From Paucidesulfovibrio gracilis DSM 16080 (GTDB lineage Bacteria; Desulfobacterota; Desulfovibrionia; Desulfovibrionales; Desulfovibrionaceae): DNA of 64,000 bases. Position 1 is the first letter of the stretch. Every line of letters starts with the position of its first letter. A program made the position numbers and the translations under genes. Positions 1 through 64,000 of the stretch are shown in pieces. The DNA lies in the NCBI RefSeq assembly GCF_900167125.1, contig NZ_FUYC01000004.1, positions 1 through 64,000 of the forward strand. Direction: 5' to 3'. Under the pieces are notes generated by a model. That model saw only the letters and a program-made list of their open reading frames with translations. It made no database searches and was not told the origin of the DNA.

Positions 1-179
1 CGACCGCGAAACGGCACATTGCGTATGAACCGCCAAAAACTGTCTTTGAGGCGCAATGCCCGGCTTTGACAGTGAGGACAGGCTGGCTGACCAGTGTACT
101 CAACTTCGATCACCGCAGGCTGAACAGACACGATCTTTTTGATTGTAAAATCCGGCAATCCAATTAGAATCCGCTCCAC
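1..179 (-). CDS. ISL3-family transposase, N-terminal part (cut by window edge)
   Basis: Reading the minus strand from a GTG at 179 gives an open frame of about 59 codons running off the left edge. It starts VERILIGLPDFTIKK and has a CPHC pair at about residues 34-37, followed by a basic stretch (LRLKDSFWRFIRNVP). That short zinc-ribbon start followed by basic residues is how ISL3-family transposases begin. The start is supported by AAAGGAG at 188-194, eight bases upstream. The catalytic part lies outside the window, so intactness cannot be judged. The family call is from memory of the domain, not a search. Confidence 0.6.
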   Translation of the reverse strand, partial: MERILIGLPDFTIKKIVSVQPAVIEVEYTGQPACPHCQSRALRLKDSFWRFIRNVPFRG

Positions 180-220
180 AAGCTCAACTCCTTTTTTTAG
201 TCGGAATCGAGTTCGCTTGT

Positions 221-256
221 AGGGTCTGGCGAGTCGTTTTGCCAGACCCTTTTTTT
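221..256 (+). terminator. 10-bp hairpin with T-tract beside the IS
   Basis: AGGGTCTGGC at 221-230 pairs perfectly with GCCAGACCCT at 241-250, followed by a run of seven T. It reads as a plus-strand rho-independent terminator, which would shield the transposase from outside transcription. It lies upstream of the transposase start, so it may equally be part of the IS end. No matching outer end is available in the window. Confidence 0.5.
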
Positions 257-296
257 AGGAATTCTTCGCGATTGCCCCTTTATTTGATGGAGAGCC

Positions 297-329
297 AGAA
301 AAGCCCCTACTCAGTGTGAGTAGGGGCTT
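297..329 (-). terminator. Terminator of tRNA-Ser
   Basis: AAGCCCCTACTCA at 301-313 and its exact reverse complement at 317-329 form a 13-bp stem with a 3-base loop. On the minus strand it is followed by TTTT (from 297-300). It sits 13 bases beyond the 3' end of the tRNA-Ser, so it is the expected terminator. Confidence 0.75.
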
Positions 330-341
330 GTACTGTCGAAA

Positions 342-433
342 TGGCGGAGAGGAGAGGATTTGAACCTCCGGTGGAGTTTCCCCCACACACGCTTTCCAGG
401 CGTGCTCCTTAAGCCGGACTCGGACACCTCTCC
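342..433 (-). tRNA. tRNA-Ser(GGA)
   Basis: The minus strand folds as a class II tRNA of 92 bases. The acceptor stem is GGAGAGG/CCTCTCC with discriminator G and an encoded CCA. The anticodon stem CACGC/GCGTG encloses loop CTGGAAA, giving anticodon GGA, which reads UCC/UCU serine codons. A long variable arm and a GGTTCAAATCC T-loop are present, as expected for serine tRNAs. It is followed by a strong terminator and flanked by the ISL3-type element. The upstream DNA is AT-rich, but no clean -35/-10 pair was found. Confidence 0.95.
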
Positions 434-513
434 GCGAGGAAGAATGACCTAATATAAAACAATTTTGCTGGCAAGGGGTAAAGGGGTAAAAAAATAAAAA
501 AAGTTTTTTCCCC

Positions 514-1425
514 TTATATTTCAAGCGTACCGCGATAGCTGTCCCAGGACGTAATGCCCATGTTGTAAACGAGATGCGCCAGGTCATCGACGAGACGGAA
601 CGCAAAGTCAGGACGCAGGAAGTTGGCTGTCCCCACTTGGACGGCGTGCGCTCCGACCAGGATAAATTCCAGCACATCCTGGGCGCAGGAAATGCCGCCA
701 ATGCCCACAACTGGAATGGAAACGGCCTGTACCGCTTGATGGACACAACGCAGGGCAACGGGCTTGATTGCCGGACCGGAAAGCCCGCCCACCACGTTGG
801 CCAGAAGCGGCTTTCGGGTATGGATATCCACGGCCATCCCAAGAAGCGTGTTGATCAGGGAGAGGGCGTCAGCGCCGCCTTGTTCCGCCGCCTTGGCGCA
901 AACGGAAACGTCCGTGACATTGGGAGAGAGCTTGACCCAGACGGGCTTTGCCCCGGCAGCCTGCTTAACGGAACGGGTTACGCGTTCAATCTGGTTCGGA
1001 TCCGCACCAAAGAGTGCTCCGCCCTGACTAACGTTTGGGCAGGAAACATTAACCTCCAGCGCGGCCACTTCTTCTCGGTCTGCCAGGATTGCGGCGAGTT
1101 CCGCAAATTCCTCCGGAGCGCAGGCATAGAGATTGGCCACCAAAGGTGTTTTTTTCCAAGGAAAGGTCGGCAGGACATTTCGCATGAAGGAGTCAACGCC
1201 GGGGTTTTGGATGCCGATGGCATTGAGCATGCCGCAAGGGGTTTCGGCAATGCGGGGCATGGGGTTGCCTTCACGGGCCTTAAGGGAGAGTCCCTTGGCT
1301 ACGACACCGCCCAACGTTTCCAGGTTGCCAAAATTTGAAAATTCCATACCGAACCCGAACGTGCCGGAGGCCGTGAGTACCGGGTTTTTGAAGGAAAGAC
1401 CGGCAACGTCTACACTGAGATCCAT
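514..1425 (-). CDS. pyrD: Dihydroorotate dehydrogenase B, catalytic subunit
   Basis: A 303-residue FMN enzyme that oxidises dihydroorotate to orotate in pyrimidine synthesis. It begins MDLSVDVAGLSFKNPV, followed by the flavin-site start TASGTFGFG, and carries EVNVSCPNVSQGG near residue 125. In class 1B enzymes the cysteine of this motif is the catalytic base. The C-terminal phosphate/FMN loops (VVGIGGIS, AVQVGTA) are intact. GGAGGT precedes the ATG. It lies 18 bases downstream of pyrK, the electron-transfer subunit that class B enzymes need to use NAD. The length is normal. The space before tRNA-Ser holds only an A/T-rich weak hairpin. Confidence 0.95.
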   Translation of the reverse strand: MDLSVDVAGLSFKNPVLTASGTFGFGMEFSNFGNLETLGGVVAKGLSLKAREGNPMPRIAETPCGMLNAIGIQNPGVDSFMRNVLPTFPWKKTPLVANLYACAPEEFAELAAILADREEVAALEVNVSCPNVSQGGALFGADPNQIERVTRSVKQAAGAKPVWVKLSPNVTDVSVCAKAAEQGGADALSLINTLLGMAVDIHTRKPLLANVVGGLSGPAIKPVALRCVHQAVQAVSIPVVGIGGISCAQDVLEFILVGAHAVQVGTANFLRPDFAFRLVDDLAHLVYNMGITSWDSYRGTLEI

Positions 1426-1443
1426 AGCTACCTCCGAATGTGT

Positions 1444-2226
1444 CTACAGGGTGACGTCTGTGGCCCAGAAAACAGGTCCGCGAGTGCAGGTCTGCACATG
1501 ATGGCCTTTGCCGTCCTGGCACACACAGCCGAGGCAGGCTCCCACGCCGCAGGCCATGCGATTTTCCAGAGAAAGCTGCGCTCTGGCTCCGAATTCCAGT
1601 GCTGCGGTCCGTACTGTGCGCATGAAGGGGGTCGGTCCACAACACAGTATTAGTCCGTCTCTATATTCATTTACTTTGTCACGCACCGCTTTGATGATTT
1701 TGGGCAGGTCATCGGAACTGTTTTCTTCCAGGCAGGAATGGGGACATTGGGAAAACGCAGTATACGGGTAACATTCCACAGGTAGGCGATGGGCAAAGAC
1801 CAGTTCCACATTTTGCGAGGTGGGGTGCGCTTCCATGTAGCCGACGAACGGGGCAATGCCGATTCCTCCGGCCAGGAGCAGGGTCGGGGTGTCTGGTTCC
1901 ACGGCAAATCCATTGCCCAGCGGACCCCAGACAACAACCTTGTCACCGGGGGAAAGTTGTGCCATTCGTGCCGTTCCCCGGCCTACGTTTTGGAAGAAGA
2001 TGGACAGATCTCCATCCGGCCCTTGGACGCGTCCAATGGAGAAGGGGCGCCCCCAAAGCAGGGAATGGTCCCAGTCCGACGGCCGGATCATAACGAATTG
2101 GCCGGGCCGCCAGTTGCTCCAGCCTGGATTTTCCAGGCGAAGCTCAAAGAATTCTCCTGGCCGGACCGATTGACCAATCGGCAGCACTTCACCTACGCTA
2201 ACTTCCCTGCAAACCTTTTTTACCAT
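1444..2226 (-). CDS. pyrK: Dihydroorotate dehydrogenase B, electron transfer subunit
   Basis: A 260-residue FAD and 2Fe-2S protein that passes electrons from PyrD to NAD. The N-terminal FAD-binding barrel has RPGQFVMIRP. The middle has the nucleotide-binding LLLAGGIGIAPF. The C-terminal cluster motif, CGVGACLGCVC followed by QTC, supplies four cysteines in the family's spacing. The chosen ATG at 2226 (MVKKVCREVS) has AGAGGG upstream. A longer frame to 2265 would overlap the divergent U32 gene and has no support. It forms an operon with pyrD. Confidence 0.93.
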   Translation of the reverse strand: MVKKVCREVSVGEVLPIGQSVRPGEFFELRLENPGWSNWRPGQFVMIRPSDWDHSLLWGRPFSIGRVQGPDGDLSIFFQNVGRGTARMAQLSPGDKVVVWGPLGNGFAVEPDTPTLLLAGGIGIAPFVGYMEAHPTSQNVELVFAHRLPVECYPYTAFSQCPHSCLEENSSDDLPKIIKAVRDKVNEYRDGLILCCGPTPFMRTVRTAALEFGARAQLSLENRMACGVGACLGCVCQDGKGHHVQTCTRGPVFWATDVTL

Positions 2227-2255
2227 GGGCTTAGCCCTCTTTGGACAGATTGACG

Positions 2256-4241
2256 ATGAATACAAATAATAATGCCGAGGCCTTTGTCCCGGAGATCATG
2301 GCTCCCGCCGGTGGGCGTGAGAGTTTCTTGGCGGCCATGGCCGCCGGTGCCGATGCCGTTTATCTTGGGCTGAAGCATTTTTCTGCACGCATGCAGGCCA
2401 ACAATTTTTCCATCAGCGAATTGGCGCGGCTTACGCATTTGGCGCATGATCAAGGAAGCAAGGTGTACGTTGCCATGAATACCCTGGTCAAGCCCGGAGA
2501 CGAGGACGCGGCCGGGCGTCTGCTGGATCGGGCGGCCCGGCTGGTGCACCCCGATGCCTTGATCGTGCAGGATCCGGCTATGTTGCTTCTGGCGAGGCAG
2601 GTGGGGTTTCAAGGCGAACTACATCTTTCCACGTTGGCGAATATCACGCACCCTGCTGGGCTTGCCATGGCTCATGACATGGGGGCCGATCGTGTGGTTA
2701 TTCCCAGGGAACTGAATCTGGACGAAGTACGGCAGATGACGGAGGCGTGCCCCGAAGGGCTGGATTTGGAAATATTCGTGCATGGGGCGCTTTGTTACTC
2801 GATTTCCGGTCGGTGCTGGTGGTCCAGTTACATGGGCGGGAAAAGTGGCCTACGCGGGCGCTGTGTGCAGCCCTGTCGGCGTCTGTACCGTCATGGGCGG
2901 GATGATCAGGGACGGCGGGCTTTTTCCTGCATGGATTTGAGTCTGGATGTGTTGACGAAACCCCTATTGCAGATGCCCAAGGTCAGCGCGTGGAAAATCG
3001 AGGGACGGAAGAAGGGACCGCACTACGTTTATTACACGGTGAAGGCCTACCAGCTATTGCGCGACCACCCCAAGGATGCCCAGGCTAAAAAGGACGCGCT
3101 CAGTCTGCTGGAACAGGCCTTGGGACGCCCCGGCACTCATTCCGTGTTTTTGCCGCAGCGGACATTTACTCCGGTGCAGCCGGACAAGGATACGGGATCT
3201 GGGTTGTTTCTCGGACCAGTTCGTACCCAGAACCGCAAACCCTATTTGAAGCCGCGTCAGGAGCTGTTGCCCGGGGATCTTCTCCGTGTTGGGTATGAGG
3301 ATGAAGCCGGGCATCGGGTTTTGCCCGTGCGCAAACGTGTTCCCAAGGGGGGGCGTCTGGACCTTCCGGGAGGTCGTGGTCCTTCGGCAACCGCTGGGAT
3401 GCGTGTCTTTCTGATCGACCGTCGGGAGCCGGGTTTGATGCATGCCATGCGCGACCAGGAAAAACGCTTGGCTGGTGCGGACGATGCGGATTCGGCCGGA
3501 GGGTCGTCATTTGTACCCACCATGCCGCGTCCTGTGAAACTATCCGGCTCGCGGCATATCAGCTTGTTCCGTACTCCGCCAAAAGGGAAAGTACGTTCCG
3601 AAACCGGCCTCTGGCTGGAAGATCGGTTGGTGAGTAATTTGCCCAAACCGCTGGGGCGTAAGATTTGGTGGTGGCTTCCCCCCGTGATCTGGCCAAATGA
3701 GGAGCCGCGCTGGAAGGAATTGGTCCAAATGGCGTTGGACAAGGGCGCGCGGACATTGGTGTTGAATGCTCCCTGGCAGCGTGCCTTGGTGCCTGACGGC
3801 GATGTGCGCCTTTTGGCTGGGCCGTTTTGCAATATCGCCAATGCCATGGCGGTGCAGGTTTTGGCGGAGCAGGGGTTTTCCGGTGCGTTTGTAAGTCCGG
3901 AACTTTCCGGGGAAGAGTTTTTACGTCTCCCCGCGGAGTCGCCGTTGCCGCTGGGAATGGTGCTGAAAGGTTCCTGGCCCTTGGGCATCTCCCGTGTGCT
4001 GGGACAGGGTGTCAAACCTGGCGAAACATATTCCAGTCCCAAGGGAGAGGGGTGCTGGGTGAAGCCCCTGGGCCAGAATTATTGGGTATATCCGGACTGG
4101 GAACTGGATTTGTCTAGCGAGTCAAAGGCGCTGGAGCGTGCCGGATATGCCTGGCTTGTGGATATGCGGGAGAATTGGCCCAAAAAGGTACGCGCCGCAC
4201 AACGTACAAGCAAATTCAACTGGCATTTGAAGTTGCTCTAA
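2256..4241 (+). CDS. U32-family protein, RlhA-like (23S rRNA hydroxylation)
   Basis: A 661-residue member of the U32 'peptidase' family. The start MAPAGGRESFLAAMAAGADAV and the signature EIFVHGALCYSISGRCWWSS followed by GRCVQPCRR are clear. The signature cysteines probably hold a 4Fe-4S cluster. In E. coli, the long U32 proteins with a C-terminal extension are RlhA (C2501 hydroxylation of 23S rRNA). Length and layout fit that branch better than the short UbiU/UbiV or YhbU types. The ATG at 2256 is preferred to an in-frame TTG at 2241. It is divergent from pyrK with a 29-base gap. The specific role is inference. Confidence 0.8.
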   Translation: MNTNNNAEAFVPEIMAPAGGRESFLAAMAAGADAVYLGLKHFSARMQANNFSISELARLTHLAHDQGSKVYVAMNTLVKPGDEDAAGRLLDRAARLVHPDALIVQDPAMLLLARQVGFQGELHLSTLANITHPAGLAMAHDMGADRVVIPRELNLDEVRQMTEACPEGLDLEIFVHGALCYSISGRCWWSSYMGGKSGLRGRCVQPCRRLYRHGRDDQGRRAFSCMDLSLDVLTKPLLQMPKVSAWKIEGRKKGPHYVYYTVKAYQLLRDHPKDAQAKKDALSLLEQALGRPGTHSVFLPQRTFTPVQPDKDTGSGLFLGPVRTQNRKPYLKPRQELLPGDLLRVGYEDEAGHRVLPVRKRVPKGGRLDLPGGRGPSATAGMRVFLIDRREPGLMHAMRDQEKRLAGADDADSAGGSSFVPTMPRPVKLSGSRHISLFRTPPKGKVRSETGLWLEDRLVSNLPKPLGRKIWWWLPPVIWPNEEPRWKELVQMALDKGARTLVLNAPWQRALVPDGDVRLLAGPFCNIANAMAVQVLAEQGFSGAFVSPELSGEEFLRLPAESPLPLGMVLKGSWPLGISRVLGQGVKPGETYSSPKGEGCWVKPLGQNYWVYPDWELDLSSESKALERAGYAWLVDMRENWPKKVRAAQRTSKFNWHLKLL

Positions 4242-4291
4242 AAACCGTGTGCAGCGGCGTCCCCTGGCGAGGCCGAAAAACGGTATTTCCC

Positions 4292-5098
4292 TCAAGTGTG
4301 GCAGGACTCTTCGTGTTCCAGGTAGATTGTGCCTTTGAGGTAGAGGACTGCGGGACCGGCGATTTTTACGCGGTCGCCCATGTGACGGCAAAGCAATTCT
4401 CCACCGCGTTTTGAAACCTGGTAGGCTCGGAGTTCCGACTTGTTCAGTCGATCGGCCCAGTAGGGAACCAGCGTACAATGCGCCGACCCCGTGACCGGGT
4501 CTTCCGGAATGCCAACGCTGGGCGCAAACACCCGGGACACGAAGTCGTATTCCTCGCTTGGGGCCGTGACGATCATGCTCAGTCCGTCCAGCTCGGCGAT
4601 GCGTTCCATGTCCGGGGAGAGGGTTCGGATTTGTTCTTCGGATTCGAATACCGCCATGAAATCCTGGTAAAAATAGAGTTCGTCCGGTCTGGCGCCCAAG
4701 GCGCGCTGCACCCGCTCCGTCACCTGGAAGGGCTTTGCCGGCCAGGATGGAAAGTCCATGGAAAGCACGCAACCCTGGTCCCGATCCACAAACAGTCTGC
4801 CGCTTCGGGTGGCGAAAACAATGCATTGGTCTTGGTAGCCCAGCTGCTCGAACAGAACATGGGCGGCCGCCAGTGTCGCATGACCGCATAAGTCGACTTC
4901 TCCGCAAGGCGTGAACCAGCGAAGCTCATAGTATTCACCGCGTTTAACAAAAAAGGCGGTTTCGGAGAGATTGTTTTCCTGCGCAATACCGCTCAAAAGG
5001 TCATCGCTGAGCCATTCAAACAACGGCACTACGGCTGCGGGGTTGCCTCCGAACAAGCGTGAAGAAAACGCGTCCACTTGATAGAGTTCCAGCTTCAT
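4292..5098 (-). CDS. PhzF-family isomerase/epimerase-like protein
   Basis: A 268-residue protein starting MKLELYQVDAFSSRLFGGNPAAVV, the typical start of the PhzF fold (diaminopimelate-epimerase-like). The conserved acidic residue is in NNLSETAFFV, and HATLAAAHVLFE and DPVTGSAHCTL are the other family blocks. PhzF isomerises a phenazine precursor, but most bacterial homologues have no known substrate and there is no phenazine cluster here. AGGAAAA lies upstream of the ATG. It is convergent with the U32 gene and follows the PBP gene after 107 bases. Confidence 0.85.
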   Translation of the reverse strand: MKLELYQVDAFSSRLFGGNPAAVVPLFEWLSDDLLSGIAQENNLSETAFFVKRGEYYELRWFTPCGEVDLCGHATLAAAHVLFEQLGYQDQCIVFATRSGRLFVDRDQGCVLSMDFPSWPAKPFQVTERVQRALGARPDELYFYQDFMAVFESEEQIRTLSPDMERIAELDGLSMIVTAPSEEYDFVSRVFAPSVGIPEDPVTGSAHCTLVPYWADRLNKSELRAYQVSKRGGELLCRHMGDRVKIAGPAVLYLKGTIYLEHEESCHT

Positions 5099-5169
5099 GG
5101 TTTTCCTCCAATTCAGTTGACCGGCCGTCTGGTTTGATCCGGTTTGGGCTGCTCAAGAAGGAGAAAGAG

Positions 5170-5195
5170 ATGGCGGCCGAACCAGCGGCCGCCAT
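5170..5195 (-). terminator. Hairpin after the penicillin-binding protein gene
   Basis: ATGGCGGCCG at 5170-5179 pairs with CGGCCGCCAT at 5186-5195 around a six-base loop, 10 bases past the PBP stop codon. On the minus strand it is followed by CTCTTTCTCC, a poor T-tract. It is probably a weak terminator or mRNA 3'-end stabiliser between the PBP and PhzF-like genes. Confidence 0.45.
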
Positions 5196-5205
5196 TTGGA
5201 AGGCT

Positions 5206-7551
5206 TTAGAATCCCTGCTTGAGCAGATCGTCATCCACCCCCTGAGCACCGGGAGCTGTGGAGCCCGGATTTGTCGTGGGCGTGGGGACGGGCTGCGTTC
5301 CTTCTTTGAACGGCAGAAAGTAGGATACCATACGCATGCCGTCTCGGGAACCCTCTTCAAAACTGGCGCGGGATATGACGATACCGTCAGGTTGTTCGAA
5401 GTCCTGAAGCGGATAGTCTTCCTCAATTTCCTTACGATAATCAATCCAGATGGGAAGGGCCGTGGAACTGCCCGCTTCGCCGGCTCCCATGGAGCGCGGT
5501 TCATCAAAGCCGACATATACGCCAGTGAGCAGGTACGGGGAATAGCCCATGAACCAGGCGTCACGCTCATCGTTGGTGGTGCCTGTTTTCCCGGCCAGTG
5601 GGCGGCCCAGGACACGGGCGCGCCGTCCGGTACCCTGTTGTACGACCTCCTGCATCAAGTAGCAGATTTGGTAGGCGGTTTGCGGGCTGATGACTTCGTG
5701 GGTAACAGGCTCCGAGGAATAGATTTGTTCTCCCCAGACATCTTGGACTTCAAGAACAAGGCGCGGTTCGACCCAGGAACCGCCGCGAGGGAATACCGTG
5801 TAGGCGGAGCAGAGGTTGATGGGCGTCACCGAGGCGGATCCCAGGGCTACAGAGAGATCTTGCGGGAAATCCGCCTCCAAACCAAGGGCTTTGGCACGTT
5901 CGATGATTTTTTGGATGCCGACTTTGTGCGCAACGCGGATGGTCACAAGGTTTTTGGATTTGACCAGCGCGGTCCGCAGGGACAGCCACCCGTAGAAGCG
6001 GTGAGCGTAGTTTTCCGGCCGCCAGACCGATCCATCTTCGTTCTCAAAGACGATGGCCGTATCCTTCACCAGGGTAGCCGGGGTCATGCCGTTGTCCAGA
6101 GCCACGGAATAGACCAATGGCTTGAAGGCCGAGCCTGGCTGGCGGCGGGCCTGGGTGGCGCGGTTGTACTCGCTTCTCATGTAGTCGTAGCCGCCCACCA
6201 ATGCGGGAACCTCGCCGGTTTCCGGGACGATGGAGACCAGGGCGCCTTGCACTTCGGGTTCCAGCTCAAGGTCAAAGATCCAATCTTTTTCCCCCTGCTC
6301 GGGCCGTTCTTTTACCGAAACCCAGACCACATCTCCTTTCCCCACGACCTTGCGTGCATCGGAGATTTTGCGTGCCCAGGATGCGCGTTGCCGCAAATTT
6401 GGTTTCCGGCACCAGGACATGCTGGAAACCGGAATCGTCCCGGTGAGCGGTCCAACTTTGATTTGGGCTTTGGATTTGCTCACATCGGTGACCATGGCCA
6501 TCAGCCAGTCGCCGGCAGCAATGTCGTCGGGTACGACTTCCTGGGCTTCCAGGCGTTGCAGGAGTTGCGGATCTTCGTCCACGTTGCCCAATGGTCCGGG
6601 CCAGCCGCGCCGCTTGGCCGAGTTTTCCAAACCCTCGCGCAGAGCGGCCTCCGCTGCGGCCTGATGTTTGGGGTCACAAGCGGTGTAAACGGATAAGCCA
6701 CGCTCGTACACTTGGTTCTTGCCGTATTTGTCGATGAGCCAGCGGCGAACTTCTTCCAGGTAATATGCCCCTGTTCCCCAGGAAGGATCGGGCATGCGTT
6801 TGAGTACTATTTCCTGTTCAAGGGCTTCTTGGCGTTCCGCTTCGGTTATCCAGCCCTGCTCGTGCATTTGGCCGAGCACGTAGCGTTGACGATCTTTGGC
6901 AAGATCGAAGTTGGCGTAGGGACTGTAGCGGCTGGGAGCCTGTGGCAGCCCGGCAAGCATGGCGCATTCCGCCAGGGTCAGGTCCAGGGCGTGTTTGCCG
7001 AAATACGTCCGCGCAGCGGCTTCCACGCCGTAGCTGTTGGAGCCGAGAAAAATTTCATTGAGGTAGATAGTGAGGATTTCCTCTTTGGTCAGATAGTTCT
7101 CCAACCTATAGGCGAGGATAGCCTCTTTGAGTTTGCGTTCATAGCTTTTGACGTTAGTGAGCAGTAGCTGCTTGACGATCTGCTGGGTGATGGTGCTGCC
7201 GCCCTGTTTGACCCGTCCGGACTTGAGGTTGATCAGGAAGGCCCGGAAAATGGCCATGAGATCCACGCCTTCATGATCGTAGAACGCGGCATCCTCGGCG
7301 GCCAGAAAAGCCATGGGAAGCCATTTGTTCATTTCGTCAAGCCGCACAAGGAAGCGCTTTTCATGATAGAAATAGCCCAGAACGCCGCCCTGTTTGTCGT
7401 AGACGGTGGTGACCAGGGCGGGGGTGTAGTCCGTGATTTCCGTAAAGTTGGGGAGATCGGCCGAGGCCCAGCGATAGAGTCCGTAAAAGGAACCGGCCGC
7501 AAGGATGGTCAGGGCCGTGGCCGTATAGAGCAGGTATTTGAGAATCTTCAT
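5206..7551 (-). CDS. mrcA: Class A penicillin-binding protein (PBP1A type)
   Basis: A 781-residue bifunctional peptidoglycan synthase anchored by one N-terminal membrane segment (LLYTATALTILAAGSFYGLY). The glycosyltransferase domain (about 50-220) has EDAAFYDHEGVD and KQGGSTITQQ with the catalytic glutamate. The transpeptidase domain has SxxK in RQPGSAFKPL, SxN in VKSKNLV and KTG in AGKTGTTNDERDAW. Between them is an OB-like insert usual for PBP1A. The C-terminus is proline/threonine-rich (TQPVPTPTTNPGS). The start lies 9 bases after the YkgJ-like gene, so the two are co-transcribed. All catalytic motifs are intact. Confidence 0.94.
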   Translation of the reverse strand: MKILKYLLYTATALTILAAGSFYGLYRWASADLPNFTEITDYTPALVTTVYDKQGGVLGYFYHEKRFLVRLDEMNKWLPMAFLAAEDAAFYDHEGVDLMAIFRAFLINLKSGRVKQGGSTITQQIVKQLLLTNVKSYERKLKEAILAYRLENYLTKEEILTIYLNEIFLGSNSYGVEAAARTYFGKHALDLTLAECAMLAGLPQAPSRYSPYANFDLAKDRQRYVLGQMHEQGWITEAERQEALEQEIVLKRMPDPSWGTGAYYLEEVRRWLIDKYGKNQVYERGLSVYTACDPKHQAAAEAALREGLENSAKRRGWPGPLGNVDEDPQLLQRLEAQEVVPDDIAAGDWLMAMVTDVSKSKAQIKVGPLTGTIPVSSMSWCRKPNLRQRASWARKISDARKVVGKGDVVWVSVKERPEQGEKDWIFDLELEPEVQGALVSIVPETGEVPALVGGYDYMRSEYNRATQARRQPGSAFKPLVYSVALDNGMTPATLVKDTAIVFENEDGSVWRPENYAHRFYGWLSLRTALVKSKNLVTIRVAHKVGIQKIIERAKALGLEADFPQDLSVALGSASVTPINLCSAYTVFPRGGSWVEPRLVLEVQDVWGEQIYSSEPVTHEVISPQTAYQICYLMQEVVQQGTGRRARVLGRPLAGKTGTTNDERDAWFMGYSPYLLTGVYVGFDEPRSMGAGEAGSSTALPIWIDYRKEIEEDYPLQDFEQPDGIVISRASFEEGSRDGMRMVSYFLPFKEGTQPVPTPTTNPGSTAPGAQGVDDDLLKQGF

Positions 7552-7560
7552 AGGCTCACA

Positions 7561-8112
7561 TCAAAAGCTGCGTTTCACCGGTTTGGAACCGGCAGTGGGA
7601 GGAAGTCCCCAGGCTAGGCGCAAGCGGCCCATCAGGTCGCGTACCGTGCCTGCGTTGGTATCAAACGTCTCAAACATGCGAAGCAGGTGTACCGCCTCCC
7701 TGCGGGCAAGGCAAGACGGCGAATCAAAAACGCTGACCTCGTTGTGCACCACCCAGAAGGGAAACAGCCGGCAATAATAGGGTCGGAGATCCTGCGGTAT
7801 GCGGCATCCTTTGGAACCCAGGAACCGACAGGCTCCGCTTGCGTCCACGGCAAGCCGGAAATGGAATTTTTGCCGCGGGAACAAAGCCAGCACGCGTTCC
7901 TTTTCCCCGGGGAAAAGGCGCAAAATATTGTGAACGAATCCCTCCGTATTTTCCTGGAGGGCAAAGCCGCCTTCGTCCGGCTGGAATTCCTGGATCCGTT
8001 CCTTTTCGGTCTGAGACAAGGGAAAACAAAATTCTTCCTGGCCCGGTTCCAGGCGGCAGCAGGTTGGTCCCTGAAGGGCGCAACGTTTGCAGATGGAAGG
8101 ATCGGAAGTCAC
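7561..8112 (-). CDS. YkgJ-family cysteine-cluster protein
   Basis: A 183-residue protein with the YkgJ/UPF0153 pattern. An N-terminal CKRCALQGPTCC is followed by CRFLGSKGCRIP and RPYYCRLFPFW, giving about eight conserved cysteines likely to bind a metal or Fe-S cluster. The family is widespread but its function is unknown. The ATG overlaps the kdsD stop by four bases (ATGA), so translation is coupled. It lies between kdsD and the PBP gene in an envelope-synthesis run. Confidence 0.8.
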   Translation of the reverse strand: MTSDPSICKRCALQGPTCCRLEPGQEEFCFPLSQTEKERIQEFQPDEGGFALQENTEGFVHNILRLFPGEKERVLALFPRQKFHFRLAVDASGACRFLGSKGCRIPQDLRPYYCRLFPFWVVHNEVSVFDSPSCLARREAVHLLRMFETFDTNAGTVRDLMGRLRLAWGLPPTAGSKPVKRSF

Positions 8113-9122
8113 GATGTCCCGTCATCTCCGTTGGTGGAAAATTTGACTCGCCCCTTGCCCAAAAGATCGTGCAGATGCACGAGGCCCAGCAATTTGTCGT
8201 CACTGTCCAGGACCGGCAGAACCGTAATCTGATGCGATTCCATCACATCCAGCACTTTGGCTGCGGATTCCTGAGGGTGGGCCGCCTTGGGGTTGGCGGT
8301 CATGACCGTGTTTGCGGGCAGAGCCGGATCGAGGATGCCCTTGCTGGCCAGGCGACGTACATCACCATCCGTGAGTACGCCGGTGAGCCGTCCCGCCTGA
8401 TTTTCGAAGACGACCAGTCCGAAGCCTCCAGCATCGAGCACCTGGAGTGCCTCGCTCATGGTTGCGTTGTCCGGGACCGAGGGCAGTTCGTCTACATGCA
8501 TGAGGTCGGCAACGCGTTTACTTAACCGTTGGCCCAAAGCTCCCCCGGGATGATAGCGGCGGAAGTCGCCTTTGTCGAAACCCTTGAGCTGCATGAGGCA
8601 GACGGCCAAAGCATCTCCCACGGCCAGGGTGGCTGTGGTGCTGGCGGTCGGGGCCAGTCCCATGGGGCAGGCCTCGCGCGGCACCGCCACCTGAATGACG
8701 GCGTCGGCCAGTTTCGCCATGGAGGAATCCTCCTTGGCGGTCATGGCGATGACCCAGGCTCCCAGAGAGCGGAGCGTCGGCAGGATGGCGTTCAGTTCGT
8801 CCGTTTCTCCGCTGTTGGAGATGGCCAGCACCACGTCCTCGGAGCGGATCATGCCCATGTCGCCATGGGCTCCTTCCACGGGATGCAGAAAAAAGGAGGG
8901 AGTGCCTGTGCTTGAGAGTGTGGCCGCGATTTTTCGGCCGACAAGTCCTGACTTGCCGATGCCCGTGACAACGAGCCGTCCGGCGCAGCAGGCGATGCGG
9001 CGGACAGCCGTGGCGAATCCTTCGTCCAGTTGTTCCTTGACCGCAGTCAATCCCTGGATTTCAATATCCAGCACGTTCCGGGCCATATCCAGCAAATGCG
9101 TATCCGCGTTGCCGTTGGTCAT
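8109..9122 (-). CDS. kdsD: Arabinose-5-phosphate isomerase (KpsF/GutQ/KdsD)
   Basis: A 337-residue protein with an N-terminal SIS sugar-phosphate isomerase domain (VVTGIGKSGLVGRKIAATL, then a serine-rich SSTGTPSFFLHPVEGAHGD) and two C-terminal CBS domains. It converts ribulose-5-phosphate to arabinose-5-phosphate, the first step to KDO for lipopolysaccharide. The ATG at 9122 has AGGTGGGA at the right distance. A GTG at 9131 would add three residues but overlaps that ribosome site. It follows purF by 33 bases and overlaps the YkgJ-like gene. Confidence 0.92.
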   Translation of the reverse strand: MTNGNADTHLLDMARNVLDIEIQGLTAVKEQLDEGFATAVRRIACCAGRLVVTGIGKSGLVGRKIAATLSSTGTPSFFLHPVEGAHGDMGMIRSEDVVLAISNSGETDELNAILPTLRSLGAWVIAMTAKEDSSMAKLADAVIQVAVPREACPMGLAPTASTTATLAVGDALAVCLMQLKGFDKGDFRRYHPGGALGQRLSKRVADLMHVDELPSVPDNATMSEALQVLDAGGFGLVVFENQAGRLTGVLTDGDVRRLASKGILDPALPANTVMTANPKAAHPQESAAKVLDVMESHQITVLPVLDSDDKLLGLVHLHDLLGKGRVKFSTNGDDGTS

Positions 9123-9155
9123 TCTTCCCACCTGCGGATGCGTGAGCGAATCACG

Positions 9156-10583
9156 CTATTTATTGTTGCAGTATTCTCCGATAATGCCGGGCCGGGCCAC
9201 GTCCTCCAGGCAGAGCTTACCGCCGTTGGTGGAGGGAGCCACGGGATAATTGCCGTCGAAACATGCCAAGCAGTACCCGTCACGCTTGTGGACGGATTGC
9301 AGCAGTCCGTCGATGCTCAGGTAGTGCAGGCTGTCCAGGCCAATGAATCGGGCGATTTCCTCCACCGTGTTGTTGGCTGCGATCAATTCTCCCTTGGAGG
9401 AAAAATCAATGCCGTAAAAGCACGGGAACCGGATGGCGGGGCAGGAGACACGCATATGGATTTCGCGGGCACCCAGTTCACGAAGTTTTTTCACCCTTGT
9501 GCGGATGGTGGTGCCGCGCACGATGGAATCTTCCACGATGAGAATGCGCTTGCCCTTGATCATGCTGCTAACGGGGTTGAGTTTGACCCGAACGCCAAAG
9601 TCGCGCATGTCCTGCGATGGTTGGATAAATGTACGTCCCACATAGTGATTGCGGATCATGGCCAGTTCCAACGGAAGGCCTGATTCCTGTGCATATCCCA
9701 CGGCCGCGTAGTTTCCGGAGTCGGGAAAGGGCATGACCATATCCGCGTCAACCGGGGCTTCACGGGCCAGGATCGCGCCCATCTCCTTGCGCCGTTCGTA
9801 CACGACTTCGCCGAAGACGGTGGAATCGGGGCGTGCAAAGTAAATCAGCTCGAAAATGCAGGAGGAGCGGGGCTGCGGTTTGGTGATATTTCGTGTGGTG
9901 AGCTTGCCATTGTCCACGATGATCATTTCACCGGGTTCCACAGGGCGGAGGTATTCCGCCTCAATGAGGTCAAAGGCGCAGGTTTCCGAGGCAAAAACAT
10001 AGCTGTTGCCCACTCGGCCTAGGGCCAGCGGACGGAATCCATTGGGATCCTTGATGGCGATAAGTTTGTTATTGGCCAGGATGAGCAGGGAATAGGCGCC
10101 CTTGAGGCGGCCGCAGGCCTTGGCGATGGCGTCTTCCAGGGTGTTGCCGTTCAGGTATTTGGCAATGAGATGGACCAGCACTTCGGTGTCCATGGTGGTC
10201 TGAAAAATGGAGCCTTGCTGTTCCAGTTCACGGCGCAGCTCGTAGGTGTTGACCAGATTGCCGTTGTGGGCCACGGCAAAGCGGTGTTCGCCATGTCGGA
10301 CCATGAAGGGCTGGGCGTTGCGCAGCAGGGAAACGCCTGTGGTGGAGTAACGGATGTGGCCCACCGCCACTTGACCTTTCAACTCCTTACCGAGATGACG
10401 TTCATTGAACACGTCGGCCACAAGCCCCATACCGCGCTGCTCCCGGATTCCATCACCATCCCAGGTGCAGATGCCTGCTGACTCCTGGCCGCGGTGCTGC
10501 TGGGCGTAGAGACCAAAATACGTCATCCGTGCGGCCTCGGGGTGGCAATCAATGCCGAACAGACCACAGTACTCTTTTTTCAT
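9156..10583 (-). CDS. purF: Amidophosphoribosyltransferase
   Basis: A 475-residue enzyme for the first committed step of purine synthesis (PRPP plus glutamine to phosphoribosylamine). Cys6 in MKKEYCGLFGI would be the nucleophile exposed after removal of five residues. The N-terminal glutaminase has QHRGQESAG. The PRPP loop ILIVEDSIVRGTT is present. Cysteines in SSCIFELIYFARPDS, VSCPAIRFPCFYG and GYCLACF match the 4Fe-4S-bearing Bacillus type. It lies 122 bases downstream of carB, with a strong hairpin between, and probably heads the run into kdsD, the YkgJ-like gene and the PBP gene. Confidence 0.95.
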   Translation of the reverse strand: MKKEYCGLFGIDCHPEAARMTYFGLYAQQHRGQESAGICTWDGDGIREQRGMGLVADVFNERHLGKELKGQVAVGHIRYSTTGVSLLRNAQPFMVRHGEHRFAVAHNGNLVNTYELRRELEQQGSIFQTTMDTEVLVHLIAKYLNGNTLEDAIAKACGRLKGAYSLLILANNKLIAIKDPNGFRPLALGRVGNSYVFASETCAFDLIEAEYLRPVEPGEMIIVDNGKLTTRNITKPQPRSSCIFELIYFARPDSTVFGEVVYERRKEMGAILAREAPVDADMVMPFPDSGNYAAVGYAQESGLPLELAMIRNHYVGRTFIQPSQDMRDFGVRVKLNPVSSMIKGKRILIVEDSIVRGTTIRTRVKKLRELGAREIHMRVSCPAIRFPCFYGIDFSSKGELIAANNTVEEIARFIGLDSLHYLSIDGLLQSVHKRDGYCLACFDGNYPVAPSTNGGKLCLEDVARPGIIGEYCNNK

Positions 10584-10662
10584 TGTACGAAATCCCCGCG
10601 ATCACTTGCCCGGTCCATGGGAAAACCGGGGCGTTCTGGTTGTGTGCGTTTGTGCATATGGC

Positions 10663-10698
10663 CGGAGGCGCGTTCTTGGTTAAAAGAACGCGCCTCCG
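10663..10698 (-). terminator. 15-bp hairpin between carB and purF
   Basis: CGGAGGCGCGTTCTT at 10663-10677 is exactly complementary to AAGAACGCGCCTCCG at 10684-10698, with a six-base loop. It starts 8 bases past the carB stop codon on the minus strand. There is no T-tract after it on that strand, so it may be a processing or stability element rather than a true intrinsic terminator. Confidence 0.55.
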
Positions 10699-10705
10699 AT
10701 CAGGA

Positions 10706-13700
10706 TTATTGTTTTTTGTTGTCGTGATATTCTTGAAGGCAACGGACCTGGAGTCCTGCCTTGCGTACATCCTCAATGGCCTGGACCGTGGCTTTGGCAC
10801 CGGCCACGGTGGTCACGTAGGGGATGTTGTAGAGCAGGGCCGCCTGGCGGATGTCCTTGGAGTCATGAACGGTTTTTCTGCCGGACACGGTGTTGATGAC
10901 TAGGCTGATTTTGCGGTTTTTGATGTGGTCCACCACGTTGGGCCGCCCTTCATAGACTTTGAGCAATGGCTCCACGTCGGTGACGCCGTTGTCGTACAGA
11001 TGCGTGGCGGTTCCTCGTGTGGCCATAACGCGGAAGCCCATCTCCCGGAATTTTTGCACAATGGGCAGAATGAGCGGTTTGTCCCAGTCATTGACCGCCA
11101 CGAAGATTGTTCCTTCCTCGGGCAGCACCTGCCCGGCAGCGAGCTGCGCTTTCATGAAGGCGGGACCGAACTCGTAGTCGATGCCCATGACCTCGCCGGT
11201 GGAACGCATCTCCGGTCCCAGGATCACATCCACGTTGGGGAAGCGGTTGAAGGGGAACACTGCCTCTTTGACCGCGACCCAGCCTTTTTTCCGCATGGAC
11301 CACGGGTCAATGTCGTTCAGTTTTTCGCCGAGCATCACGCGTGTGGCCAGTTTGGCAAGCGGCACGCCGGTCGCCTTGGAGACAAAGGGAACGGTTCTGG
11401 AAGCCCGGGGGTTTACTTCGATGATGTAAACCTCGTCGTCCTTGATGGCATACTGAACATTCATAAGGCCGACTACGCCCAATTCCAGGGCCATAGCCTT
11501 GGTCTGCCGTTCGATTTCCTGAATCAGGTCCGGGGAGATGCTGTTGGGCGGCAGCACGCAGGCGGAGTCGCCGGAATGGATACCCGCTTCCTCAATGTGT
11601 TCCATTACCCCGCCGATGTAACAGTCCTCGCCGTCGGCCAGTGCATCCACATCCACTTCCACGGCATGTTCCAGGAATTTGTCGATGAGCACCGGGTGTT
11701 CCGGGCTTACCAGCGCGGATTCACGGAAATAGCGTTCAAACTCTTCCATGGAATAGACAATGTCCATACCGCGTCCGCCCAGGACGTAGGAGGGGCGCAG
11801 AACCAGGGGAAAACCTATCTTTCCTGCGATTTCCTGTGCCTGGACAAGGCTCATGGCCGTACCGTTCAGAGGCTGGCGCAGGTGGAGTTTTTTGAGCAAC
11901 CGCTTGAATCGTTCCCGGTCTTCGGCGCGGTCGATGGCGTCCGGAGAGGTGCCGATCATGGGTACACCTGCTTCCATGAGCGAAACAGCCAGATTCAGAG
12001 GGGTTTGCCCTCCGAATTGAATGATGACGCCGTCGGGTTGTTCAAACTCAACGATGTTGAGCACGTCTTCAAAGGTCAGCGGTTCAAAATACAGCCGGTC
12101 CGAGGTGTCGTAGTCCGTGGAGACGGTTTCCGGGTTGGAGTTGACCATAATGGATTGGATGCCCATGTCCCGGAGCTGGAAGGAGGAATGGCAGCAGCAA
12201 TAGTCAAATTCAATGCCCTGACCGATACGGTTGGGACCGCCGCCCAGAATGATGATTTTCTTTCCCGGTGCGGGAGTAATTTCCGAGCCGCTCTCGTAGG
12301 TGGAATAGTAGTAGGGGGTATGGGCCTCGAATTCCGCGGCACATGTATCCACCAGATAGTAGGTGGGGACGATGTCCCATTCCTTGCGGAGCGAGCGGAT
12401 TTTGCGGGGCGAGGTTTTCCAGAGTGTGGCGAGTTGCTGGTCGGAGTAACCATATTCTTTTGCCCGGCGCAGGATGTCGGCCAGTTCCTGGTCCTTGTTT
12501 TCAATGCCGTGCTGCTTGCCGAATTCCTGCAGGGTGTTTTCCATTTCCAGCACCTGCCGGATCTGGCGGAGGAACCAGGGGTCGATGAAGGACGTTGCGT
12601 AAATTTCCTCGTCATCGACGCCGCAGCGCATGGCGTTGCGGACGGCGTAGAGGCGTTGGGAATTGGGGTTGCGCAATTCCGTGAGCAGTTCGTCCTTGTC
12701 CAGGGGGCAGGGGGCGAAGTGTTTGCCCAAGCCGGGCATACCCACTTCCAGGGACCGTAGTCCCTTTTGCAACGCTTCCTTGAAGGTTCGTCCGATGGCC
12801 ATGGTCTCACCCACGCTTTTCATGGCGGTGGTCAGATGATCTTCGGATCCGGGGAATTTTTCAAAGGTAAAGCGCGGGATTTTGATCACGCAATAGTCAA
12901 TGGTCGGCTCAAAGGAGGCCATGGTCTCGCGGGTGATGTCGTTAGGCAGCTCGTCCAGGGTATAGCCCACGGCAAGCTTGGCCGCGATTTTTGCGATGGG
13001 AAAGCCGGTAGCCTTGGAGGCCAGGGCCGAAGAGCGTGAAACCCGGGGGTTCATCTCAATGATGACCAGCTCCCCGTCTTCCGGGTTCACCGCAAACTGT
13101 ACGTTGGAGCCGCCGGTTTCCACACCGATTTCGCGCATGATGGCCAGAGCCGCGTCACGCATCTGCTGGTATTCCCGATCCGTGAGCGTCTGAGCCGGGG
13201 CCACCGTGATGGAGTCGCCGGTGTGTACGCCCATGGCGTCCAGGTTTTCGATGGAGCAGATGATCACGCAGTTGTCTTTTTTGTCCCGCATGACCTCCAG
13301 CTCGAATTCTTTCCAGCCCAGGACGGACTGCTCAAGCATGATTTCGTTTTTCATGGAAAGAGCCAATCCTTTTGAGGAAATGGCTTCCAGTTCTTCCATG
13401 TTGTAGGCTACGCCGCCGCCGGTGCCGCCCAGAGTATAGGCAGGCCGCACGATGATGGGGAAAGATATCTTTTCGCCCCAGGCGCGCACGTCGTCCATGC
13501 TGCGGGCGATGCCGCTGGCGGGTACCTTCAGGCCGATATTTTCCATGGCTTCGCGGAACAGCTGTCGGCTTTCAGCCTTTTGGATGACGGCCTCATTGGC
13601 GCCAATAAGTTCCACTCCGTATTCTTTCAGTACGCCCATTTCCGCCACGGCCAGGGCCGTGTTCAGGCCGGTCTGTCCGCCCAGGGTGGGCAGCAGGGCG

Positions 13701-13951
13701 TCGGGTCGCTCTTGGGCAATAATGCGGGCCACGGTTTCCGGCTCAATGGGTTCCACATAGGTGCGGTCGGCCAGTTCCGGGTCGGTCATGATGGTGGCCG
13801 GGTTGGAGTTCACCAGGACCACTTCATAGCCTTCCTCTTTGAGGGCTTTCAGCGCCTGGGTGCCGGAATAGTCGAATTCGCAGGCCTGTCCGATGACAAT
13901 CGGGCCGGACCCGATCAGCATGATCTTCTTCAGGTCGGTGCGTTTGGGCAT
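10706..13951 (-). CDS. carB: Carbamoyl-phosphate synthase, large subunit
   Basis: A 1081-residue synthase making carbamoyl phosphate for pyrimidines and arginine. The two homologous ATP-grasp halves are clear: the first opens with [22 protein letters not shown], the second with [20 protein letters not shown]. Glycine-rich ATP loops are TLGGTGGG and VLGGRGMD. The C-terminal MGS-like regulatory domain (about 935-1081; [13 protein letters not shown]) is complete. GGAAG precedes the ATG. The small glutaminase subunit carA is not adjacent; the neighbour across the start is a divergent DUF523 gene. The 213-base gap to that gene holds only promoter-like DNA. Confidence 0.97.
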
Positions 13952-14164
13952 GGACTTCCTTCAGAAAAAAAGGTTGGATGATGTCATGTGTTGAAGCAAG
14001 AGAACATAAGCCATCTTCAGCCGATGAGCAAGCGTGGACCCTTGGTCCTCAATAGGTGGGAAATCCCATGGATTGCGGTATGATGTTTCGTTGGCTTGTC
14101 TGACGAGCTTTGGAAAATGGTGGTCGCGGAACCCATCTAGATCTGATGCTGATGAGGAGGTCGT

Positions 14165-15118
14165 ATGTCGGAACAACCAAAAGTGGGCATTGCCGAATGT
14201 CTGCTTGGAAAGAATGTTCGGTTTGACGGTGGTCATAAATTGGATCGCTACCTGCGGGATGTCCTGGGGCGTCATGTGACGTATGTTCCTGTCTGCCCCG
14301 AGATGGAATGCGGTATGTCCATCCCCAGGGAGGCAGTGCGCTTGGTGGGTGACCCGGAATCCCCTCGGTTGGTGACCAGTCGTTCCGGAGTGGATTGGAC
14401 CTCGCAAATGCAGGACTGGGCGAAGCAGCGCCTGGACGCGCTGGCTGGGGAAGAGCTTTGCGGGTACATTTTTAAGTACGGCTCCCCTTCCAGTGGCATG
14501 AGCCGGGTCAAGGTGTATCCGGAAAAGGGCGGCCCACCGTCCATGAAGGGCCGCGGCATGTTCGCAGGGATGTTCATGGACCGATTTCCGCTGTTGCCCG
14601 TGGAAGACGACGGACGACTGAATGATCCAGGGTTGAGGGAAAATTTCATACAACGGATTTTTACGACGCACCGCTGGCAGGCCGTGCTTAAGTCCGGGTT
14701 GACGCCTGGGCGTCTGGTGGACTTCCACTCCCGGCATAAGCTGTTGGTCATGGCTCATAATGTCCAGGCTTACCGTGACCTGGGAAAGCTGGTGGCCCAG
14801 GCCGGAACCATGGATCTGGCCGTACTTTCAGATCGGTATTTTGAGCGGCTGCTGCACGGCATGCGTCGTCCCGCCACTCTTAAAGGGCATCGCAACGCCC
14901 TGGATCATTGCCAGGGGTATTTCAAAAAACAACTGGAACCGTTTGAAAAGCAGGAATTGCGGGAGGTCATTGCCCAGTATGCCGAAGGACTGATCCCACG
15001 TATTGTCCCCATCACCCTGTTGAATCATTATGTTCGAAAGTACGGTCAGGAGTATCTGGCCGCTCAGGTGTACCTCAATCCTCCGCCTAGTGAGTTGAAG
15101 CTTTTAAACCACGTTTGA
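14165..15118 (+). CDS. DUF523-DUF1722 protein (YbgA/TudS-like)
   Basis: A 317-residue two-domain protein. Residues 1-150 are DUF523, with ECLLGKNVRFDGGHK, CPEMECGMSIPRE and a GSPSSG loop. Some DUF523 proteins are 4Fe-4S thiouracil desulfurases (TudS). Residues 190-310 are DUF1722, with the typical FHSRHKLLVMAHN and HYVRKYGQEYLAAQ. E. coli YbgA is DUF1722 alone. The third DUF523 cysteine seen in TudS-type proteins (SPSC) is replaced by serine here, so the cluster and chemistry may differ. GAGGAGG precedes the ATG. A second, shorter DUF523 gene lies at 23182. Confidence 0.82.
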   Translation: MSEQPKVGIAECLLGKNVRFDGGHKLDRYLRDVLGRHVTYVPVCPEMECGMSIPREAVRLVGDPESPRLVTSRSGVDWTSQMQDWAKQRLDALAGEELCGYIFKYGSPSSGMSRVKVYPEKGGPPSMKGRGMFAGMFMDRFPLLPVEDDGRLNDPGLRENFIQRIFTTHRWQAVLKSGLTPGRLVDFHSRHKLLVMAHNVQAYRDLGKLVAQAGTMDLAVLSDRYFERLLHGMRRPATLKGHRNALDHCQGYFKKQLEPFEKQELREVIAQYAEGLIPRIVPITLLNHYVRKYGQEYLAAQVYLNPPPSELKLLNHV

Positions 15119-15138
15119 AGTGGAAGAAGCTGGAGAAA

Positions 15139-15179
15139 CGACCGCTCCCGGCCTGGAAAATGGTCGGGAGCGGTTTTTT
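15139..15179 (+). terminator. Terminator after the DUF523-DUF1722 gene
   Basis: ACCGCTCCCG at 15141-15150 pairs with CGGGAGCGGT at 15165-15174, followed by TTTTT. It ends the plus-strand gene. Its T-tract overlaps the stop codon of the convergent YcaO gene. Confidence 0.8.
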
Positions 15180-16902
15180 AGGCAGAAAGCTGGGAGGACT
15201 CGTCTTTCAACAACAAAAGATAGTTGCGGAAGAGCCTTGGGCAGAGATTGCTGAACACGTCAAATTCGTTGAGAAGTTCGAGTCCAGGGACAATGGCGCG
15301 GCATACGGGGATTTCCAGGTTGGCGCGGGTCATGTCCGCATAATGGGGGGAAAGGTTGTTGGCTACAAGGGTCTGTTCCAACACCTGGAGATCGCCTGCG
15401 GCGCTGCCGGTGGAAAGATCGGGAAGGTCTTCCACTCGTCGTTCCGGCAGGTTCGCGGGCGTGGGAGCGCTGGCCGGGCCAGGCAGGGGATACGGTGTTT
15501 CCGTGAGTGCGGAAACAAGAGCCCGGGGACCGCTGAGTCCGCAGCCCAGCCCCTTGTTCACGTCACCGCGCAGCCCCGTAACAAAGGATCGGTAGCATGG
15601 AACACCGAGTTCCGTGGTCACGTCCTGGAACCAGACATGGATGCCGTGTTCTTCCAGTCGGTCCAGATGTGTCCGCAACTCTGGATCATCCGTGCGGATA
15701 CGGAAGCAGTGGTGCAGGTTCAGGGGGTGTACCGCGTCCGCGTCTCGTTCCAGCACTTCGCACAGAGCCGAGAGCCGGGCTTCTTCCGTGGTATTGCCCG
15801 AGGCGAGTCCTGTGGATCCCAGTGCGCCGAATAAATTTTGTTCATCTACATTACAGAAAAGATAGGCCAGCTGTGCCGGAACCAGGGCCGGTTCCACTCC
15901 ATGGAGCGAAACCCGTTCCGCCGCCATCCAGTGGAGCTGCTGTCCCTGATACGGTACTTCCGAGCGCAACGCCATGAGATCCAGGGCACCTTGCTCCCGC
16001 AGGTCGTCCAAGGTTCCGCGAACAAGAGCGCCGTTGCCACGCAGGCCGTCAATGCCGTTTTTTCCGATGGAGGCATAGGACGAAAAGCGTTCCGCCACTT
16101 CCATGGCGTAGGAAGCTCGTGCTGCTTCTTCTGTCATTCCGCGTCCATAGCTCGTTTGCAGTCCCTTGAAAGAGTGCTCGTTGCGTCCATTGCGAACGAC
16201 GATGCGAAATCCCCAATGCCGTAGGCGGGCAAAGGGGCTGAGGCAGGCTTTGTGTTGCATTTCCGGGGTGGCAAAAGCGCCGGCGTTTTGGAGTCGCCGG
16301 AGCGCATTGAGCGCGGTCTCTAGGGCGGGTTGCCGTTCCTGGGCCGGAGGGAGCGTGTCGGTCAGCCTGCGGCGAATATCTTGGGCGGCAGTCCAGGAAA
16401 GGACGGCCCGGAGTTCCTCTTCATCGTATGGAAGGTCCAGTCCTTCGTGGTCGGGACCGGCGCGATCCGGTGCAGGGAGCGGCGCGTGGGTGTCGGCGTT
16501 GGCCGCAAAATGGCGGGACCAGGCAACGTGCTGTTCTCGTTGGGGCATCAGGTGCCAACGCAACAAAATGCCCGGAGTGTTGCGGGCGGCCATAGTCATA
16601 TCCAGCCCATCCAGGCTGGGGCGAAGTTTTTCCAGGCGTTGGTGAGAAAGGCAGGCTTCGCCGAGCAGGGCGGAGAGCACCGGATCTTTGCGCTGATCCT
16701 GCAATACGGTGGAGAGAAATTGTTCTACCTTGCGTGTGCGCAGTTTGCCGAGCTGCTCCACGGCAAAGCGGTGCATGAAATCATCGTAGGGTGCGGCACG
16801 CATATGGTCCAGTATTTGGTTCAGGCTCAAGTTCGGGGCGGGCAGAGCCGCAAAGCAGCCGACTCCGGCCACGGTGTCCATCAGTTTCAATTCGTATTGC
16901 AT
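15178..16902 (-). CDS. YcaO-domain ATP-dependent protein
   Basis: A 574-residue protein. The C-terminal half is a YcaO domain with the ATP/Mg motif GSTGLASGNTTEEARLSAL then CEVLERDA. YcaO enzymes phosphorylate a backbone amide during azoline or thioamide formation. The N-terminal 250 residues are an alpha-helical region with no recognised domain. No precursor-peptide-like ORF, cyclodehydratase partner or TfuA gene adjoins, so a RiPP cluster is not supported. A housekeeping role is more likely; E. coli YcaO has been linked to ribosomal protein S12 methylthiolation. It follows the 206-residue membrane protein gene by 33 bases. Confidence 0.82.
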   Translation of the reverse strand: MQYELKLMDTVAGVGCFAALPAPNLSLNQILDHMRAAPYDDFMHRFAVEQLGKLRTRKVEQFLSTVLQDQRKDPVLSALLGEACLSHQRLEKLRPSLDGLDMTMAARNTPGILLRWHLMPQREQHVAWSRHFAANADTHAPLPAPDRAGPDHEGLDLPYDEEELRAVLSWTAAQDIRRRLTDTLPPAQERQPALETALNALRRLQNAGAFATPEMQHKACLSPFARLRHWGFRIVVRNGRNEHSFKGLQTSYGRGMTEEAARASYAMEVAERFSSYASIGKNGIDGLRGNGALVRGTLDDLREQGALDLMALRSEVPYQGQQLHWMAAERVSLHGVEPALVPAQLAYLFCNVDEQNLFGALGSTGLASGNTTEEARLSALCEVLERDADAVHPLNLHHCFRIRTDDPELRTHLDRLEEHGIHVWFQDVTTELGVPCYRSFVTGLRGDVNKGLGCGLSGPRALVSALTETPYPLPGPASAPTPANLPERRVEDLPDLSTGSAAGDLQVLEQTLVANNLSPHYADMTRANLEIPVCRAIVPGLELLNEFDVFSNLCPRLFRNYLLLLKDESSQLSA

Positions 16903-16935
16903 GGGACGTCCTTTGGTCTTGCCGTTGTATCCTGG

Positions 16936-17556
16936 TCAGGCCGGAAGCCCGTCGTTGACGCGGGCCTTGTAGTCGCGCAACCGCTGGCGCAGGTATTGGG
17001 CCGCTTCCAGGGCCGCGCCCTGCCGGGCTGGAAATTCCAACTCCCTACCTCCCATGGTATGGAACCGCAGGGTGCCGTTTTCCAGTTCCACCATGTCGAT
17101 GTCGCTGTAGTATATTTCCACGCAGCCGAGGTCCGTTGTTTCGAAGGTGGGCGGCAGGGTTTCTAGGGGGGGGAACAAACGGCCTTCCCGAGTGGCCATA
17201 ACCGCGTAGTCGCGTTTGGGGGCAAGCACGGTCAGTCGGAAGGTATCGGGCAGGTCGCGTACCAGTCGAATGTCGATACTGCCTGAGCGTTCTGTCAGGA
17301 TGAAATGATGCTCCCCGCTGTGGATGCCGCAGGCCAGGAGGTTGGTCTCCGTGAGTTGTTCTTGCAGGTCTTCCTCCAGAGAGGGCAGATAATGCCGGAT
17401 GATCGAGGTGCCGCGCCAATGGGCCAGAGGGAGCAGAATAACGAGGAGCGCCAAGGGCCACCACGCCAGTCCGGCGAGTCCTAAAACCGGTATCGCACAG
17501 ATCTCAAGATTTGGTCGTCGACAAAAGTCCACGAGCAGACGTTCCAGGGGGGACAT
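16936..17556 (-). CDS. Membrane-anchored protein of unknown function
   Basis: A 206-residue protein starting MSPLERLLVDFCRRP, then a hydrophobic hairpin-like stretch (AIPVLGLAGLAWWPLALLVILLPLAHW, about 22-47), then a soluble region rich in beta-type sequence. The ATG at 17556 has GAGGAG upstream. The frame continues open to 17865 but there runs over the SGNH hydrolase gene, so the longer form is rejected. I do not recognise the soluble domain. It may sense or bind something at the inner membrane. It lies between the SGNH hydrolase and YcaO genes in the same run. Confidence 0.7.
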   Translation of the reverse strand: MSPLERLLVDFCRRPNLEICAIPVLGLAGLAWWPLALLVILLPLAHWRGTSIIRHYLPSLEEDLQEQLTETNLLACGIHSGEHHFILTERSGSIDIRLVRDLPDTFRLTVLAPKRDYAVMATREGRLFPPLETLPPTFETTDLGCVEIYYSDIDMVELENGTLRFHTMGGRELEFPARQGAALEAAQYLRQRLRDYKARVNDGLPA

Positions 17557-17614
17557 GGCGCACTCCTCTTCGCGTGAGTTTGTGTTCACGGGAATGTCGC
17601 ACCCAAAAAGGGGA

Positions 17615-18178
17615 TCAGGCGGTTTCGTCCAGTACTTTTGCCGCGATGGGAGCCAGCGCCCGGGCCATGTTGCGAACACCTTGCTCGTTGGGGTGCAGTT
17701 GGTCGATGAGGGTGTTGTCCGGATCGTGGAGGTAGGTTCCCAAAAGGTCGGGCAGGAGCGGGATGGCATACCGCCGGGCCAACTCCGGAAACACGGCATC
17801 GAACTGCTTCTTGTATTCATCCCCAAATTCCGGGAAGCAGGCAACTCCGGCCAGGATCGGCGCAATGTTGCAGGCCTTCAGGCCGTCGAGCATGGCGGCA
17901 AGGTTTGCTTCGGTTTCGCCCGGCTCGGTGCCGAGGAAGAAGTCGTTGGCGCCGAAAGCAACGATGCAGACGCATGGCTTGAGCTTGAGTACGGGTTTGA
18001 TGCGGCGCAGACCGTCTTCCGATGTTTCCCCGGAAACCCCCATGTTGCGACAGGTTACGTCGTATCCTTGTTCTCGAAGCAGCCCCTCCAGCACAGCGGG
18101 AAGGGCGTGCTTGGTTACCAATCCGAAGCCTTCGGTGAGGCTGTCGCCGAAACAGGCGATGGTGCGGGCGGACGCCAT
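17615..18178 (-). CDS. SGNH/GDSL-type esterase (TesA-like)
   Basis: A 187-residue hydrolase with all SGNH blocks: CFGDSLTEGFGL (serine, block I), NMGVSGETSEDG (glycine, block II), FGANDFFLG (asparagine, block III) and DQLHPNEQG (Asp-His, block V). It resembles arylesterase/lysophospholipase TesA but has no signal peptide, so it is probably cytoplasmic. It starts one base after the preceding gene, so it is translationally coupled. The substrate is unknown. Confidence 0.88.
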   Translation of the reverse strand: MASARTIACFGDSLTEGFGLVTKHALPAVLEGLLREQGYDVTCRNMGVSGETSEDGLRRIKPVLKLKPCVCIVAFGANDFFLGTEPGETEANLAAMLDGLKACNIAPILAGVACFPEFGDEYKKQFDAVFPELARRYAIPLLPDLLGTYLHDPDNTLIDQLHPNEQGVRNMARALAPIAAKVLDETA

Positions 18179-18179
18179 G

Positions 18180-18704
18180 TCAGCCCCCCGTGACCCAGCG
18201 GGTCAGTCCTGCGGATTCGTCCTTCCAGTCCGGACCGAGCCGTAGCTTCAGAAACCGGGCAAAGGAGGCGTCGAGCATTTCAAGGCATTCTTCGATGAGA
18301 TACATTTTTTCCAGGAACGCACCGTCCGGGTCTTCATCATCGTTACTTTTCGTCTCGATTTTCGGTGTCTTCAAGCCGCTGAAACCGAAATCCTCGGCCT
18401 TGACCGAAATCATCCAGGTTTCTCCGTCCCGTTCCATGCGAAGTTGCGCTTTGTTGACCTTTTTCCCGATACGCAGACCGCTGAGGGCTTCCGTAAGTTC
18501 TCCCAGAGGGCTGGAAACCGTGGCTGTGGCCAGGTTTTCGCCTTCGCCGCCCTGCACGGAGATGCGTTGCTCAAGGTTGATGCTGAAACCCCGGCCGTCT
18601 TTTGTCTGAAAGGTGCCGCCGGTTGTTTCGGAGTAGAACCAGAGCCAGGTCAGAAACTCCTGACCGATAAGGCGATTTTCGCGTTCCACAAGTTGCAAGT
18701 CCAT
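18180..18704 (-). CDS. Unknown protein coupled to the RdgC-like gene
   Basis: A 174-residue protein starting MDLQLVERENRLIGQEFLTWLWF. The middle reads ISVQGGEGENLATATVSSP and RIGKKVNKAQLRMERDG. I do not recognise a family. It begins 9 bases after the RdgC-like gene and ends one base before the SGNH hydrolase gene. E. coli RdgC is about 100 residues longer than the RdgC-like protein here, so this protein may complete its function. That is inference from position and size only. Confidence 0.75.
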   Translation of the reverse strand: MDLQLVERENRLIGQEFLTWLWFYSETTGGTFQTKDGRGFSINLEQRISVQGGEGENLATATVSSPLGELTEALSGLRIGKKVNKAQLRMERDGETWMISVKAEDFGFSGLKTPKIETKSNDDEDPDGAFLEKMYLIEECLEMLDASFARFLKLRLGPDWKDESAGLTRWVTGG

Positions 18705-18713
18705 GGCGATTCC

Positions 18714-19328
18714 TTAAATGAAAATGGAGGGTTCGAGATTTTCAAGAGTCTTGGCCGCGTCTTCGCCCAATTGGTCCATGGCCAGGAAAAACGGGGTTAG
18801 CGGTTCCAGGCGAAGTTCGAAGGTGTTGTAAAAATGGTCTTCGAACAAGGCACAGGCTTTGGCGTTGGTGGTGTCCAGGTAGAGGCGGTGGGTCTGGGTG
18901 TTCCAGACCACGTCGAACACTGCCGGGATCGGCAGTGAGCGGGCACGCAGCCGCAGCATAACCTGCTCTTTGATTTCCTGTTTGCGGGCCCGGGAAATGA
19001 AGTTTTTCCCCTGCTCCTTGGCCTGGGCCATTTCCTTTTTCAGTGCAATCTGAAGGTGTTTTTTGAACACGGCAGGCTGGACTCTTCTGGTTTCCAGCCG
19101 CAGCGTAAAGGTCATATAATGTCCTTTTTCCGGTGGCGATTGGTTCCAGTCCACGTCGAGCATGTCGTCGATATTGGTCCAGCCGAACGAACGCTCCTCG
19201 GCGGAATCGTCGATGTCCAGGAAATGATATTGCTTGAGCAGGCGCGGAACGTCGCGCAGCAACTCGTTGTTCACTTCGTCCATGATGCGGTATCGGGTCA
19301 GACCCGTACTGGCGGAAAGAATGCCCAA
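18714..19328 (-). CDS. RdgC-like recombination-associated protein (short form)
   Basis: A 204-residue protein. The C-terminal half matches the RdgC pattern: a basic stretch, RARKQEIKEQVMLRLRARSL, then a PIPAVFDVVWNTQTHRLYLDT strand pair and ALFEDHFYNTF. An N-terminal GW motif (RSFGWTN) is also RdgC-like. E. coli RdgC is about 300 residues and forms a DNA-encircling dimer that limits RecA. This form lacks about 100 residues. The start is TTG at 19328, chosen for the strong GGAGGAG six bases upstream. It heads a five-gene minus-strand run to the YcaO gene. Confidence 0.7.
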   Translation of the reverse strand: MGILSASTGLTRYRIMDEVNNELLRDVPRLLKQYHFLDIDDSAEERSFGWTNIDDMLDVDWNQSPPEKGHYMTFTLRLETRRVQPAVFKKHLQIALKKEMAQAKEQGKNFISRARKQEIKEQVMLRLRARSLPIPAVFDVVWNTQTHRLYLDTTNAKACALFEDHFYNTFELRLEPLTPFFLAMDQLGEDAAKTLENLEPSIFI

Positions 19329-19481
19329 GTCGGCTCCTCCTTGTTTCGGAATGGTCAGGTATGGGTAGAATCAAATCGCGGCTGTGTAAAGTCCGGCATG
19401 CAGTCGAGTTTTTGTGTCCTGCCCTTGCCTTTCCTTGCGTGGCAACGTATTCCTGGCGCAACAATGAAACGGGGAGAGTTC

Positions 19482-19865
19482 ATGACCCAAGGAGCTTACA
19501 AGACGTTGGCCCAATGGCTGGATGGGCGTATTGCGTCCCTGCGGGAGTTGGAAGAACAGGCTCGCGAGGTCATCGAGCAGCAGGGCGATCAGGCGGGCTA
19601 TGAACGTTTGATGCGGGAAAAAGCCTTGTTGCTGGCTGACCTGGAAGAACAGGGACGGGACATCTTGAAGGAAGCCGGCGGACCCGAGGCCGACAAGCTG
19701 CGACAACGCTTGGCGGCTTTTTCTGCTGGCGCCTCCATGGCGTTGGAAGTCGGCAGTGTTTTTTTTATGTCGGCTCTTTTGTACCCGGAGGACCACCAGC
19801 CTGGTCAGCCCAATGACCTGGAACGGTTTGCAGAATTTGCGCATCAACTGGCAGGCTCCCGCTGA
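19482..19865 (+). CDS. Small helical protein of unknown function
   Basis: A 127-residue protein starting MTQGAYKTLAQWLDGRIASL. Residues 15-65 are charged and heptad-like (RELEEQAREVIEQQ), predicting a coiled coil. The C-terminal half includes ASMALEVGSVFFMSALL, a possible hydrophobic helix. The ATG at 19482 follows GGGGAGAG; an ATG at 19464 would add six residues. It lies 36 bases ahead of a receiver-domain gene, suggesting a shared transcript and a signalling link. No family is recognised. Confidence 0.65.
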   Translation: MTQGAYKTLAQWLDGRIASLRELEEQAREVIEQQGDQAGYERLMREKALLLADLEEQGRDILKEAGGPEADKLRQRLAAFSAGASMALEVGSVFFMSALLYPEDHQPGQPNDLERFAEFAHQLAGSR

Positions 19866-19901
19866 GGGGAGGCCTGTGTAGTTTCTTGGAGGGAAGGGCA
19901 A

Positions 19902-20336
19902 ATGTCGAGCGGCAATGCGGAACAGACCAGGCGGATTTTACTTGCCGAGGATAGTGCCGACAACGTCCTGATTATACAATTGTATCTTAAGAACCATCCG
20001 TATGTGATCGACGTGGCGGAAAATGGCCGGGATGCCGTGCAGATGTTCGGTGAAAGAGCGTATGATCTGGTATTGATGGACATCCAGATGCCCGGCATGG
20101 ACGGATACGAGGCCACGGAACGCATTCGCGAACTGGAACAGAAAAAGGGAAACGAGTCCGTACCCATTATCGCTGTAACCGCGCACGCCTCTGAGGAAAT
20201 TCGTCGCCGCGTGCTGGACTGCGGTGGCGATGCATACATCACCAAGCCGGTGCCCAAGGCTCGGTTGGTGGAGGCGATCCAAACCGCTCTGGAGAGCCGT
20301 CAGGAAGCGGGACAGGAAACCAATTCTTCTTCTTGA
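19902..20336 (+). CDS. Stand-alone response-regulator receiver protein
   Basis: A 144-residue protein consisting of one REC domain. The acidic pocket is in LLAEDSADN, the phospho-acceptor Asp in LVLMDIQMPGMDG (near residue 60), the Thr in AVTAHAS and the Lys in YITKPV. The tail is short and polar (RQEAGQETNSSS), with no output domain. In these bacteria such proteins usually act through protein contact or as shuttle receivers. No kinase adjoins. GGAGGGAAGG precedes the ATG. Confidence 0.88.
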   Translation: MSSGNAEQTRRILLAEDSADNVLIIQLYLKNHPYVIDVAENGRDAVQMFGERAYDLVLMDIQMPGMDGYEATERIRELEQKKGNESVPIIAVTAHASEEIRRRVLDCGGDAYITKPVPKARLVEAIQTALESRQEAGQETNSSS

Positions 20337-20350
20337 AGGGGAACGTTGGC

Positions 20351-20941
20351 TCAAGGATGCGTGGCAGGGGAAGCGGAAGCTTTTTTTTGGCGCTGCTGCT
20401 TCTGTGCTTCAAGGACGAGCTGGGCTACTGCAGCTTCCTGGTGGCGGTCCAACTCTTCAAATGCCCCTCCAAGAATGCCCTGTTCGTGGCGTACAACCCG
20501 AAGAATCACCCCTTTGAGCAGGGCTTTCCCCTCAATTCCAAGAACCAGGTGAAGCCGCGTGCCGGCTTTGATGCGTTTTCCCGTATGCCGCAATCCCAGT
20601 CCTGTGGCGCTTATGTCGTGGACGCGAACAGTCTTTTGCAGCTCTTTGATGCGGCAGAGCAGGCCGTCATAACGGACTCGGAAACAATGACGCCGCTCGG
20701 GTCTGCCGTCAGGGCGTTGTGCGGGAAGCGAGACGTCAAGCGAGGAATCGGGGGGAGTGTCCGCTGTATCCGTCTGCGCGGAGGGAGGCGTTGCGGAAGC
20801 TGCGGGACCGGAAGAGGATTCACCCGGCAGATAAATGGCGTATTCGCCCGCCGGGTTCTTCTTTTTGGGAGACCGAGAAGAGCCGGAGCGGGATTCGTTT
20901 TCGCCTGGATGAAGTTTTCCCAACAGTTTCTTTATGTTCAT
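20351..20941 (-). CDS. PilZ-domain protein
   Basis: A 196-residue protein with a basic, low-complexity N-terminal half (SRSPKKKNPAGEY, then Ala/Pro/Ser/Thr-rich) and a C-terminal PilZ domain. The c-di-GMP-binding signature is complete: RHCFR (RxxxR) and DISATG (DxSxxG). It probably binds c-di-GMP. The frame is open to a TTG at 21067, but the ATG at 20941 (MNIKKLLGKLHPG) looks more protein-like. Neither has a strong ribosome site, so the start is uncertain. It is convergent with the receiver gene, with stops 14 bases apart. Confidence 0.78.
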   Translation of the reverse strand: MNIKKLLGKLHPGENESRSGSSRSPKKKNPAGEYAIYLPGESSSGPAASATPPSAQTDTADTPPDSSLDVSLPAQRPDGRPERRHCFRVRYDGLLCRIKELQKTVRVHDISATGLGLRHTGKRIKAGTRLHLVLGIEGKALLKGVILRVVRHEQGILGGAFEELDRHQEAAVAQLVLEAQKQQRQKKASASPATHP

Positions 20942-21109
20942 GGCAAAATTGTTGGTTAATGTATTGCCGATCTGTATATTTCCTTTTTGCGTTTGAAGCA
21001 AGCCCTGTATTGGGCGGAAGCGGCAAATGATATTTTCACCCCTTGACTTTTTGTGGGAATCCGGCAAAAGAAATTACAAGATTTTCGTAGGAAACAGGGA
21101 GGAAGGACT

Positions 21110-21253
21110 ATGATCGGCGAACTTCTGCACGGTATGGCGCAGAGCACGACGCAAGGGTTTATCGGGGTTTCCCTGATTTTTGTCTATTTGGCATGGATCG
21201 TGAGCATTGCCATGATTCGCATCAAAGAGACCAAGCAGGAAGAGCATCACTAA
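21110..21253 (+). CDS. Small membrane protein, 47 residues
   Basis: This short frame reads MIGELLHGMAQSTTQGFIGVS then a membrane helix (LIFVYLAWIVSIAMI) and a charged tail (RIKETKQEEHH). The ATG follows AGGGAGGAAGG, an excellent ribosome site, and a terminator lies about 80 bases downstream. It therefore looks like a genuine single-gene unit. The length and layout suggest a small accessory subunit of a membrane complex, but there is no partner beside it. The function is unknown. Confidence 0.65.
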   Translation: MIGELLHGMAQSTTQGFIGVSLIFVYLAWIVSIAMIRIKETKQEEHH

Positions 21254-21330
21254 GCAAAGTTTTTTGTAGACCGTTTTCGTGTGAGCGTGTCCACCGATTT
21301 GGTGCATGGCTACGAGAGCGGGTAGTAAGC

Positions 21331-21368
21331 ATGAAAAGCCCCTGGGACGATGTCTGGGGGCTTTTCAT
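21331..21368. terminator. Bidirectional terminator between the 47-residue ORF and rfbA
   Basis: ATGAAAAGCCCC at 21331-21342 is exactly complementary to GGGGCTTTTCAT at 21357-21368. The T-rich 3' arm lets it act in both directions, ending the small plus-strand gene and the convergent rfbA. Confidence 0.65.
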
Positions 21369-21413
21369 TTGGCGTGGTTTTTCGGCCGTTGGCCTGGTCA
21401 TCCGGGGAAAGGG

Positions 21414-22307
21414 TTAGTATCGGCTGGCAACGCCTTCTTCTACGTCGCGGATGACCTCCAGCAGGTATTGGCCGTAGGCATTCTTGAGCATGGGGGCAGC
21501 CAAGGTTCGCAATTGGTTTTCATCAATGTACCCCTTACGGTAGGCAATCTCTTCAATGCAGGAAATGATCAACCCTTGCCGTTTTTGGATCACGTCCACG
21601 TAGTTGGCGGCTTGAAGCAGGGAATCGTGGGTTCCCATGTCAAGCCACGCAAAGCCGCGGCCCATGGTCTCAACTCGGAGGTCGCCCCGTCTGAGGTAGA
21701 GGTTGTTCAGGTCCGTGATCTCCAGCTCACCGCGGGACGAAGGCTTTAGCTCCCGGGCCATCCCCACGACATCATTGTCATAAAAGTAGAGTCCCGTGAC
21801 TGCGTATCGGGATTTAGGTTGTTCGGGCTTTTCTTCGATGCAGGTCACGGTTTTGTGTTTGTCGAAGGCAACCACGCCATACCGTTTGGGATCCTTGACC
21901 GGGTAGGCAAAGACGATGCCGCCCTTTTTAAGCCGGGCGCAGTCCTCCAAAATGGTCGGAAGCCCCTGCCCATAAAAAACGTTATCGCCGAGCACAAGGC
22001 AAACCGTATCATTCCCGATGAAATCTTCGCCAAGAAGGAAGGCCTGTGCCAATCCGTCCGGGCTGGGTTGCTCCACGTAGGATAGTGAAAGGCCGAGTTG
22101 GGAACCGTCGCCGAACAGTTCCCGGAAGCGAGGCAGATCCGTTGGGGTTGAAATGATCAGGATTTCACGAATCCCGGCCAGCATAAGCGTTGAAAGCGGG
22201 TAGTAGATCATGGGCTTGTCGTGCACCGGCAGGAGCTGTTTGCTCATGGCTCTGGTGAGAGGGTAGAGCCGCGTACCGGAGCCTCCGGCCAGGATGATGC
22301 CTTTCAT
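21414..22307 (-). CDS. rfbA: Glucose-1-phosphate thymidylyltransferase
   Basis: A 297-residue nucleotidyltransferase making dTDP-glucose for dTDP-rhamnose and related surface sugars. The N-terminal signature is [17 protein letters not shown], with the catalytic-site [16 protein letters not shown] and later [13 protein letters not shown] and EKPEQPKS. The ATG at 22307 has GAGGTCC upstream; the longer frame to 22364 adds unrelated residues. rfbB, rfbC and rfbD are not nearby, so it stands alone here. Confidence 0.94.
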
Positions 22308-22435
22308 GATGGACCTCGCTTTTGATTTACTTGAACAGCGCCTTACGATAACACCCAAACCCAACGGGCGCGAATATGACGCGGGTTGAATGGAATTGCA
22401 ACCTGGATGCGCCGCACACCGCAGGGAGATTTGAA

Positions 22436-23167
22436 ATGCGATTTGTTTACCATTCCGGCGGACCAGGTTCCTTTATCGCCTTTTTCTTGTTTGTAGCGTT
22501 GTTGTTCCTGCTGTTCGTGGTTTTACCCGCCAACATCGCGGCACATGCCGCCGAAGGACTGGGGCTGACTCCACTCCAGGGGATTGTGTTGTTGGTGGCC
22601 ATGGTTCTGACCCGGGGGCTGGAGTTCACTGTATACCGGAGTGAGCGTCTGGTGCGGGAAGTGATCCGTCCGGAAACACCTTTTGCGGAATTGTTGCGCA
22701 CGCGGGGCATGGCCGGTGCGGAGAGCATCTACGGAGAGGAATTGGTCCCTCAAACCTTCGCGGTGGCTTTGGGTGGGTTGATTTTACCCCTGGTAATGAG
22801 TGCTGTGTTTCTGTTTCGGGTGGCGCACCTGCCGAATGCTCTGGCTTGGGCTGGGCTGGCCGTTGTTGTGTCCTCGGCGGTCTGTTTTGCAGCCACCACC
22901 TATCGCGGAGGAATGCCCCCGAAATTGCCTGTATTTTTGCCGCCGGTCTGTGCGGGGTTGACCGCGGTCATGCTGCCCCACGCGGAGTTTACAGCGGCAG
23001 CGTCCTTTGCCGCTGCCGTGTTCGGTCCGATCGTGGGGAACGGATTCTTGCCGCTGGCCGTGCCGCGAATGCGCGGGAGGGTGGATACGCCGTACTTGGT
23101 CTTCGGCGGACCACAGGTCTTTTGGGGCATCTTTTTTGGTTGCGTGGTGGCTGGGCTTGTGGCGTGA
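22436..23167 (+). CDS. DUF1614-family membrane protein
   Basis: A 243-residue, very hydrophobic protein with about seven membrane segments, the first being [19 protein letters not shown]. The C-terminal pattern of small-residue helices ending in [17 protein letters not shown] fits the DUF1614 family, whose function is unknown. The ATG at 22436 follows AGGGAG; an upstream frame to 22376 has no ribosome site. It is followed 14 bases later by the short DUF523 gene. Confidence 0.72.
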
Positions 23168-23181
23168 CGGGGCAGGGAGTT

Positions 23182-23709
23182 ATGTGTCTGAAAATCGGTA
23201 TCAGCCGGTGTCTGCTGGGTGAACGTGTACGATATGATGGCGGTGAGCGTGGCGAGCCTGTGCTGGTGGAAGCAATGCAGCGCGCGGCCCGGTTGGTTCC
23301 CCTGTGTCCCGAGGTGGAGTGCGGGATGTCCATCCCTCGGGAGCCTGCGGAAATTGGGGGGAGCGTATTTTGCCCCACTTTCGTAGGGTTGCGTACCGGG
23401 CGGAATTATACCGTGCAACTGATGGAATGGGTGTTGCCCCGAATTGAGCGGTTCGTAAGGGAACCGGTGCATGGCATGGTTTTGAAAAGCAACTCTCCCA
23501 GTTGCGCCTGCGTCACTCCAAAGCCGATTTGGCATCCTGAAAACACTCCCGGGATGGGCTGGAGCCTGGGACTGTTCGCTCGCGCCTTTCAGGAGCGCTT
23601 CCCTCGTATTCCCATGGCAGATGAAGTGGTGTTGCAGCATCCCGGCAATCGAAATATTTTTTTGGAACGCGTAAGAAAGTATGCGGCATCCGTAGCAGAG
23701 GAGGCATGA
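23182..23709 (+). CDS. DUF523-family protein (TudS-like)
   Basis: A 175-residue single-domain DUF523 protein. The blocks are GISRCLLGERVRYDGG, CPEVECGMSIPREP and LKSNSPSCAC. The cysteines in these three blocks match those that hold the 4Fe-4S cluster of thiouracil desulfurase TudS, so a desulfurase role is plausible. Unlike the longer paralogue at 14165, it keeps the SPSC cysteine. CAGGGAG precedes the ATG. Its stop overlaps the start of the MogA-like gene (ATGATG), so the two are coupled. Confidence 0.82.
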   Translation: MCLKIGISRCLLGERVRYDGGERGEPVLVEAMQRAARLVPLCPEVECGMSIPREPAEIGGSVFCPTFVGLRTGRNYTVQLMEWVLPRIERFVREPVHGMVLKSNSPSCACVTPKPIWHPENTPGMGWSLGLFARAFQERFPRIPMADEVVLQHPGNRNIFLERVRKYAASVAEEA

Positions 23710-24458
23710 TGCCCACAACCAAGCATCAGGTGCAGCTTGAACATGCCGTCTCCAAGGGAGAGCGCGTCGAAATTGATTGGACGCACAAAGAATCCCTGCG
23801 GGCCGGTACATTGCTTTGCGACGACCATGGGCCAGTATTGCGGGCCGTGGGATTTCATTTGGAACCAGGAGAGCCGGAGCGTCCGGGCCGGGCGTTGCGT
23901 TTGTTTGCCGCGCAACGGGACTTGACCCCGGGGCTTTGGGAAGGTCTTCATGTTGAGCGTCGGGGGTGGTCTGTGGCCTGGGTTACGCTCAGCGACAAGG
24001 GCGCTCGCGGTGAGCGGATCGATACTGCAGGCCCGCTTGTGGGTGAAATGCTCGGGGAACATCTCGACGTTTCCCTTACGATGGGCTATCTTTTGCCGGA
24101 CGATCAAAGTTCTTTGCAGTTATTGCTGATGGATCTGGCCTGGGGGCAGGGGGTAGACCTCATTGTGACCACAGGTGGAACCGGTGTGGCTCCTCGTGAC
24201 GTGGCCCCGGACGCGACCCTGCGGGTTATTGAGAAGCGTCTGCCCGGAATGGAACGGGCAATGACGTCGGAAAGCCTCGCCAAAACCCCGCACGCCATGA
24301 TTTCCCGAGCCGTAGCCGGTACGCTGGGGCTATCGCTGATTATAAATCTGCCGGGAAGTCCCAAGGCCGTACGGGAGTGTCTGGGCGTCGTGCTTCCGGC
24401 ATTGCGGCATACATTGGAAAAACTCCACGGCGATCCTTCAGATTGTGGCGGAGCCTGA
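23706..24458 (+). CDS. Molybdopterin adenylyltransferase-like protein (MogA/MoaB)
   Basis: A 250-residue protein. Residues 85-245 are an MoCF domain with VTLSDKGARGERIDTAGP, TTGGTGVAPRDVAPDAT and the NLPGSPKAVRE loop. MogA/MoaB adenylates molybdopterin before metal insertion. The N-terminal 80 residues are an extra domain with no clear family, possibly MOSC-related. The start overlaps the DUF523 stop. Molybdenum cofactor is expected in a sulfate reducer with formate dehydrogenases. A MoaE-like gene lies at 27547. Confidence 0.85.
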   Translation: MMPTTKHQVQLEHAVSKGERVEIDWTHKESLRAGTLLCDDHGPVLRAVGFHLEPGEPERPGRALRLFAAQRDLTPGLWEGLHVERRGWSVAWVTLSDKGARGERIDTAGPLVGEMLGEHLDVSLTMGYLLPDDQSSLQLLLMDLAWGQGVDLIVTTGGTGVAPRDVAPDATLRVIEKRLPGMERAMTSESLAKTPHAMISRAVAGTLGLSLIINLPGSPKAVRECLGVVLPALRHTLEKLHGDPSDCGGA

Positions 24459-24576
24459 CCTCAACGCTTTTTTTCACAAGGCTTGTCAGCAATCCAACAT
24501 GGTGCTAAACGCCTGTTTCAATCACCCGATGTGGAGATACAACGGAACAAGAAAAATGCGTGAATACGGAGTAGAT

Positions 24577-25926
24577 ATGCACATACGGACGCTTGCCGTC
24601 AGTTTGGCCCTGTTGCTGGTTTCCTGCGGGGGGGTCTGGGCTCAGCAGAGTGATGCTGAATCAGCGCAAAGTGCGCCCCGGGTTTTTGACATGAAAGCCT
24701 GTGTGGAGCGCGGTCTGGAGGCCAACCCCGCGATTGTGGCGGCACGGGCCCAGCTTTCCGGAGCTGAATACGAAACCGGGTCCACGTTTACGGACATGCT
24801 GCCCTCCACCACTATGGGATACGGCTATACCCATAAGGATCGTGAACCCGCCACGGCAACAAGTGGCCGTCGCGATGTTTGGGCTTTTCATATTAATGTG
24901 TCGCAACCACTGTTTCCCGGTATCTCCCTTTTGAACGCCTTCCAGAAGGGCATGCTTCAGGAGGAACAGACCGAGGCGAAACTTGAGCAGGCGGAATTGA
25001 CGCTTATCGGTGAGATTCAGACAACGTTTCTGGGGCTGCTTCAGGGACGTATGGACGTGAAGAGCGCCGAGGATTCCGTGGAACGGCTCAAGTCGCAGCT
25101 GGAAGTGACCACGGCTTACTATGACGTTGGGCTTAAGCCGCGTCTCGACGTGTTGCAGGCTGAAACGGACCTGGCGTCCGCTGAACAGGAGTTGGTGAAA
25201 GCCCGTAACCGTGTGGCCACTCGCGAAGCCAAGCTGAATACGTTGCTGAATCTGCCGTTGGAGGCGGATGTGGAGTACGTGGGAGAACTGGACGAGCGGC
25301 CTTTTGCCATGGAACTCAAGCAGGCGTTGACCAGAGCCTACTCCAAACGGCCGGATATCCGTATCGGCGAGAAGAGTGTGGCTATCGCCCGTAAGGATTT
25401 TAATATTGCGGCCAGCGATTTCTTACCTTCCGTTGATGCCGAGTGGGATTACTACAAGAAGGGCAACGGCATGGATCTGGAAGAAAATGCCGCGCAGTGG
25501 AGCCACTCTGGTCAGGAGTATTGGACCGCGGGTGTCAACATGTCCTACTCTCTGGGGGCTGGAGGCGCTACCCAGGTTCTGGATGCGCTCAAGGCCGATG
25601 AAAATGTCGCCCAGATTATGGCTGAATTGGAAAAGGTCAAGCTTGACGCCGGGTACGAGGTCAAGGAAGCGCTTTTGAATATTGTCGAAGCGCGGGATCG
25701 TATCGAGGTGGCGCATAAGTCCGTTGCCGCAGCCACGGAATCCTATCGTATGGCTTTGGCCCGGTATCAGGCCCAGGTGGGTACGAATACGGATGTCCTT
25801 GATGCACAGGCCAACGTGTCGTCCAGCGAAGCCGAACTTATCCAGGCTCTTGCCGACTATCAGACGGCCCTTTCCACGCTGTATATTGCGATGGGAGAAA
25901 AAAATCCCGGTTTGGTGACGGAATAA
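24577..25926 (+). CDS. TolC-family outer membrane efflux protein
   Basis: A 449-residue protein with a signal peptide (MHIRTLAVSLALLLVSCGGV). Cleavage could follow VWA, or LVSC could be a lipobox, since some family members are lipoproteins. Two repeated helical halves follow, with family features such as YDVGLKPRLDVLQAETDLA and YQAQVGTNTDVLDAQANVS. It would form the trimeric outer-membrane channel of a pump or type I exporter. The ATG at 24577 has GGAG upstream. No membrane-fusion or pump gene adjoins, so it is an orphan channel. Confidence 0.9.
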   Translation: MHIRTLAVSLALLLVSCGGVWAQQSDAESAQSAPRVFDMKACVERGLEANPAIVAARAQLSGAEYETGSTFTDMLPSTTMGYGYTHKDREPATATSGRRDVWAFHINVSQPLFPGISLLNAFQKGMLQEEQTEAKLEQAELTLIGEIQTTFLGLLQGRMDVKSAEDSVERLKSQLEVTTAYYDVGLKPRLDVLQAETDLASAEQELVKARNRVATREAKLNTLLNLPLEADVEYVGELDERPFAMELKQALTRAYSKRPDIRIGEKSVAIARKDFNIAASDFLPSVDAEWDYYKKGNGMDLEENAAQWSHSGQEYWTAGVNMSYSLGAGGATQVLDALKADENVAQIMAELEKVKLDAGYEVKEALLNIVEARDRIEVAHKSVAAATESYRMALARYQAQVGTNTDVLDAQANVSSSEAELIQALADYQTALSTLYIAMGEKNPGLVTE

Positions 25927-26138
25927 TGGGATTTGATCGACTTAAAGGGGAAACCCCGGCGGGGACTCCGAAAACCTGCCGAAAATGCGGTGGGGAACTC
26001 TATGCCACACGTCGTTGTCCGTGGGTTGTGATGCGTTGCCGAAAATGTGGAGCATCCATGGAATTGCGTGAAATAGCTTCGCAGATCGACGATCCGTTTG
26101 AAGAGGATCTTGGCTGGATTCCCATGGACCGGCTGTAG
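25926..26138 (+). CDS. Small dual-CxxC zinc-ribbon protein
   Basis: A 70-residue protein with CRKCGGELYATRRC and RCRKCGASMEL. The two CxxC pairs at about residues 18-21 and 38-41 form a typical zinc ribbon. The ATG shares its A with the TolC stop (TAATG), so translation is coupled. The acidic C-terminus reads DDPFEEDLGWIP. The function is unknown. It is followed directly by a very strong terminator. Confidence 0.75.
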   Translation: MGFDRLKGETPAGTPKTCRKCGGELYATRRCPWVVMRCRKCGASMELREIASQIDDPFEEDLGWIPMDRL

Positions 26139-26143
26139 TTCGT

Positions 26144-26193
26144 CCACCAACAAAGAAGGCCGTGCTGTTAAGCACGGCCTTCTTTGTTGGTGG
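26144..26193. terminator. 23-bp perfect hairpin terminator
   Basis: The arms at 26144-26166 and 26171-26193 are exact reverse complements (CCACCAACAAAGAAGGCCGT in the first 20 bases), with a four-base loop GTTA. It ends the TolC-zinc ribbon run. There is no separate T-tract; the arm itself includes CTTCTTTGTTGG. It may also help end the convergent glycosyltransferase transcript. Confidence 0.7.
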
Positions 26194-26316
26194 AGCTGAG
26201 AGAGGGACGCCGGCGGTGTGTGTCTGAGGGTCCAAGTGCTATTTCCCCTCCGCGTATCGCACCGAACCGACAAGTACGACACGTCGGCCGTCGCCCATGG
26301 TCAGAAAAATCTTCCG

Positions 26317-27432
26317 CTAATCTGCCTTGTTGCTGAGACTGCTGTAAAGGTTCAGCGTTCGTTTTAGAAAGTCGTTCCCCGTGAGCTGGGACATGGTTTT
26401 TCTTTCTTCTTGAATCAAAGATTCACGTACCTCCGGCTTGGTGACGGCAGCCAGCAGTGTGCCAAGCATGGCTTGGTTGTCTCCTGCAGGGAAAAGACCT
26501 TGGTCCGGCACCAGATCCGGCATGACATTGACGTCCGAAGAAACGAGAGGCCGTTCACAGGCCATGATTTCCAGTGCGGCGCGGGCAATGGCTTCCGACC
26601 AGAGGGAGGCGACCACCCCCAGGTCCAGCGCGGAGATGCATGCGGCCATGTCGTTTCGTTTGCCGCTGATGCACGTAATATCCTGAATGCCCAGCTCCTG
26701 GATCCACTGTTGAACTTGGTCCTGTTTGGTGGCGGTTTCAAAACCGATGTAAAACAGCCGGATATGGTTGAGTCCGTGCTTTTCACGCAACCGTGCTACG
26801 CACTGGGCCAGTTCTTTTTGACCTTTCACTTCATCGAACCGTCCCACCAGCCCGATGACGAAATCGTTTGGACCAAAGCCGAATTCCTCGCGGACACGTC
26901 GACGGCCTTGGGCATCGAAGGCAAAGGTCTTCCGATCGACTCCGCCGTGGATGCACCAGACCTGGTCCTCTGGAGTGCGCATGGTTTTGAGAAAATGGGA
27001 TGCCATGCGTTTGTTGGTTACCACCACGGAGGAGGCTACATTTTTGTGCAGCCAACGGTTGAAGAAATCACTGCGTGGAGCGCGTTGGTCGCCTCTGGTC
27101 CGCACCAGTTGAAATGGCAGTCCCAGCTTTCGGAGCATGCCCCAGAGAAAAAAGCTTTCTCCACGGTGGCAGTTGATGATCTGGGGCTGGAAAGAGCGCA
27201 CCAGGCGGACCATATCCACGCAGGTGCGTGCCAGCCGCAACGGGTTGTTGGAATTGAGGTCCATGGGCAGTGTGTGCAGGCCCATGTCGCGGGCCATGCT
27301 GTCCGGCGGCGTATCCGGCAACGTGAGTACAAGCACGTTATGTCCGTCCTGCTGCAGCAGTTTGCTGAGGTACAGGGCGTACCATGCGGTGGCGTTGAAC
27401 CAGCGGACGTTGGCGACCTGAATAATGTTCAT
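26317..27432 (-). CDS. Glycosyltransferase family 4 protein
   Basis: A 371-residue GT-B glycosyltransferase. The N-terminal acceptor domain starts MNIIQVANVRWFNATAWYAL. The C-terminal donor domain has VIGLVGRFDEVKGQKELAQC and the EX7E motif in SEAIARAALEIMACERPLV. It likely adds a sugar to lipopolysaccharide or another surface glycan. The ATG at 27432 is chosen; an in-frame ATG at 27459 is possible. No other glycan genes adjoin. The 123 bases between its stop and the upstream terminator hold no feature I can name. Confidence 0.85.
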   Translation of the reverse strand: MNIIQVANVRWFNATAWYALYLSKLLQQDGHNVLVLTLPDTPPDSMARDMGLHTLPMDLNSNNPLRLARTCVDMVRLVRSFQPQIINCHRGESFFLWGMLRKLGLPFQLVRTRGDQRAPRSDFFNRWLHKNVASSVVVTNKRMASHFLKTMRTPEDQVWCIHGGVDRKTFAFDAQGRRRVREEFGFGPNDFVIGLVGRFDEVKGQKELAQCVARLREKHGLNHIRLFYIGFETATKQDQVQQWIQELGIQDITCISGKRNDMAACISALDLGVVASLWSEAIARAALEIMACERPLVSSDVNVMPDLVPDQGLFPAGDNQAMLGTLLAAVTKPEVRESLIQEERKTMSQLTGNDFLKRTLNLYSSLSNKAD

Positions 27433-27546
27433 TGCGTTGTTCCGGTCGGGGTCGGGCATGACGGCCAGGACGTTTCCCGACTATAATCAAGTCCTATTGG
27501 ACTTTTTTTTGCATGTTTTCAAATGCCCTGCGAAATACGCCGGGGT

Positions 27547-27909
27547 TCAGGCAAACACTTCCTGCTTGGTGACGGCCTGGGATTTGATCTGGTCCAGCAG
27601 ATCGGCTAGAGCGGGCTTGACGTTCTCGCGGATGTCCCCGGCAACAATGATGAAGAGCAGGTCATCGCCAGGCACGAGATGTCCTTTGTTGGCCTGCGCT
27701 ACAGCCCGCCAGATGCCGGGGCGCTGTTCGCATTCCCGGCAAAGTTGTTTTATTTTGTCGAGATCCGGCTGAACGTCTACGGCGGTTACAGTGTTGCGGT
27801 CTTTTCTGGACCAACCCCGTACCACTCCGTTATGAATGAGCATCATGCCGACGTTTTCCGTAAACCCTGGTTGGGTCTTTAGTTCCGCAATGGTTTTAGT
27901 CAGGTCCAT
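27547..27909 (-). CDS. MoaE-like molybdopterin synthase subunit
   Basis: A 120-residue protein resembling the large subunit of molybdopterin synthase. Features are MLIHNGVVRGWSRKD (the GxVR region) and GHLVPGDDLLFIIVAGDIREN (the HxGxLxxGD region). The last part, where E. coli MoaE has its catalytic lysines and WK-E motif, is shortened to AVTKQEVFA, so activity is uncertain. AGGAGAAAGG precedes the ATG at 27909. MoaD is not adjacent. It is divergent from the large TPR gene. Confidence 0.7.
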   Translation of the reverse strand: MDLTKTIAELKTQPGFTENVGMMLIHNGVVRGWSRKDRNTVTAVDVQPDLDKIKQLCRECEQRPGIWRAVAQANKGHLVPGDDLLFIIVAGDIRENVKPALADLLDQIKSQAVTKQEVFA

Positions 27910-27940
27910 GCCTTTCTCCTTGAGTTGTTGAGGTAGCCAG

Positions 27941-30595
27941 ATGAGCAGTATTTCTTCTCTTTTGCAAGTCCTGCCGAAGGTCTCACAGTCACGAATGATC
28001 GGTTCCGGATATTGCGTGTGGCTCGTCTGGAACGGTGCCCTCAATACGGCCGTGCCCCATACCTTGAAGGACTATGGGGCAATCCCCATGGCTGAGGCGG
28101 ACGGGCAGGCGCTCTGGCTTTCTCCGACCCCTGAGGTGTTTCGGGCTTTGGGGCGGCTGCAGATATGGTCGCGCCTCAATCCCATGCCACTTTTTTGTCA
28201 GATCATGCCCGTTACGGTTCTTGTCGGGTATGACCTGACCCTTTCCATGGCATTTCCTACGGAACTGGGCAAGCAGAGTGTTGACCCACCCAAGGAATTC
28301 GAGGCCTGGATACACCCGAAGCTTACGGAGGATGTTCAGCGTATTTCCGGGCTGAGTCTGCAGCAAAAGGGGAGCATGCCCGGCTTGGCCAACGTGGACT
28401 GGCGTCTTTTCGACGCGGATGAGGGGTTGGATTACGAAACGGTTTTGAACTGGTTTTTTGTGATCAAGCCGGTGGGCCGCATGGGCGAGAAGGATAGCAT
28501 CATGGGCTGGCGGGCCTGGGCCGAAGAGATAAAGAAGCTCTTTACGCGCCTGAATGTCCGTTACCTGGTTGGCACCCGTGAAGAGGTTCTGATCGTCTCG
28601 CTTCGGGGGTTGCGTTCGTTGCGCGGGTTTATTGCCGAGCTGCTGCGGCTCATTGCCGCCACAAAGGAGGAATCAGAACGAACCTACTGGCCCTGTGTCA
28701 TGGCTGCGGTATCCCAAAAGGGGCGTCAGTTTACTGAAGAGGTGACGCATAAGTTCAATTTGGATTGGAACAAGCTCAGCCCTGATCTTCCGCATTTTTC
28801 CTATCGTGACGGCTTGATGCTTGGGGAAGGGTTCGTCGTTAACGAAGCCCGGTATGGCGGCGAGGAGTCGTTGGATTCCTGGTGCAATGTCAGTCTGGCT
28901 GAAGATGTGGGTGAAAAATCCAAGAGCGCGGCAGAGGTCATTCTACCACGTAAACTCATGTTGGCGACCCAGGATTCCGAATGTTTTTATTGCGGGCTTC
29001 GAAGTCATGCCTCGGCGGAATGCCCGTCCCGCAATCTTGAGGATCCCCGGCCGGGGGTCTGGAAGGCCTTAGCAGGGATGGACATCAAGGAGTTTCCGAA
29101 GGCCATGCGCAGTCTCGACGATGCCCTGGATTCGGAAAACACCTTGGACTCGTTGGCTGGTTTACTTGCTTCGGGCAAAAAGCCTGAGAATATCATGGCC
29201 GCTGCCATGTTTGAAATTAACAGTCCCGCGCAATTCAGAGTGTTGGAGCGGGTCTGGCGCAGCCGGGGAAAGGAGTGGCCGCAAGGGTTGCGGCAGCTTG
29301 TTCCCGAGGAGGGACAGTTCGTCAACACGGCCATGGAGACGTTCCGAGCCAGGGATTATGAGCGAACCGGCGCGTTGTTGAAGCAGCTCCGATTAAAGTA
29401 CGCCCGCAGTTTCATACCATCATCCCTGCAGGGCTATGTTGCCATGGAGCAGGGCGATCATCATCAGGCGCGTTTTTATTGGCAGGAGGCGGAGCGCATG
29501 GGGTACACCCCCTTGCAGCAGGGCTTTTTCGTGTACCTCCAGGCGCGTAGCTTTGAGATTGAAGGGGATTATAAGGAAGCGGCTACGCTGTATAAGCGGG
29601 CTTTGACGGTTTCCCCCAATTGGTTGGAAACATTGTATCGCGGCGGAGTCTGTATGGTGAAGCTGGGATTCACCGGTCAGGCTATCGAAATGCTTGATGA
29701 TTTGTTTCAGCAGGATCCCAATTTTTTCAACAGGGCATTGATTGATCCGGAGCTGGACCGTGGTCGTGCTCATGTGCTTTCCGCCATGTGGGATCGCTGG
29801 GCCTTGGCTGAAGCCGAGGTCATGCGGCAACGGGAGCGGGTTGACGCGCTGAGCGGTGAGATTGATCAGCGTTTCGGCGAAGACCACGAATTTTATGAAC
29901 CGGCCAAACGTTCCTTGGAGCACATGCAGGGCTTGGCAAAACTGAATAACTTTGTGGCGTTTCGGGAATTGATTCGTGAATTGGCTCTATTTGAAGACAA
30001 ATTATCCCGCCAGGTGGAGCGGGATATCAAGCGGATGCAAGCCAAAGTGGACTATCTTGTGGAGCGCCTGAAGGACGTGCAACAGGAAGCGGCCTGGTTT
30101 CCGTTTCCCAAGCTGCTTTTGGAGTTCAACAAGGATTTCAATTATTGTGTTGAGAAAATTAATTGGGTTAACCATCAGCACATCAAGGCAGCGGAAAACT
30201 TTCGTCAGGCTGGCTCCTATCTGGATGAAGTGGAGCAACGCTTGAGCGCATTGCAAAAGCGTTTGGTTACGCTGCGTATTGTTCGCGACACCACGTTGTT
30301 TGTGCTGATGCTTGGGCGGAGTTTTATCTGGTTTGAGGTGATCGGCTTGGGGTTGGGTTTGGTTGGACTCCCTTTGTTTATATATTTCACTCGGTCCATG
30401 GAAAATGTTTGGATTGTGGACATGATTCGGGAACAGCAATGGGAGTTTCAAAAAGGCCTGATTCTCATTTTGAGCGTATTGGCACTTGTGGTATCCTTGT
30501 TGAAAACCGCCATTTCCTTTGAACGGAAGAAAAAGGAACTCTTCGAGCGTCCGATGGATGAGGCGCAGCAATCGGAGTCGAAGAAAAAAAAGTAG
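27941..30595 (+). CDS. Large TPR membrane protein with CCHC zinc knuckle
   Basis: An 884-residue protein of unknown function. Residues 1-340 are a globular region with no recognised domain. At 348-361 is a perfect C-x2-C-x4-H-x4-C knuckle ([14 protein letters not shown]). Residues 390-600 contain TPR-like helices, including [20 protein letters not shown]. Residues 615-760 are coiled coil. Two membrane segments close it ([17 protein letters not shown] and [15 protein letters not shown]), then a lysine-rich end. It probably sits at the inner membrane with the TPR and knuckle in the cytoplasm. It is a single gene followed after 32 bases by gpmA. Confidence 0.8.
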
Positions 30596-30627
30596 CAACA
30601 ATGGTGGCGGTTTTCAAAGGAGCACGC

Positions 30628-31374
30628 ATGCACCGTCTTGTTTTGATCCGGCATGGTCAGAGTGTTTGGAATCTGGAAAATCGTTTTACGGGATGGACGG
30701 ATGTTGATCTTTCGGATCAAGGCCGGGAAGAAGCCCGGGAAGGGGCTTCTCAATTGCTTGCCGAGGGGCTTGACTTCGATGTCTGTCATACTTCGCTATT
30801 AAAGCGGGCCATTCGCACTCTTTGGATTGTGCGGGATGTCATGGACCGACTTTGGCTTCCCGTTCGGAAAACGTGGCGGCTGAATGAGCGTCATTACGGA
30901 GCATTGCAAGGGTTGAATAAAGCAGAGACAGCTGCTGAGTATGGCGAGGAGCAGGTTTTTGCCTGGCGACGTGGATACGCCGTTGCGCCCCCGCCGCTGG
31001 AGCCGTCCGACTCCCGATGGCCGGGATTGGACCTTCGATATGACGACTTGCCCCGTGCGGATCTGCCCGTTGGGGAAAGTCTTGAACAGACCATTGAACG
31101 GACCATGCCTTATTGGCACGATGTTATCGTGCCGGATTTGCAGGCAGGGCGTCGGGTACTGGTTGTGGCACACGGCAATTCCCTGCGTGGCCTGGTCAAG
31201 CACCTGGATGGGCTGGACGAACAAGCGATCATGGATGTGAATATCCCAACGGGAATTCCTTTATTATATGAATTGGATCAGGACATGCGCCCTCTTGCTA
31301 AAAAATACCTCGGTAATTCGGAAGCCGTGGCAAAGGCCCAGGCCGAGGTGGCCGGGCAGGGACGAGCCGGATAG
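30628..31374 (+). CDS. gpmA: 2,3-bisphosphoglycerate-dependent phosphoglycerate mutase
   Basis: A 248-residue glycolytic mutase interconverting 3- and 2-phosphoglycerate. It has [18 protein letters not shown] with the phospho-histidine, [17 protein letters not shown] and the second histidine in [17 protein letters not shown]. All active-site residues are intact and the length is usual. AAAGGAG precedes the ATG at 30628; the frame's earlier GTG/ATG codons lack support. It is followed by mutY. Confidence 0.94.
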
Positions 31375-31441
31375 TTTCTACGGGGGGACTCACACCTTCT
31401 GCCACTTGCCCCCGGAAGCGCTCCAGAGTACACACGCCTCC

Positions 31442-32563
31442 ATGGTTGATACGAATTCAGATTCTTCCGATTCCATTACGCGTTCCCTTGGTCCCCGGCT
31501 TTGTTCCTGGTTTGCGGAAAATGGGCGCGCTCTGCCCTGGCGAACTTCCTATGATCCTTACCATGTATGGGTTTCAGAGATAATGGCTCAGCAAACCCAG
31601 ATGACCCGCGTGGTGGAGTATTTTCAGCGCTGGGTTGAGCGATTCCCCGATTTGCGGGCGTTGGCCCTGGCTCGGGAGGATGACGTCCTGCATGCCTGGG
31701 AGGGATTGGGATATTACAGTCGTGCACGGAATATGCTTAAAGCCGCACGGGCCATGGCGGAAAACGGTGGATTTCCTGATACGTATGAGCAGGTGCTGGC
31801 CTTGCCGGGGGTCGGACCCTATACCGCTGGAGCCATCATGAGCGTGGCGTATAATCAGCCGTATGTGGCCGTGGACGCCAATGTGGAACGGGTATTGGCC
31901 CGTGTTTATGATCTGGACAAGCCCGTGAAGCAGGCCGCGACCCACGGGTTTATCGAGGATCGTGCGTTGGCCCTGATTCCAGAGGGGCAGGCCCGATGCT
32001 TCAATCAGGCGTTGATGGAACTGGGAGCTTTGGTCTGTACTCCCAAAAAACCGGATTGCACATCCTGTCCTGTTGCCAGCCTGTGTCGCGCCCACTCCCT
32101 GGGGGTGGAGAGAGAGCGGCCTGTACCCGGGAAAAAACAGGCTGTGGTCAAGGTGACCGTGGCTACGGGAGCGTTGATTCATCAGGGAAAGGTCTACATT
32201 CAGAAGCGTCGTCCGGACGACGTATGGCCCGGGCTTTGGGAGTTTCCCGGCGGCGGCATTGAGGAGGGTGAAACTCCGGAACAGGCCGTGATCCGTGAGT
32301 ATGTGGAGGAAACCGGGCTGGATGTGCTGCCGATACACAAATGTGGCGTGGTGCAGTATAGCTACACCAAATTTCGTGTGACGCTGCATTGTTTTTATCT
32401 TCAATATGCCGATGAAGTGCGGACGCCCGCAACGTATGAAGCTGTTGACGGCCGGTTTGTGACTGTAAATGAACTGGACGATTTTGCCTTTCCCGCGGGG
32501 CATCGTAAGTTTATTCAGTTGCTGCGGGAGGATTCGGTATTTCAACGCTTGATCGGTTCCTGA
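31442..32563 (+). CDS. mutY: A/G-specific adenine glycosylase with Nudix domain
   Basis: A 373-residue DNA repair enzyme removing adenine opposite 8-oxoguanine. The catalytic Glu is in VSEIMAQQTQ. The helix-hairpin-helix is LPGVGPYTAGAIMSVAY, with the catalytic Asp in VAVDANVERVLAR. A 4Fe-4S loop follows (CTPKKPDCTSCPVASLC). The C-terminal domain has an intact Nudix box (GGIEEGETPEQAVIREYVEE) near residues 270-293. In classical MutY this domain only recognises 8-oxoG and lacks the catalytic box. The ATG at 31442 is preferred because the upstream frame reads into gpmA. Confidence 0.92.
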   Translation: MVDTNSDSSDSITRSLGPRLCSWFAENGRALPWRTSYDPYHVWVSEIMAQQTQMTRVVEYFQRWVERFPDLRALALAREDDVLHAWEGLGYYSRARNMLKAARAMAENGGFPDTYEQVLALPGVGPYTAGAIMSVAYNQPYVAVDANVERVLARVYDLDKPVKQAATHGFIEDRALALIPEGQARCFNQALMELGALVCTPKKPDCTSCPVASLCRAHSLGVERERPVPGKKQAVVKVTVATGALIHQGKVYIQKRRPDDVWPGLWEFPGGGIEEGETPEQAVIREYVEETGLDVLPIHKCGVVQYSYTKFRVTLHCFYLQYADEVRTPATYEAVDGRFVTVNELDDFAFPAGHRKFIQLLREDSVFQRLIGS

Positions 32564-32708
32564 CGTGTGGAATCGGAGAATTCTTATCCGTTGTTCGCTT
32601 TGAGACATTTCCCCCATGGTTCTAAGCTGTTGTCTGCGGTGGCACGCTATGTGCTTTCCTTGAAACAGAGGACCATCAGGCGTCCGGATTTTGACAGGGG
32701 GAATCGGA

Positions 32709-33674
32709 ATGTCCGAAATCAACTACACACAATTTTTGCAGGCGTTGCACGCCAGGCAAGGCGCTTCGACCATGGGGGGAGGGCGTCCAGACCCTGTGCG
32801 GGCCAGAGATTTGGCGTTTCAGACCGAGATGCGGATGGCCATGCAGTTGTTGGGGGACGGTGAGGACTCTCAACCCCGGAGCGCTGGATCGTTCGCCGGC
32901 GGGACGATGATGAGTGATGGCCTGATGATGGATGCGCTGGCCACCATTTCGCGTATCATGGATAAGGGGCAGGCAGGAGGAGGTGCCTCCACGCATGTGG
33001 TCCGTGCCCAAGTCGTGGATTCGCCCCGGAATGCGGTGGTGGACGGAGCGCTTTCCGCTATTTTCGAATCCGGTGACCGGGGTGTGGGAGCTGTTGGATA
33101 TGATCGCGTAGGCGGTACCTCCTATGGCAAATTTCAGATCGCATCCCGAACCGGAACCATGGAGCGTTTTCTCAATTTTTTGGACGAGAAGGCACCGGAG
33201 TGGGCGGACCGGCTGCGTGCTGCGGGACCGGCCAATACCGGGGGACGCAGAGGCGGTATGCCTGACCAGTGGCGTGCGATTGCCAGGGAGGATCCGGAGC
33301 GGTTTGAGTTGATCCAGCGGCAGTTCATTCGACAGGACCATTACCAACCTGCCAGGGAAAAAATTCTCGCGGAAACCGGGGTGGACGTTGATTCTCTGCC
33401 GTTGGCGGCCCGGGAGGTGCTTTGGAGTACTTCTGTGCAGCATGGCGCCACAGGCGCTGCCGAAATTTTTGACCGGGTCATGCAGCAGATTCAAACATCG
33501 CCGGAGCATCGCGACTTTGCGCGTCAGCTTATTGGCGAGGTCTACGATTACCGGAAGACGCAGTTCGGATCTTCCTCAACCCGAGTGCGCGAAAGTGTGC
33601 AAAACAGGATGGATCGCGAAAAGGAATTGGCTCTCTCCATGCTGGAAAGTGGGGGCGTGAATCAGCTGGTCTGA
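32709..33674 (+). CDS. Lysozyme-like peptidoglycan hydrolase, possibly flagellar
   Basis: A 321-residue protein. Residues 1-110 are polar and low-complexity. Residues 115-260 resemble a lysozyme/chitosanase fold: FESGDRGVGAVGYD with a candidate catalytic Glu, then GGTSYGKFQIASRTGTM and LWSTSVQHG. There is no signal peptide. Its place 195 bases before flaG, with no secretion signal, fits flagellar rod-type muramidases such as FlgJ, but that is inference. The ATG at 32709 follows AGGGGGAATCGG. The 145 bases between mutY and this gene hold no feature seen. Confidence 0.6.
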   Translation: MSEINYTQFLQALHARQGASTMGGGRPDPVRARDLAFQTEMRMAMQLLGDGEDSQPRSAGSFAGGTMMSDGLMMDALATISRIMDKGQAGGGASTHVVRAQVVDSPRNAVVDGALSAIFESGDRGVGAVGYDRVGGTSYGKFQIASRTGTMERFLNFLDEKAPEWADRLRAAGPANTGGRRGGMPDQWRAIAREDPERFELIQRQFIRQDHYQPAREKILAETGVDVDSLPLAAREVLWSTSVQHGATGAAEIFDRVMQQIQTSPEHRDFARQLIGEVYDYRKTQFGSSSTRVRESVQNRMDREKELALSMLESGGVNQLV

Positions 33675-33738
33675 TGATTGTCCTGTAGTCCGTAACCTGC
33701 TGATGGCCAGGAGTGGAAAGATGTTGGTCAACAAGCTG

Positions 33739-33775
33739 AAAAGCGTTCAGGCAAACTCGCCTGAGCGTTTTTTTT
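33739..33775 (+). terminator. Terminator between the lysozyme-like gene and flaG
   Basis: AAAAGCGTTCAGGC pairs with GCCTGAGCGTTTT (two G-T wobbles), followed by an unbroken run of T. It is a typical rho-independent terminator that separates the lysozyme-like gene from flaG. Confidence 0.75.
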
Positions 33776-33868
33776 GATGAGTGGTTGTCTTCTGGTTGGG
33801 GGGTAAAGATTTTTGGGAACATGTCGATAAGAAGGACGTAACGCATAATTGTAGGCGGAGGAGCAGCC

Positions 33869-34354
33869 ATGGATCTGGTAAAGTACATCGAAGCCCCGTC
33901 AGCCGCGATGCGTCGTGATGTGGCGCAGAGTGCGGAACAGGTCGGGCGCGTGGTGGGGAGGCATGACCGACGGGAGGAGCGCCGATCCGGTCGGGATGTA
34001 GAACTTCGTCTGCAGGATGAGGGGGCAGGGCGTGTTGCTCGCAAGAACGTGCCTGCTCCGGAAGCGCTGAATGAGCCATCCCGGGAGCAACGTCTTGACC
34101 AGGCGTTGGAACAGACCAGGGAAGCTTTGCAGGCTCACGGCGTGGAACTCCGTTTCAAAGTTCGGGAGGACGCTGAAGGAGTGCAGGTCGAAGTGCGCGA
34201 TCCAGAGACCGATAAGGTGATTCGGAAAATTCCGGCCGATGAATTGGTTCGTCTCGCTTCGCATCTGAGGGATTTTTCGGGTGAAATGGCCGAAAAAGCC
34301 TTGACGGACTCCGAGGTTACTTTTGGGGGGGCGTTGATGAACCGTCCCGTATAG
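33869..34354 (+). CDS. flaG: FlaG-family flagellar protein
   Basis: A 161-residue protein. The C-terminal 80 residues are the FlaG domain: ELRFKVREDAEGVQVEVRD, then KVIRKIPADELVRLASHL. The N-terminal half is charged and disordered (Arg/Glu-rich). FlaG affects flagellar filament length in several bacteria. GGAGGAG precedes the ATG. No other flagellar genes adjoin. A tetraloop hairpin follows the stop codon. Confidence 0.88.
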   Translation: MDLVKYIEAPSAAMRRDVAQSAEQVGRVVGRHDRREERRSGRDVELRLQDEGAGRVARKNVPAPEALNEPSREQRLDQALEQTREALQAHGVELRFKVREDAEGVQVEVRDPETDKVIRKIPADELVRLASHLRDFSGEMAEKALTDSEVTFGGALMNRPV

Positions 34355-34382
34355 CCCCTGCTGTTGGCAATCCATCGACGTT

Positions 34383-34406
34383 AGGCGATTCCTTCGGGAA
34401 TCGCCT
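34383..34406 (+). terminator. UUCG-tetraloop terminator after flaG
   Basis: AGGCGATTCC at 34383-34392 and GGAATCGCCT at 34397-34406 form a 10-bp stem closed by TTCG, the very stable tetraloop. It is followed by TGTGTATTTTG, a weak T-tract. It ends the flaG transcript. Confidence 0.7.
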
Positions 34407-34515
34407 TGTGTATTTTGTATATCGGATTTTCAGAAATTGAAAAAAAAGTAATTTTCCAAAGTGGAGAAAAGAAATGTGAACTAAATCACAAAGTATTTTC
34501 GAAAGGTTACAGGCG

Positions 34516-34537
34516 AAACTGAGTGTTTGCTCAGTTT
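34516..34537. promoter_or_regulatory. Candidate TetR operator 1
   Basis: AAACTGAG (34516-34523) and CTCAGTTT (34530-34537) are perfect inverted arms six bases apart. The wider sequence 34510-34543 is a 14-bp perfect hairpin followed by seven T, so it may double as a terminator. The same arms recur 68 bases downstream as operator 2, which argues for a protein-binding site. Confidence 0.6.
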
Positions 34538-34548
34538 CGCCTGTTTTT

Positions 34549-34577
34549 TTGACATTATCGATGGTTGCACATAGTAA
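34549..34577 (+). promoter_or_regulatory. Possible promoter for the tetR-sulP run
   Basis: TTGACA at 34549-34554 is a perfect -35 box. Seventeen bases later, TAGTAA at 34572-34577 is a modest -10. It lies between the two palindromes and would be occluded by a repressor bound at either. The -10 match is weak, so this is tentative. Confidence 0.4.
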
Positions 34578-34583
34578 AAATAG

Positions 34584-34605
34584 AAACTGACCACTTGCTC
34601 AGTTT
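34584..34605. promoter_or_regulatory. Candidate TetR operator 2
   Basis: AAACTGA (34584-34590) and TCAGTTT (34599-34605) flank CCACTTGC, a 22-bp palindrome of the same size and arms as operator 1 (both share TTGCTCAGTTT). It lies 19 bases upstream of the tetR start and just after the candidate -10. This is the classic position for TetR autorepression. Confidence 0.65.
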
Positions 34606-34624
34606 TTACGGGAGTGGATGAGGC

Positions 34625-35215
34625 ATGAAGAAAAAAGACGCCATACTCAAAATTGCCACCGTCATGTTCGCCAATCAGGGGTTCGCCGGCACGTCCGTGC
34701 AGGAAATCTCTCGATTGACCGGAGCGGCGGAAGGAACGCTCTTCTATCATTTCAAAAATAAGGAAGGGCTGTTGCTAGCAATTCTGGAGCAAACCCGAGA
34801 GGCCATTGTCGGCCAATTTGAGGCTTTTTTTCGGGACCGCTCTTTTGCTTCCGGATTGGATATGGTCGAGGAAACAGTGGCGTTTTTTCTTTATCTTGCC
34901 GGGCTGATGGAAGATCGTTTTTTGCTTTTGCACAGGCATGATCTCTATAAATTCGCGGAAACAAGTCCGGAGTTTCGGGAGAATCTGGAAGCGATCTACA
35001 ATTGTCTGGTGGACTTTTTCGAGCAGGCCGTAACCCGGGGGAAGCAGGATGGTTCCATCCACCCCGACGTGCAGCCGCGAAAGTCTGCGCTAATCATCTA
35101 TACGATGGTTGATGGCCTGGTGCGGTTTAAAAACTACAATCTGTATGATGCGGGCGCGCTCTTCAACGAATTGTTGCGATCGTGCCGCAGGATGCTGCAG
35201 GCTAACGAGAGGTAG
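34625..35215 (+). CDS. TetR-family transcriptional regulator
   Basis: A 196-residue regulator. The N-terminal helix-turn-helix is ILKIATVMFANQGFAGTSV then LTGAAEGTLFYHFKNKEGLL, a clear TetR signature. The C-terminal ligand/dimer domain is not conserved enough to name a ligand. It is the first gene of the SulP-phosphorelay run; SulP starts 7 bases after its stop. The two upstream palindromes suggest it represses its own operon. GGGAGTGGATGAGGC precedes the ATG. Confidence 0.93.
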   Translation: MKKKDAILKIATVMFANQGFAGTSVQEISRLTGAAEGTLFYHFKNKEGLLLAILEQTREAIVGQFEAFFRDRSFASGLDMVEETVAFFLYLAGLMEDRFLLLHRHDLYKFAETSPEFRENLEAIYNCLVDFFEQAVTRGKQDGSIHPDVQPRKSALIIYTMVDGLVRFKNYNLYDAGALFNELLRSCRRMLQANER

Positions 35216-35222
35216 AGGCTGG

Positions 35223-37349
35223 ATGTTGACGAAAATTTTCCCTTTTATCGGCTGGTTTAAGGGCTACGATGCCGCCAAGTTGCGCGCCGACGCCATTTCC
35301 GGGCTTACCGTGGCCCTGGTGCTGATCCCGCAGTCCATGGCCTATGCGCAGTTGGCGGGTATGCCCGCGTATTACGGCTTGTATGCCTCGTTTTTGCCCC
35401 CTTTGATCGCAGCGCTGTTCGGCTCGAGCCGGCAGCTCGCCACAGGCCCGGTGGCAGTGGTCTCCCTGATGACCGCGGCTTCGCTGGAACCTTTGGCTAC
35501 GGCGGGTAGCGAGGGGTACATTGCATACGCCATCCTTTTGGCGCTTATGGTGGGGTTGTTTCAGTTCTCATTGGGAGTGCTTCGGCTCGGGCTTGTGGTG
35601 AACTTCCTTTCTCATCCCGTGGTCAACGGTTTTACCAATGCTGCGGCCATCATCATTGCATCGTCCCAGCTTTCAAAGATGTTCGGCGTGTATGTGGACA
35701 AGGCCGCGCATCATTATGAGACCATCATGCGGGTGGTGGAGTCCGCCTTCCATTACACGCACTGGCCTACGCTGGCGATGGGGGCGTTGGCCTTTGCCAT
35801 CATGATCGTCTTGAAACGCATCAATCCCCGGATTCCGAACGTTTTGGTGGCTGTGGTCATCACCACGCTCTTGTCTTGGGCTACCGGATTCAATCATGAT
35901 GCCAAGGTCTCTCTGGACGCTGTGATGTATGAACCCGCGCACCAGGCGGTGGTTTCCTTCAACAGCGCTGTCCAGGGTGTGGACGAGTTGGCCGCCGAGC
36001 GGACCGGTTTGACGAAACAGCTTGAAGCCGCCAAGGAAGCGGACGACACGGTGGCCATGTTGGATGTGCAGCATGACCTCAGTGTGCTTGGCGTCCGCAT
36101 CGCCCGCCTTAAGCATGAGGCGTCGGAAAGCCGGGCCGCCCTGCGGGAGATGCTTTTTACCGGGGCCAACGGTGTGGATGGGAATCTGGAATTCTACGCG
36201 CAGGGGGGTGTCCCTGCGGGTATGGAACCGGATGGCCGCACCTGGCGCATCAAGGTGGGAAATAAGGCGCTGGATACCGCGTCCTTAAGGATGATGGGCG
36301 GAGGCGCCGTGGTTGGTACGGTTCCCTCGGGCATTCCTTCCATCACTGTCCCGGACATTGACCTCAAGGTTCTTTTGCACCTGTTGCCGTATGCGGCCAT
36401 CATTTCTCTGCTCGGATTCATGGAAGCCATTTCCATTGCCAAGGCCATGGCCGCCAAGACCGGCCAGCGCCTGGATCCAAACCAGGAACTCATCGGTCAG
36501 GGGTTGGCCAACATGATCGGCGCCTGTGGAAAGAGTTATCCCGCATCCGGGTCTTTTTCACGTTCCGCCGTAAACCTGCAGGCCGGAGCCGTCACAGGCA
36601 TGTCCAGCGTATTCACTTCGCTTATGGTTGTGGTTGTGCTGTTGTTCTTTACTCCGCTGCTGTATCATTTGCCTCAGGCCGTCCTGGCGGCCGTTATCAT
36701 GATGGCGGTCATCGGCCTGATCAACGCCTCGGGCTTCATTCATGCCTGGAAAGCCCAATGGTATGACGGCGCTATTTCCATCATTTCCTTTGTCTGCACG
36801 TTGGCCTTTGCGCCGCATCTGGACAAGGGCATCATGGTGGGCGTGGCTCTTTCTCTGGGCGTATTCCTCTACAAGAGCATGCGGCCCCGGGTGGCCTCGT
36901 TGTCGCGCTCCGAGGATGATTCGTTGCGCGACGCCGGTGTGCATGGCCTGAAGGAATGCGAACACATCGCCGTGGTCCGCTTTGACGGTCCGTTGTTCTT
37001 CGCCAACGCGAGCTTCCTGGAAGACCAGATTACGGATCGCATGATGAATATGCCTAAGCTCAGGCAGATCATTATTGTTGCCAATGGTATCAATGATATG
37101 GATGCCTCCGGCGAGGAAGCCCTGTCGCTCATTGTGGATCGTGTGCGCAGCAACGGAATGGGAATCTGCCTGGCCGGTGTGAACGAAGCGGTTATGGCCG
37201 TGCTGGAGCGTACGCACTTGCTGGAGAAAATCGGCAGGGAAAATGTGTTCGTGACCATGGAAAGCGCTCTTTGCGCCACGCACGAAAAGGCCCACAGGGA
37301 AGGCCAGGAGGAATCCTGCCCCCTGACCACATTCTGCCGCCTCGCTTAG
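35223..37349 (+). CDS. SulP-family anion transporter with STAS domain and soluble insert
   Basis: A 708-residue transporter. The SulP core starts GLTVALVLIPQSMAYAQLAG and resumes at GTVPSGIPSITVPDID. About residues 223-365 hold an insert absent from ordinary SulP proteins: a charged coiled coil (LAAERTGLTKQLEAAKEAD) and a small beta-rich part. The C-terminal STAS domain (about 580-690) has DMDASGEEAL with Ser629 where anti-sigma antagonists are phosphorylated. The substrate could be sulfate, bicarbonate or another anion and cannot be told from sequence. It is embedded in a signalling run with TetR upstream and receivers and kinases downstream. Confidence 0.9.
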   Translation: MLTKIFPFIGWFKGYDAAKLRADAISGLTVALVLIPQSMAYAQLAGMPAYYGLYASFLPPLIAALFGSSRQLATGPVAVVSLMTAASLEPLATAGSEGYIAYAILLALMVGLFQFSLGVLRLGLVVNFLSHPVVNGFTNAAAIIIASSQLSKMFGVYVDKAAHHYETIMRVVESAFHYTHWPTLAMGALAFAIMIVLKRINPRIPNVLVAVVITTLLSWATGFNHDAKVSLDAVMYEPAHQAVVSFNSAVQGVDELAAERTGLTKQLEAAKEADDTVAMLDVQHDLSVLGVRIARLKHEASESRAALREMLFTGANGVDGNLEFYAQGGVPAGMEPDGRTWRIKVGNKALDTASLRMMGGGAVVGTVPSGIPSITVPDIDLKVLLHLLPYAAIISLLGFMEAISIAKAMAAKTGQRLDPNQELIGQGLANMIGACGKSYPASGSFSRSAVNLQAGAVTGMSSVFTSLMVVVVLLFFTPLLYHLPQAVLAAVIMMAVIGLINASGFIHAWKAQWYDGAISIISFVCTLAFAPHLDKGIMVGVALSLGVFLYKSMRPRVASLSRSEDDSLRDAGVHGLKECEHIAVVRFDGPLFFANASFLEDQITDRMMNMPKLRQIIIVANGINDMDASGEEALSLIVDRVRSNGMGICLAGVNEAVMAVLERTHLLEKIGRENVFVTMESALCATHEKAHREGQEESCPLTTFCRLA

Positions 37350-37374
37350 CGGGACAAACACAGGAGAAGACAAT

Positions 37375-38595
37375 ATGTCCGTCATTACCGTATTCAACGG
37401 CCTGTTCTGCGAAGCAGGTGTCGTGGTCAAACGCGTGTTGGACGCCACCGGGTATCGTCTTGTCACGGATCAGGAGATCGTGGCCGATGCAGCCGAATTG
37501 TCCGGCATGGCCGAGGACAAAATTACCCGCGCTTTTCAAGCCGGGACGTCCGTGTTCAACAAGTTCAGTCATGAAAAAGAGCGCTCCGTGGCCTGGCTAC
37601 GTTTGGCCATGGCGCAGAAGCTGCTCAATGCCGATAACCTGCTGTTTTCCGGATTTGCTTCCCAGCTTCCTCCTGCCCATATTGGCCACATTCTGCGCGT
37701 CTGCCTGATTGCAGGGATCAAGGATCGGCTTGCCCTGGCGGAAAAGGAAGAGGGCTATGCGGAAAAGCATGCGCACAAGTTGATCCATAAGGACGACGAG
37801 GACCGTGCTGCCTGGGTCAACACGCTGAAGGGCGTCGATGATCCCTGGAATGATGAATTGTATGATATGGTGGTACCCGTCCCCAAGGTCGGTGTGGAAA
37901 AAGCCGCCGATCTCATAGCGGAGCAAGCAGGCAATGAGGCTGTTCGGGTTCGGCACTCCAGCCGGGATGCGGTTGAGGATTTCCTGCTGTCCGCCCGGGT
38001 GGAGACCGTTTTGGCCAACGAAGGGCATAATGTGAATGTTGCCGCCGATAACGGCAAGGTCAAGCTGACCATCAACAAGAACGTGCTCATGTTGGAACGT
38101 CTGGAACGGGAACTCGCCGACATTGTCGGGAAGGTGGAAGGTGTCCGTAGCGTGGAGACCGGTGTGGGCAAGCAGTTCCACCAGACCGACATCTACCGCA
38201 AGGTGGACTTTGAGGTTCCGTCCAAGGTGTTGCTGGTGGACGATGAACGGGAATTCGTGCAGACCCTCTCTGAGCGGCTTATGCTCCGTGATATGGGGTC
38301 CGCCGTGGTGTACGATGGGGAATCCGCTCTGAACCTGGTGGAGGAGGACGAACCCGAAGTCATGATCCTGGACCTGAAAATGCCCGGGATCGACGGCATC
38401 GAAGTGCTGCGTCGGGTCAAGCAGAGTCGCCCTGAAATCGAAGTCATCATTCTTACCGGGCATGGTTCCGAGGAAGACCGGGAAGTGTGCATGGAACTTG
38501 GGGCATTTGCCTATCTGCACAAACCCGTAGATATCGACGTCCTCAGCAAAACCTTGAAGGAAGCTAACGAAAAAATTCGCCGCGTGAACGGCTGA
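37375..38595 (+). CDS. Three-domain protein: cytidylate-kinase-like, BON, receiver
   Basis: A 406-residue protein. Residues 1-190 resemble the cytidylate-kinase-like family (VTDQEIVADAAELSGM, QAGTSVFNKFSHEKERSVA). The P-loop position reads GLFCEAGVVV and lacks GK[ST], so it is probably not an active kinase. Residues 200-265 look like a BON domain (VKLTINKNVLMLERLERELA then VEGVRSVETGVG). Residues 284-400 are a receiver with phospho-acceptor Asp333 (MILDLKMPGIDG) and KPVD. It begins 25 bases after SulP, and probably links the transporter to the downstream kinases. Confidence 0.82.
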   Translation: MSVITVFNGLFCEAGVVVKRVLDATGYRLVTDQEIVADAAELSGMAEDKITRAFQAGTSVFNKFSHEKERSVAWLRLAMAQKLLNADNLLFSGFASQLPPAHIGHILRVCLIAGIKDRLALAEKEEGYAEKHAHKLIHKDDEDRAAWVNTLKGVDDPWNDELYDMVVPVPKVGVEKAADLIAEQAGNEAVRVRHSSRDAVEDFLLSARVETVLANEGHNVNVAADNGKVKLTINKNVLMLERLERELADIVGKVEGVRSVETGVGKQFHQTDIYRKVDFEVPSKVLLVDDEREFVQTLSERLMLRDMGSAVVYDGESALNLVEEDEPEVMILDLKMPGIDGIEVLRRVKQSRPEIEVIILTGHGSEEDREVCMELGAFAYLHKPVDIDVLSKTLKEANEKIRRVNG

Positions 38596-38608
38596 CGAGG
38601 GTGTGGTC

Positions 38609-40372
38609 GTGAAGGTATTGACAAAGCTGCGCCGGCTCATTCCGGAGTTTTGGGATACGGATCCCGATGCCGGGCCGTATAAAAGCCTGTTCAACTATCG
38701 CCGTATCTGGTGGCTCGCCATCGGTGTGCTTGCGGTGGTTGCATTGGTGCCGCTTATTGTCATGACCTTCATCGACTACAACGTGACCCGGACCTCATTG
38801 GAGTCCGAGAACCTCTTGCGCGCCGCCAGGACCACGTCCAACACGAGGCGGGCTGTGAGTTACTTTCTGGATGAACGAAAAAACGCCTTGAAATATGTCG
38901 CCATCCAGGAAGACGTGACCAGGCTTGCAGATACCCGGCGGTTGGCCGAGGTGCTGGAGGCGCTCAAGCAGGGGTTCGGCGGGTTTGTGGACCTGGGGCT
39001 TATTGACGATTCCGGGCGGCAGGTGGCCTACGTGGGACCGTACCAGCTCCAGGGGCGGGATTACAGTGCCCAGGCTTGGTTCCAGAAGGCCAAGGAACGC
39101 GGCGCGTTCATCAGCAGCGTGTTCCGTGGATACCGTGACGTGCCTCACCTCATTGTGGCCATCAAGTGTCCAGCCAATTCGAATGGGCAGCAATACGTTC
39201 TTCGGGCAACGTTGGATACGGAACAGTTCAACAATATCTTATCCAGCCTGGATTTGTCCGGCGGCGGGGACGCCTTTCTTGTGGACGTGCATGGCATGCT
39301 GCAAACCCCTTCGCGATGGAATGGACCGGTGTTGTCGCACACGGCCCTGCGGATTCCGAAGTATTCGGATACCACCCAGGTGATGTTGGCCAGGGATGAA
39401 ACCAACAGGGAAGTGATCGTCGGGTATGCCTATATTACGGATACGCCGTTCATTCTGCTGCTGGTCAAACCCACGGCCGAGCTGATGAAGCCATGGCAGA
39501 GCATCCGCATTGAGTTGCTTTGGTTGTTGGTGGTCAGCGTCGCTGTTATCCTTTTGGTTATTGCCGGGGTGGCCACGTACATGGTGGGGAAGATTTATCT
39601 GGCGGACCAGACCCGGGCCAAGACGCTGCATCATATGGAGCATACCAACCGTATGGCCTCCATTGGCCGACTTGCCGCGGGCGTGGCGCATGAAATCAAC
39701 AACCCTTTGGCAATCATCAATGAAAAGGCTGGTCTGATACGCGACCTCTTTACGTATAAAAAAGAGTATGCCGAGGACGTGCGCCTTGTAGGGATTGTGG
39801 ATTCCATCATCAGCTCGGTGGAGCGTTGCGGAACCATTACCAAGCGGCTTCTCGGGTTTGCGCGGCATATTGATGTTCGTGTGGAACAAATCCGTTTTGG
39901 CAAGTTGGTGGAGGAAGTGCTCGGCTTTTTGCACAAGGAAGCGGAGTATCGGAGCATCACCATTGATTTGCGGATCGACGAACAATTGCCGGAATTCGAG
40001 TCTGATCGGGGCAAGCTGCAACAAATTTTGCTCAACCTGGTGAACAATGCGTTTCAGGCCATGAATGACGGGGGGCGTCTGGAAGTGGCCGCGGACCGTT
40101 ACGGTCGGGATGCCATTCGCTTTATCGTGAAGGATAACGGATGCGGTATTCCTGAGGCGGACCGGAAGCGCATTTTTGAACCGTTCTTTTCGACAAAGAA
40201 AAAGCGGGGAGGAACAGGGTTGGGACTGTCCATCACATATGGACTTGTACAGGAACTGGGCGGCGAAATGACCGTGGAAAGCGAAGTGGGGAAGGGGACG
40301 ACCTTTGCCATTACCTTGCCGCTCCAGGCCAATATCAAAGAGGGAGCGAACCATGAACATTCTTCTGGTTGA
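38609..40372 (+). CDS. Membrane histidine kinase with Cache-type sensor
   Basis: A 587-residue sensor kinase. Two membrane segments (LAIGVLAVVALVPLIVM and LLWLLVVSVAVILLVIAGVA) flank a periplasmic double-Cache-like region (about 60-285; LIDDSGRQVAYVGPY). The dimerisation box is RLAAGVAHEINNPLAI with the phospho-His near residue 361. The N box (NLVNNAFQAM), G1 (DNGCGIPE), F and G2 (GGTGLGLSI) are all intact. The GTG at 38609 is chosen for its spacing from GAGG; a GTG at 38603 is six bases earlier. It overlaps the next receiver gene by 20 bases. Confidence 0.92.
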   Translation: MKVLTKLRRLIPEFWDTDPDAGPYKSLFNYRRIWWLAIGVLAVVALVPLIVMTFIDYNVTRTSLESENLLRAARTTSNTRRAVSYFLDERKNALKYVAIQEDVTRLADTRRLAEVLEALKQGFGGFVDLGLIDDSGRQVAYVGPYQLQGRDYSAQAWFQKAKERGAFISSVFRGYRDVPHLIVAIKCPANSNGQQYVLRATLDTEQFNNILSSLDLSGGGDAFLVDVHGMLQTPSRWNGPVLSHTALRIPKYSDTTQVMLARDETNREVIVGYAYITDTPFILLLVKPTAELMKPWQSIRIELLWLLVVSVAVILLVIAGVATYMVGKIYLADQTRAKTLHHMEHTNRMASIGRLAAGVAHEINNPLAIINEKAGLIRDLFTYKKEYAEDVRLVGIVDSIISSVERCGTITKRLLGFARHIDVRVEQIRFGKLVEEVLGFLHKEAEYRSITIDLRIDEQLPEFESDRGKLQQILLNLVNNAFQAMNDGGRLEVAADRYGRDAIRFIVKDNGCGIPEADRKRIFEPFFSTKKKRGGTGLGLSITYGLVQELGGEMTVESEVGKGTTFAITLPLQANIKEGANHEHSSG

Positions 40373-40703
40373 TGATGAGGCCGAACTGGTCTCGGCCATG
40401 GCCGAACGGCTGAGCATGCGGGGAATGCCCACAGAGTGGGCTGAGACCGGAGAGCAGGCGCTGAAGATGGTCAAGGCAGGGAACTACGATGTGGCTGTCC
40501 TGGATATGAAGATGCCGCGCATGGGCGGTTTGGAGTTGCGTCGGCGCTTGGCGGAGCTGGTTCCCGACATGAAGTTTATTTTTCTTTCCGGGCATGGATC
40601 CGAAGAAGATTTCAAGGTCGGTTCGGCAGAGGCGGAATCATACCTGATTAAGCCGGTACGCATTGAAGATCTTGTGGAGCGTATCCATAAGGCCATGGAA
40701 TAG
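40353..40703 (+). CDS. Stand-alone receiver protein
   Basis: A 116-residue REC domain only: ILLVDDEAELVSAM, phospho-Asp in VAVLDMKMPRMGG, Ser in FLSGHGS and Lys in YLIKPVR. It overlaps the kinase gene by 20 bases, with AGGGAG upstream of the ATG. It is the obvious partner of that kinase. With no output domain it would act as a relay intermediate or by protein contact. Confidence 0.92.
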   Translation: MNILLVDDEAELVSAMAERLSMRGMPTEWAETGEQALKMVKAGNYDVAVLDMKMPRMGGLELRRRLAELVPDMKFIFLSGHGSEEDFKVGSAEAESYLIKPVRIEDLVERIHKAME

Positions 40704-40735
40704 AGAGATAATGTTTTCGGCAAGGAGCATGAGGC

Positions 40736-41395
40736 ATGAGCGGTGAAAGGCACGATGATGTGGAACGCGAGGATTTGCAATTTTTCGGCAAGGTCAGCGC
40801 TTCCATATCTCATGAGATAAAAAACGTGTTTGCCGTGATACACGCCGGAGCCGGATTGCTGGAGGACTTGAGTCTGTTGGCTGCAAAAGGTCGTCCTCTG
40901 GATCCGGAAAAGTTGCAAAGCGTATCTCGCAGTATCCTGAATCAGATTCAGCGTGGCGACGGCATCGTGCGCAACATGAATACCTTCGCCCACAGTGTTG
41001 ATGAGGACGTGCGGGAAGTGAATCTGGTCACCAGTGTGGAGCTGATGGTGGGAATTTGCCAGCGGCTCGCCGCGGCCCGCAATGTCCGGTTGGAGATGGG
41101 AGAAAGTCAGGACTGCTCTATTCGCACGGATCCGTATTTTTTAGAGCATCTCTTGTTCGCCGTCATTGATGTTGCCCTGGAGGGCGCCGAATCAGGCGGT
41201 ACGATCCTGTTTTCCGTAATGCCCCAGGCCGCTGCCCCGGCCGATGGGGTCCAATTGTCGCTCTCGGGCGTCCGTTTCCCAGCGGACCTGCCCGGGAGTC
41301 TGGAACGCCTGACCCGACGCCTCGCCGCCAGCGTGGAGCCGGGAGACGACGCCGGCACCCTGGTGGTGCGTCTGCCGCGCAGTGGAAATCAGTAG
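40736..41395 (+). CDS. Degenerate histidine-kinase-like protein
   Basis: A 219-residue soluble protein with a good phospho-acceptor box (GKVSASISHEIKNVFAVIHA, His near residue 26) and a dimerisation helix. Where the ATPase N box should be it reads FLEHLLFAVIDVALEGA, with no asparagine. The G1 and G2 glycine boxes cannot be found; the end reads DAGTLVVRLPRS. It probably cannot bind ATP normally. It may serve as a phosphotransfer (HPt-like) protein or a phosphatase for the receivers on either side. Spacing is 32 bases from the previous gene. Confidence 0.8.
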   Translation: MSGERHDDVEREDLQFFGKVSASISHEIKNVFAVIHAGAGLLEDLSLLAAKGRPLDPEKLQSVSRSILNQIQRGDGIVRNMNTFAHSVDEDVREVNLVTSVELMVGICQRLAAARNVRLEMGESQDCSIRTDPYFLEHLLFAVIDVALEGAESGGTILFSVMPQAAAPADGVQLSLSGVRFPADLPGSLERLTRRLAASVEPGDDAGTLVVRLPRSGNQ

Positions 41396-41439
41396 CCGGT
41401 GATAGAGAGCAACCGTTTGTCCCTTTAAGGAGAATCGCT

Positions 41440-41868
41440 ATGTCGGAAAAGGTTTTGCTCGTTGATGACGAGAAGGATTTTTTGGAGAGCTTGTCTGAGC
41501 GCATGTCTGTGCGCGGTATGAACGTGTCCACGGCTGAGAATCCGGCCGAAGCCATGAAAGCGGTGGATGCGGATTCGTATGACGCCATTGTGCTGGATTT
41601 GCAGATGCCTGAGATGAACGGCATTGACCTGCTCAAGTTCATCCGTGAGAAGCATCCGGAAATGCAGGTTATCCTGCTTACAGGACATGCCACGCTGGAA
41701 AAGGGCGTACAGGCCATGAAGCTGGGAGCCATGGATTTCATGGAAAAGCCCGCGGACATCGACGTTTTGACCGACAAGATCAAAAAGGCCCAAGCCCGCA
41801 AGCTCGTTCTGGTCGAGAAGATGACCGAGGATAAGATCAAGGAGATCATGACCACCAAGGGCTGGTAA
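41440..41868 (+). CDS. Stand-alone receiver protein, last gene of the relay run
   Basis: A 142-residue REC protein with LLVDDEKDFLESL, phospho-Asp in IVLDLQMPEMNG, Thr in LLTGHATLEKG and Lys in DFMEKPADID. It has a short charged C-terminal helix (KLVLVEKMTEDKIKEIM) beyond the domain. AAGGAG precedes the ATG. It closes the run and is followed by a terminator about 100 bases on. Its receiver is very like that of the three-domain protein (ESLSERMSVRGM against QTLSERLMLRDM), suggesting duplication within the locus. Confidence 0.92.
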   Translation: MSEKVLLVDDEKDFLESLSERMSVRGMNVSTAENPAEAMKAVDADSYDAIVLDLQMPEMNGIDLLKFIREKHPEMQVILLTGHATLEKGVQAMKLGAMDFMEKPADIDVLTDKIKKAQARKLVLVEKMTEDKIKEIMTTKGW

Positions 41869-41974
41869 GAATTTGGCGGACATGCTCGAACGTTTTGCCG
41901 GCGTTTCGAGTATGCCCCCACCTTCGGGTGTCCCCCGTGGGTTCGGCGTCTGCCGCGCCGTGCGCTGCGGGATT

Positions 41975-42003
41975 GGGGTCGCATTATGCGGCCCCTTTTT
42001 CTT
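41975..42003 (+). terminator. Terminator of the SulP-phosphorelay run
   Basis: GGGGTCGCAT pairs with ATGCGGCCCC (one T-G wobble), followed by TTTTTC. A second weaker hairpin (GCTCGAA/TTCGAGT) precedes it at about 41884-41914. Confidence 0.7.
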
Positions 42004-42030
42004 TGTTTCGGTGTACTGCTGGGCCGTTGA

Positions 42031-42537
42031 TTAATCCGCTGCTGTTTCTTCCAACCGCAGCTCCACTCGACGATTGACCGCTCGATCCTCGGGTGTTGCT
42101 TCGGGCGTTATCTTGGGGTCTTCTTCGCCTTTCCCCATGGTCTGGAGGAACCACCAGGGAAATCCTCCCTGTTCTTGCAGATAGTCGGCCACGGCCTGGG
42201 CGCGCTGTCGCGAAAGGCGTAAGTTGGCTGCGGCACTGCCTGTTGTGTCTGTGTGTCCGACCACCACAAGGCGGTATTTTTCCTGATCCACATCACGAAG
42301 CGCCTCTGTTGCGTCATCCAATAATGGCATTGCTTCCGGAAGGAATGTTGCCTTGCCCGAGGCAAATGGGACGGCCAGCTCCGAGGCGCCCTCGTTGAAG
42401 AGTTCGGCCCGAATGCGGTCGGTTTGGCTTCCCAACGAGCGTGCGGCCCGAACAGCGGGCAGGGCGCAAGACCAAAGGGTGAAGGCCAGCAGGCCGATCA
42501 CGAGGCCTGGAGAAAACATCCGGCGTGGTGTGTGCAT
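42031..42537 (-). CDS. OmpA-like peptidoglycan-binding protein
   Basis: A 168-residue protein with an N-terminal signal (PGLVIGLLAFTLWSCALP; the LWSC may be an imperfect lipobox) and a C-terminal OmpA/MotB domain. The domain has LVVVGHTDTTGSAAANLRLS and QRAQAVADYL, then NRRVELRL at the end. It anchors the envelope to the wall. AAGGAG precedes the ATG at 42537. It is alone on the minus strand, convergent with the relay run. Confidence 0.87.
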   Translation of the reverse strand: MHTPRRMFSPGLVIGLLAFTLWSCALPAVRAARSLGSQTDRIRAELFNEGASELAVPFASGKATFLPEAMPLLDDATEALRDVDQEKYRLVVVGHTDTTGSAAANLRLSRQRAQAVADYLQEQGGFPWWFLQTMGKGEEDPKITPEATPEDRAVNRRVELRLEETAAD

Positions 42538-42754
42538 TGTTCCGGCTCCTTGGATTGTCGGATTTGGGGACGTTCGGCAGCCCCTGCGAAAAGGGGGACT
42601 CATCATCCTGAATAGCCCGTTGTTACCGGTGGAGCAACATGCTTTTGGCTTTTGGGGCGAACAGCTAGACGATCCGGTTCATTTTACTTGGAATTACATC
42701 TTGAAGTCCGTATCCTTCGGGGGAATCGTAAGGTGTGATTACGCAGGGAGGAAC

Positions 42755-43267
42755 ATGCAGATTCGACCGGAGCGCGGGACGGACCGTGACATCATTCACC
42801 ATGTTTTGTACCGGGCCTTTAAAGGGCATCCGCAACATCCCCCGGGTTCCGAGCCAATGGAGCCAGTCATCGTTGACACGTTGCGTAGGGCCGACGCGCT
42901 GACGCTTTCTCTTGTAGCGGAACAGGATGGCGTGGTTGCCGGTCAGGTAACTTTTTCCCCTGTTTGGCTTGGGGTGGAAGCTCAATCGGGTTGGTTCGCC
43001 CTGGGACCGGTGGGGGTGGATCCTCCCTTGCAGAATCGTGGTATTGGGTCGGCTTTGATTCGCGAGGGATTGCGGATCATGCGCCAACGGGACGCATTGG
43101 GCGTTGTTTTGGTCGGAGAACCGGCATATTATAAACGGTTTGGTTTTTCCCGGCATGATGGACTCTCGTTGCCCTGCGTCCCGGAGCAGTACGTTTTGGG
43201 GCTGGCCTGGGGCAATGCTGCCCCCACTGGTGTAATTCGTCATCATGCCGCATTTCATGTCGATTGA
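42755..43267 (+). CDS. GNAT-family N-acetyltransferase
   Basis: A 170-residue acetyltransferase. The acetyl-CoA loop is GVDPPLQNRGIGSALIREGL, with the later VLVGEPAYYKRFGF typical of the YhbS-type subfamily. The substrate is unknown. The ATG at 42755 is preceded by GGGAGGAA; the frame runs upstream but reads through the OmpA gene's promoter region. It is followed 40 bases later by a membrane coiled-coil gene. Confidence 0.9.
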   Translation: MQIRPERGTDRDIIHHVLYRAFKGHPQHPPGSEPMEPVIVDTLRRADALTLSLVAEQDGVVAGQVTFSPVWLGVEAQSGWFALGPVGVDPPLQNRGIGSALIREGLRIMRQRDALGVVLVGEPAYYKRFGFSRHDGLSLPCVPEQYVLGLAWGNAAPTGVIRHHAAFHVD

Positions 43268-43307
43268 TGCAAGATGATGAAGGCTGATCATGCAGGAGGG
43301 TAATTCC

Positions 43308-43952
43308 ATGAATCAGGATCGTAGCACGATGGGCTCCGCCTCCCCGTCTCCGGAAGAGAGCGAGGCAAGGGAAGGCAACGGTACCGTGCCGCAGGGCGAC
43401 AAGTCGCCGCGGGATCTCAGCAAAGTCGCGTTGGTGATTTCTTTGCTGTCATTGGTGTTGGTGGCGATTTTCTTTTTTGGATTGAACCGTAATCTCAGCG
43501 GACTGACCAGGGAGATTCAGGACTATCAGAGCATGAAGAATACGGTGTCGTCGCTGGATGCGTATGTTGACGACATTGTGAGCCAGATGGGGCGGGTCAA
43601 CGCCCGGCTGATGAATTTGAATGAGGAGCAGCGGAGTGTGGCGTTGCGCGTTTTGATGGAGTCCATGGTGGACGATATGCTCCAGGACGTAACCTTTTTG
43701 CGTTCCCAGTTGAGGCCGGGAGCGGAGTCGCGACGTCTGGATCGGATTCGGGTGCTGCTTTTGGAGCTTCGTGACGGTCCTGCCACAACGGAGTCTGTTG
43801 CTGGGCAAGCGGAAGAGGACCACTCGTCCGACATGGTTGCGGCGCCTTCTGTGGAAGAGCCGCTGAAGGATTCTGCAAAGGACGAAGCCGGCTCCACAGC
43901 GGAAGAAGGGACGTCAGAGTCCGAGAACAGCGCATTGCCTTTGAAGCAATAG
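43308..43952 (+). CDS. Single-pass membrane coiled-coil protein
   Basis: A 214-residue protein with a polar N-terminus, one membrane helix (VALVISLLSLVLVAIFFFG, about 40-58), a coiled-coil region to about 150 and an acidic tail (AEEGTSESENSA). No family is recognised. GGAGGG precedes the ATG at 43308. A strong terminator ends the transcript. Confidence 0.72.
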   Translation: MNQDRSTMGSASPSPEESEAREGNGTVPQGDKSPRDLSKVALVISLLSLVLVAIFFFGLNRNLSGLTREIQDYQSMKNTVSSLDAYVDDIVSQMGRVNARLMNLNEEQRSVALRVLMESMVDDMLQDVTFLRSQLRPGAESRRLDRIRVLLLELRDGPATTESVAGQAEEDHSSDMVAAPSVEEPLKDSAKDEAGSTAEEGTSESENSALPLKQ

Positions 43953-43993
43953 GAACGCAGACTCGTCAACAAAACGATTGCTCGTTAACGTGC

Positions 43994-44027
43994 AAACGCC
44001 CGGTCATGCCTGCCGGGCGTTTTTTTT
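43994..44027 (+). terminator. Terminator after the membrane coiled-coil gene
   Basis: AAACGCCCGG at 43994-44003 pairs with CCGGGCGTTT at 44013-44022, followed by TTTTT. A textbook intrinsic terminator. Confidence 0.85.
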
Positions 44028-44376
44028 AAATAAAATTCGGTTTTACTATTTTTTTGTGGACGGTCCCTGCCTTTGCCCTTGCTTCTCTCGCCGGTGAGTG
44101 GGGGGAGCTTGGTGCGTGATAAACCATTCCGCGTATTTTTGGGGCATGCCGGTCCGTGTTCAGTGGGCTGTCGTGTTGAGTACGATGTATGCGGGAGAGG
44201 AATGCCCCTGTTGTTCCAGTAGCGTACCGTGAAAGCGGAAAATCATTTTGATCAGTGGTGAACAACAAGGAGCCACGCACTGTCCAGTCTTTTTATGAGA
44301 AGCCTTGTTGACCATGAAAAAAAAGTTGTGTAATAGTTGATTAGTTGAACAACAGCGAACAGCAGACAGCCAGACG
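44028..44376. other. Non-coding stretch upstream of the MerR-like gene
   Basis: These 349 bases hold no convincing ORF on either strand. They are less GC-rich than the surrounding genes. The last 70 bases contain a strong promoter (44308-44336), then TTGATTAGTTGAACAAC with a short inverted repeat GTTGAACAAC, which may be an operator for the following DNA-binding protein. The first 250 bases show nothing I can name. Confidence 0.5.
44308..44336 (+). promoter_or_regulatory. Sigma70-type promoter of the MerR-like gene
   Basis: TTGACC at 44308-44313, a 17-base spacer and TAATAG at 44331-44336 closely match sigma70 consensus. It lies 40 bases upstream of the MerR-like start, leaving a short leader with the GTTGAACAAC repeat. 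Confidence 0.6.
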
Positions 44377-45300
44377 ATGACAAAACAATTCATAAGTTTG
44401 CGCGAGGTGGCGCGGCAGCTCAATATCCCGCCCTCCACCGTCGTCTATTATAAGGATCGTTTTTCCGGTTACATCCCCTCCCAGGGAGGGGAAGGGCGGA
44501 GAAAACGTTATCCCGTTGAAGTAATCGATATTTTCAGGAGGATCCGCGAGATGTTCAACAACAATTGGTCGACGGAACAAATTGAGCAGGAACTGGCTAT
44601 GCGGTCCCATGTGGTCACGCCGCCCCGCGACAATGGGGAGCCTGTTTCCGAGGCTCGTCCGGACGCCCCCTCCACGGCCTATGCCATGGGTGGGGTCTTG
44701 GATAAAATGACCGATCTCTTGGAAAACCAATCGTTGTTTCGTGGTGAAATCCGCTCTCTGCGTGATGAGCTTGCCGAGCTGAAGCGGGAACGCAGGGAAA
44801 GCGAGGAGCAGTACCAATCCAAGTTGGATCAGGTGCAGTCCGAGGTGGCCTCGTTACGCCGTGCCAAAGAAGAGTTGGAGCGTTTGCTTCGCGGGGGAGC
44901 CGAGAACGCTCCCTTGTTTCCGTCCGAGGATTACCTTGCCCGGCCTTTGGTCATCCGCACGCGCAATGGGGAATATCTCGGTGTGCTTGGCAAGGTGCAG
45001 AAGCATTTTGCCCTGCGGGACTTTGTTTTTATGATTGAACGCAACGCGGCGGCTGGTCGGAAGTTGGACTTGTCCTGGGAGCTTCGCGAGGATCAGTGGG
45101 TATTGTTGGTCACATCAAGGGACGGCGAAGAGGGGCGCGAGCAGCACGTCGTGCTGGTTACGCAGAAAACCGTGACCCCCAGCCGCAACACCGTTACCGA
45201 AATCGTCCGTTTGAATATCAATGGCAACGATGTTCCAGACTCTCTGTTGTTGACGTTGTTTAAAAAGGTCAAGGACGGATTTGATGCGTGGGCCGGTTGA
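44377..45300 (+). CDS. MerR-like HTH protein with coiled coil and C-terminal domain
   Basis: A 307-residue protein. Residues 5-70 are a MerR-type winged helix (LREVARQLNIPPSTVVYYKD then RRKRYPVEVIDIFRRI). Residues 105-175 are a coiled coil (LRDELAELKRERRESEEQY). Residues 190-307 form a beta-rich domain (RPLVIRTRNGEYLGVLGKVQ) that I do not recognise. Effector-type MerR proteins have a short dimer helix instead, so a structural DNA-binding role such as RacA-like chromosome anchoring is possible. The upstream promoter suggests autoregulation. Confidence 0.75.
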   Translation: MTKQFISLREVARQLNIPPSTVVYYKDRFSGYIPSQGGEGRRKRYPVEVIDIFRRIREMFNNNWSTEQIEQELAMRSHVVTPPRDNGEPVSEARPDAPSTAYAMGGVLDKMTDLLENQSLFRGEIRSLRDELAELKRERRESEEQYQSKLDQVQSEVASLRRAKEELERLLRGGAENAPLFPSEDYLARPLVIRTRNGEYLGVLGKVQKHFALRDFVFMIERNAAAGRKLDLSWELREDQWVLLVTSRDGEEGREQHVVLVTQKTVTPSRNTVTEIVRLNINGNDVPDSLLLTLFKKVKDGFDAWAG

Positions 45301-45411
45301 TCTTGTTATATCTTAGAGCGAGACCATAAAAGAACTAGAAAAAGTCTTGATGCAAATACGTATTTCGGGTTATTGGATCACACTATGACATACGAGGCGG
45401 AGGGGAGACGC

Positions 45412-45840
45412 ATGCCGCAGGTTGCTGCACGAATCACCCACGATCAGGAAAAGTGGCTTAAGGAGTTCTTTAAAACAAAGAGCGCTGGGGCCGAGTTCAT
45501 CCTGCCGTGGGCGGTGGATGTTTTTTTTAAATGCATCCGCAATGTCTCCAACGATTTTTCCGTGGCGGAACTGAAGACGGTCCTGGAGGCCCATCGGGAC
45601 GTCAAGTTGTTGCCGAATCAATCCAAGCAGGCCTATTTGCTGCTTCGCCTTGGGGAAGCCTGCGATGAGCGCAGTGTTCACATTCAGCATGGAGCCAGTA
45701 AAAGCAATCTCGAAGTCAAGCTCCGCCGATTGAGCGATCTGCAGGCTACCGCCTTGATGATTTGGGCCACCGCCTACTGGACCAGTAAAAACTGGAACGG
45801 CGTGTCCCTGGACGAGTACGTCAAGCTTTCCTGCGGGTGA
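45412..45840 (+). CDS. Protein of unknown function after the MerR-like gene
   Basis: A 142-residue protein starting [20 protein letters not shown], mostly helical with no membrane segment. Further markers are [18 protein letters not shown] and [20 protein letters not shown]. The ATG at 45412 has GGAGGGGAG upstream; an ATG at 45385 would add nine residues. It lies 111 bases after the MerR-like gene and may be co-transcribed. The leading 'ARI...QEKWL' is reminiscent of small ribbon-helix-helix proteins, but this is not firm. Confidence 0.68.
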
Positions 45841-45950
45841 TCCCCCTCCTGATCGACTTTCCCCCGACGACTTTTCCTGCTATGCACCTTGCGGCGCGGC
45901 GACATCCGATTGGGTCGCTGCGTTTTCGACATGAAGTATCTGAGGTTGTA

Positions 45951-47315
45951 ATGAAACAGCTCCCACGCATTCTTACTATTGCAGGTTCCGACTCGGGCGG
46001 CGGCGCCGGAATCCAAGCCGACCTGAAGACCATCACCGCGCTTCAGTGTTACGGTCTTTCCGTCATTACGGCTCTTACGGCGCAGAACACCCTGGGGGTG
46101 GAGGGCATTCACGCCCCCCCAGCGTCCTTTGTGGCGACACAGCTCAAGACCGTGTTGACGGACATCGATGTGGCCGCCGCCAAGACCGGTATGCTTTTTT
46201 CTGCCTCCATCATGAAAGCGGTCTCTCCCTTTTTGCGCGAGGCGGCCTTTCCCGTGGTGGTGGATCCGGTATGCGTCAGCCAGAGCGGACACAAGCTTTT
46301 GGAGGATGACGCGGTGGAGGCCATGCGGGAATTTGTTTTTCCACATGCTGCGCTGCTTACCCCCAATATTCCCGAAGCGGAACTGTTCACGGGCATGACT
46401 ATTCGGACCCCCGAGGAGATTGCCGAGGCGGCGCGTCGACTCCTGGAGCAGGGACCGAAGGCTGTTTTGATCAAGGGAGGCCACGGAATGGACTCCGTCG
46501 CCTCCACAGACTGGTTTGCGCGTCCGGGGCATAAGCCGTTGCCCTTCATGCAGCGTCGAGTTGATACAAACAACAATCATGGAACGGGCTGCACGCTTTC
46601 TGCCGCCATTGCAACGTATGCAGGACAGGGGCTGGAAATGTCCCAGGCCGTTCGTGAGGCGCAACGGTATCTGAACCTTTGCCTTCGGGATGAAATTCAT
46701 GTGGGCAACGGAAGCGGACCGCCCAACCACCTTGCCCCTGTTTTGAAAGAAGGGCAGCGGTGGCCTGTGCTGCAGGAGTTGTCAACGGCTATGGAACGAT
46801 TGGCCGGTTTGCCCGGAGTGGAGCGTGTTATCCCCAAACAGGGACTCAACATGGCGTTGTCCATGCCGTTTTCCCGTGGATTTGAGGACGTGGCTACGTT
46901 GGACGCTCCTGTGTGTCGTTCCGCGGGGGGGCGCGTGTTTGCCCTGGGCCGTTCTGAATATGGGATCGAAAATGATGAGGCTGCGGTGCTCCTGTCCGTG
47001 CGGAAAGTACGCGAAGATGTGCGCTGTTGCCTGAGTTTGCGTCCCGGTGAAGATGTGCTTTCGGCTCTTGCTGCCATGGACGTCGTGCTGGCCCGCTTCG
47101 ACCGTGCTGATGCCCCGGCGACGCCGCAGCGGGCATGTGACGCGGCCTTGGAGTGGGGAGCCTATCATGCGTTGTCCAATCATAAAGCCGTGGATCGCGT
47201 TTCCGGTTTGGCGGACGGCGGAGCTTATGGTCTCGGAGGGCGTGTTTGCCTTTGGGCCGCCGCGCCGGGTATTCTGGTAAAAATGGTCGAAAAGTTGATT
47301 GGTTTGTTGAAATAA
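45951..47315 (+). CDS. thiD: Fused HMP-phosphate kinase / thiamine-phosphate synthase (ThiD-ThiN)
   Basis: A 454-residue fusion. Residues 1-265 are ThiD, with [32 protein letters not shown] and the catalytic [13 protein letters not shown]. Residues 280-454 match the ThiN domain ([40 protein letters not shown]). ThiN makes thiamine phosphate in organisms lacking ThiE, so one chain would supply pyrimidine diphosphate and couple it to thiazole. The ATG at 45951 follows TGAGG. No TPP riboswitch is seen upstream. The fusion is common in archaea and rarer in bacteria. Confidence 0.9.
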
Positions 47316-47358
47316 TCCGCTCTGGGGCTTGTCTCCGGGGCAGGAGTGGTTATTGGAG

Positions 47359-47389
47359 TTGACAGCGCTCAAGCGGAGTGCTCTATAAG
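47359..47389 (+). promoter_or_regulatory. Promoter of tRNA-Leu
   Basis: TTGACA at 47359-47364 and TATAAG at 47384-47389 are good sigma70 boxes, though 19 bases apart (18 if read as CTATAA). The -10 lies 10 bases before the tRNA 5' end, as expected for a tRNA promoter. It may also serve tig, which follows directly. Confidence 0.6.
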
Positions 47390-47399
47390 CGTCCCTTTG

Positions 47400-47483
47400 G
47401 CGAGAGTGGCGGAAGTGGTAGACGCACTGGATTTAGGATCCAGCGGCATAGCCGTGGGAGTTCGAGTCTCCCCTCTCGCACCA
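47400..47483 (+). tRNA. tRNA-Leu(UAG)
   Basis: The 84-base transcript has acceptor stem GCGAGAG/CTCTCGC, discriminator A and encoded CCA. The anticodon stem CTGGA/TCCAG holds loop TTTAGGA, giving anticodon UAG (CUN leucine codons). The variable arm GGCATAGCCGTGG and T-arm GTTCGAGTC are typical of class II leucine tRNAs. It lies 49 bases before tig, with no terminator between, so the two may share a transcript. Confidence 0.95.
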
Positions 47484-47532
47484 GATATTTCAAGCGACGC
47501 CAACGGCATGATTCGAGGAGGAAAGTGGAGTC

Positions 47533-49152
47533 ATGAAATACGAAGTGAACGAATTGTCCCCGGTGAAGCGGGAAATTACTATCGAGGTTCCCGCTGAAGA
47601 GGTAAACGCCGCTCTGGGCGCCGCTATTGCCTTGTACAAACGTAACCATGAGGTTCGTGGATTCCGCAAGGGTAAAGCTCCGGCTTCCGTCATTGAGGGG
47701 AAGTTCCGCGCTCAGATTTACGGCGAGGCCACCACGGACCTGATCAACTACCATATCAATGAGATCATGGGTGAGTTGGGGGCGCAGCCTGTGTCCCGTA
47801 TTGACGTGGACGCTGAAGAGTTCGTTCGGGATGAGGACTTTCAGTACAAGATTTCTTTTGAAACCGCTCCCGATATCGATATCCCGGACTATGCCGCCTT
47901 TGAGGTGGAAAAGGAGACCGTGGAAATCGACGAGGCCGAGTTGACTGAGGTGGAGAAGCGCATCCTGGACAACGCCGCGGAAGTTAAGGTGTTGGAGGAA
48001 GTGCGCCCCGGTAAGGAAGGCGAGGTCGTTACTGTCAGCTTCGGTGCGTATGACGCCGAGGGAAAGGTTGTGGACGGCATCAAGGCCGAAAGTTTTGACC
48101 TTTCTCTGGGGCAGGGACAGGCTCTTGAAGAGTTTGAAGACCTGATCAAGACTCTGAAGCCCGGAGAAATGGGCCAGAAAGAGATCACCTTCCCCGAGGA
48201 TTTCATCAATACGAATATTGCCGGACGTACGTTGACCATGAAGGCCACGGTGCATGCGGTCAAGGAACGTGTCATTCCTGAAATGAGTGATGACGTGGCC
48301 AAAAAAGCCGGGTTCGAAAACCTCGAAACCATGCGTACCGCCATCCGTGAGTCGTATAAGGGCCAGCGTGAGCAGTTCGTCAAGAGCAAGGCGCAGAAGG
48401 AATTGTTGGATAAAATGCTGGCGGGCTTGGACTTTGAGCTGCCTCCCAGCATGGTTGCTGACCGTATTGATCGTTTGGTGGCGGACCTGGAGCAGCGTTT
48501 GGATCGTCAGGGCAAGAGCCTGAGCTCCACTGGAAAGTCTTTGGACGAGCTTCGCGAGGAGTACCGCGCCCAGGCCGAGGAAAGCGTGCGTGCGGAAATT
48601 TTCCTGCTTGCCGTGGCCCGCAAGGAATCCTTGGAAGTGACACCGCAGGAAATCGATATTGCCATCAGCCAGATGGCCATGCAGACGCAGCAGCCTTTCC
48701 ATAACCTGAAGCAGTACTATGAAGAGCAGGGACTGATTGTTCCCCTGCGGGATCGCCTCCTGGCGGATAAGGCGACGGATTTTATTTTCGACAACGCCAA
48801 GGTGACTGAAAAGGCGCCTGAAGCGGAAGAAAAAAAGCCCGCAAAAAAGCCTGCCGCCAAAAAGGCTGCGAAAAAGAGCGACGAGGAAGCTGAAGGCGAG
48901 AAAAAGCCTGCGAAAAAGGCTCCGGCCAAAAAAGCCGCTGCTAAAAAGCCTGCTGCCAAAAAGACGACCAAAAAGGCGGATGACGACGGAGAAGGCGAGA
49001 AGAAGCCCGCGAAAAAGGCTCCGGCCAAAAAAACGACGGCCAAGAAGGCCACGAAGAAGGCTGACGAGGGCGATGAGGCTGCGAAAAAGCCTGCCAAGAA
49101 GCCCGCTGCCAAGAAGACGGCCAAGAAGCCTGCCGCCGACGAGAAAGAATAA
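47533..49152 (+). CDS. tig: Trigger factor with long Lys/Ala/Pro tail
   Basis: A 539-residue ribosome-bound chaperone and prolyl isomerase. The ribosome-docking signature is VRGFRKGKAPASVIEG (about 36-51). The FKBP domain (about 150-245) has GKEGEVVTVSFGAYDAEGKV. The helical chaperone domain follows to about 425. Residues 426-539 are a Lys/Ala/Pro-rich tail of imperfect repeats such as KKPAKKAPAKK, interrupted by acidic DDDGEGE patches, much like a histone H1 tail. Ordinary trigger factors end near residue 430. GAGGAGGAAAG precedes the ATG. It heads the tig-clpP-clpX-lon order. Confidence 0.95.
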   Translation: MKYEVNELSPVKREITIEVPAEEVNAALGAAIALYKRNHEVRGFRKGKAPASVIEGKFRAQIYGEATTDLINYHINEIMGELGAQPVSRIDVDAEEFVRDEDFQYKISFETAPDIDIPDYAAFEVEKETVEIDEAELTEVEKRILDNAAEVKVLEEVRPGKEGEVVTVSFGAYDAEGKVVDGIKAESFDLSLGQGQALEEFEDLIKTLKPGEMGQKEITFPEDFINTNIAGRTLTMKATVHAVKERVIPEMSDDVAKKAGFENLETMRTAIRESYKGQREQFVKSKAQKELLDKMLAGLDFELPPSMVADRIDRLVADLEQRLDRQGKSLSSTGKSLDELREEYRAQAEESVRAEIFLLAVARKESLEVTPQEIDIAISQMAMQTQQPFHNLKQYYEEQGLIVPLRDRLLADKATDFIFDNAKVTEKAPEAEEKKPAKKPAAKKAAKKSDEEAEGEKKPAKKAPAKKAAAKKPAAKKTTKKADDDGEGEKKPAKKAPAKKTTAKKATKKADEGDEAAKKPAKKPAAKKTAKKPAADEKE

Positions 49153-49206
49153 CGAGGCGCTTGCTTCGCAGGGGAAAATGCCCCATCATGTCGACGTGAG
49201 CGTTGC

Positions 49207-49238
49207 ACCCGCCGTTCGCCCCCGGGTGGACGGCGGGT
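49207..49238 (+). terminator. GC hairpin between tig and clpP
   Basis: ACCCGCCGT at 49207-49215 pairs with ACGGCGGGT at 49230-49238. There is no T-tract, so it may attenuate or protect mRNA rather than terminate. It lies in the 137-base gap before clpP. Confidence 0.4.
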
Positions 49239-49289
49239 AATGTTTCAACGTCCGGATGCCGATACGTTACTATACCGCAAGGAGAGGCT

Positions 49290-49895
49290 ATGCCCAGCGT
49301 ACCCATCGTCATTGAGACCACCGGCCGCACAGAGCGTGCCTACGATATTTATTCGCGACTGCTCAAAGACCGCATCGTGTTGCTCGGCAGCGCCGTGGAC
49401 GATCATGTGGCCAGCCTGATATGTGCGCAGTTGCTCTTCTTGGAGTCGGAAGACCCGGAAAAAGAGATTTATATGTATATCAACTCCCCGGGCGGCTCCG
49501 TCACCGCGGGGTTGGCCATTTACGACACCATGCAATACATTTCCGCGCCTGTGGCGACCCTTTGCATGGGGCAGGCCGCAAGCATGGGTGCCCTGTTGCT
49601 TTGTGCGGGCGAGGCGGGAATGCGTTATGCCCTGCCTCACAGCCGGATCTTGATCCACCAGCCTCTGGGCGGTGCTCAGGGGCAGGCCACGGATATTGAT
49701 ATCCAGGCCCGTGAAATTCTTCGTTTGCGTGAAGACCTGAATCAGATTCTCAGCAAGCATAGCGGCCAGGATCTTTCCAAGATTGCTCTAGACACGGAGC
49801 GTGATTATTTTATGGGTGCTGAGGAGGCCAAAGAGTATGGCATCATCGACAGCATCATGGCGTCTCGGGGAACTACGCTGAAAGAAAGCGAATAA
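49290..49895 (+). CDS. clpP: ATP-dependent Clp protease, proteolytic subunit
   Basis: A 201-residue serine protease forming the two-ring barrel that degrades unfolded and tagged proteins. The catalytic Ser is in [14 protein letters not shown], the His in [15 protein letters not shown] and the Asp in [12 protein letters not shown]. The oxyanion [17 protein letters not shown] is intact. AAGGAGAGG precedes the ATG at 49290; longer frames upstream cross the hairpin. clpX follows, so the ClpXP pair is adjacent. Confidence 0.97.
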
Positions 49896-50017
49896 GCTTT
49901 TTTGAAGATGCGCTTGATTCGGCGCGACGCCTGAAGCCCCTCGCGCCCTCCGACCCGTTTTTGACGGGCGAAGTAAAACGTGGGGGGCGCCATCCCGACA
50001 CAACACATGGAGCATTC

Positions 50018-51265
50018 ATGAGTAAAAACACAGGTACGGACGAGTTGCGCTGTTCCTTTTGCAGCAAGTCGCAAAACGAGGTCCAAAGGCTGATTGCCGG
50101 ACCAAGCGTCTATATCTGCGACGAGTGCGTGGGACTGTGCAATGAAATCATAGCCCAGGAAATCATGCACGGCGGCATGGAAGAGGGGCGGCTACTCTCT
50201 CCAATGGAGATTCGCGATTCGCTTGATCAGTATGTTATCGGTCAGGAGCAGGCCAAGAAGATCCTGTCCGTGGCCGTGCATAACCACTACAAGCGGGTGT
50301 TCTACGCTTCCACGGCTGGCAAGGATGATGTGGAACTGGACAAATCCAACATTTTGCTCATCGGTCCCACGGGGTCGGGCAAAACGCTCTTGGCCCAGAC
50401 CCTGGCCCGGGTGCTGAAGGTGCCGTTTGCCATTGCCGACGCCACAACGCTCACCGAAGCTGGATATGTGGGCGAGGATGTGGAAAATATCCTGGTTCAG
50501 CTGCTTCAGAATGCGGATTACGATATTGAAGCTGCTTCTCGCGGCATTATCTATGTTGATGAAATTGATAAGATTTCCCGCAAAGGTGACAGCCCGTCCA
50601 TTACCCGAGACGTTTCTGGTGAGGGGGTGCAGCAGGCACTCTTGAAGATTATCGAGGGTACCGAGGCCAATATTCCTCCCAAGGGTGGCCGGAAGCATCC
50701 GCAGCAGGAATTCATTCGGCTCGATACTTCCAATATTCTGTTCATTCTTGGCGGGGCGTTTATTGGTCTGGAGAGTATCGTCCAGCAGCGGCTGCAAGGT
50801 TCGGCCATGGGCTTCGGCGCCAAGGTGGATGTGAAGGTGAGCGCCACGGACAGCGAACTGTTCTCAAAAACCGAACCCAACGATCTCGTCAAGTTCGGCC
50901 TGATTCCAGAATTTGTCGGCCGAGTTCCGGTGATCACTTCGTTGGAGGAATTGACCGAAGACGACCTGGTTCGCATCCTGGTGGAGCCGCGGAACGCCCT
51001 CACCAAGCAGTACCAAAAGCTGTTCAGCCTGGACAACGTGAATTTACGGTTTACGGATAACGCGCTCAAGGCCATTGCCGTCCGCGCCGTGGATCGGAAA
51101 ACCGGGGCGCGTGGCCTGCGGAACGTCCTGGAAAGCGTGATGATGGATATCATGTACTCGCTTCCGTCCAAGGAGGGCGTCAAGGAGTGCGTGATCAACC
51201 GGGGCGTTGTTGAGGAAGGCAAGGAACCCCTGCTTTTGTATCAACAGGAAGTGAAAAGCGCGTAA
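50018..51265 (+). CDS. clpX: ClpX ATPase, specificity subunit of ClpXP
   Basis: A 415-residue AAA+ unfoldase. The N-terminal zinc domain is [11 protein letters not shown] with [10 protein letters not shown]. Walker A is [14 protein letters not shown], Walker B is [11 protein letters not shown], and sensor/arginine-finger blocks are in [10 protein letters not shown]. The C-terminal lid has [15 protein letters not shown]. It feeds substrates to ClpP. GGAG lies upstream of the ATG at 50018. The 122-base gap after clpP holds no clear terminator. Confidence 0.97.
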
Positions 51266-51374
51266 AGGCTGTTGCCCGTTCGCCGGTGATTGACATCCTG
51301 CGTTCCGGCATTACCTGTAGGGCTGACGCGTTGGGATTTTCCGACGCGAAGGTTCATGATTTACGGAGGAACGC

Positions 51375-53831
51375 ATGCCGAAATTCGGTTTCGACTCGAA
51401 GGATTCCCCCATCGACTTCGTTACCCTGCCCATGATGAGCCTGCGCGAAGTGGTGATGTTTCCCCGGTCCATCGTCCCCTTGTTTGTGGGGCGCGAGGCG
51501 TCGGTGAAGGCCATTGAAAGTGCGCTGGCCAATTTTGACAAAAAAATATTTCTGGTGACCCAGCGGGCACCGGAAAAAGAAAAACCCGAGCCGGGCGATC
51601 TCTACGAGGTCGGCACGGTGAGTAAGATTCTTCAGATGCTGCGGCTTCCCGACGGTACCATTAAGGTGCTTTTCGAGGGGCTGTACCGCGGACGATGGGA
51701 TCCCACAACCAATGTGGTGTCCCCGGAAGACGAATATTCCATGGCCCGGGTGGAACGGATCCCCGAGCAGACCGCTGAGGGATCCGAGGCCGACGCCTTG
51801 GTGCGGGCCGTGCATGAGGGGCTGGATAGCTTTGGCGAGGCCAATTCCAAGGTCGCTCCGGAAGCGGTTTCCGCCATGTCCGGCATAAATGAGCCAGGTC
51901 AGTTGGCCGACTCCATCATGCCGCATCTGCGTGTGGATTTCCGCCAGAAGCAGGAAGTGTTGGAAACGCTTCCTCCGCATGAACGCCTGGAACGCACTTA
52001 TGAAATGCTGCTGGGCGAGGTGGAGATTGCCACCATTGAAAAGCGGGTCAAGGGTCGCGTCAAAGACCAGATGGAAAAAAATCAGCGGGATTATTATCTG
52101 AACGAGCAGATCAAGGCCATCAACAAAGAGATGGGCCGAGAGGATGATCCCGTTGCCGAAGCTGCAGAGCTGGAAGAGCGGCTCGGCAAGAAAAAAATGA
52201 GCGATGAGAACCGCGAGCGGGTCATGCGCGAAGTGAAAAAACTTCGTACCATGCAGCCCAGTTCTGCGGAATATACGGTCTTGCGCAACTATGTCGATTG
52301 GGTTCTGGATTTGCCCTGGGGCGAACTCAAGCAAACCAACGTGGCCATAGATAAGGCGCGAACCATCCTGGACGAGGATCATTTCGGCCTGGAGAAACCC
52401 AAGGAGCGCATCCTTGAGTATCTGGCCGTGCAAAATCTTGTGGAGACCATCAAGGGACCGATCCTCTGCCTGGTCGGGCCTCCCGGTGTCGGTAAAACCT
52501 CCATTGCCCGGTCCATTGCCCGCGCTACGGAGCGCGAGTTCGTCCGGCTTTCTCTTGGCGGTGTTCGTGATGAGGCTGAAATCCGCGGCCACCGACGCAC
52601 GTATGTGGGGGCGCTTCCCGGCAAGATCATTCAGTCTCTGCGCCGCTGCTCTTTCAACAATCCTGTGCTCTGTCTGGACGAAGTGGATAAGATGAGCACG
52701 GACTTTCGTGGGGATCCCTCTTCGGCATTGCTGGAGGTGCTGGACCCTGAGCAGAACGCCACGTTCAACGATCATTATCTGGATCTGGATTATGATCTTT
52801 CCAAGGTGTTCTTCATCACCACGGCCAATACGCTGGAATCCATTCCGCTGCCGTTGCAGGATCGCATGGAAATTATCCGTTTGCCCGGATATCTGGAAAC
52901 CGAGAAACGCGAAATCGGCCGGCGTTTTCTGTTGCCCAAGCAGCTGGAACAACACGGGTTGGCCATGGAAAACCTGGACCTTCCCGATGATGCGTTGGTG
53001 GAAGTCATCCGAACCTACACCAGAGAGGCCGGTGTGCGAAATCTTGAGCGGGAGATCGCTTCGATTTGTCGCAAAACGGCCATGCGCATCGTTGAAGCGG
53101 ACGACAAGCAGATGCAGGTCGCTTTGAATGCATCCGGTCTGGAGGATTTCTTGGGAATTCCTCGGTTCCGTCATGGAGAGCGTGAAAAGGCTCCCGGCGT
53201 GGGCGTTTCAACCGGACTCGCATGGACCCAGATGGGGGGCGAGCTGCTGATGGTGGAGACGGCACTTATGCCCGGCAAGGGCAAGGTGGTCATTACCGGC
53301 AAGCTGGGGGACGTCATGCAGGAATCGGCCAAGGCCGCTATTTCCTATATTCGTTCCCGTTCGGATTTATTTGGCTTGAAACGTGATTTCCACCAGGATG
53401 TGGATATTCACGTTCACGTTCCCGAGGGGGCGACTCCCAAGGATGGCCCGTCCGCCGGTATTACTCTGGCCACGTCCGTTGTCTCGGCGCTGTTGAACAT
53501 CCCTGTGCGTCACGATTTGGCCATGACAGGGGAAATCACCCTCCGTGGAAGCGTGTTGCCTATCGGCGGCCTTCGCGAAAAATTGCTGGCTGCACATAGG
53601 GGACGGATCAAGACCGTGTTGATCCCCAAGGATAACGAGAAGGATCTTCGTGACGTGCCTCAGGAGATCAAGGACGATCTGACCATTCTGCCCATGGAGA
53701 ATATGGACGAGGTGCTTGAGCAGGCTCTGGTCTGTGAGAGTGCGGATGCGATTTTCTGTGGGCGGGGCAAGTCAGCGGAACCCATCGCCAATTTGCTGCT
53801 CAAGGAGCCGCAGTTGGAGCGTCCGCACTGA
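51375..53831 (+). CDS. lon: Lon ATP-dependent protease
   Basis: An 818-residue protease. The N-terminal substrate domain starts [20 protein letters not shown]. Walker A is [15 protein letters not shown] (near residue 370). Lon landmarks include [20 protein letters not shown] and LDEVDKM. The protease domain has the catalytic Ser in [11 protein letters not shown] (near 692) and Lys in [27 protein letters not shown] precedes the ATG. It follows clpX by 109 bases and ends in a terminator. Confidence 0.97.
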
Positions 53832-53855
53832 CGCTGTCATTGTATTTGAAATGCC

Positions 53856-53891
53856 AAAGGCGATCCGGTTGTTCCGGGTCGCCTTTTTTTT
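53856..53891 (+). terminator. Terminator of lon
   Basis: AAAGGCGATCCGG pairs with CCGGGTCGCCTTT (one wobble), followed by TTTTT. It ends the tig-clpP-clpX-lon cluster and separates it from the convergent minus-strand gene. Confidence 0.82.
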
Positions 53892-53920
53892 GCTGGTGGA
53901 AGAGGGGTAATATGTTTTTT

Positions 53921-54490
53921 TCAGATGCGCCGATCAATATGCAGATTGGATTGCGGGAAAAGATTGTCGCTTGATTGGCGTACAGGGTGCTGAAGCGTCG
54001 GTGTGGCTGCGGATGGCATTCCAGGCGATTGCTTGGGGACATCCTGTGCGGCTGCAAGATACGCGGCCGTGGCATTGGAGAGCGGCGTGGCAAGGGTTCC
54101 CGGTCCGTCGGGAATGGGCATATGCGGCAATGTGAGCCGGCGGATCTTCTCATTATCCAAAAAAGCGCTGTTGCCGAGCAAAGGGTTTTGTTGCTCTTCC
54201 TGGTCATCCTCCTGGCCTGGGAGTTTTTTGGTGTAGGCAGCCAGGTTTGTCTTGGGCTTTTCACCGGTCAGTTCGGCAATTCTGTTTTCGATTTCGCGAA
54301 TGCGTGACCGTTGTTGACCGTTGGGGTTGTCCACTGCCTCGGTCAACAGGTCCATGAGCATTTCCCGAAGCTGCTCCAGTTCCTGCTCTTCTTCCTTGCT
54401 CAGTTGGCGACGCATGCCGGGAAATGAGGAGCTTTCAACGTTTTTGCTTTTGGTTATGGCCGGTAGGCCTGGGGCGGAGATTGTGTCCAT
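53921..54490 (-). CDS. Coiled-coil protein of unknown function
   Basis: A 189-residue protein. Residues 25-75 are a charged helical region (RRQLSKEEEQELEQLREMLM, RIREIENRIAEL) predicting a coiled coil. The rest is Pro/Gln/Ser-rich and probably disordered. There is no signal peptide or membrane helix. The ATG at 54490 has GGAGGAACGG upstream. I recognise no family. The M23 gene upstream has its own terminator, so this is a separate unit. Confidence 0.68.
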   Translation of the reverse strand: MDTISAPGLPAITKSKNVESSSFPGMRRQLSKEEEQELEQLREMLMDLLTEAVDNPNGQQRSRIREIENRIAELTGEKPKTNLAAYTKKLPGQEDDQEEQQNPLLGNSAFLDNEKIRRLTLPHMPIPDGPGTLATPLSNATAAYLAAAQDVPKQSPGMPSAATPTLQHPVRQSSDNLFPQSNLHIDRRI

Positions 54491-54563
54491 ACCGTTCCTC
54501 CGGAAAAAAGTTCCTTCGATAACGGAAAGCAATAATTATGCCTGTGGAAAGCAGAATGGTATG

Positions 54564-54596
54564 AAAAAAGGCGACGGAACAGGTTGTTCCGTCGCC
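54564..54596 (-). terminator. Terminator of the M23 peptidase gene
   Basis: On the minus strand, GGCGACGGAAC and GTTCCGTCGCC form an 11-bp stem followed by TTTTTT (from 54564-54569). It lies 30 bases past the M23 stop codon. Confidence 0.82.
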
Positions 54597-54625
54597 AGTG
54601 GAAGCGGAGCAGGGATTCGTTTCTA

Positions 54626-55951
54626 TTATTTTTCCAGGCGTGGGGTGATGTTGTTGCGGATCCAGGAAGGATCCCACCACTCACGAGGTTGTACGGGCAG
54701 CCCGGAGACAATGATGCCGAAGTGCAGGTGATCGCCCCCGGCCAGCCCCGTTACCCCGGAAAGTCCGACCACTTGTCCTTTTTTTACGGCGTCGCCTTTG
54801 GCCACATCCATGCGGCTCAAATGGGCGTACAGGCTCTGTAGCCCCAACCCATGGTCCACGATGACGCATTTCCCATAGATGCCCAGAAAATCAGCAAAGA
54901 CGACAGTGCCATTGTTCGCGGCTTCGATGGGGCTGTTTTGATGGTTGGCCAGGTCCACGCCCAAGTGCGTCTGATTGTCTACGGCCACACCTTCAAAATA
55001 GTAGTCGCGATTATCCCCGAATTTCGCGGTGGTAGCCCCAGGGGAGCGCGTAAAAACGCCTTCCCAGAGAGGCTCCGGGGAGGTATTCATCCCGATTTCC
55101 AAGAGTTGAGCGCGGTTTTGCCGGCGAAGCTCGTTGTTGATTTTAATGTAGCGCCCCAGGGGGTCGGTTTCCGGGTCGTCCGGGAACATGCGCTGGAATA
55201 AGGCACCTTTTCTGACAAGGAAGCTTTTGGGCAGGTTGAGCCGGTCCGAGCGGAACCGGCGTGCATTGGCGTGGTGCGGCAGATTGCGTTCCGAGATATT
55301 ACCGGCAAGATCCACTGCTCGCAGAATGGGGTTGAAATCGTCCGGTCCCATGTCCCAGGGCATTCCGAACAGGCAAAGGTAGGAGCCGTCCTCCTGGCGA
55401 TAGGCTGGAAATTCATGATCTCCGATGTGCAAGGCGCATTCGCGCAAGTCTTCGTCCACACCGAAGGCCACCAGTCCGCTGCCTCCCTGGCTGATGTTGT
55501 GTCGAGTACTGTGCAGCTCAATGCGTGGCGCCTTTGTGTCCAGCGTGAGGGTGACTTCGGCCTTGCGGGAGTGAGAGAACAGGAATAATCCTCCGTCATC
55601 GGCGCGAACCGAAATTTCAATCGGTCCTTCGGAGAGCGGTTGTCCGTTGAGCGGGATGATTTCTTCGTGTTTGTGCGTGGTGGATCCAAACGTCTTGTCC
55701 ACGCTCACACGGTCTCTGCCGTCCTGGGATATCCGAATATTCAGGCGCTTCAGGCCGACGCCCTCATCCAGCGCGGTAATGACGATTTGAGAATCCGCAT
55801 TCAGGAATCCTTGTTCCGGAGTGATGGTCAGGCTGGGGGGCGTGGTGTCGCGAAGGACATACCAGCCCGCAACGCACAGCAGGGCGGCTAGGAGGAGTAG
55901 AATAAAAATCCGTCCACCCTTACGGGCGGGTTTGCGATGCAGGGTGTTCAT
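54626..55951 (-). CDS. M23-family zinc metallopeptidase (LytM domain)
   Basis: A 441-residue membrane-anchored periplasmic protein. One N-terminal helix (IFILLLLAALLCVAGWYVL) is followed by two beta-rich, Ig-like regions (PPSLTITPEQGFLNADS; APRIELHSTRHNIS). The C-terminal LytM domain has the zinc ligands in THLGVDLA and GDHLHFGI and the catalytic His in SLYAHLSRMD. It should cleave peptidoglycan cross-links or activate amidases. A clear terminator follows. The start is the ATG at 55951. Confidence 0.92.
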   Translation of the reverse strand: MNTLHRKPARKGGRIFILLLLAALLCVAGWYVLRDTTPPSLTITPEQGFLNADSQIVITALDEGVGLKRLNIRISQDGRDRVSVDKTFGSTTHKHEEIIPLNGQPLSEGPIEISVRADDGGLFLFSHSRKAEVTLTLDTKAPRIELHSTRHNISQGGSGLVAFGVDEDLRECALHIGDHEFPAYRQEDGSYLCLFGMPWDMGPDDFNPILRAVDLAGNISERNLPHHANARRFRSDRLNLPKSFLVRKGALFQRMFPDDPETDPLGRYIKINNELRRQNRAQLLEIGMNTSPEPLWEGVFTRSPGATTAKFGDNRDYYFEGVAVDNQTHLGVDLANHQNSPIEAANNGTVVFADFLGIYGKCVIVDHGLGLQSLYAHLSRMDVAKGDAVKKGQVVGLSGVTGLAGGDHLHFGIIVSGLPVQPREWWDPSWIRNNITPRLEK

Positions 55952-56061
55952 GTTTGCTCCGTATAGGAAAGACTGAATTGACGATGCCGTAACGAAAAAA
56001 TGCCCCGTCCCACGAATTTAGGGGATTGGGGGAAAGACGCTGTAGCGATAGGTTGGCGGGA

Positions 56062-56490
56062 TCAGTCGGCGCTGTCAATAGCCTCAAGCAACTGAATGGT
56101 GAGTTTCAGAAAATCGGCTTCGGTAAGGATGCCCACAAGGCGTTGGTTGTCCACAACCGGCAGGCAGCCGTATTTGTGATTGAGCAGTACTTTGGCGGCT
56201 TCTTCCAGTCCTGCTTCCGGTGAAATGGACTGAAGGTCCGTGCGCATGATTTCCTGGATGGGAATGCCGGAGTCGATTTCCCGTTGGGTTTCCGGGTCTA
56301 CCTCGGCGAGATGCGAAATGGTTGCGGAAAGAAGGTCGCGATGCGTGATTAGTCCGATGAAGAGATTGTCGGAAGTGACGATGGGGATATGCCTGATGCG
56401 TTGCATCTGCATAAGCTCCCGGGCGCTGTAGAGCGTATCCGTCTGCCGGAGGGAAAAAACCGGGGAGGACATCAAATCCTTGACCTTCAT
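56062..56490 (-). CDS. CBS-domain pair protein
   Basis: A 142-residue protein made of two CBS domains. The first (about 1-60) has VKDLMSSPVFSLRQTDTLYS and HIPIVTSDNLFIGLITHRDL. The second (about 78-135) has GCLPVVDNQRLVGILTEADF. Such pairs bind adenine nucleotides, and small free-standing ones regulate partner proteins. AAAGGTGG precedes the ATG at 56490; the frame upstream to 56952 is only the antisense of pcm. It is transcribed away from pcm. Confidence 0.87.
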   Translation of the reverse strand: MKVKDLMSSPVFSLRQTDTLYSARELMQMQRIRHIPIVTSDNLFIGLITHRDLLSATISHLAEVDPETQREIDSGIPIQEIMRTDLQSISPEAGLEEAAKVLLNHKYGCLPVVDNQRLVGILTEADFLKLTIQLLEAIDSAD

Positions 56491-56655
56491 AGGAATACCA
56501 CCTTTAACCTTACTGTAATTATTGAATAAAACAATTTCATAAAATACCGATTTTGTCAATGCCATTTTACATTGCTCCGGTGTGTTGGTTGACTTGCCGG
56601 GTAAAATCTGGTCATGCATCCGCCTGGATAGGCGACAGCGTTGTTGGAGGGCGGA

Positions 56656-57300
56656 ATGCGCGTAGATCCGAAACGAATTCGGGAACGCATGGTGCGTGAC
56701 CAACTGGAGGCCCGGGGAGTTGATGACCCCGCGGTGCTCTCGGCCATGCGCGAGATTCCCCGGCATGTCTTTGTCGAGGAAGCGTTGGCGTCCAAGGCGT
56801 ATTCCGACTGTCCCCTGCCGATTGGTGAGCGTCAGACGATTTCTCAGCCTTACGTGGTGGGGGTGATGACCCAGACCCTCGCCGTGCAACCGGATATGAA
56901 GGTGCTGGAAATTGGCACCGGTTCGGGATATCAAACTACCGTCCTTGCCCATATGGGGGCCGATGTTTATACTGTGGAACGCATTAAGTCGTTGTTTTTT
57001 GCGGCTCGCCAGCGTTTCCTGGATATGCGGCTGTTCAGTGTGCGCTGCAAGCTTGACGACGGCACCATGGGCTGGCCTGAGGAGGCTCCTTTTGACAGGA
57101 TATTAGTGACTGCTGGAGGGCCGGAGGTGCCGGAGCCTTTAGTGGGCCAATTAGCGGAAGGTGGCCGTCTGGTTATTCCCGTGGGAACGGATCGAGGACG
57201 CCAAACCCTCGTACTCGTGGAAAAGATCAATGGCGAGGCGCACCGTAGCGACCTGGGCGAGGTCCGTTTTGTGGATCTCGTGGGACGTCACGGCTGGTAG
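56656..57300 (+). CDS. pcm: Protein-L-isoaspartate O-methyltransferase
   Basis: A 214-residue SAM-dependent repair methyltransferase for isoaspartyl residues. It has [36 protein letters not shown] and the SAM loop [28 protein letters not shown] precedes the ATG at 56656. It is followed 60 bases later by mrp. Length and motifs are normal. Confidence 0.94.
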
Positions 57301-57360
57301 CGCCTCAGAGAAACGTATCAGGATAGCAATCCGCTTATAGGGCGGAGCAAGGAGAAGCAT

Positions 57361-58254
57361 ATGAGTTCATGTTCGTCCACCGGAGGGAGCTGTCCGTCCT
57401 CCGGAGCTGATGGTCCCAGTGCCAAACAACAGCTCCAGGACGGGTTGATTTCTTCCACCCTGGCGAAAATCAAGTATAAATTGTTCATTATGTCCGGCAA
57501 GGGCGGGGTCGGGAAAAGTTCCGTGTCCGTGAACCTGGCTGCGGCACTGGCCAGCAAAGGGTTCAAGGTCGGGCTGCTGGATGTGGACATCCATGGTCCC
57601 AGTGTTCCCACTCTGTTGGGCCTCAAGGGGCTGCTGGACGTGGACCGCGGGTCGCTGATCAAGCCCAAGGAATATTCTGAGAATCTGCATGTGGTTTCCA
57701 TGGAATCCTTGCTTAAAGATCCAGACCAGGCCGTGCTCTGGCGTGGTCCCATGAAAACGTCGGCCATTCGGCAGTTCGTCTCCGACGTGCAGTGGGGGGA
57801 TTTGGATTTTTTGGTGGTGGACTCGCCCCCGGGTACGGGTGACGAACCCATGACCGTGCTTAAGACCATCCCGGAGGCGCTCTGTGTGGTGGTGACCACG
57901 CCGCAGGAAGTCTCGTTAGCCGATGTGCGTAAGTCCATCAACTTTTTACAGTATGCCAACGCCAACATCCTTGGTGTTGTGGAAAATATGAGTGGCTTGA
58001 TTTGTCCGCACTGTCGTGAACGGATTGATCTGTTCAAAAGCGGCGGTGGCAAGGCGTTGGCCGAAAAGTACGGACTGGACTTCCTCGGGGCCGTTCCCCT
58101 GGATCCCGCTACTGTCGTGGCGGGGGACATCGGAACCCCCGTGGTCTTGCTTGACGAGGATTCTCCGGCAAAGAGCGCTTTGATGGACGTGGGGGACCGC
58201 GTTGCCGAAGCTGCGTTCAAGAGTCTGGAGGCCGCCAGTTCGGTGCACGGTTAG
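57361..58254 (+). CDS. mrp: Mrp/NBP35-family iron-sulfur carrier ATPase
   Basis: A 297-residue P-loop ATPase that assembles or carries Fe-S clusters. The deviant Walker A is MSGKGGVGKSSVSVNLA (about 44-60), with VDSPPGTGDEPMTVL later. A CPHC pair near residue 217 binds the bridging cluster. The N-terminal extension has two further cysteines (SSCSSTGGSCPS) but not the full four-cysteine ferredoxin motif of NBP35. AAGGAGAAGC precedes the ATG. Followed by a 389-base gap with a possible short ORF. Confidence 0.93.
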   Translation: MSSCSSTGGSCPSSGADGPSAKQQLQDGLISSTLAKIKYKLFIMSGKGGVGKSSVSVNLAAALASKGFKVGLLDVDIHGPSVPTLLGLKGLLDVDRGSLIKPKEYSENLHVVSMESLLKDPDQAVLWRGPMKTSAIRQFVSDVQWGDLDFLVVDSPPGTGDEPMTVLKTIPEALCVVVTTPQEVSLADVRKSINFLQYANANILGVVENMSGLICPHCRERIDLFKSGGGKALAEKYGLDFLGAVPLDPATVVAGDIGTPVVLLDEDSPAKSALMDVGDRVAEAAFKSLEAASSVHG

Positions 58255-58411
58255 ATGTCGCCTGAGACGATAAAAGAGCAGGTTGGTTAAAAGATGGTGC
58301 GCCGCAGCATGCGAAAACGATTCAGGGTAATGCGTGGACGTTGCGCAAACGGACCGTTTTGAAGTGTTGCTGTGGGCCACTGTTTTGCCATAGCCTGTGA
58401 GGAGACCGCTC

Positions 58412-58660
58412 ATGCTGCAGTGCTTCGAGGGTGGATTCGCCCTTGAAGCCGCGGCATGCAATGGGCCATTTCTCCGGTACAGCCCGCAGGGACGTTCCCC
58501 TTGGGAGCTGGTTTGTTGCACCATGTCGTTGGATCAATGCATGATCCGGCGCGGTTCGGGTTATTCATGTCCTGCTGCGGATGCCGGGAACCACGAGTTC
58601 CCCCAGTGGGTGGAAAACGGCGCGTACCTAAGGAGCCTCGCGGATGTTCAATTTGCCTAA
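58412..58660 (+). CDS. Possible short ORF coupled to pgsA
   Basis: An 82-residue frame in the 389-base gap between mrp and pgsA, starting MLQCFEGGFALEAAACNGPF. The ATG at 58412 follows GAGGAGACCGCTC, a strong ribosome site, and the stop overlaps the pgsA start by 17 bases, as in coupled genes. It has several cysteines but no recognised domain, and composition is not clearly protein-like. The rest of the gap (58255-58411) shows only a 22-codon Arg-rich frame at 58294 of doubtful meaning. Confidence 0.3.
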   Translation: MLQCFEGGFALEAAACNGPFLRYSPQGRSPWELVCCTMSLDQCMIRRGSGYSCPAADAGNHEFPQWVENGAYLRSLADVQFA

Positions 58661-59210
58661 TTCGCTGACATTGGCCCGAGTGGGGGCTGTCCCGCTGATC
58701 ATCCTTCTGATGTACTTTCCGGGAGCATTTACGGCATGGCTTGCCACTCTTGTTTTTGTGGCGGCATGCATCACGGACATGCTGGACGGTATGCTGGCCA
58801 GGCGCCGCAGTCAGGTTACAAGCATGGGAAAGTTTTTGGATCCCCTGGCGGACAAGCTGCTGATTTGTTCCGTGCTGGTTATGCTCGTACACCAGGGGCG
58901 GGCACCGGCCTGGGTGGTGATCTTGATCCTCGGCCGCGAATTGGCGGTCACCGGGATGCGTGCCATCGCTGCGGAGCGGGGATTGGTTGTTGCCGCAGAC
59001 AATTTCGGCAAGCTCAAAACCGTGTTGCAAATCGTGGCGTTGGTTCCTCTGATTTTTGGTCGGGAACTATTGGGCTTGGACCTTCCGTCCATCGGAACAT
59101 TCTTGCTGTACGCGGCATTGGTGCTCACAGTCTTTTCCGGCGGGAACTACCTGTACAACTTCTATGTAAACCTGTTACATGATCAGGGAAAGGAAGACGA
59201 AAGCGTCTGA
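58644..59210 (+). CDS. pgsA: CDP-diacylglycerol-glycerol-3-phosphate 3-phosphatidyltransferase
   Basis: A 188-residue inner-membrane enzyme for phosphatidylglycerol synthesis. The CDP-alcohol phosphotransferase motif D-x2-D-G-x2-A-R is seen in DMLDGMLARRRSQ, continuing to GKFLDPLADK. About five membrane helices follow the motif. AAGGAG precedes the ATG. It heads a run with the 86-residue protein, ftsB and the TPR gene. Confidence 0.93.
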   Translation: MFNLPNSLTLARVGAVPLIILLMYFPGAFTAWLATLVFVAACITDMLDGMLARRRSQVTSMGKFLDPLADKLLICSVLVMLVHQGRAPAWVVILILGRELAVTGMRAIAAERGLVVAADNFGKLKTVLQIVALVPLIFGRELLGLDLPSIGTFLLYAALVLTVFSGGNYLYNFYVNLLHDQGKEDESV

Positions 59211-59242
59211 TTCGGAGAGAAGCTCACGCAGGAGGCCTTGCC

Positions 59243-59503
59243 GTGAACCGCGTAGTCCGCATCACCAACTGCCTGAAGACCATTCTTGAGCTGGAGCCCG
59301 AGCTGCGGAAGCTTGATCTCGGCGGGAACCTGCTGGACGAATTTGATTTCTTGAAAAGCTTTCTAGAAAAAGTCGAGCATTTGAACCTTTCCGAAGAAGA
59401 GGTGGAGCGGATCGAACGGGCGACAGCCCGTTTTCTCGGGGAGCTTCGGTTGCCCTTTTCGCAACGCATGGAGAACCGCCCCGACTCGGATCGTCTCCAG
59501 TGA
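59243..59503 (+). CDS. Small protein of unknown function between pgsA and ftsB
   Basis: An 86-residue, acidic and helical protein starting (GTG) MNRVVRITNCLKTILELEPEL and containing FLEKVEHLNLSEEEVERIER. GCAGGAGGCC precedes the GTG. It ends six bases before ftsB and so is very likely co-transcribed. There is no membrane segment. The family is not recognised; a cell-division or envelope link is suggested only by the neighbours. Confidence 0.72.
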   Translation: MNRVVRITNCLKTILELEPELRKLDLGGNLLDEFDFLKSFLEKVEHLNLSEEEVERIERATARFLGELRLPFSQRMENRPDSDRLQ

Positions 59504-59509
59504 GGTGGC

Positions 59510-59830
59510 ATGTTTGGACGTCGGGTCATTGTGGGATTGCTTGTGCTGCTGAACGCCTATCTTCTCCTCGGTTTGATATGGGGAGAACGGGGCGTTGTAT
59601 CGTATTGGGATCTGAAGAGCCGCTACCAGCTTCTCCGTTCCGAAGTGCAGAACCTGGAGACCCATAGCCGGGATTTGAGTCGTGATATCCTGCGGCTTGA
59701 ATCCGATGCGGATTACCAGGAACGTATGATTCGGGAGCGAATGAACTATGTTCGCGATTCCGAAATTCTTTATGTGTTCCCGGAGAGTGAAACCAAGCCT
59801 GGAGACGGTCTGGATGCAGCAAAAAATTGA
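59510..59830 (+). CDS. ftsB: FtsB/DivIC-family septum protein
   Basis: A 106-residue single-pass protein. The membrane helix is VIVGLLVLLNAYLLLGLIW (about 6-24), followed by a coiled coil (YQLLRSEVQNLETHSRDL) and the C-terminal ESDADYQERMIRERMNYVRDSE typical of septum initiators. It links FtsL and FtsQ in the divisome. The stop overlaps the following TPR gene by 17 bases. Confidence 0.88.
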   Translation: MFGRRVIVGLLVLLNAYLLLGLIWGERGVVSYWDLKSRYQLLRSEVQNLETHSRDLSRDILRLESDADYQERMIRERMNYVRDSEILYVFPESETKPGDGLDAAKN

Positions 59831-60647
59831 GTGGTTCCAAGAGGTTCTCAGTCTTGAACCCGGTTCGCGGGTGTTTTTCCCACTGGCGAAGCTTTTTGTG
59901 CAGGTCGGAGACCGGGAAAACGCTGTCGTTACATTGACAACAGGGTTGGAGCGGCATCCGGAATACCTGGAAGCCCGGATTTTGTTGGTTCAGGTGCTCT
60001 CCGATCTGGAGCGAACCGAGGAGGCTTTGGAACACGCCTCCCGTATAGTGGACGCGCTGAGCGCCTATCCCGCGTTTTGGAAGATATGGGCCCAGGGGCA
60101 GTCCGACGAAAAACGGGACTTCGGTGTGTTTCTCATGTTGGTTGCTTCCTGGCTACAGGGACGTCCGGTTCATTGGACCGACATCATGCTGGAAGGCGTT
60201 AACTCGCTTTCCGAGCGTCTTGTCGGGCCGTTGCCTCAATCCAAGCCGCAGGCGGAGCCGAAGGCGTCCACTCCAGGCGAATCCTCTTCGGATTCCATGT
60301 TTCCGTCTTTTGAAGAAGAAGGACTGCAACGGAGCGTTCCAGCGGCTGGCGGCCTTCGGACCAGAACAATGGCGGATTTGCTGGCTGCTCAGGGTGACTA
60401 CCAGGGCGCTTTGGACATTTTTCAAGATTTGTTGGGTCGCGCCGAGGGGGACGAGCGTGAATTGTTGATGCGTCGCGTGCAGGCGATGGAGGCGGAGTTG
60501 ACGCACCAGCAAACCGCTCCGCCGGCGGAAGACGCTGTTGAAGAGGACGTTTTCAGTCAGCATGCCAAGAATCGTTTGATCGGTGCCTTGGAAACGCTTG
60601 CAGCCAGGTTTGAGGCCAGGGTGCGGCATGATGACGCGGGACAGTGA
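59814..60647 (+). CDS. TPR-repeat protein
   Basis: A 277-residue soluble protein. Residues 1-75 contain TPR-like helices (WFQEVLSLEPGSRVFFPLAKL, EYLEARILLVQVLSDLERTE), and 180-230 another (ADLLAAQGDYQGALDIFQDLL). A Pro/Ser-rich linker lies between. The ATG at 59814 has GGAGACGG upstream and overlaps ftsB. It may scaffold the division or envelope complex encoded beside it. No family name can be given. Confidence 0.78.
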   Translation: MQQKIEWFQEVLSLEPGSRVFFPLAKLFVQVGDRENAVVTLTTGLERHPEYLEARILLVQVLSDLERTEEALEHASRIVDALSAYPAFWKIWAQGQSDEKRDFGVFLMLVASWLQGRPVHWTDIMLEGVNSLSERLVGPLPQSKPQAEPKASTPGESSSDSMFPSFEEEGLQRSVPAAGGLRTRTMADLLAAQGDYQGALDIFQDLLGRAEGDERELLMRRVQAMEAELTHQQTAPPAEDAVEEDVFSQHAKNRLIGALETLAARFEARVRHDDAGQ

Positions 60648-60808
60648 TTGTCTGCGGATGGTTCCTGGTGCCTTGTTGTACGATCTTTTTTTTGTCGTGA
60701 TTTGAACTATACCGGACGTGCCGGAAAATATTTTTTTGAGCATTGGAGAACCAGTTTCCCCCGAGATGCCTGTCGTTTTCACGATGGAGCATATCGGGAG
60801 TTGAGTCC

Positions 60809-61657
60809 TTGCCAAAAGAATCTTCCTGGCGGGTTCGTCAACTCTTGTCGAGGCGGTTGGAATTGAGCCTGAGATATCTTTTCGCAGTATTGCTTGCGGT
60901 GATGCTTGTATCCGCCTGCTCTACGTTGCAGGACAGTTGGGAAGGCACCAAAGAGATGGCCCAGGGGGTGGGGGAATTCGTGAACCCTGACCCGGAGGTC
61001 GATTTCAATGCCTATGAATTCGAAAATCCTAATCAGGAAAAACTTGCCCGGCTGATGACGCCGGTGGACGGTCCGCTCAAATCCTTGATCCGCTATGTGT
61101 CGGACCGGGATTCCTACCCTGATGAAAAGTGGATCGACCTGCTGTTTCTTCGCTATCCATGGATTCATAGCCTGATCGTGGTGAATGAAGAGGGGTGGAT
61201 GCTCGACCGTCTTCCGGACGCCCCGTTGAAGCGCATTACCGAGCCGTTGGTTTATGAAGCCAACTGGCGGGAAACCTTTCTTCAAACCGTCGTGGACTAT
61301 CCAGAATTGGGACCGGAGCTGTACATCGGTACACCGTTTTTCAAGGATGCCGATTTTGCGGGCCTGATATTGGTCAGTGTGGATCCGCGTACACTGCTTG
61401 ATTTTTGTCCCAAACCCGAGGAGTTGGTCATGCTGCAACCGGGCGGAGCCGCCTGGAGCATGAATCGTGACCGGGAATTGGCTCCCCTGGAGGCATTACC
61501 CTGGGATGAAATCCTGGAGGACGACGTTCTCGGCACCGTGGATGCTGATGGGCAATGCTATACATGGCTGGTCCGCTATGTGGGGAGTGATCCCTATGTC
61601 TACGCAACGCCGTGTTCGGATGCCGAAGCCCGGGACAGCGGATGGCTGCCTTTCTGA
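60809..61657 (+). CDS. Lipoprotein with PDC/Cache-like sensory fold
   Basis: A 282-residue protein. The signal has a basic n-region (RVRQLLSRRLELSLRY), a hydrophobic core (LFAVLLAVMLVSA) and lipobox VSAC, so it should be lipidated and exported. The mature part has SLIVVNEEGWMLDRLPD and GLILVSVDPRTLLDF, resembling PDC/Cache sensor strands. No ATG fits. A TTG at 60809 with CGGGAG is chosen; TTG at 60863 with GAGGCGG is a rival, but would leave too short an n-region. The 161 bases before it show no gene. Confidence 0.7.
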   Translation: MPKESSWRVRQLLSRRLELSLRYLFAVLLAVMLVSACSTLQDSWEGTKEMAQGVGEFVNPDPEVDFNAYEFENPNQEKLARLMTPVDGPLKSLIRYVSDRDSYPDEKWIDLLFLRYPWIHSLIVVNEEGWMLDRLPDAPLKRITEPLVYEANWRETFLQTVVDYPELGPELYIGTPFFKDADFAGLILVSVDPRTLLDFCPKPEELVMLQPGGAAWSMNRDRELAPLEALPWDEILEDDVLGTVDADGQCYTWLVRYVGSDPYVYATPCSDAEARDSGWLPF

Positions 61658-61730
61658 GGTTGGACTTCCCGGCAGAATGCGCTAAGGTATCGGGTCGTTT
61701 GAATGAATCATAACTTTTTTGGAGGCTGAA

Positions 61731-62738
61731 GTGCCGCAACAGATCACCGTTACGGAACACCTGTTGTACAGTCAGTCCCAGGTCAAGGCTACGGGCCGTT
61801 TCACATTGTTGCTGAACGAGTTGATCATGTCCGCAAAGATCATCTCCCGCGAGGTGAACAAGGCCGGGCTTGTGGACGTGCTGGGCTTTACGGGCGATGT
61901 CAACGTACAGGGCGAAAAGGTCAAGAAGCTGGATGAGTATGCCAACAGCATCTTGATCCATCGACTTTCCAAAGCCGGGGTGCTTTGTGCCATGGCTTCG
62001 GAAGAAAATGCCGACATCATCAACATCCCCCGAGGCTACCCAACGGGCGAGTATATTCTTATTTTCGATCCTTTGGACGGTTCGTCCAACATTGATGTGA
62101 ATGTCAATATTGGGACTATCTTTTCCATTTTCCGGCGTCGAAGTCCCGCTGACACCGAAGTCATGCATAGTGATGTGTTGCAGAAGGGGGACGAGCAGGT
62201 CGCGGCCGGGTATATCATGTACGGATCCTCTACCATGCTGGTGCTCACCACGGGAGAGGGGGTTCACGGGTTTACCCTGGATCCGGGCGTGGGAGAGTTT
62301 TTACTTTCACATCCGAATATCCGCATTCCGGAACAGGGCAAGATTTATTCCGTGAATGAAGGATATCAGATGTACTGGGACGAACCGACGAAGGAAGTCC
62401 TTCGGTATTTCAAGGGGACGGACAACGCCATCAAGCGGCCGTTCAGTCTACGGTACATAGGATCTTTGGTGGCGGATTTCCATCGAAATTTGATTTATGG
62501 CGGAGTATTCATGTATCCCGCCGACCATCGGGATCCGGCCAAGCCGCGGGGAAAGCTCCGACTGATGTGCGAAGCCAGCCCCATGGCTATGATCGCGGAA
62601 CAGGCCGGCGGGCTGGCCGTGGATGGCCGACGACGTATTCTGGACATTGAGCCGGATCATTTGCATCAACGGGTGCCATTGTTCATCGGCTCCCGCAACG
62701 ACGTTCAGAAGATTTTGGACGTGTACGCCCAGTCCTGA
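61731..62738 (+). CDS. fbp: Fructose-1,6-bisphosphatase, class I
   Basis: A 335-residue gluconeogenic phosphatase. It has the metal-site [32 protein letters not shown] and a C-terminal [18 protein letters not shown]. The GTG at 61731 has TTTTGGAGGCTGAA upstream; a TTG at 61719 would overlap that site. tsaD follows after 13 bases, so the two are co-transcribed. Length is usual. Confidence 0.94.
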
Positions 62739-62751
62739 ACGGACATCTGTC

Positions 62752-63819
62752 ATGCTTTGTCTTGGAATTGAATCCTCATGTGATGAAACCGCTGTTGCGT
62801 TGGTGCGTGACGGCCGGTTGCTGGGCCAACGGCTGGCGTCCCAGGTGGATGTCCATGCCTTGTTCGGTGGCGTGGTTCCGGAAATCGCATCTCGAGAGCA
62901 TCTGCGTGTATTGCCCGGATTGTATCGCGCATTGCTCCGGGATACCGGGATTGCCGCAGAGGAAATTTCCTGCGTGGCCGTGTCGAGGGGACCGGGGTTG
63001 CTGGGAGCGCTTTTGATCGGCCTCTCGTTCGCCAAAGGGTTGGCGTTGTCCCTGGGTGTGCCCTTGGTGGGAGTGAATCATCTGCATGCGCACCTGCTGG
63101 CCGCAGGGTTGGAGCGCGATGTTCCGTTTCCCGCTTTGGGGCTTTTGGTCTCGGGGGGGCATACGCAAACCTACGCAGTACGGGGCGACGACGATTTTCG
63201 ACTGCTGGGGCGTACACTGGACGACGCCGCTGGGGAAGCCTTCGACAAAGCGGCAAAACGGATGAATTTTCCGTATCCCGGGGGCAAGCTCCTGGACGAG
63301 CTTGGCCGTGAGGGCGAAGCCGACATTGCCATGTTTCCCCGAGCCTACATTGATAACGACAATCTTGATTTCAGCTTTAGCGGACTCAAGACGGCCATGG
63401 TCAACCATGTAAACGCCCATCCGCACTTGGCATTGCCATGTCTTGGCGGACTGGAGGATATTTCTTCGGATGTCCGCAAGGAATTGGCAGTCGTTTGCGC
63501 TTCGTTTAATTGGAGCATTGCCGAAACCTTACGGATTAAGACAGAACGTGCTTTGCGTCGTGTGCCGGATGCCCGTGCTCTTATTGTGGCAGGCGGAGTG
63601 GCGGCCAATTCCATGCTTCGGCGTGTAATGGGCGACTTGGCTCACCGGCGTGGTGTGGAACTCGTTTTACCGTCCCTCGACCTGTGTACGGATAATGCCG
63701 CCATGGTTGCCTGTGCCGGGGAGCGTTTGGCCAAGGCCGGTCGGTTTCACGGGCTGGATCTGGAAGCTGTGCCGCGCGGCAGGAAGGTTCCCCTGGACTG
63801 GCTTTCCGCGCCTGCGTAA
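62752..63819 (+). CDS. tsaD: tRNA N6-adenosine threonylcarbamoyltransferase
   Basis: A 355-residue enzyme adding threonylcarbamoyl to A37 of ANN-decoding tRNAs. The ASKHA start is LGIESSCDETAVALVRDG. The metal site HLHAH is in VNHLHAHLLAAG. Other blocks are LLVSGGHTQTYAV, FDKAAKRMNFPYPGG and VAGGVAANSMLRR. The ATG at 62752 is chosen; the upstream frame runs through fbp. All landmarks are intact. Confidence 0.95.
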   Translation: MLCLGIESSCDETAVALVRDGRLLGQRLASQVDVHALFGGVVPEIASREHLRVLPGLYRALLRDTGIAAEEISCVAVSRGPGLLGALLIGLSFAKGLALSLGVPLVGVNHLHAHLLAAGLERDVPFPALGLLVSGGHTQTYAVRGDDDFRLLGRTLDDAAGEAFDKAAKRMNFPYPGGKLLDELGREGEADIAMFPRAYIDNDNLDFSFSGLKTAMVNHVNAHPHLALPCLGGLEDISSDVRKELAVVCASFNWSIAETLRIKTERALRRVPDARALIVAGGVAANSMLRRVMGDLAHRRGVELVLPSLDLCTDNAAMVACAGERLAKAGRFHGLDLEAVPRGRKVPLDWLSAPA

Positions 63820-63854
63820 TTCGAGTTTCCGTAGGCTGTTCACGCCGATGCTTC

Positions 63855-63883
63855 TTGACAGTTTTCTGGGGCGGCACTAGTTT
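63855..63883 (+). promoter_or_regulatory. Promoter of the right-edge gene
   Basis: TTGACA at 63855-63860, a 17-base spacer and TAGTTT at 63878-63883. It is the only good -35 box in the 155-base gap after tsaD. A second TTGACA occurs at 63892, without a clear -10. Confidence 0.5.
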
Positions 63884-63974
63884 AAAAGATTGACAAGAAC
63901 GATTGAGCCACGCTGTTTGCTTTGGGTTCAATCAGGGTAATGACGAAGTTCATCCGAAAACAAAGGAGATTGAT

Positions 63975-64000
63975 ATGGCGTTCCAGGTGACGGACGGCAA
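63975..64000 (+). CDS. Start of probable thioredoxin (cut by window edge)
   Basis: Only eight full codons are visible, reading MAFQVTDG. AAAGGAG lies nine bases before the ATG. Thioredoxins often begin MA-QVTD-NFE, so trxA is a reasonable guess, but the active site is outside the window. Confidence 0.4.

Follow-up and report, generated by a model that had tools for sequence, protein, structure and literature searches.

The window (the whole 64,000-nucleotide stretch of DNA analysed here) includes the tig gene for trigger factor, a single unbroken open reading frame that extends from an ATG at 47533 to a TAA at 49150–49152 and specifies 539 amino acids (Table 1). A tRNA-Leu gene precedes tig, and clpP, clpX and lon follow it in the setting shared with trigger factor genes of bacteria. 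The same surroundings on both sides of tig are present in the near relative L002. A ThiD-ThiN fusion (phosphomethylpyrimidine kinase plus thiamine-phosphate synthase; 45837–47315, forward strand) is located upstream of the tRNA-Leu gene.

Table 1. Features at the tig locus and examples of small C-terminal domains in relatives; positions are those of the window unless a locus is named.
Feature	Coordinates	Strand	Evidence or remark
tRNA-Leu, upstream of tig	47400..47483	+	context
tig, trigger factor with tail, 539 amino acids	47533..49152	+	ORF, Pfam, TIGR00115, 1w26 alignment
GFRKGKA, residues 43–49, intact	47659..47679	+	sequence
Tail, residues 427–539, four basic K/A/P blocks with acidic breaks	48811..49149	+	sequence, shuffles, AlphaFold
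Tandem unit of 99 bases, 2.1 copies, 83% matches	48831..49032	+	TRF
clpP, downstream	49203..49895	+	ORF listed from TTG; in-frame ATG at 49290 may be the start
clpX, downstream	49961..51265	+	context
lon, downstream	51375..53831	+	context
g37 domain, example	L028:2848-2976	+	plus 21 other g37 loci
g19 domain, different, 42 residues, includes TKGGTPFKTEGAAKSRLKAL	L157:894-1019	-	also L166

Trigger factor commonly is regarded as a chaperone of three domains that binds the ribosome weakly and in cycles. Residues 1–426 of the tig product constitute a complete trigger factor: the Pfam domains Trigger_N (residues 1–140, 121.5 bits), FKBP_C (161–240, 30.1 bits) and Trigger_C (264–419, 106 bits) follow each other in this order with scores above their cut-offs, and the TIGR00115 equivalog model yielded 325 bits against a cut-off of 180. 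The three domains in order above curated cut-offs, together with TIGR00115, place the protein among the trigger factors. Its sequence also contains GFRKGK, the ribosome-docking signature that we take as defining for trigger factor, and the GFRKGKA segment is presumably the L23-binding loop by which the chaperone docks, as judged from the Escherichia coli protein. The three ordered domains and the docking signature are shared with E. coli trigger factor (1w26), to which residues 8–429 align. However, the E. coli chain of 432 residues stops ten residues past the aligned part, whereas the tig product has 113 extra.

The tail is composed of 40 K, 31 A, 13 E, 11 P, 7 D, 6 T, 4 G and 1 S and lacks Met, with a net charge of +20 (40 K versus 20 D+E). 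The acidic breaks SDEEAEGE, ADDDGEGE and ADEGDEAA separate the four basic blocks, and ADEKE is present at the end. The charges are segregated more strongly (0.120) than when the same residues are shuffled (0.068 ± 0.018), and only 0.7% of 1000 shuffles reach the observed value. AlphaFold confidence with a six-sequence alignment (pLDDT in blocks of ten) was 73–91 over residues 1–430 and 30–39 beyond, because of which the tail is most likely disordered. The repeat in the tail is real, though not very young: the two 33-codon copies differ at 5–6 synonymous and 8 non-synonymous codons. The third base of the lysine and alanine codons varies, which provides weak evidence of upkeep of the protein. 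The original prediction of a complete trigger factor followed by an in-frame Lys/Ala/Pro tail with acidic breaks is borne out by these data, and its repeat unit, given as near KKPAKKAPAKK, is present twice as that exact string.

Tail length, which the original prediction had singled out for comparison among relatives, is 113 (window), 86 and 56 amino acids within the genus, whose three genomes all have a basic tail. More widely, a search with the trigger factor core matched 269 of the 288 family genomes. The C-termini were read at 95 loci, 90 among the matches listed in the family genomes and five others; L001, L007, L008, L009 and L011 were dropped from the count as repeats of the same proteins, and G242, one of the 34 listed places in genus g37, was left out. 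The trigger factor proteins of L002 and G002 are identical. A basic tail was defined in this analysis as one with at least six K+R that account for at least 17% of the tail. By this rule the 95 C-termini comprise 31 basic tails, 24 small domains of two kinds and 40 with neither. Among the sequences read, basic tails occur in six genera of the family (g1, 3; g4, 3; g15, 1; g25, 12; g28, 1; g37, 11), and vary in sequence and length with the charge kept. All five sequences read from genus g34 have only 9 residues past position 426. The L040 tail (G221:C15) departs from the K/A/P frame about midway and ends arginine-rich with the K/A/P pattern continuing in another frame, reflecting either a sequencing error or a real frameshift.

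Tails of the same type occur in the single-contig genomes G219, G228 and G254 of another genus. Because of these and the 86- and 56-residue tails of the congeners, an assembly error in the repeat region, which the original prediction had named as its possible undoing, is very unlikely as the origin of the tail and was set aside. The notion of a recent expansion, also part of that prediction, is retained to the extent that the lengths differ among congeners, but not against basic tails in six genera. With 31 of the 95 C-termini basic-tailed, 24 ending in a small domain and 40 in neither, the tail, as far as these sequences indicate, characterizes a lineage and varies in length within it, instead of stemming from a single expansion.

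A quick tree of the trigger factor core (SH-aLRT support only) needs three changes between tail-or-domain and neither, and five when four states are distinguished. Tail-less g34 and g27 sit inside or next to the tailed clade. The tree has long end branches, including those of sequences from g27, g7 and g31, and therefore the number of tail losses is unsure. Among 395 genomes sampled from the phylum, 57 matched a profile of the trigger factor end plus tail at E ≤ 1e-8, and the window's genome was the only one to match positions 1–136 of the 137 in the profile. The match in G389 was rejected as a trigger factor as it covers the tail part alone (52–133) in a short open frame of 83 residues. The sample includes 17 family genomes, the window's own among them, and tests the edges of the family poorly as the tailed genera are represented by g1 and g25 only.

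A second type of C-terminus emerged in the relatives. In 22 of the 36 genomes of genus g37, trigger factor ends in a conserved domain of 40–43 residues with the consensus FAxKAEAVEWAVANLGIKESTAKGYSLAKLQERADKF. When used as a query, the domain matched 22 of the 288 family genomes in one copy each, always at the end of trigger factor, and the preceding linker is K/A/P-like in some of the sequences only. On the core tree the domain requires one change and is nested among K/A/P-tailed relatives, with a branch support of only 45. The extensions that bear it are near neutral overall (net −7 to +4), which argues against positive charge by itself being what is conserved. A different domain follows a K/A/P linker in both genomes of genus g19 (2 of 288 family genomes). 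Neither domain had a Pfam match at E ≤ 10; the g37 domain also had none in NCBIfam and only chance-level similarity to PDB sequences (best E 0.18), and was not found in the 395 phylum genomes, a sample that includes none of the known carriers. The two small C-terminal domains apparently are undescribed, and may have replaced or supplemented whatever the bare tail does.

The distribution of similar motifs on other proteins also was assessed. In the window's genome the DNA pattern for KK[A/P]AKK occurs five times, all within the tig tail, and the tail as a protein query recovered only itself at E ≤ 1. A genome-wide K/A/P habit was set aside accordingly, with tig as the sole place recovered by a single DNA pattern and a single protein query. 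Across the family, DNA coding for KKAPAKK gave 116 matches in 62 of 288 genomes compared to three for a reversed control pattern. By position, 46 of the 116 sites, in 20 of the 62 genomes, fall in tig, a count that has no trigger factor place for 21 genomes; inspection by eye of the loci in 20 of these 21 (G276 left out) assigned them to proteins other than trigger factor. Outside tig the motif occurs in bL17, at places consistent with a Pfam search, and by eye also in Lon, IF-2, UbiE-like and other proteins. On this evidence K/A/P tails are found on several unrelated proteins of the family, and the motifs therefore need not be ribosome-specific.

The bL17 protein is located near the tunnel exit. 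Long K/A/P tails with acidic stretches are borne by bL17 in many relatives (L181, L184, L188, L195, L198, L207 and others), in the same style as that of the tig product and also on a ribosome-linked protein. In contrast to these, bL17 of the window's genome, identified by Pfam, has no such tail and ends GEAVEEKAAEA; L22, L23, L24 and L29 of this genome, assigned by gene order, likewise have no such tails. The lengths of trigger factor and bL17 tails are uncoupled (Spearman −0.21, p 0.27, 29 of 30 genomes, G259 missing). L17 is among the proteins tested in PMC8556260.

The tail might have little specific function: a disordered, free C-terminus could tolerate a repeat of low complexity as it expands and contracts. 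The scatter of lengths among congeners, the mid-tail departure of L040 from the K/A/P frame, the 40 of 95 C-termini without tail or domain, and the K/A/P motifs on unrelated family proteins would fit with this explanation. Nevertheless, the basic character is maintained in six genera and the tree needs just three changes between tail-or-domain and neither. The block pattern also exceeds that of shuffles at the 5% level, without correction for multiple tests, in 13 of the 31 basic-tailed sequences (those of the window, both congeners and ten others), but not in the remaining 18. Overall, a tail of little function is considered rather unlikely.

The tail also had been described as histone-H1-like. 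The description is apt for composition and predicted disorder, as the chain is Lys/Ala/Pro-rich like the disordered C-termini of AlgP (AlgR3), PhaF and the NF038053 and Hc2 proteins. It is not apt for family membership, which was rejected: the tig product scored 24.8 bits with NCBIfam hist_H1_lk_Burk (NF038053; cut-off 80) and 6.6 bits with Hc2 (NF038052; cut-off 135), and the relative L039 scored 30.3 with Pfam HC2 (cut-off 40). Moreover, unlike AlgP, PhaF and the H1-like proteins, the carrier is a chaperone and the acidic breaks are regular. A tail that binds DNA or mRNA would link the chaperone to the nucleoid or to translation coupled with transcription, the role proposed for the K/P/A tails of AlgP and PhaF. 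The resemblance to the KPAA domain of AlgP, the binding of DNA by KPAA peptides in vitro (extracts of PMC9239181) and the sub-threshold similarity to H1-like models point in this direction, whereas the unreached family cut-offs and the acidic breaks, which should weaken affinity for DNA, make such a role clearly unlikely. The extracts of PMC9239181 also describe association of AlgP, which has a similar tail, with polyphosphate granules, and altered granule spacing when AlgP is without its C-terminus. By analogy, the tail could bind polyphosphate, through which trigger factor would be recruited or regulated under stress, which we regard as highly improbable.

The proteins YidC, Oxa1 and Alb3, which work with ribosomes, provide a different precedent, as each has a positively charged extension at its C-terminus (extracts of PMC8733628); the trigger factor tail similarly is a long, positive extension that is predicted to be disordered. 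The basic C-termini of these proteins help to bind the ribosome, and the partner of the Alb3 C-terminus is an acidic extension of uL4c with charge, not sequence, seemingly conserved (extracts of PMC8733628). The likeness has bounds: YidC, Oxa1 and Alb3 are membrane insertases with measured binding, whereas ribosome binding by the trigger factor tail is predicted, and the basic motifs in Alb3 are short clusters instead of K/A/P repeats. No such tail on trigger factor was noted in the titles and abstract openings of the open-access literature.

Avidity is suggested by the intact docking signature together with 113 residues of flexible polycation. Thus, the reading that we favor, tentatively and with a probability of roughly 0.4, is that the tail may act as a flexible polycationic second tether that strengthens the hold of trigger factor on the ribosome. 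The N-domain would dock as usual via the GFRKGK loop, and the tail would make low-specificity contacts with the negative surface near the tunnel exit, including rRNA and acidic protein ends, that would raise affinity or residence time, with the acidic breaks curbing its overall stickiness. We infer in this scheme that the tail is produced, that it contacts the ribosome and that it affects residence. In support of a second tether, the trigger factor is complete with GFRKGK intact, the charge character is kept across six genera while sequence and length change, and the confinement of KK[A/P]AKK to tig (5 of 5) speaks against a genome-wide habit in the species. In addition, the outer surface of the ribosome is termed highly negative in extracts of PMC8556260.

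Other observations weigh against a second tether. Net charge is stated to change contacts between nascent chains and the ribosome little (extracts of PMC8556260). Positive charge is dispensable in the 22 of 36 g37 genomes with near-neutral, domain-ended extensions (net −7 to +4), and the five g34 sequences have only 9 residues past position 426. K/A/P motifs are borne by unrelated proteins in other genera, no more than 13 of the 31 sequences with a basic tail have charge blocks that surpass shuffles at the 5% level, and the lengths of the trigger factor and bL17 tails are uncorrelated. The tail instead might act on clients, either by catching acidic nascent chains or as a solubilizing bristle that widens the reach of the chaperone. 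It is highly charged and predicted to be disordered, and the disordered C-terminus of the chaperone DnaK affects fitness (extracts of PMC7918210), but we judge a role with clients to be improbable.

A broader and doubtful extension of the tether proposal is that the trigger factor C-terminus of this family is an evolving docking port. In some lineages long polycations with charge blocks would have arisen from a short basic tail, and in others this tail would have become a linker for two unrelated small domains (22 genomes of one genus and both of another), all of which would provide an extra attachment at the ribosome or a partner that is absent in the E. coli protein. The relatives with no, short, long or domain-added tails constitute a ready natural series on tunnel-exit residence versus folding, and the same series could show whether disordered polycations tune that residence. 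The interest of the system is raised further by the two domains, apparently undescribed, that relatives have at this position of trigger factor.

Two minor features of the tail DNA also were observed. The reverse strand opposite the tail bears a 163-codon open frame (48717–49208), rich in F, A, S and G, which mirrors the lysine and alanine codons and probably is not a gene. The heptamer A AAA AAG, a known −1 slippery sequence, occurs in frame at 48831–48837 and 48843–48849, where the tail starts. Past these sites the −1 frame soon reaches a stop and, therefore, slippage would yield a short-tailed form. As an A AAA AAG or A AAA AAA site is present in just 4 of 54 other tailed or domain-bearing sequences, the heptamers probably are due to chance.
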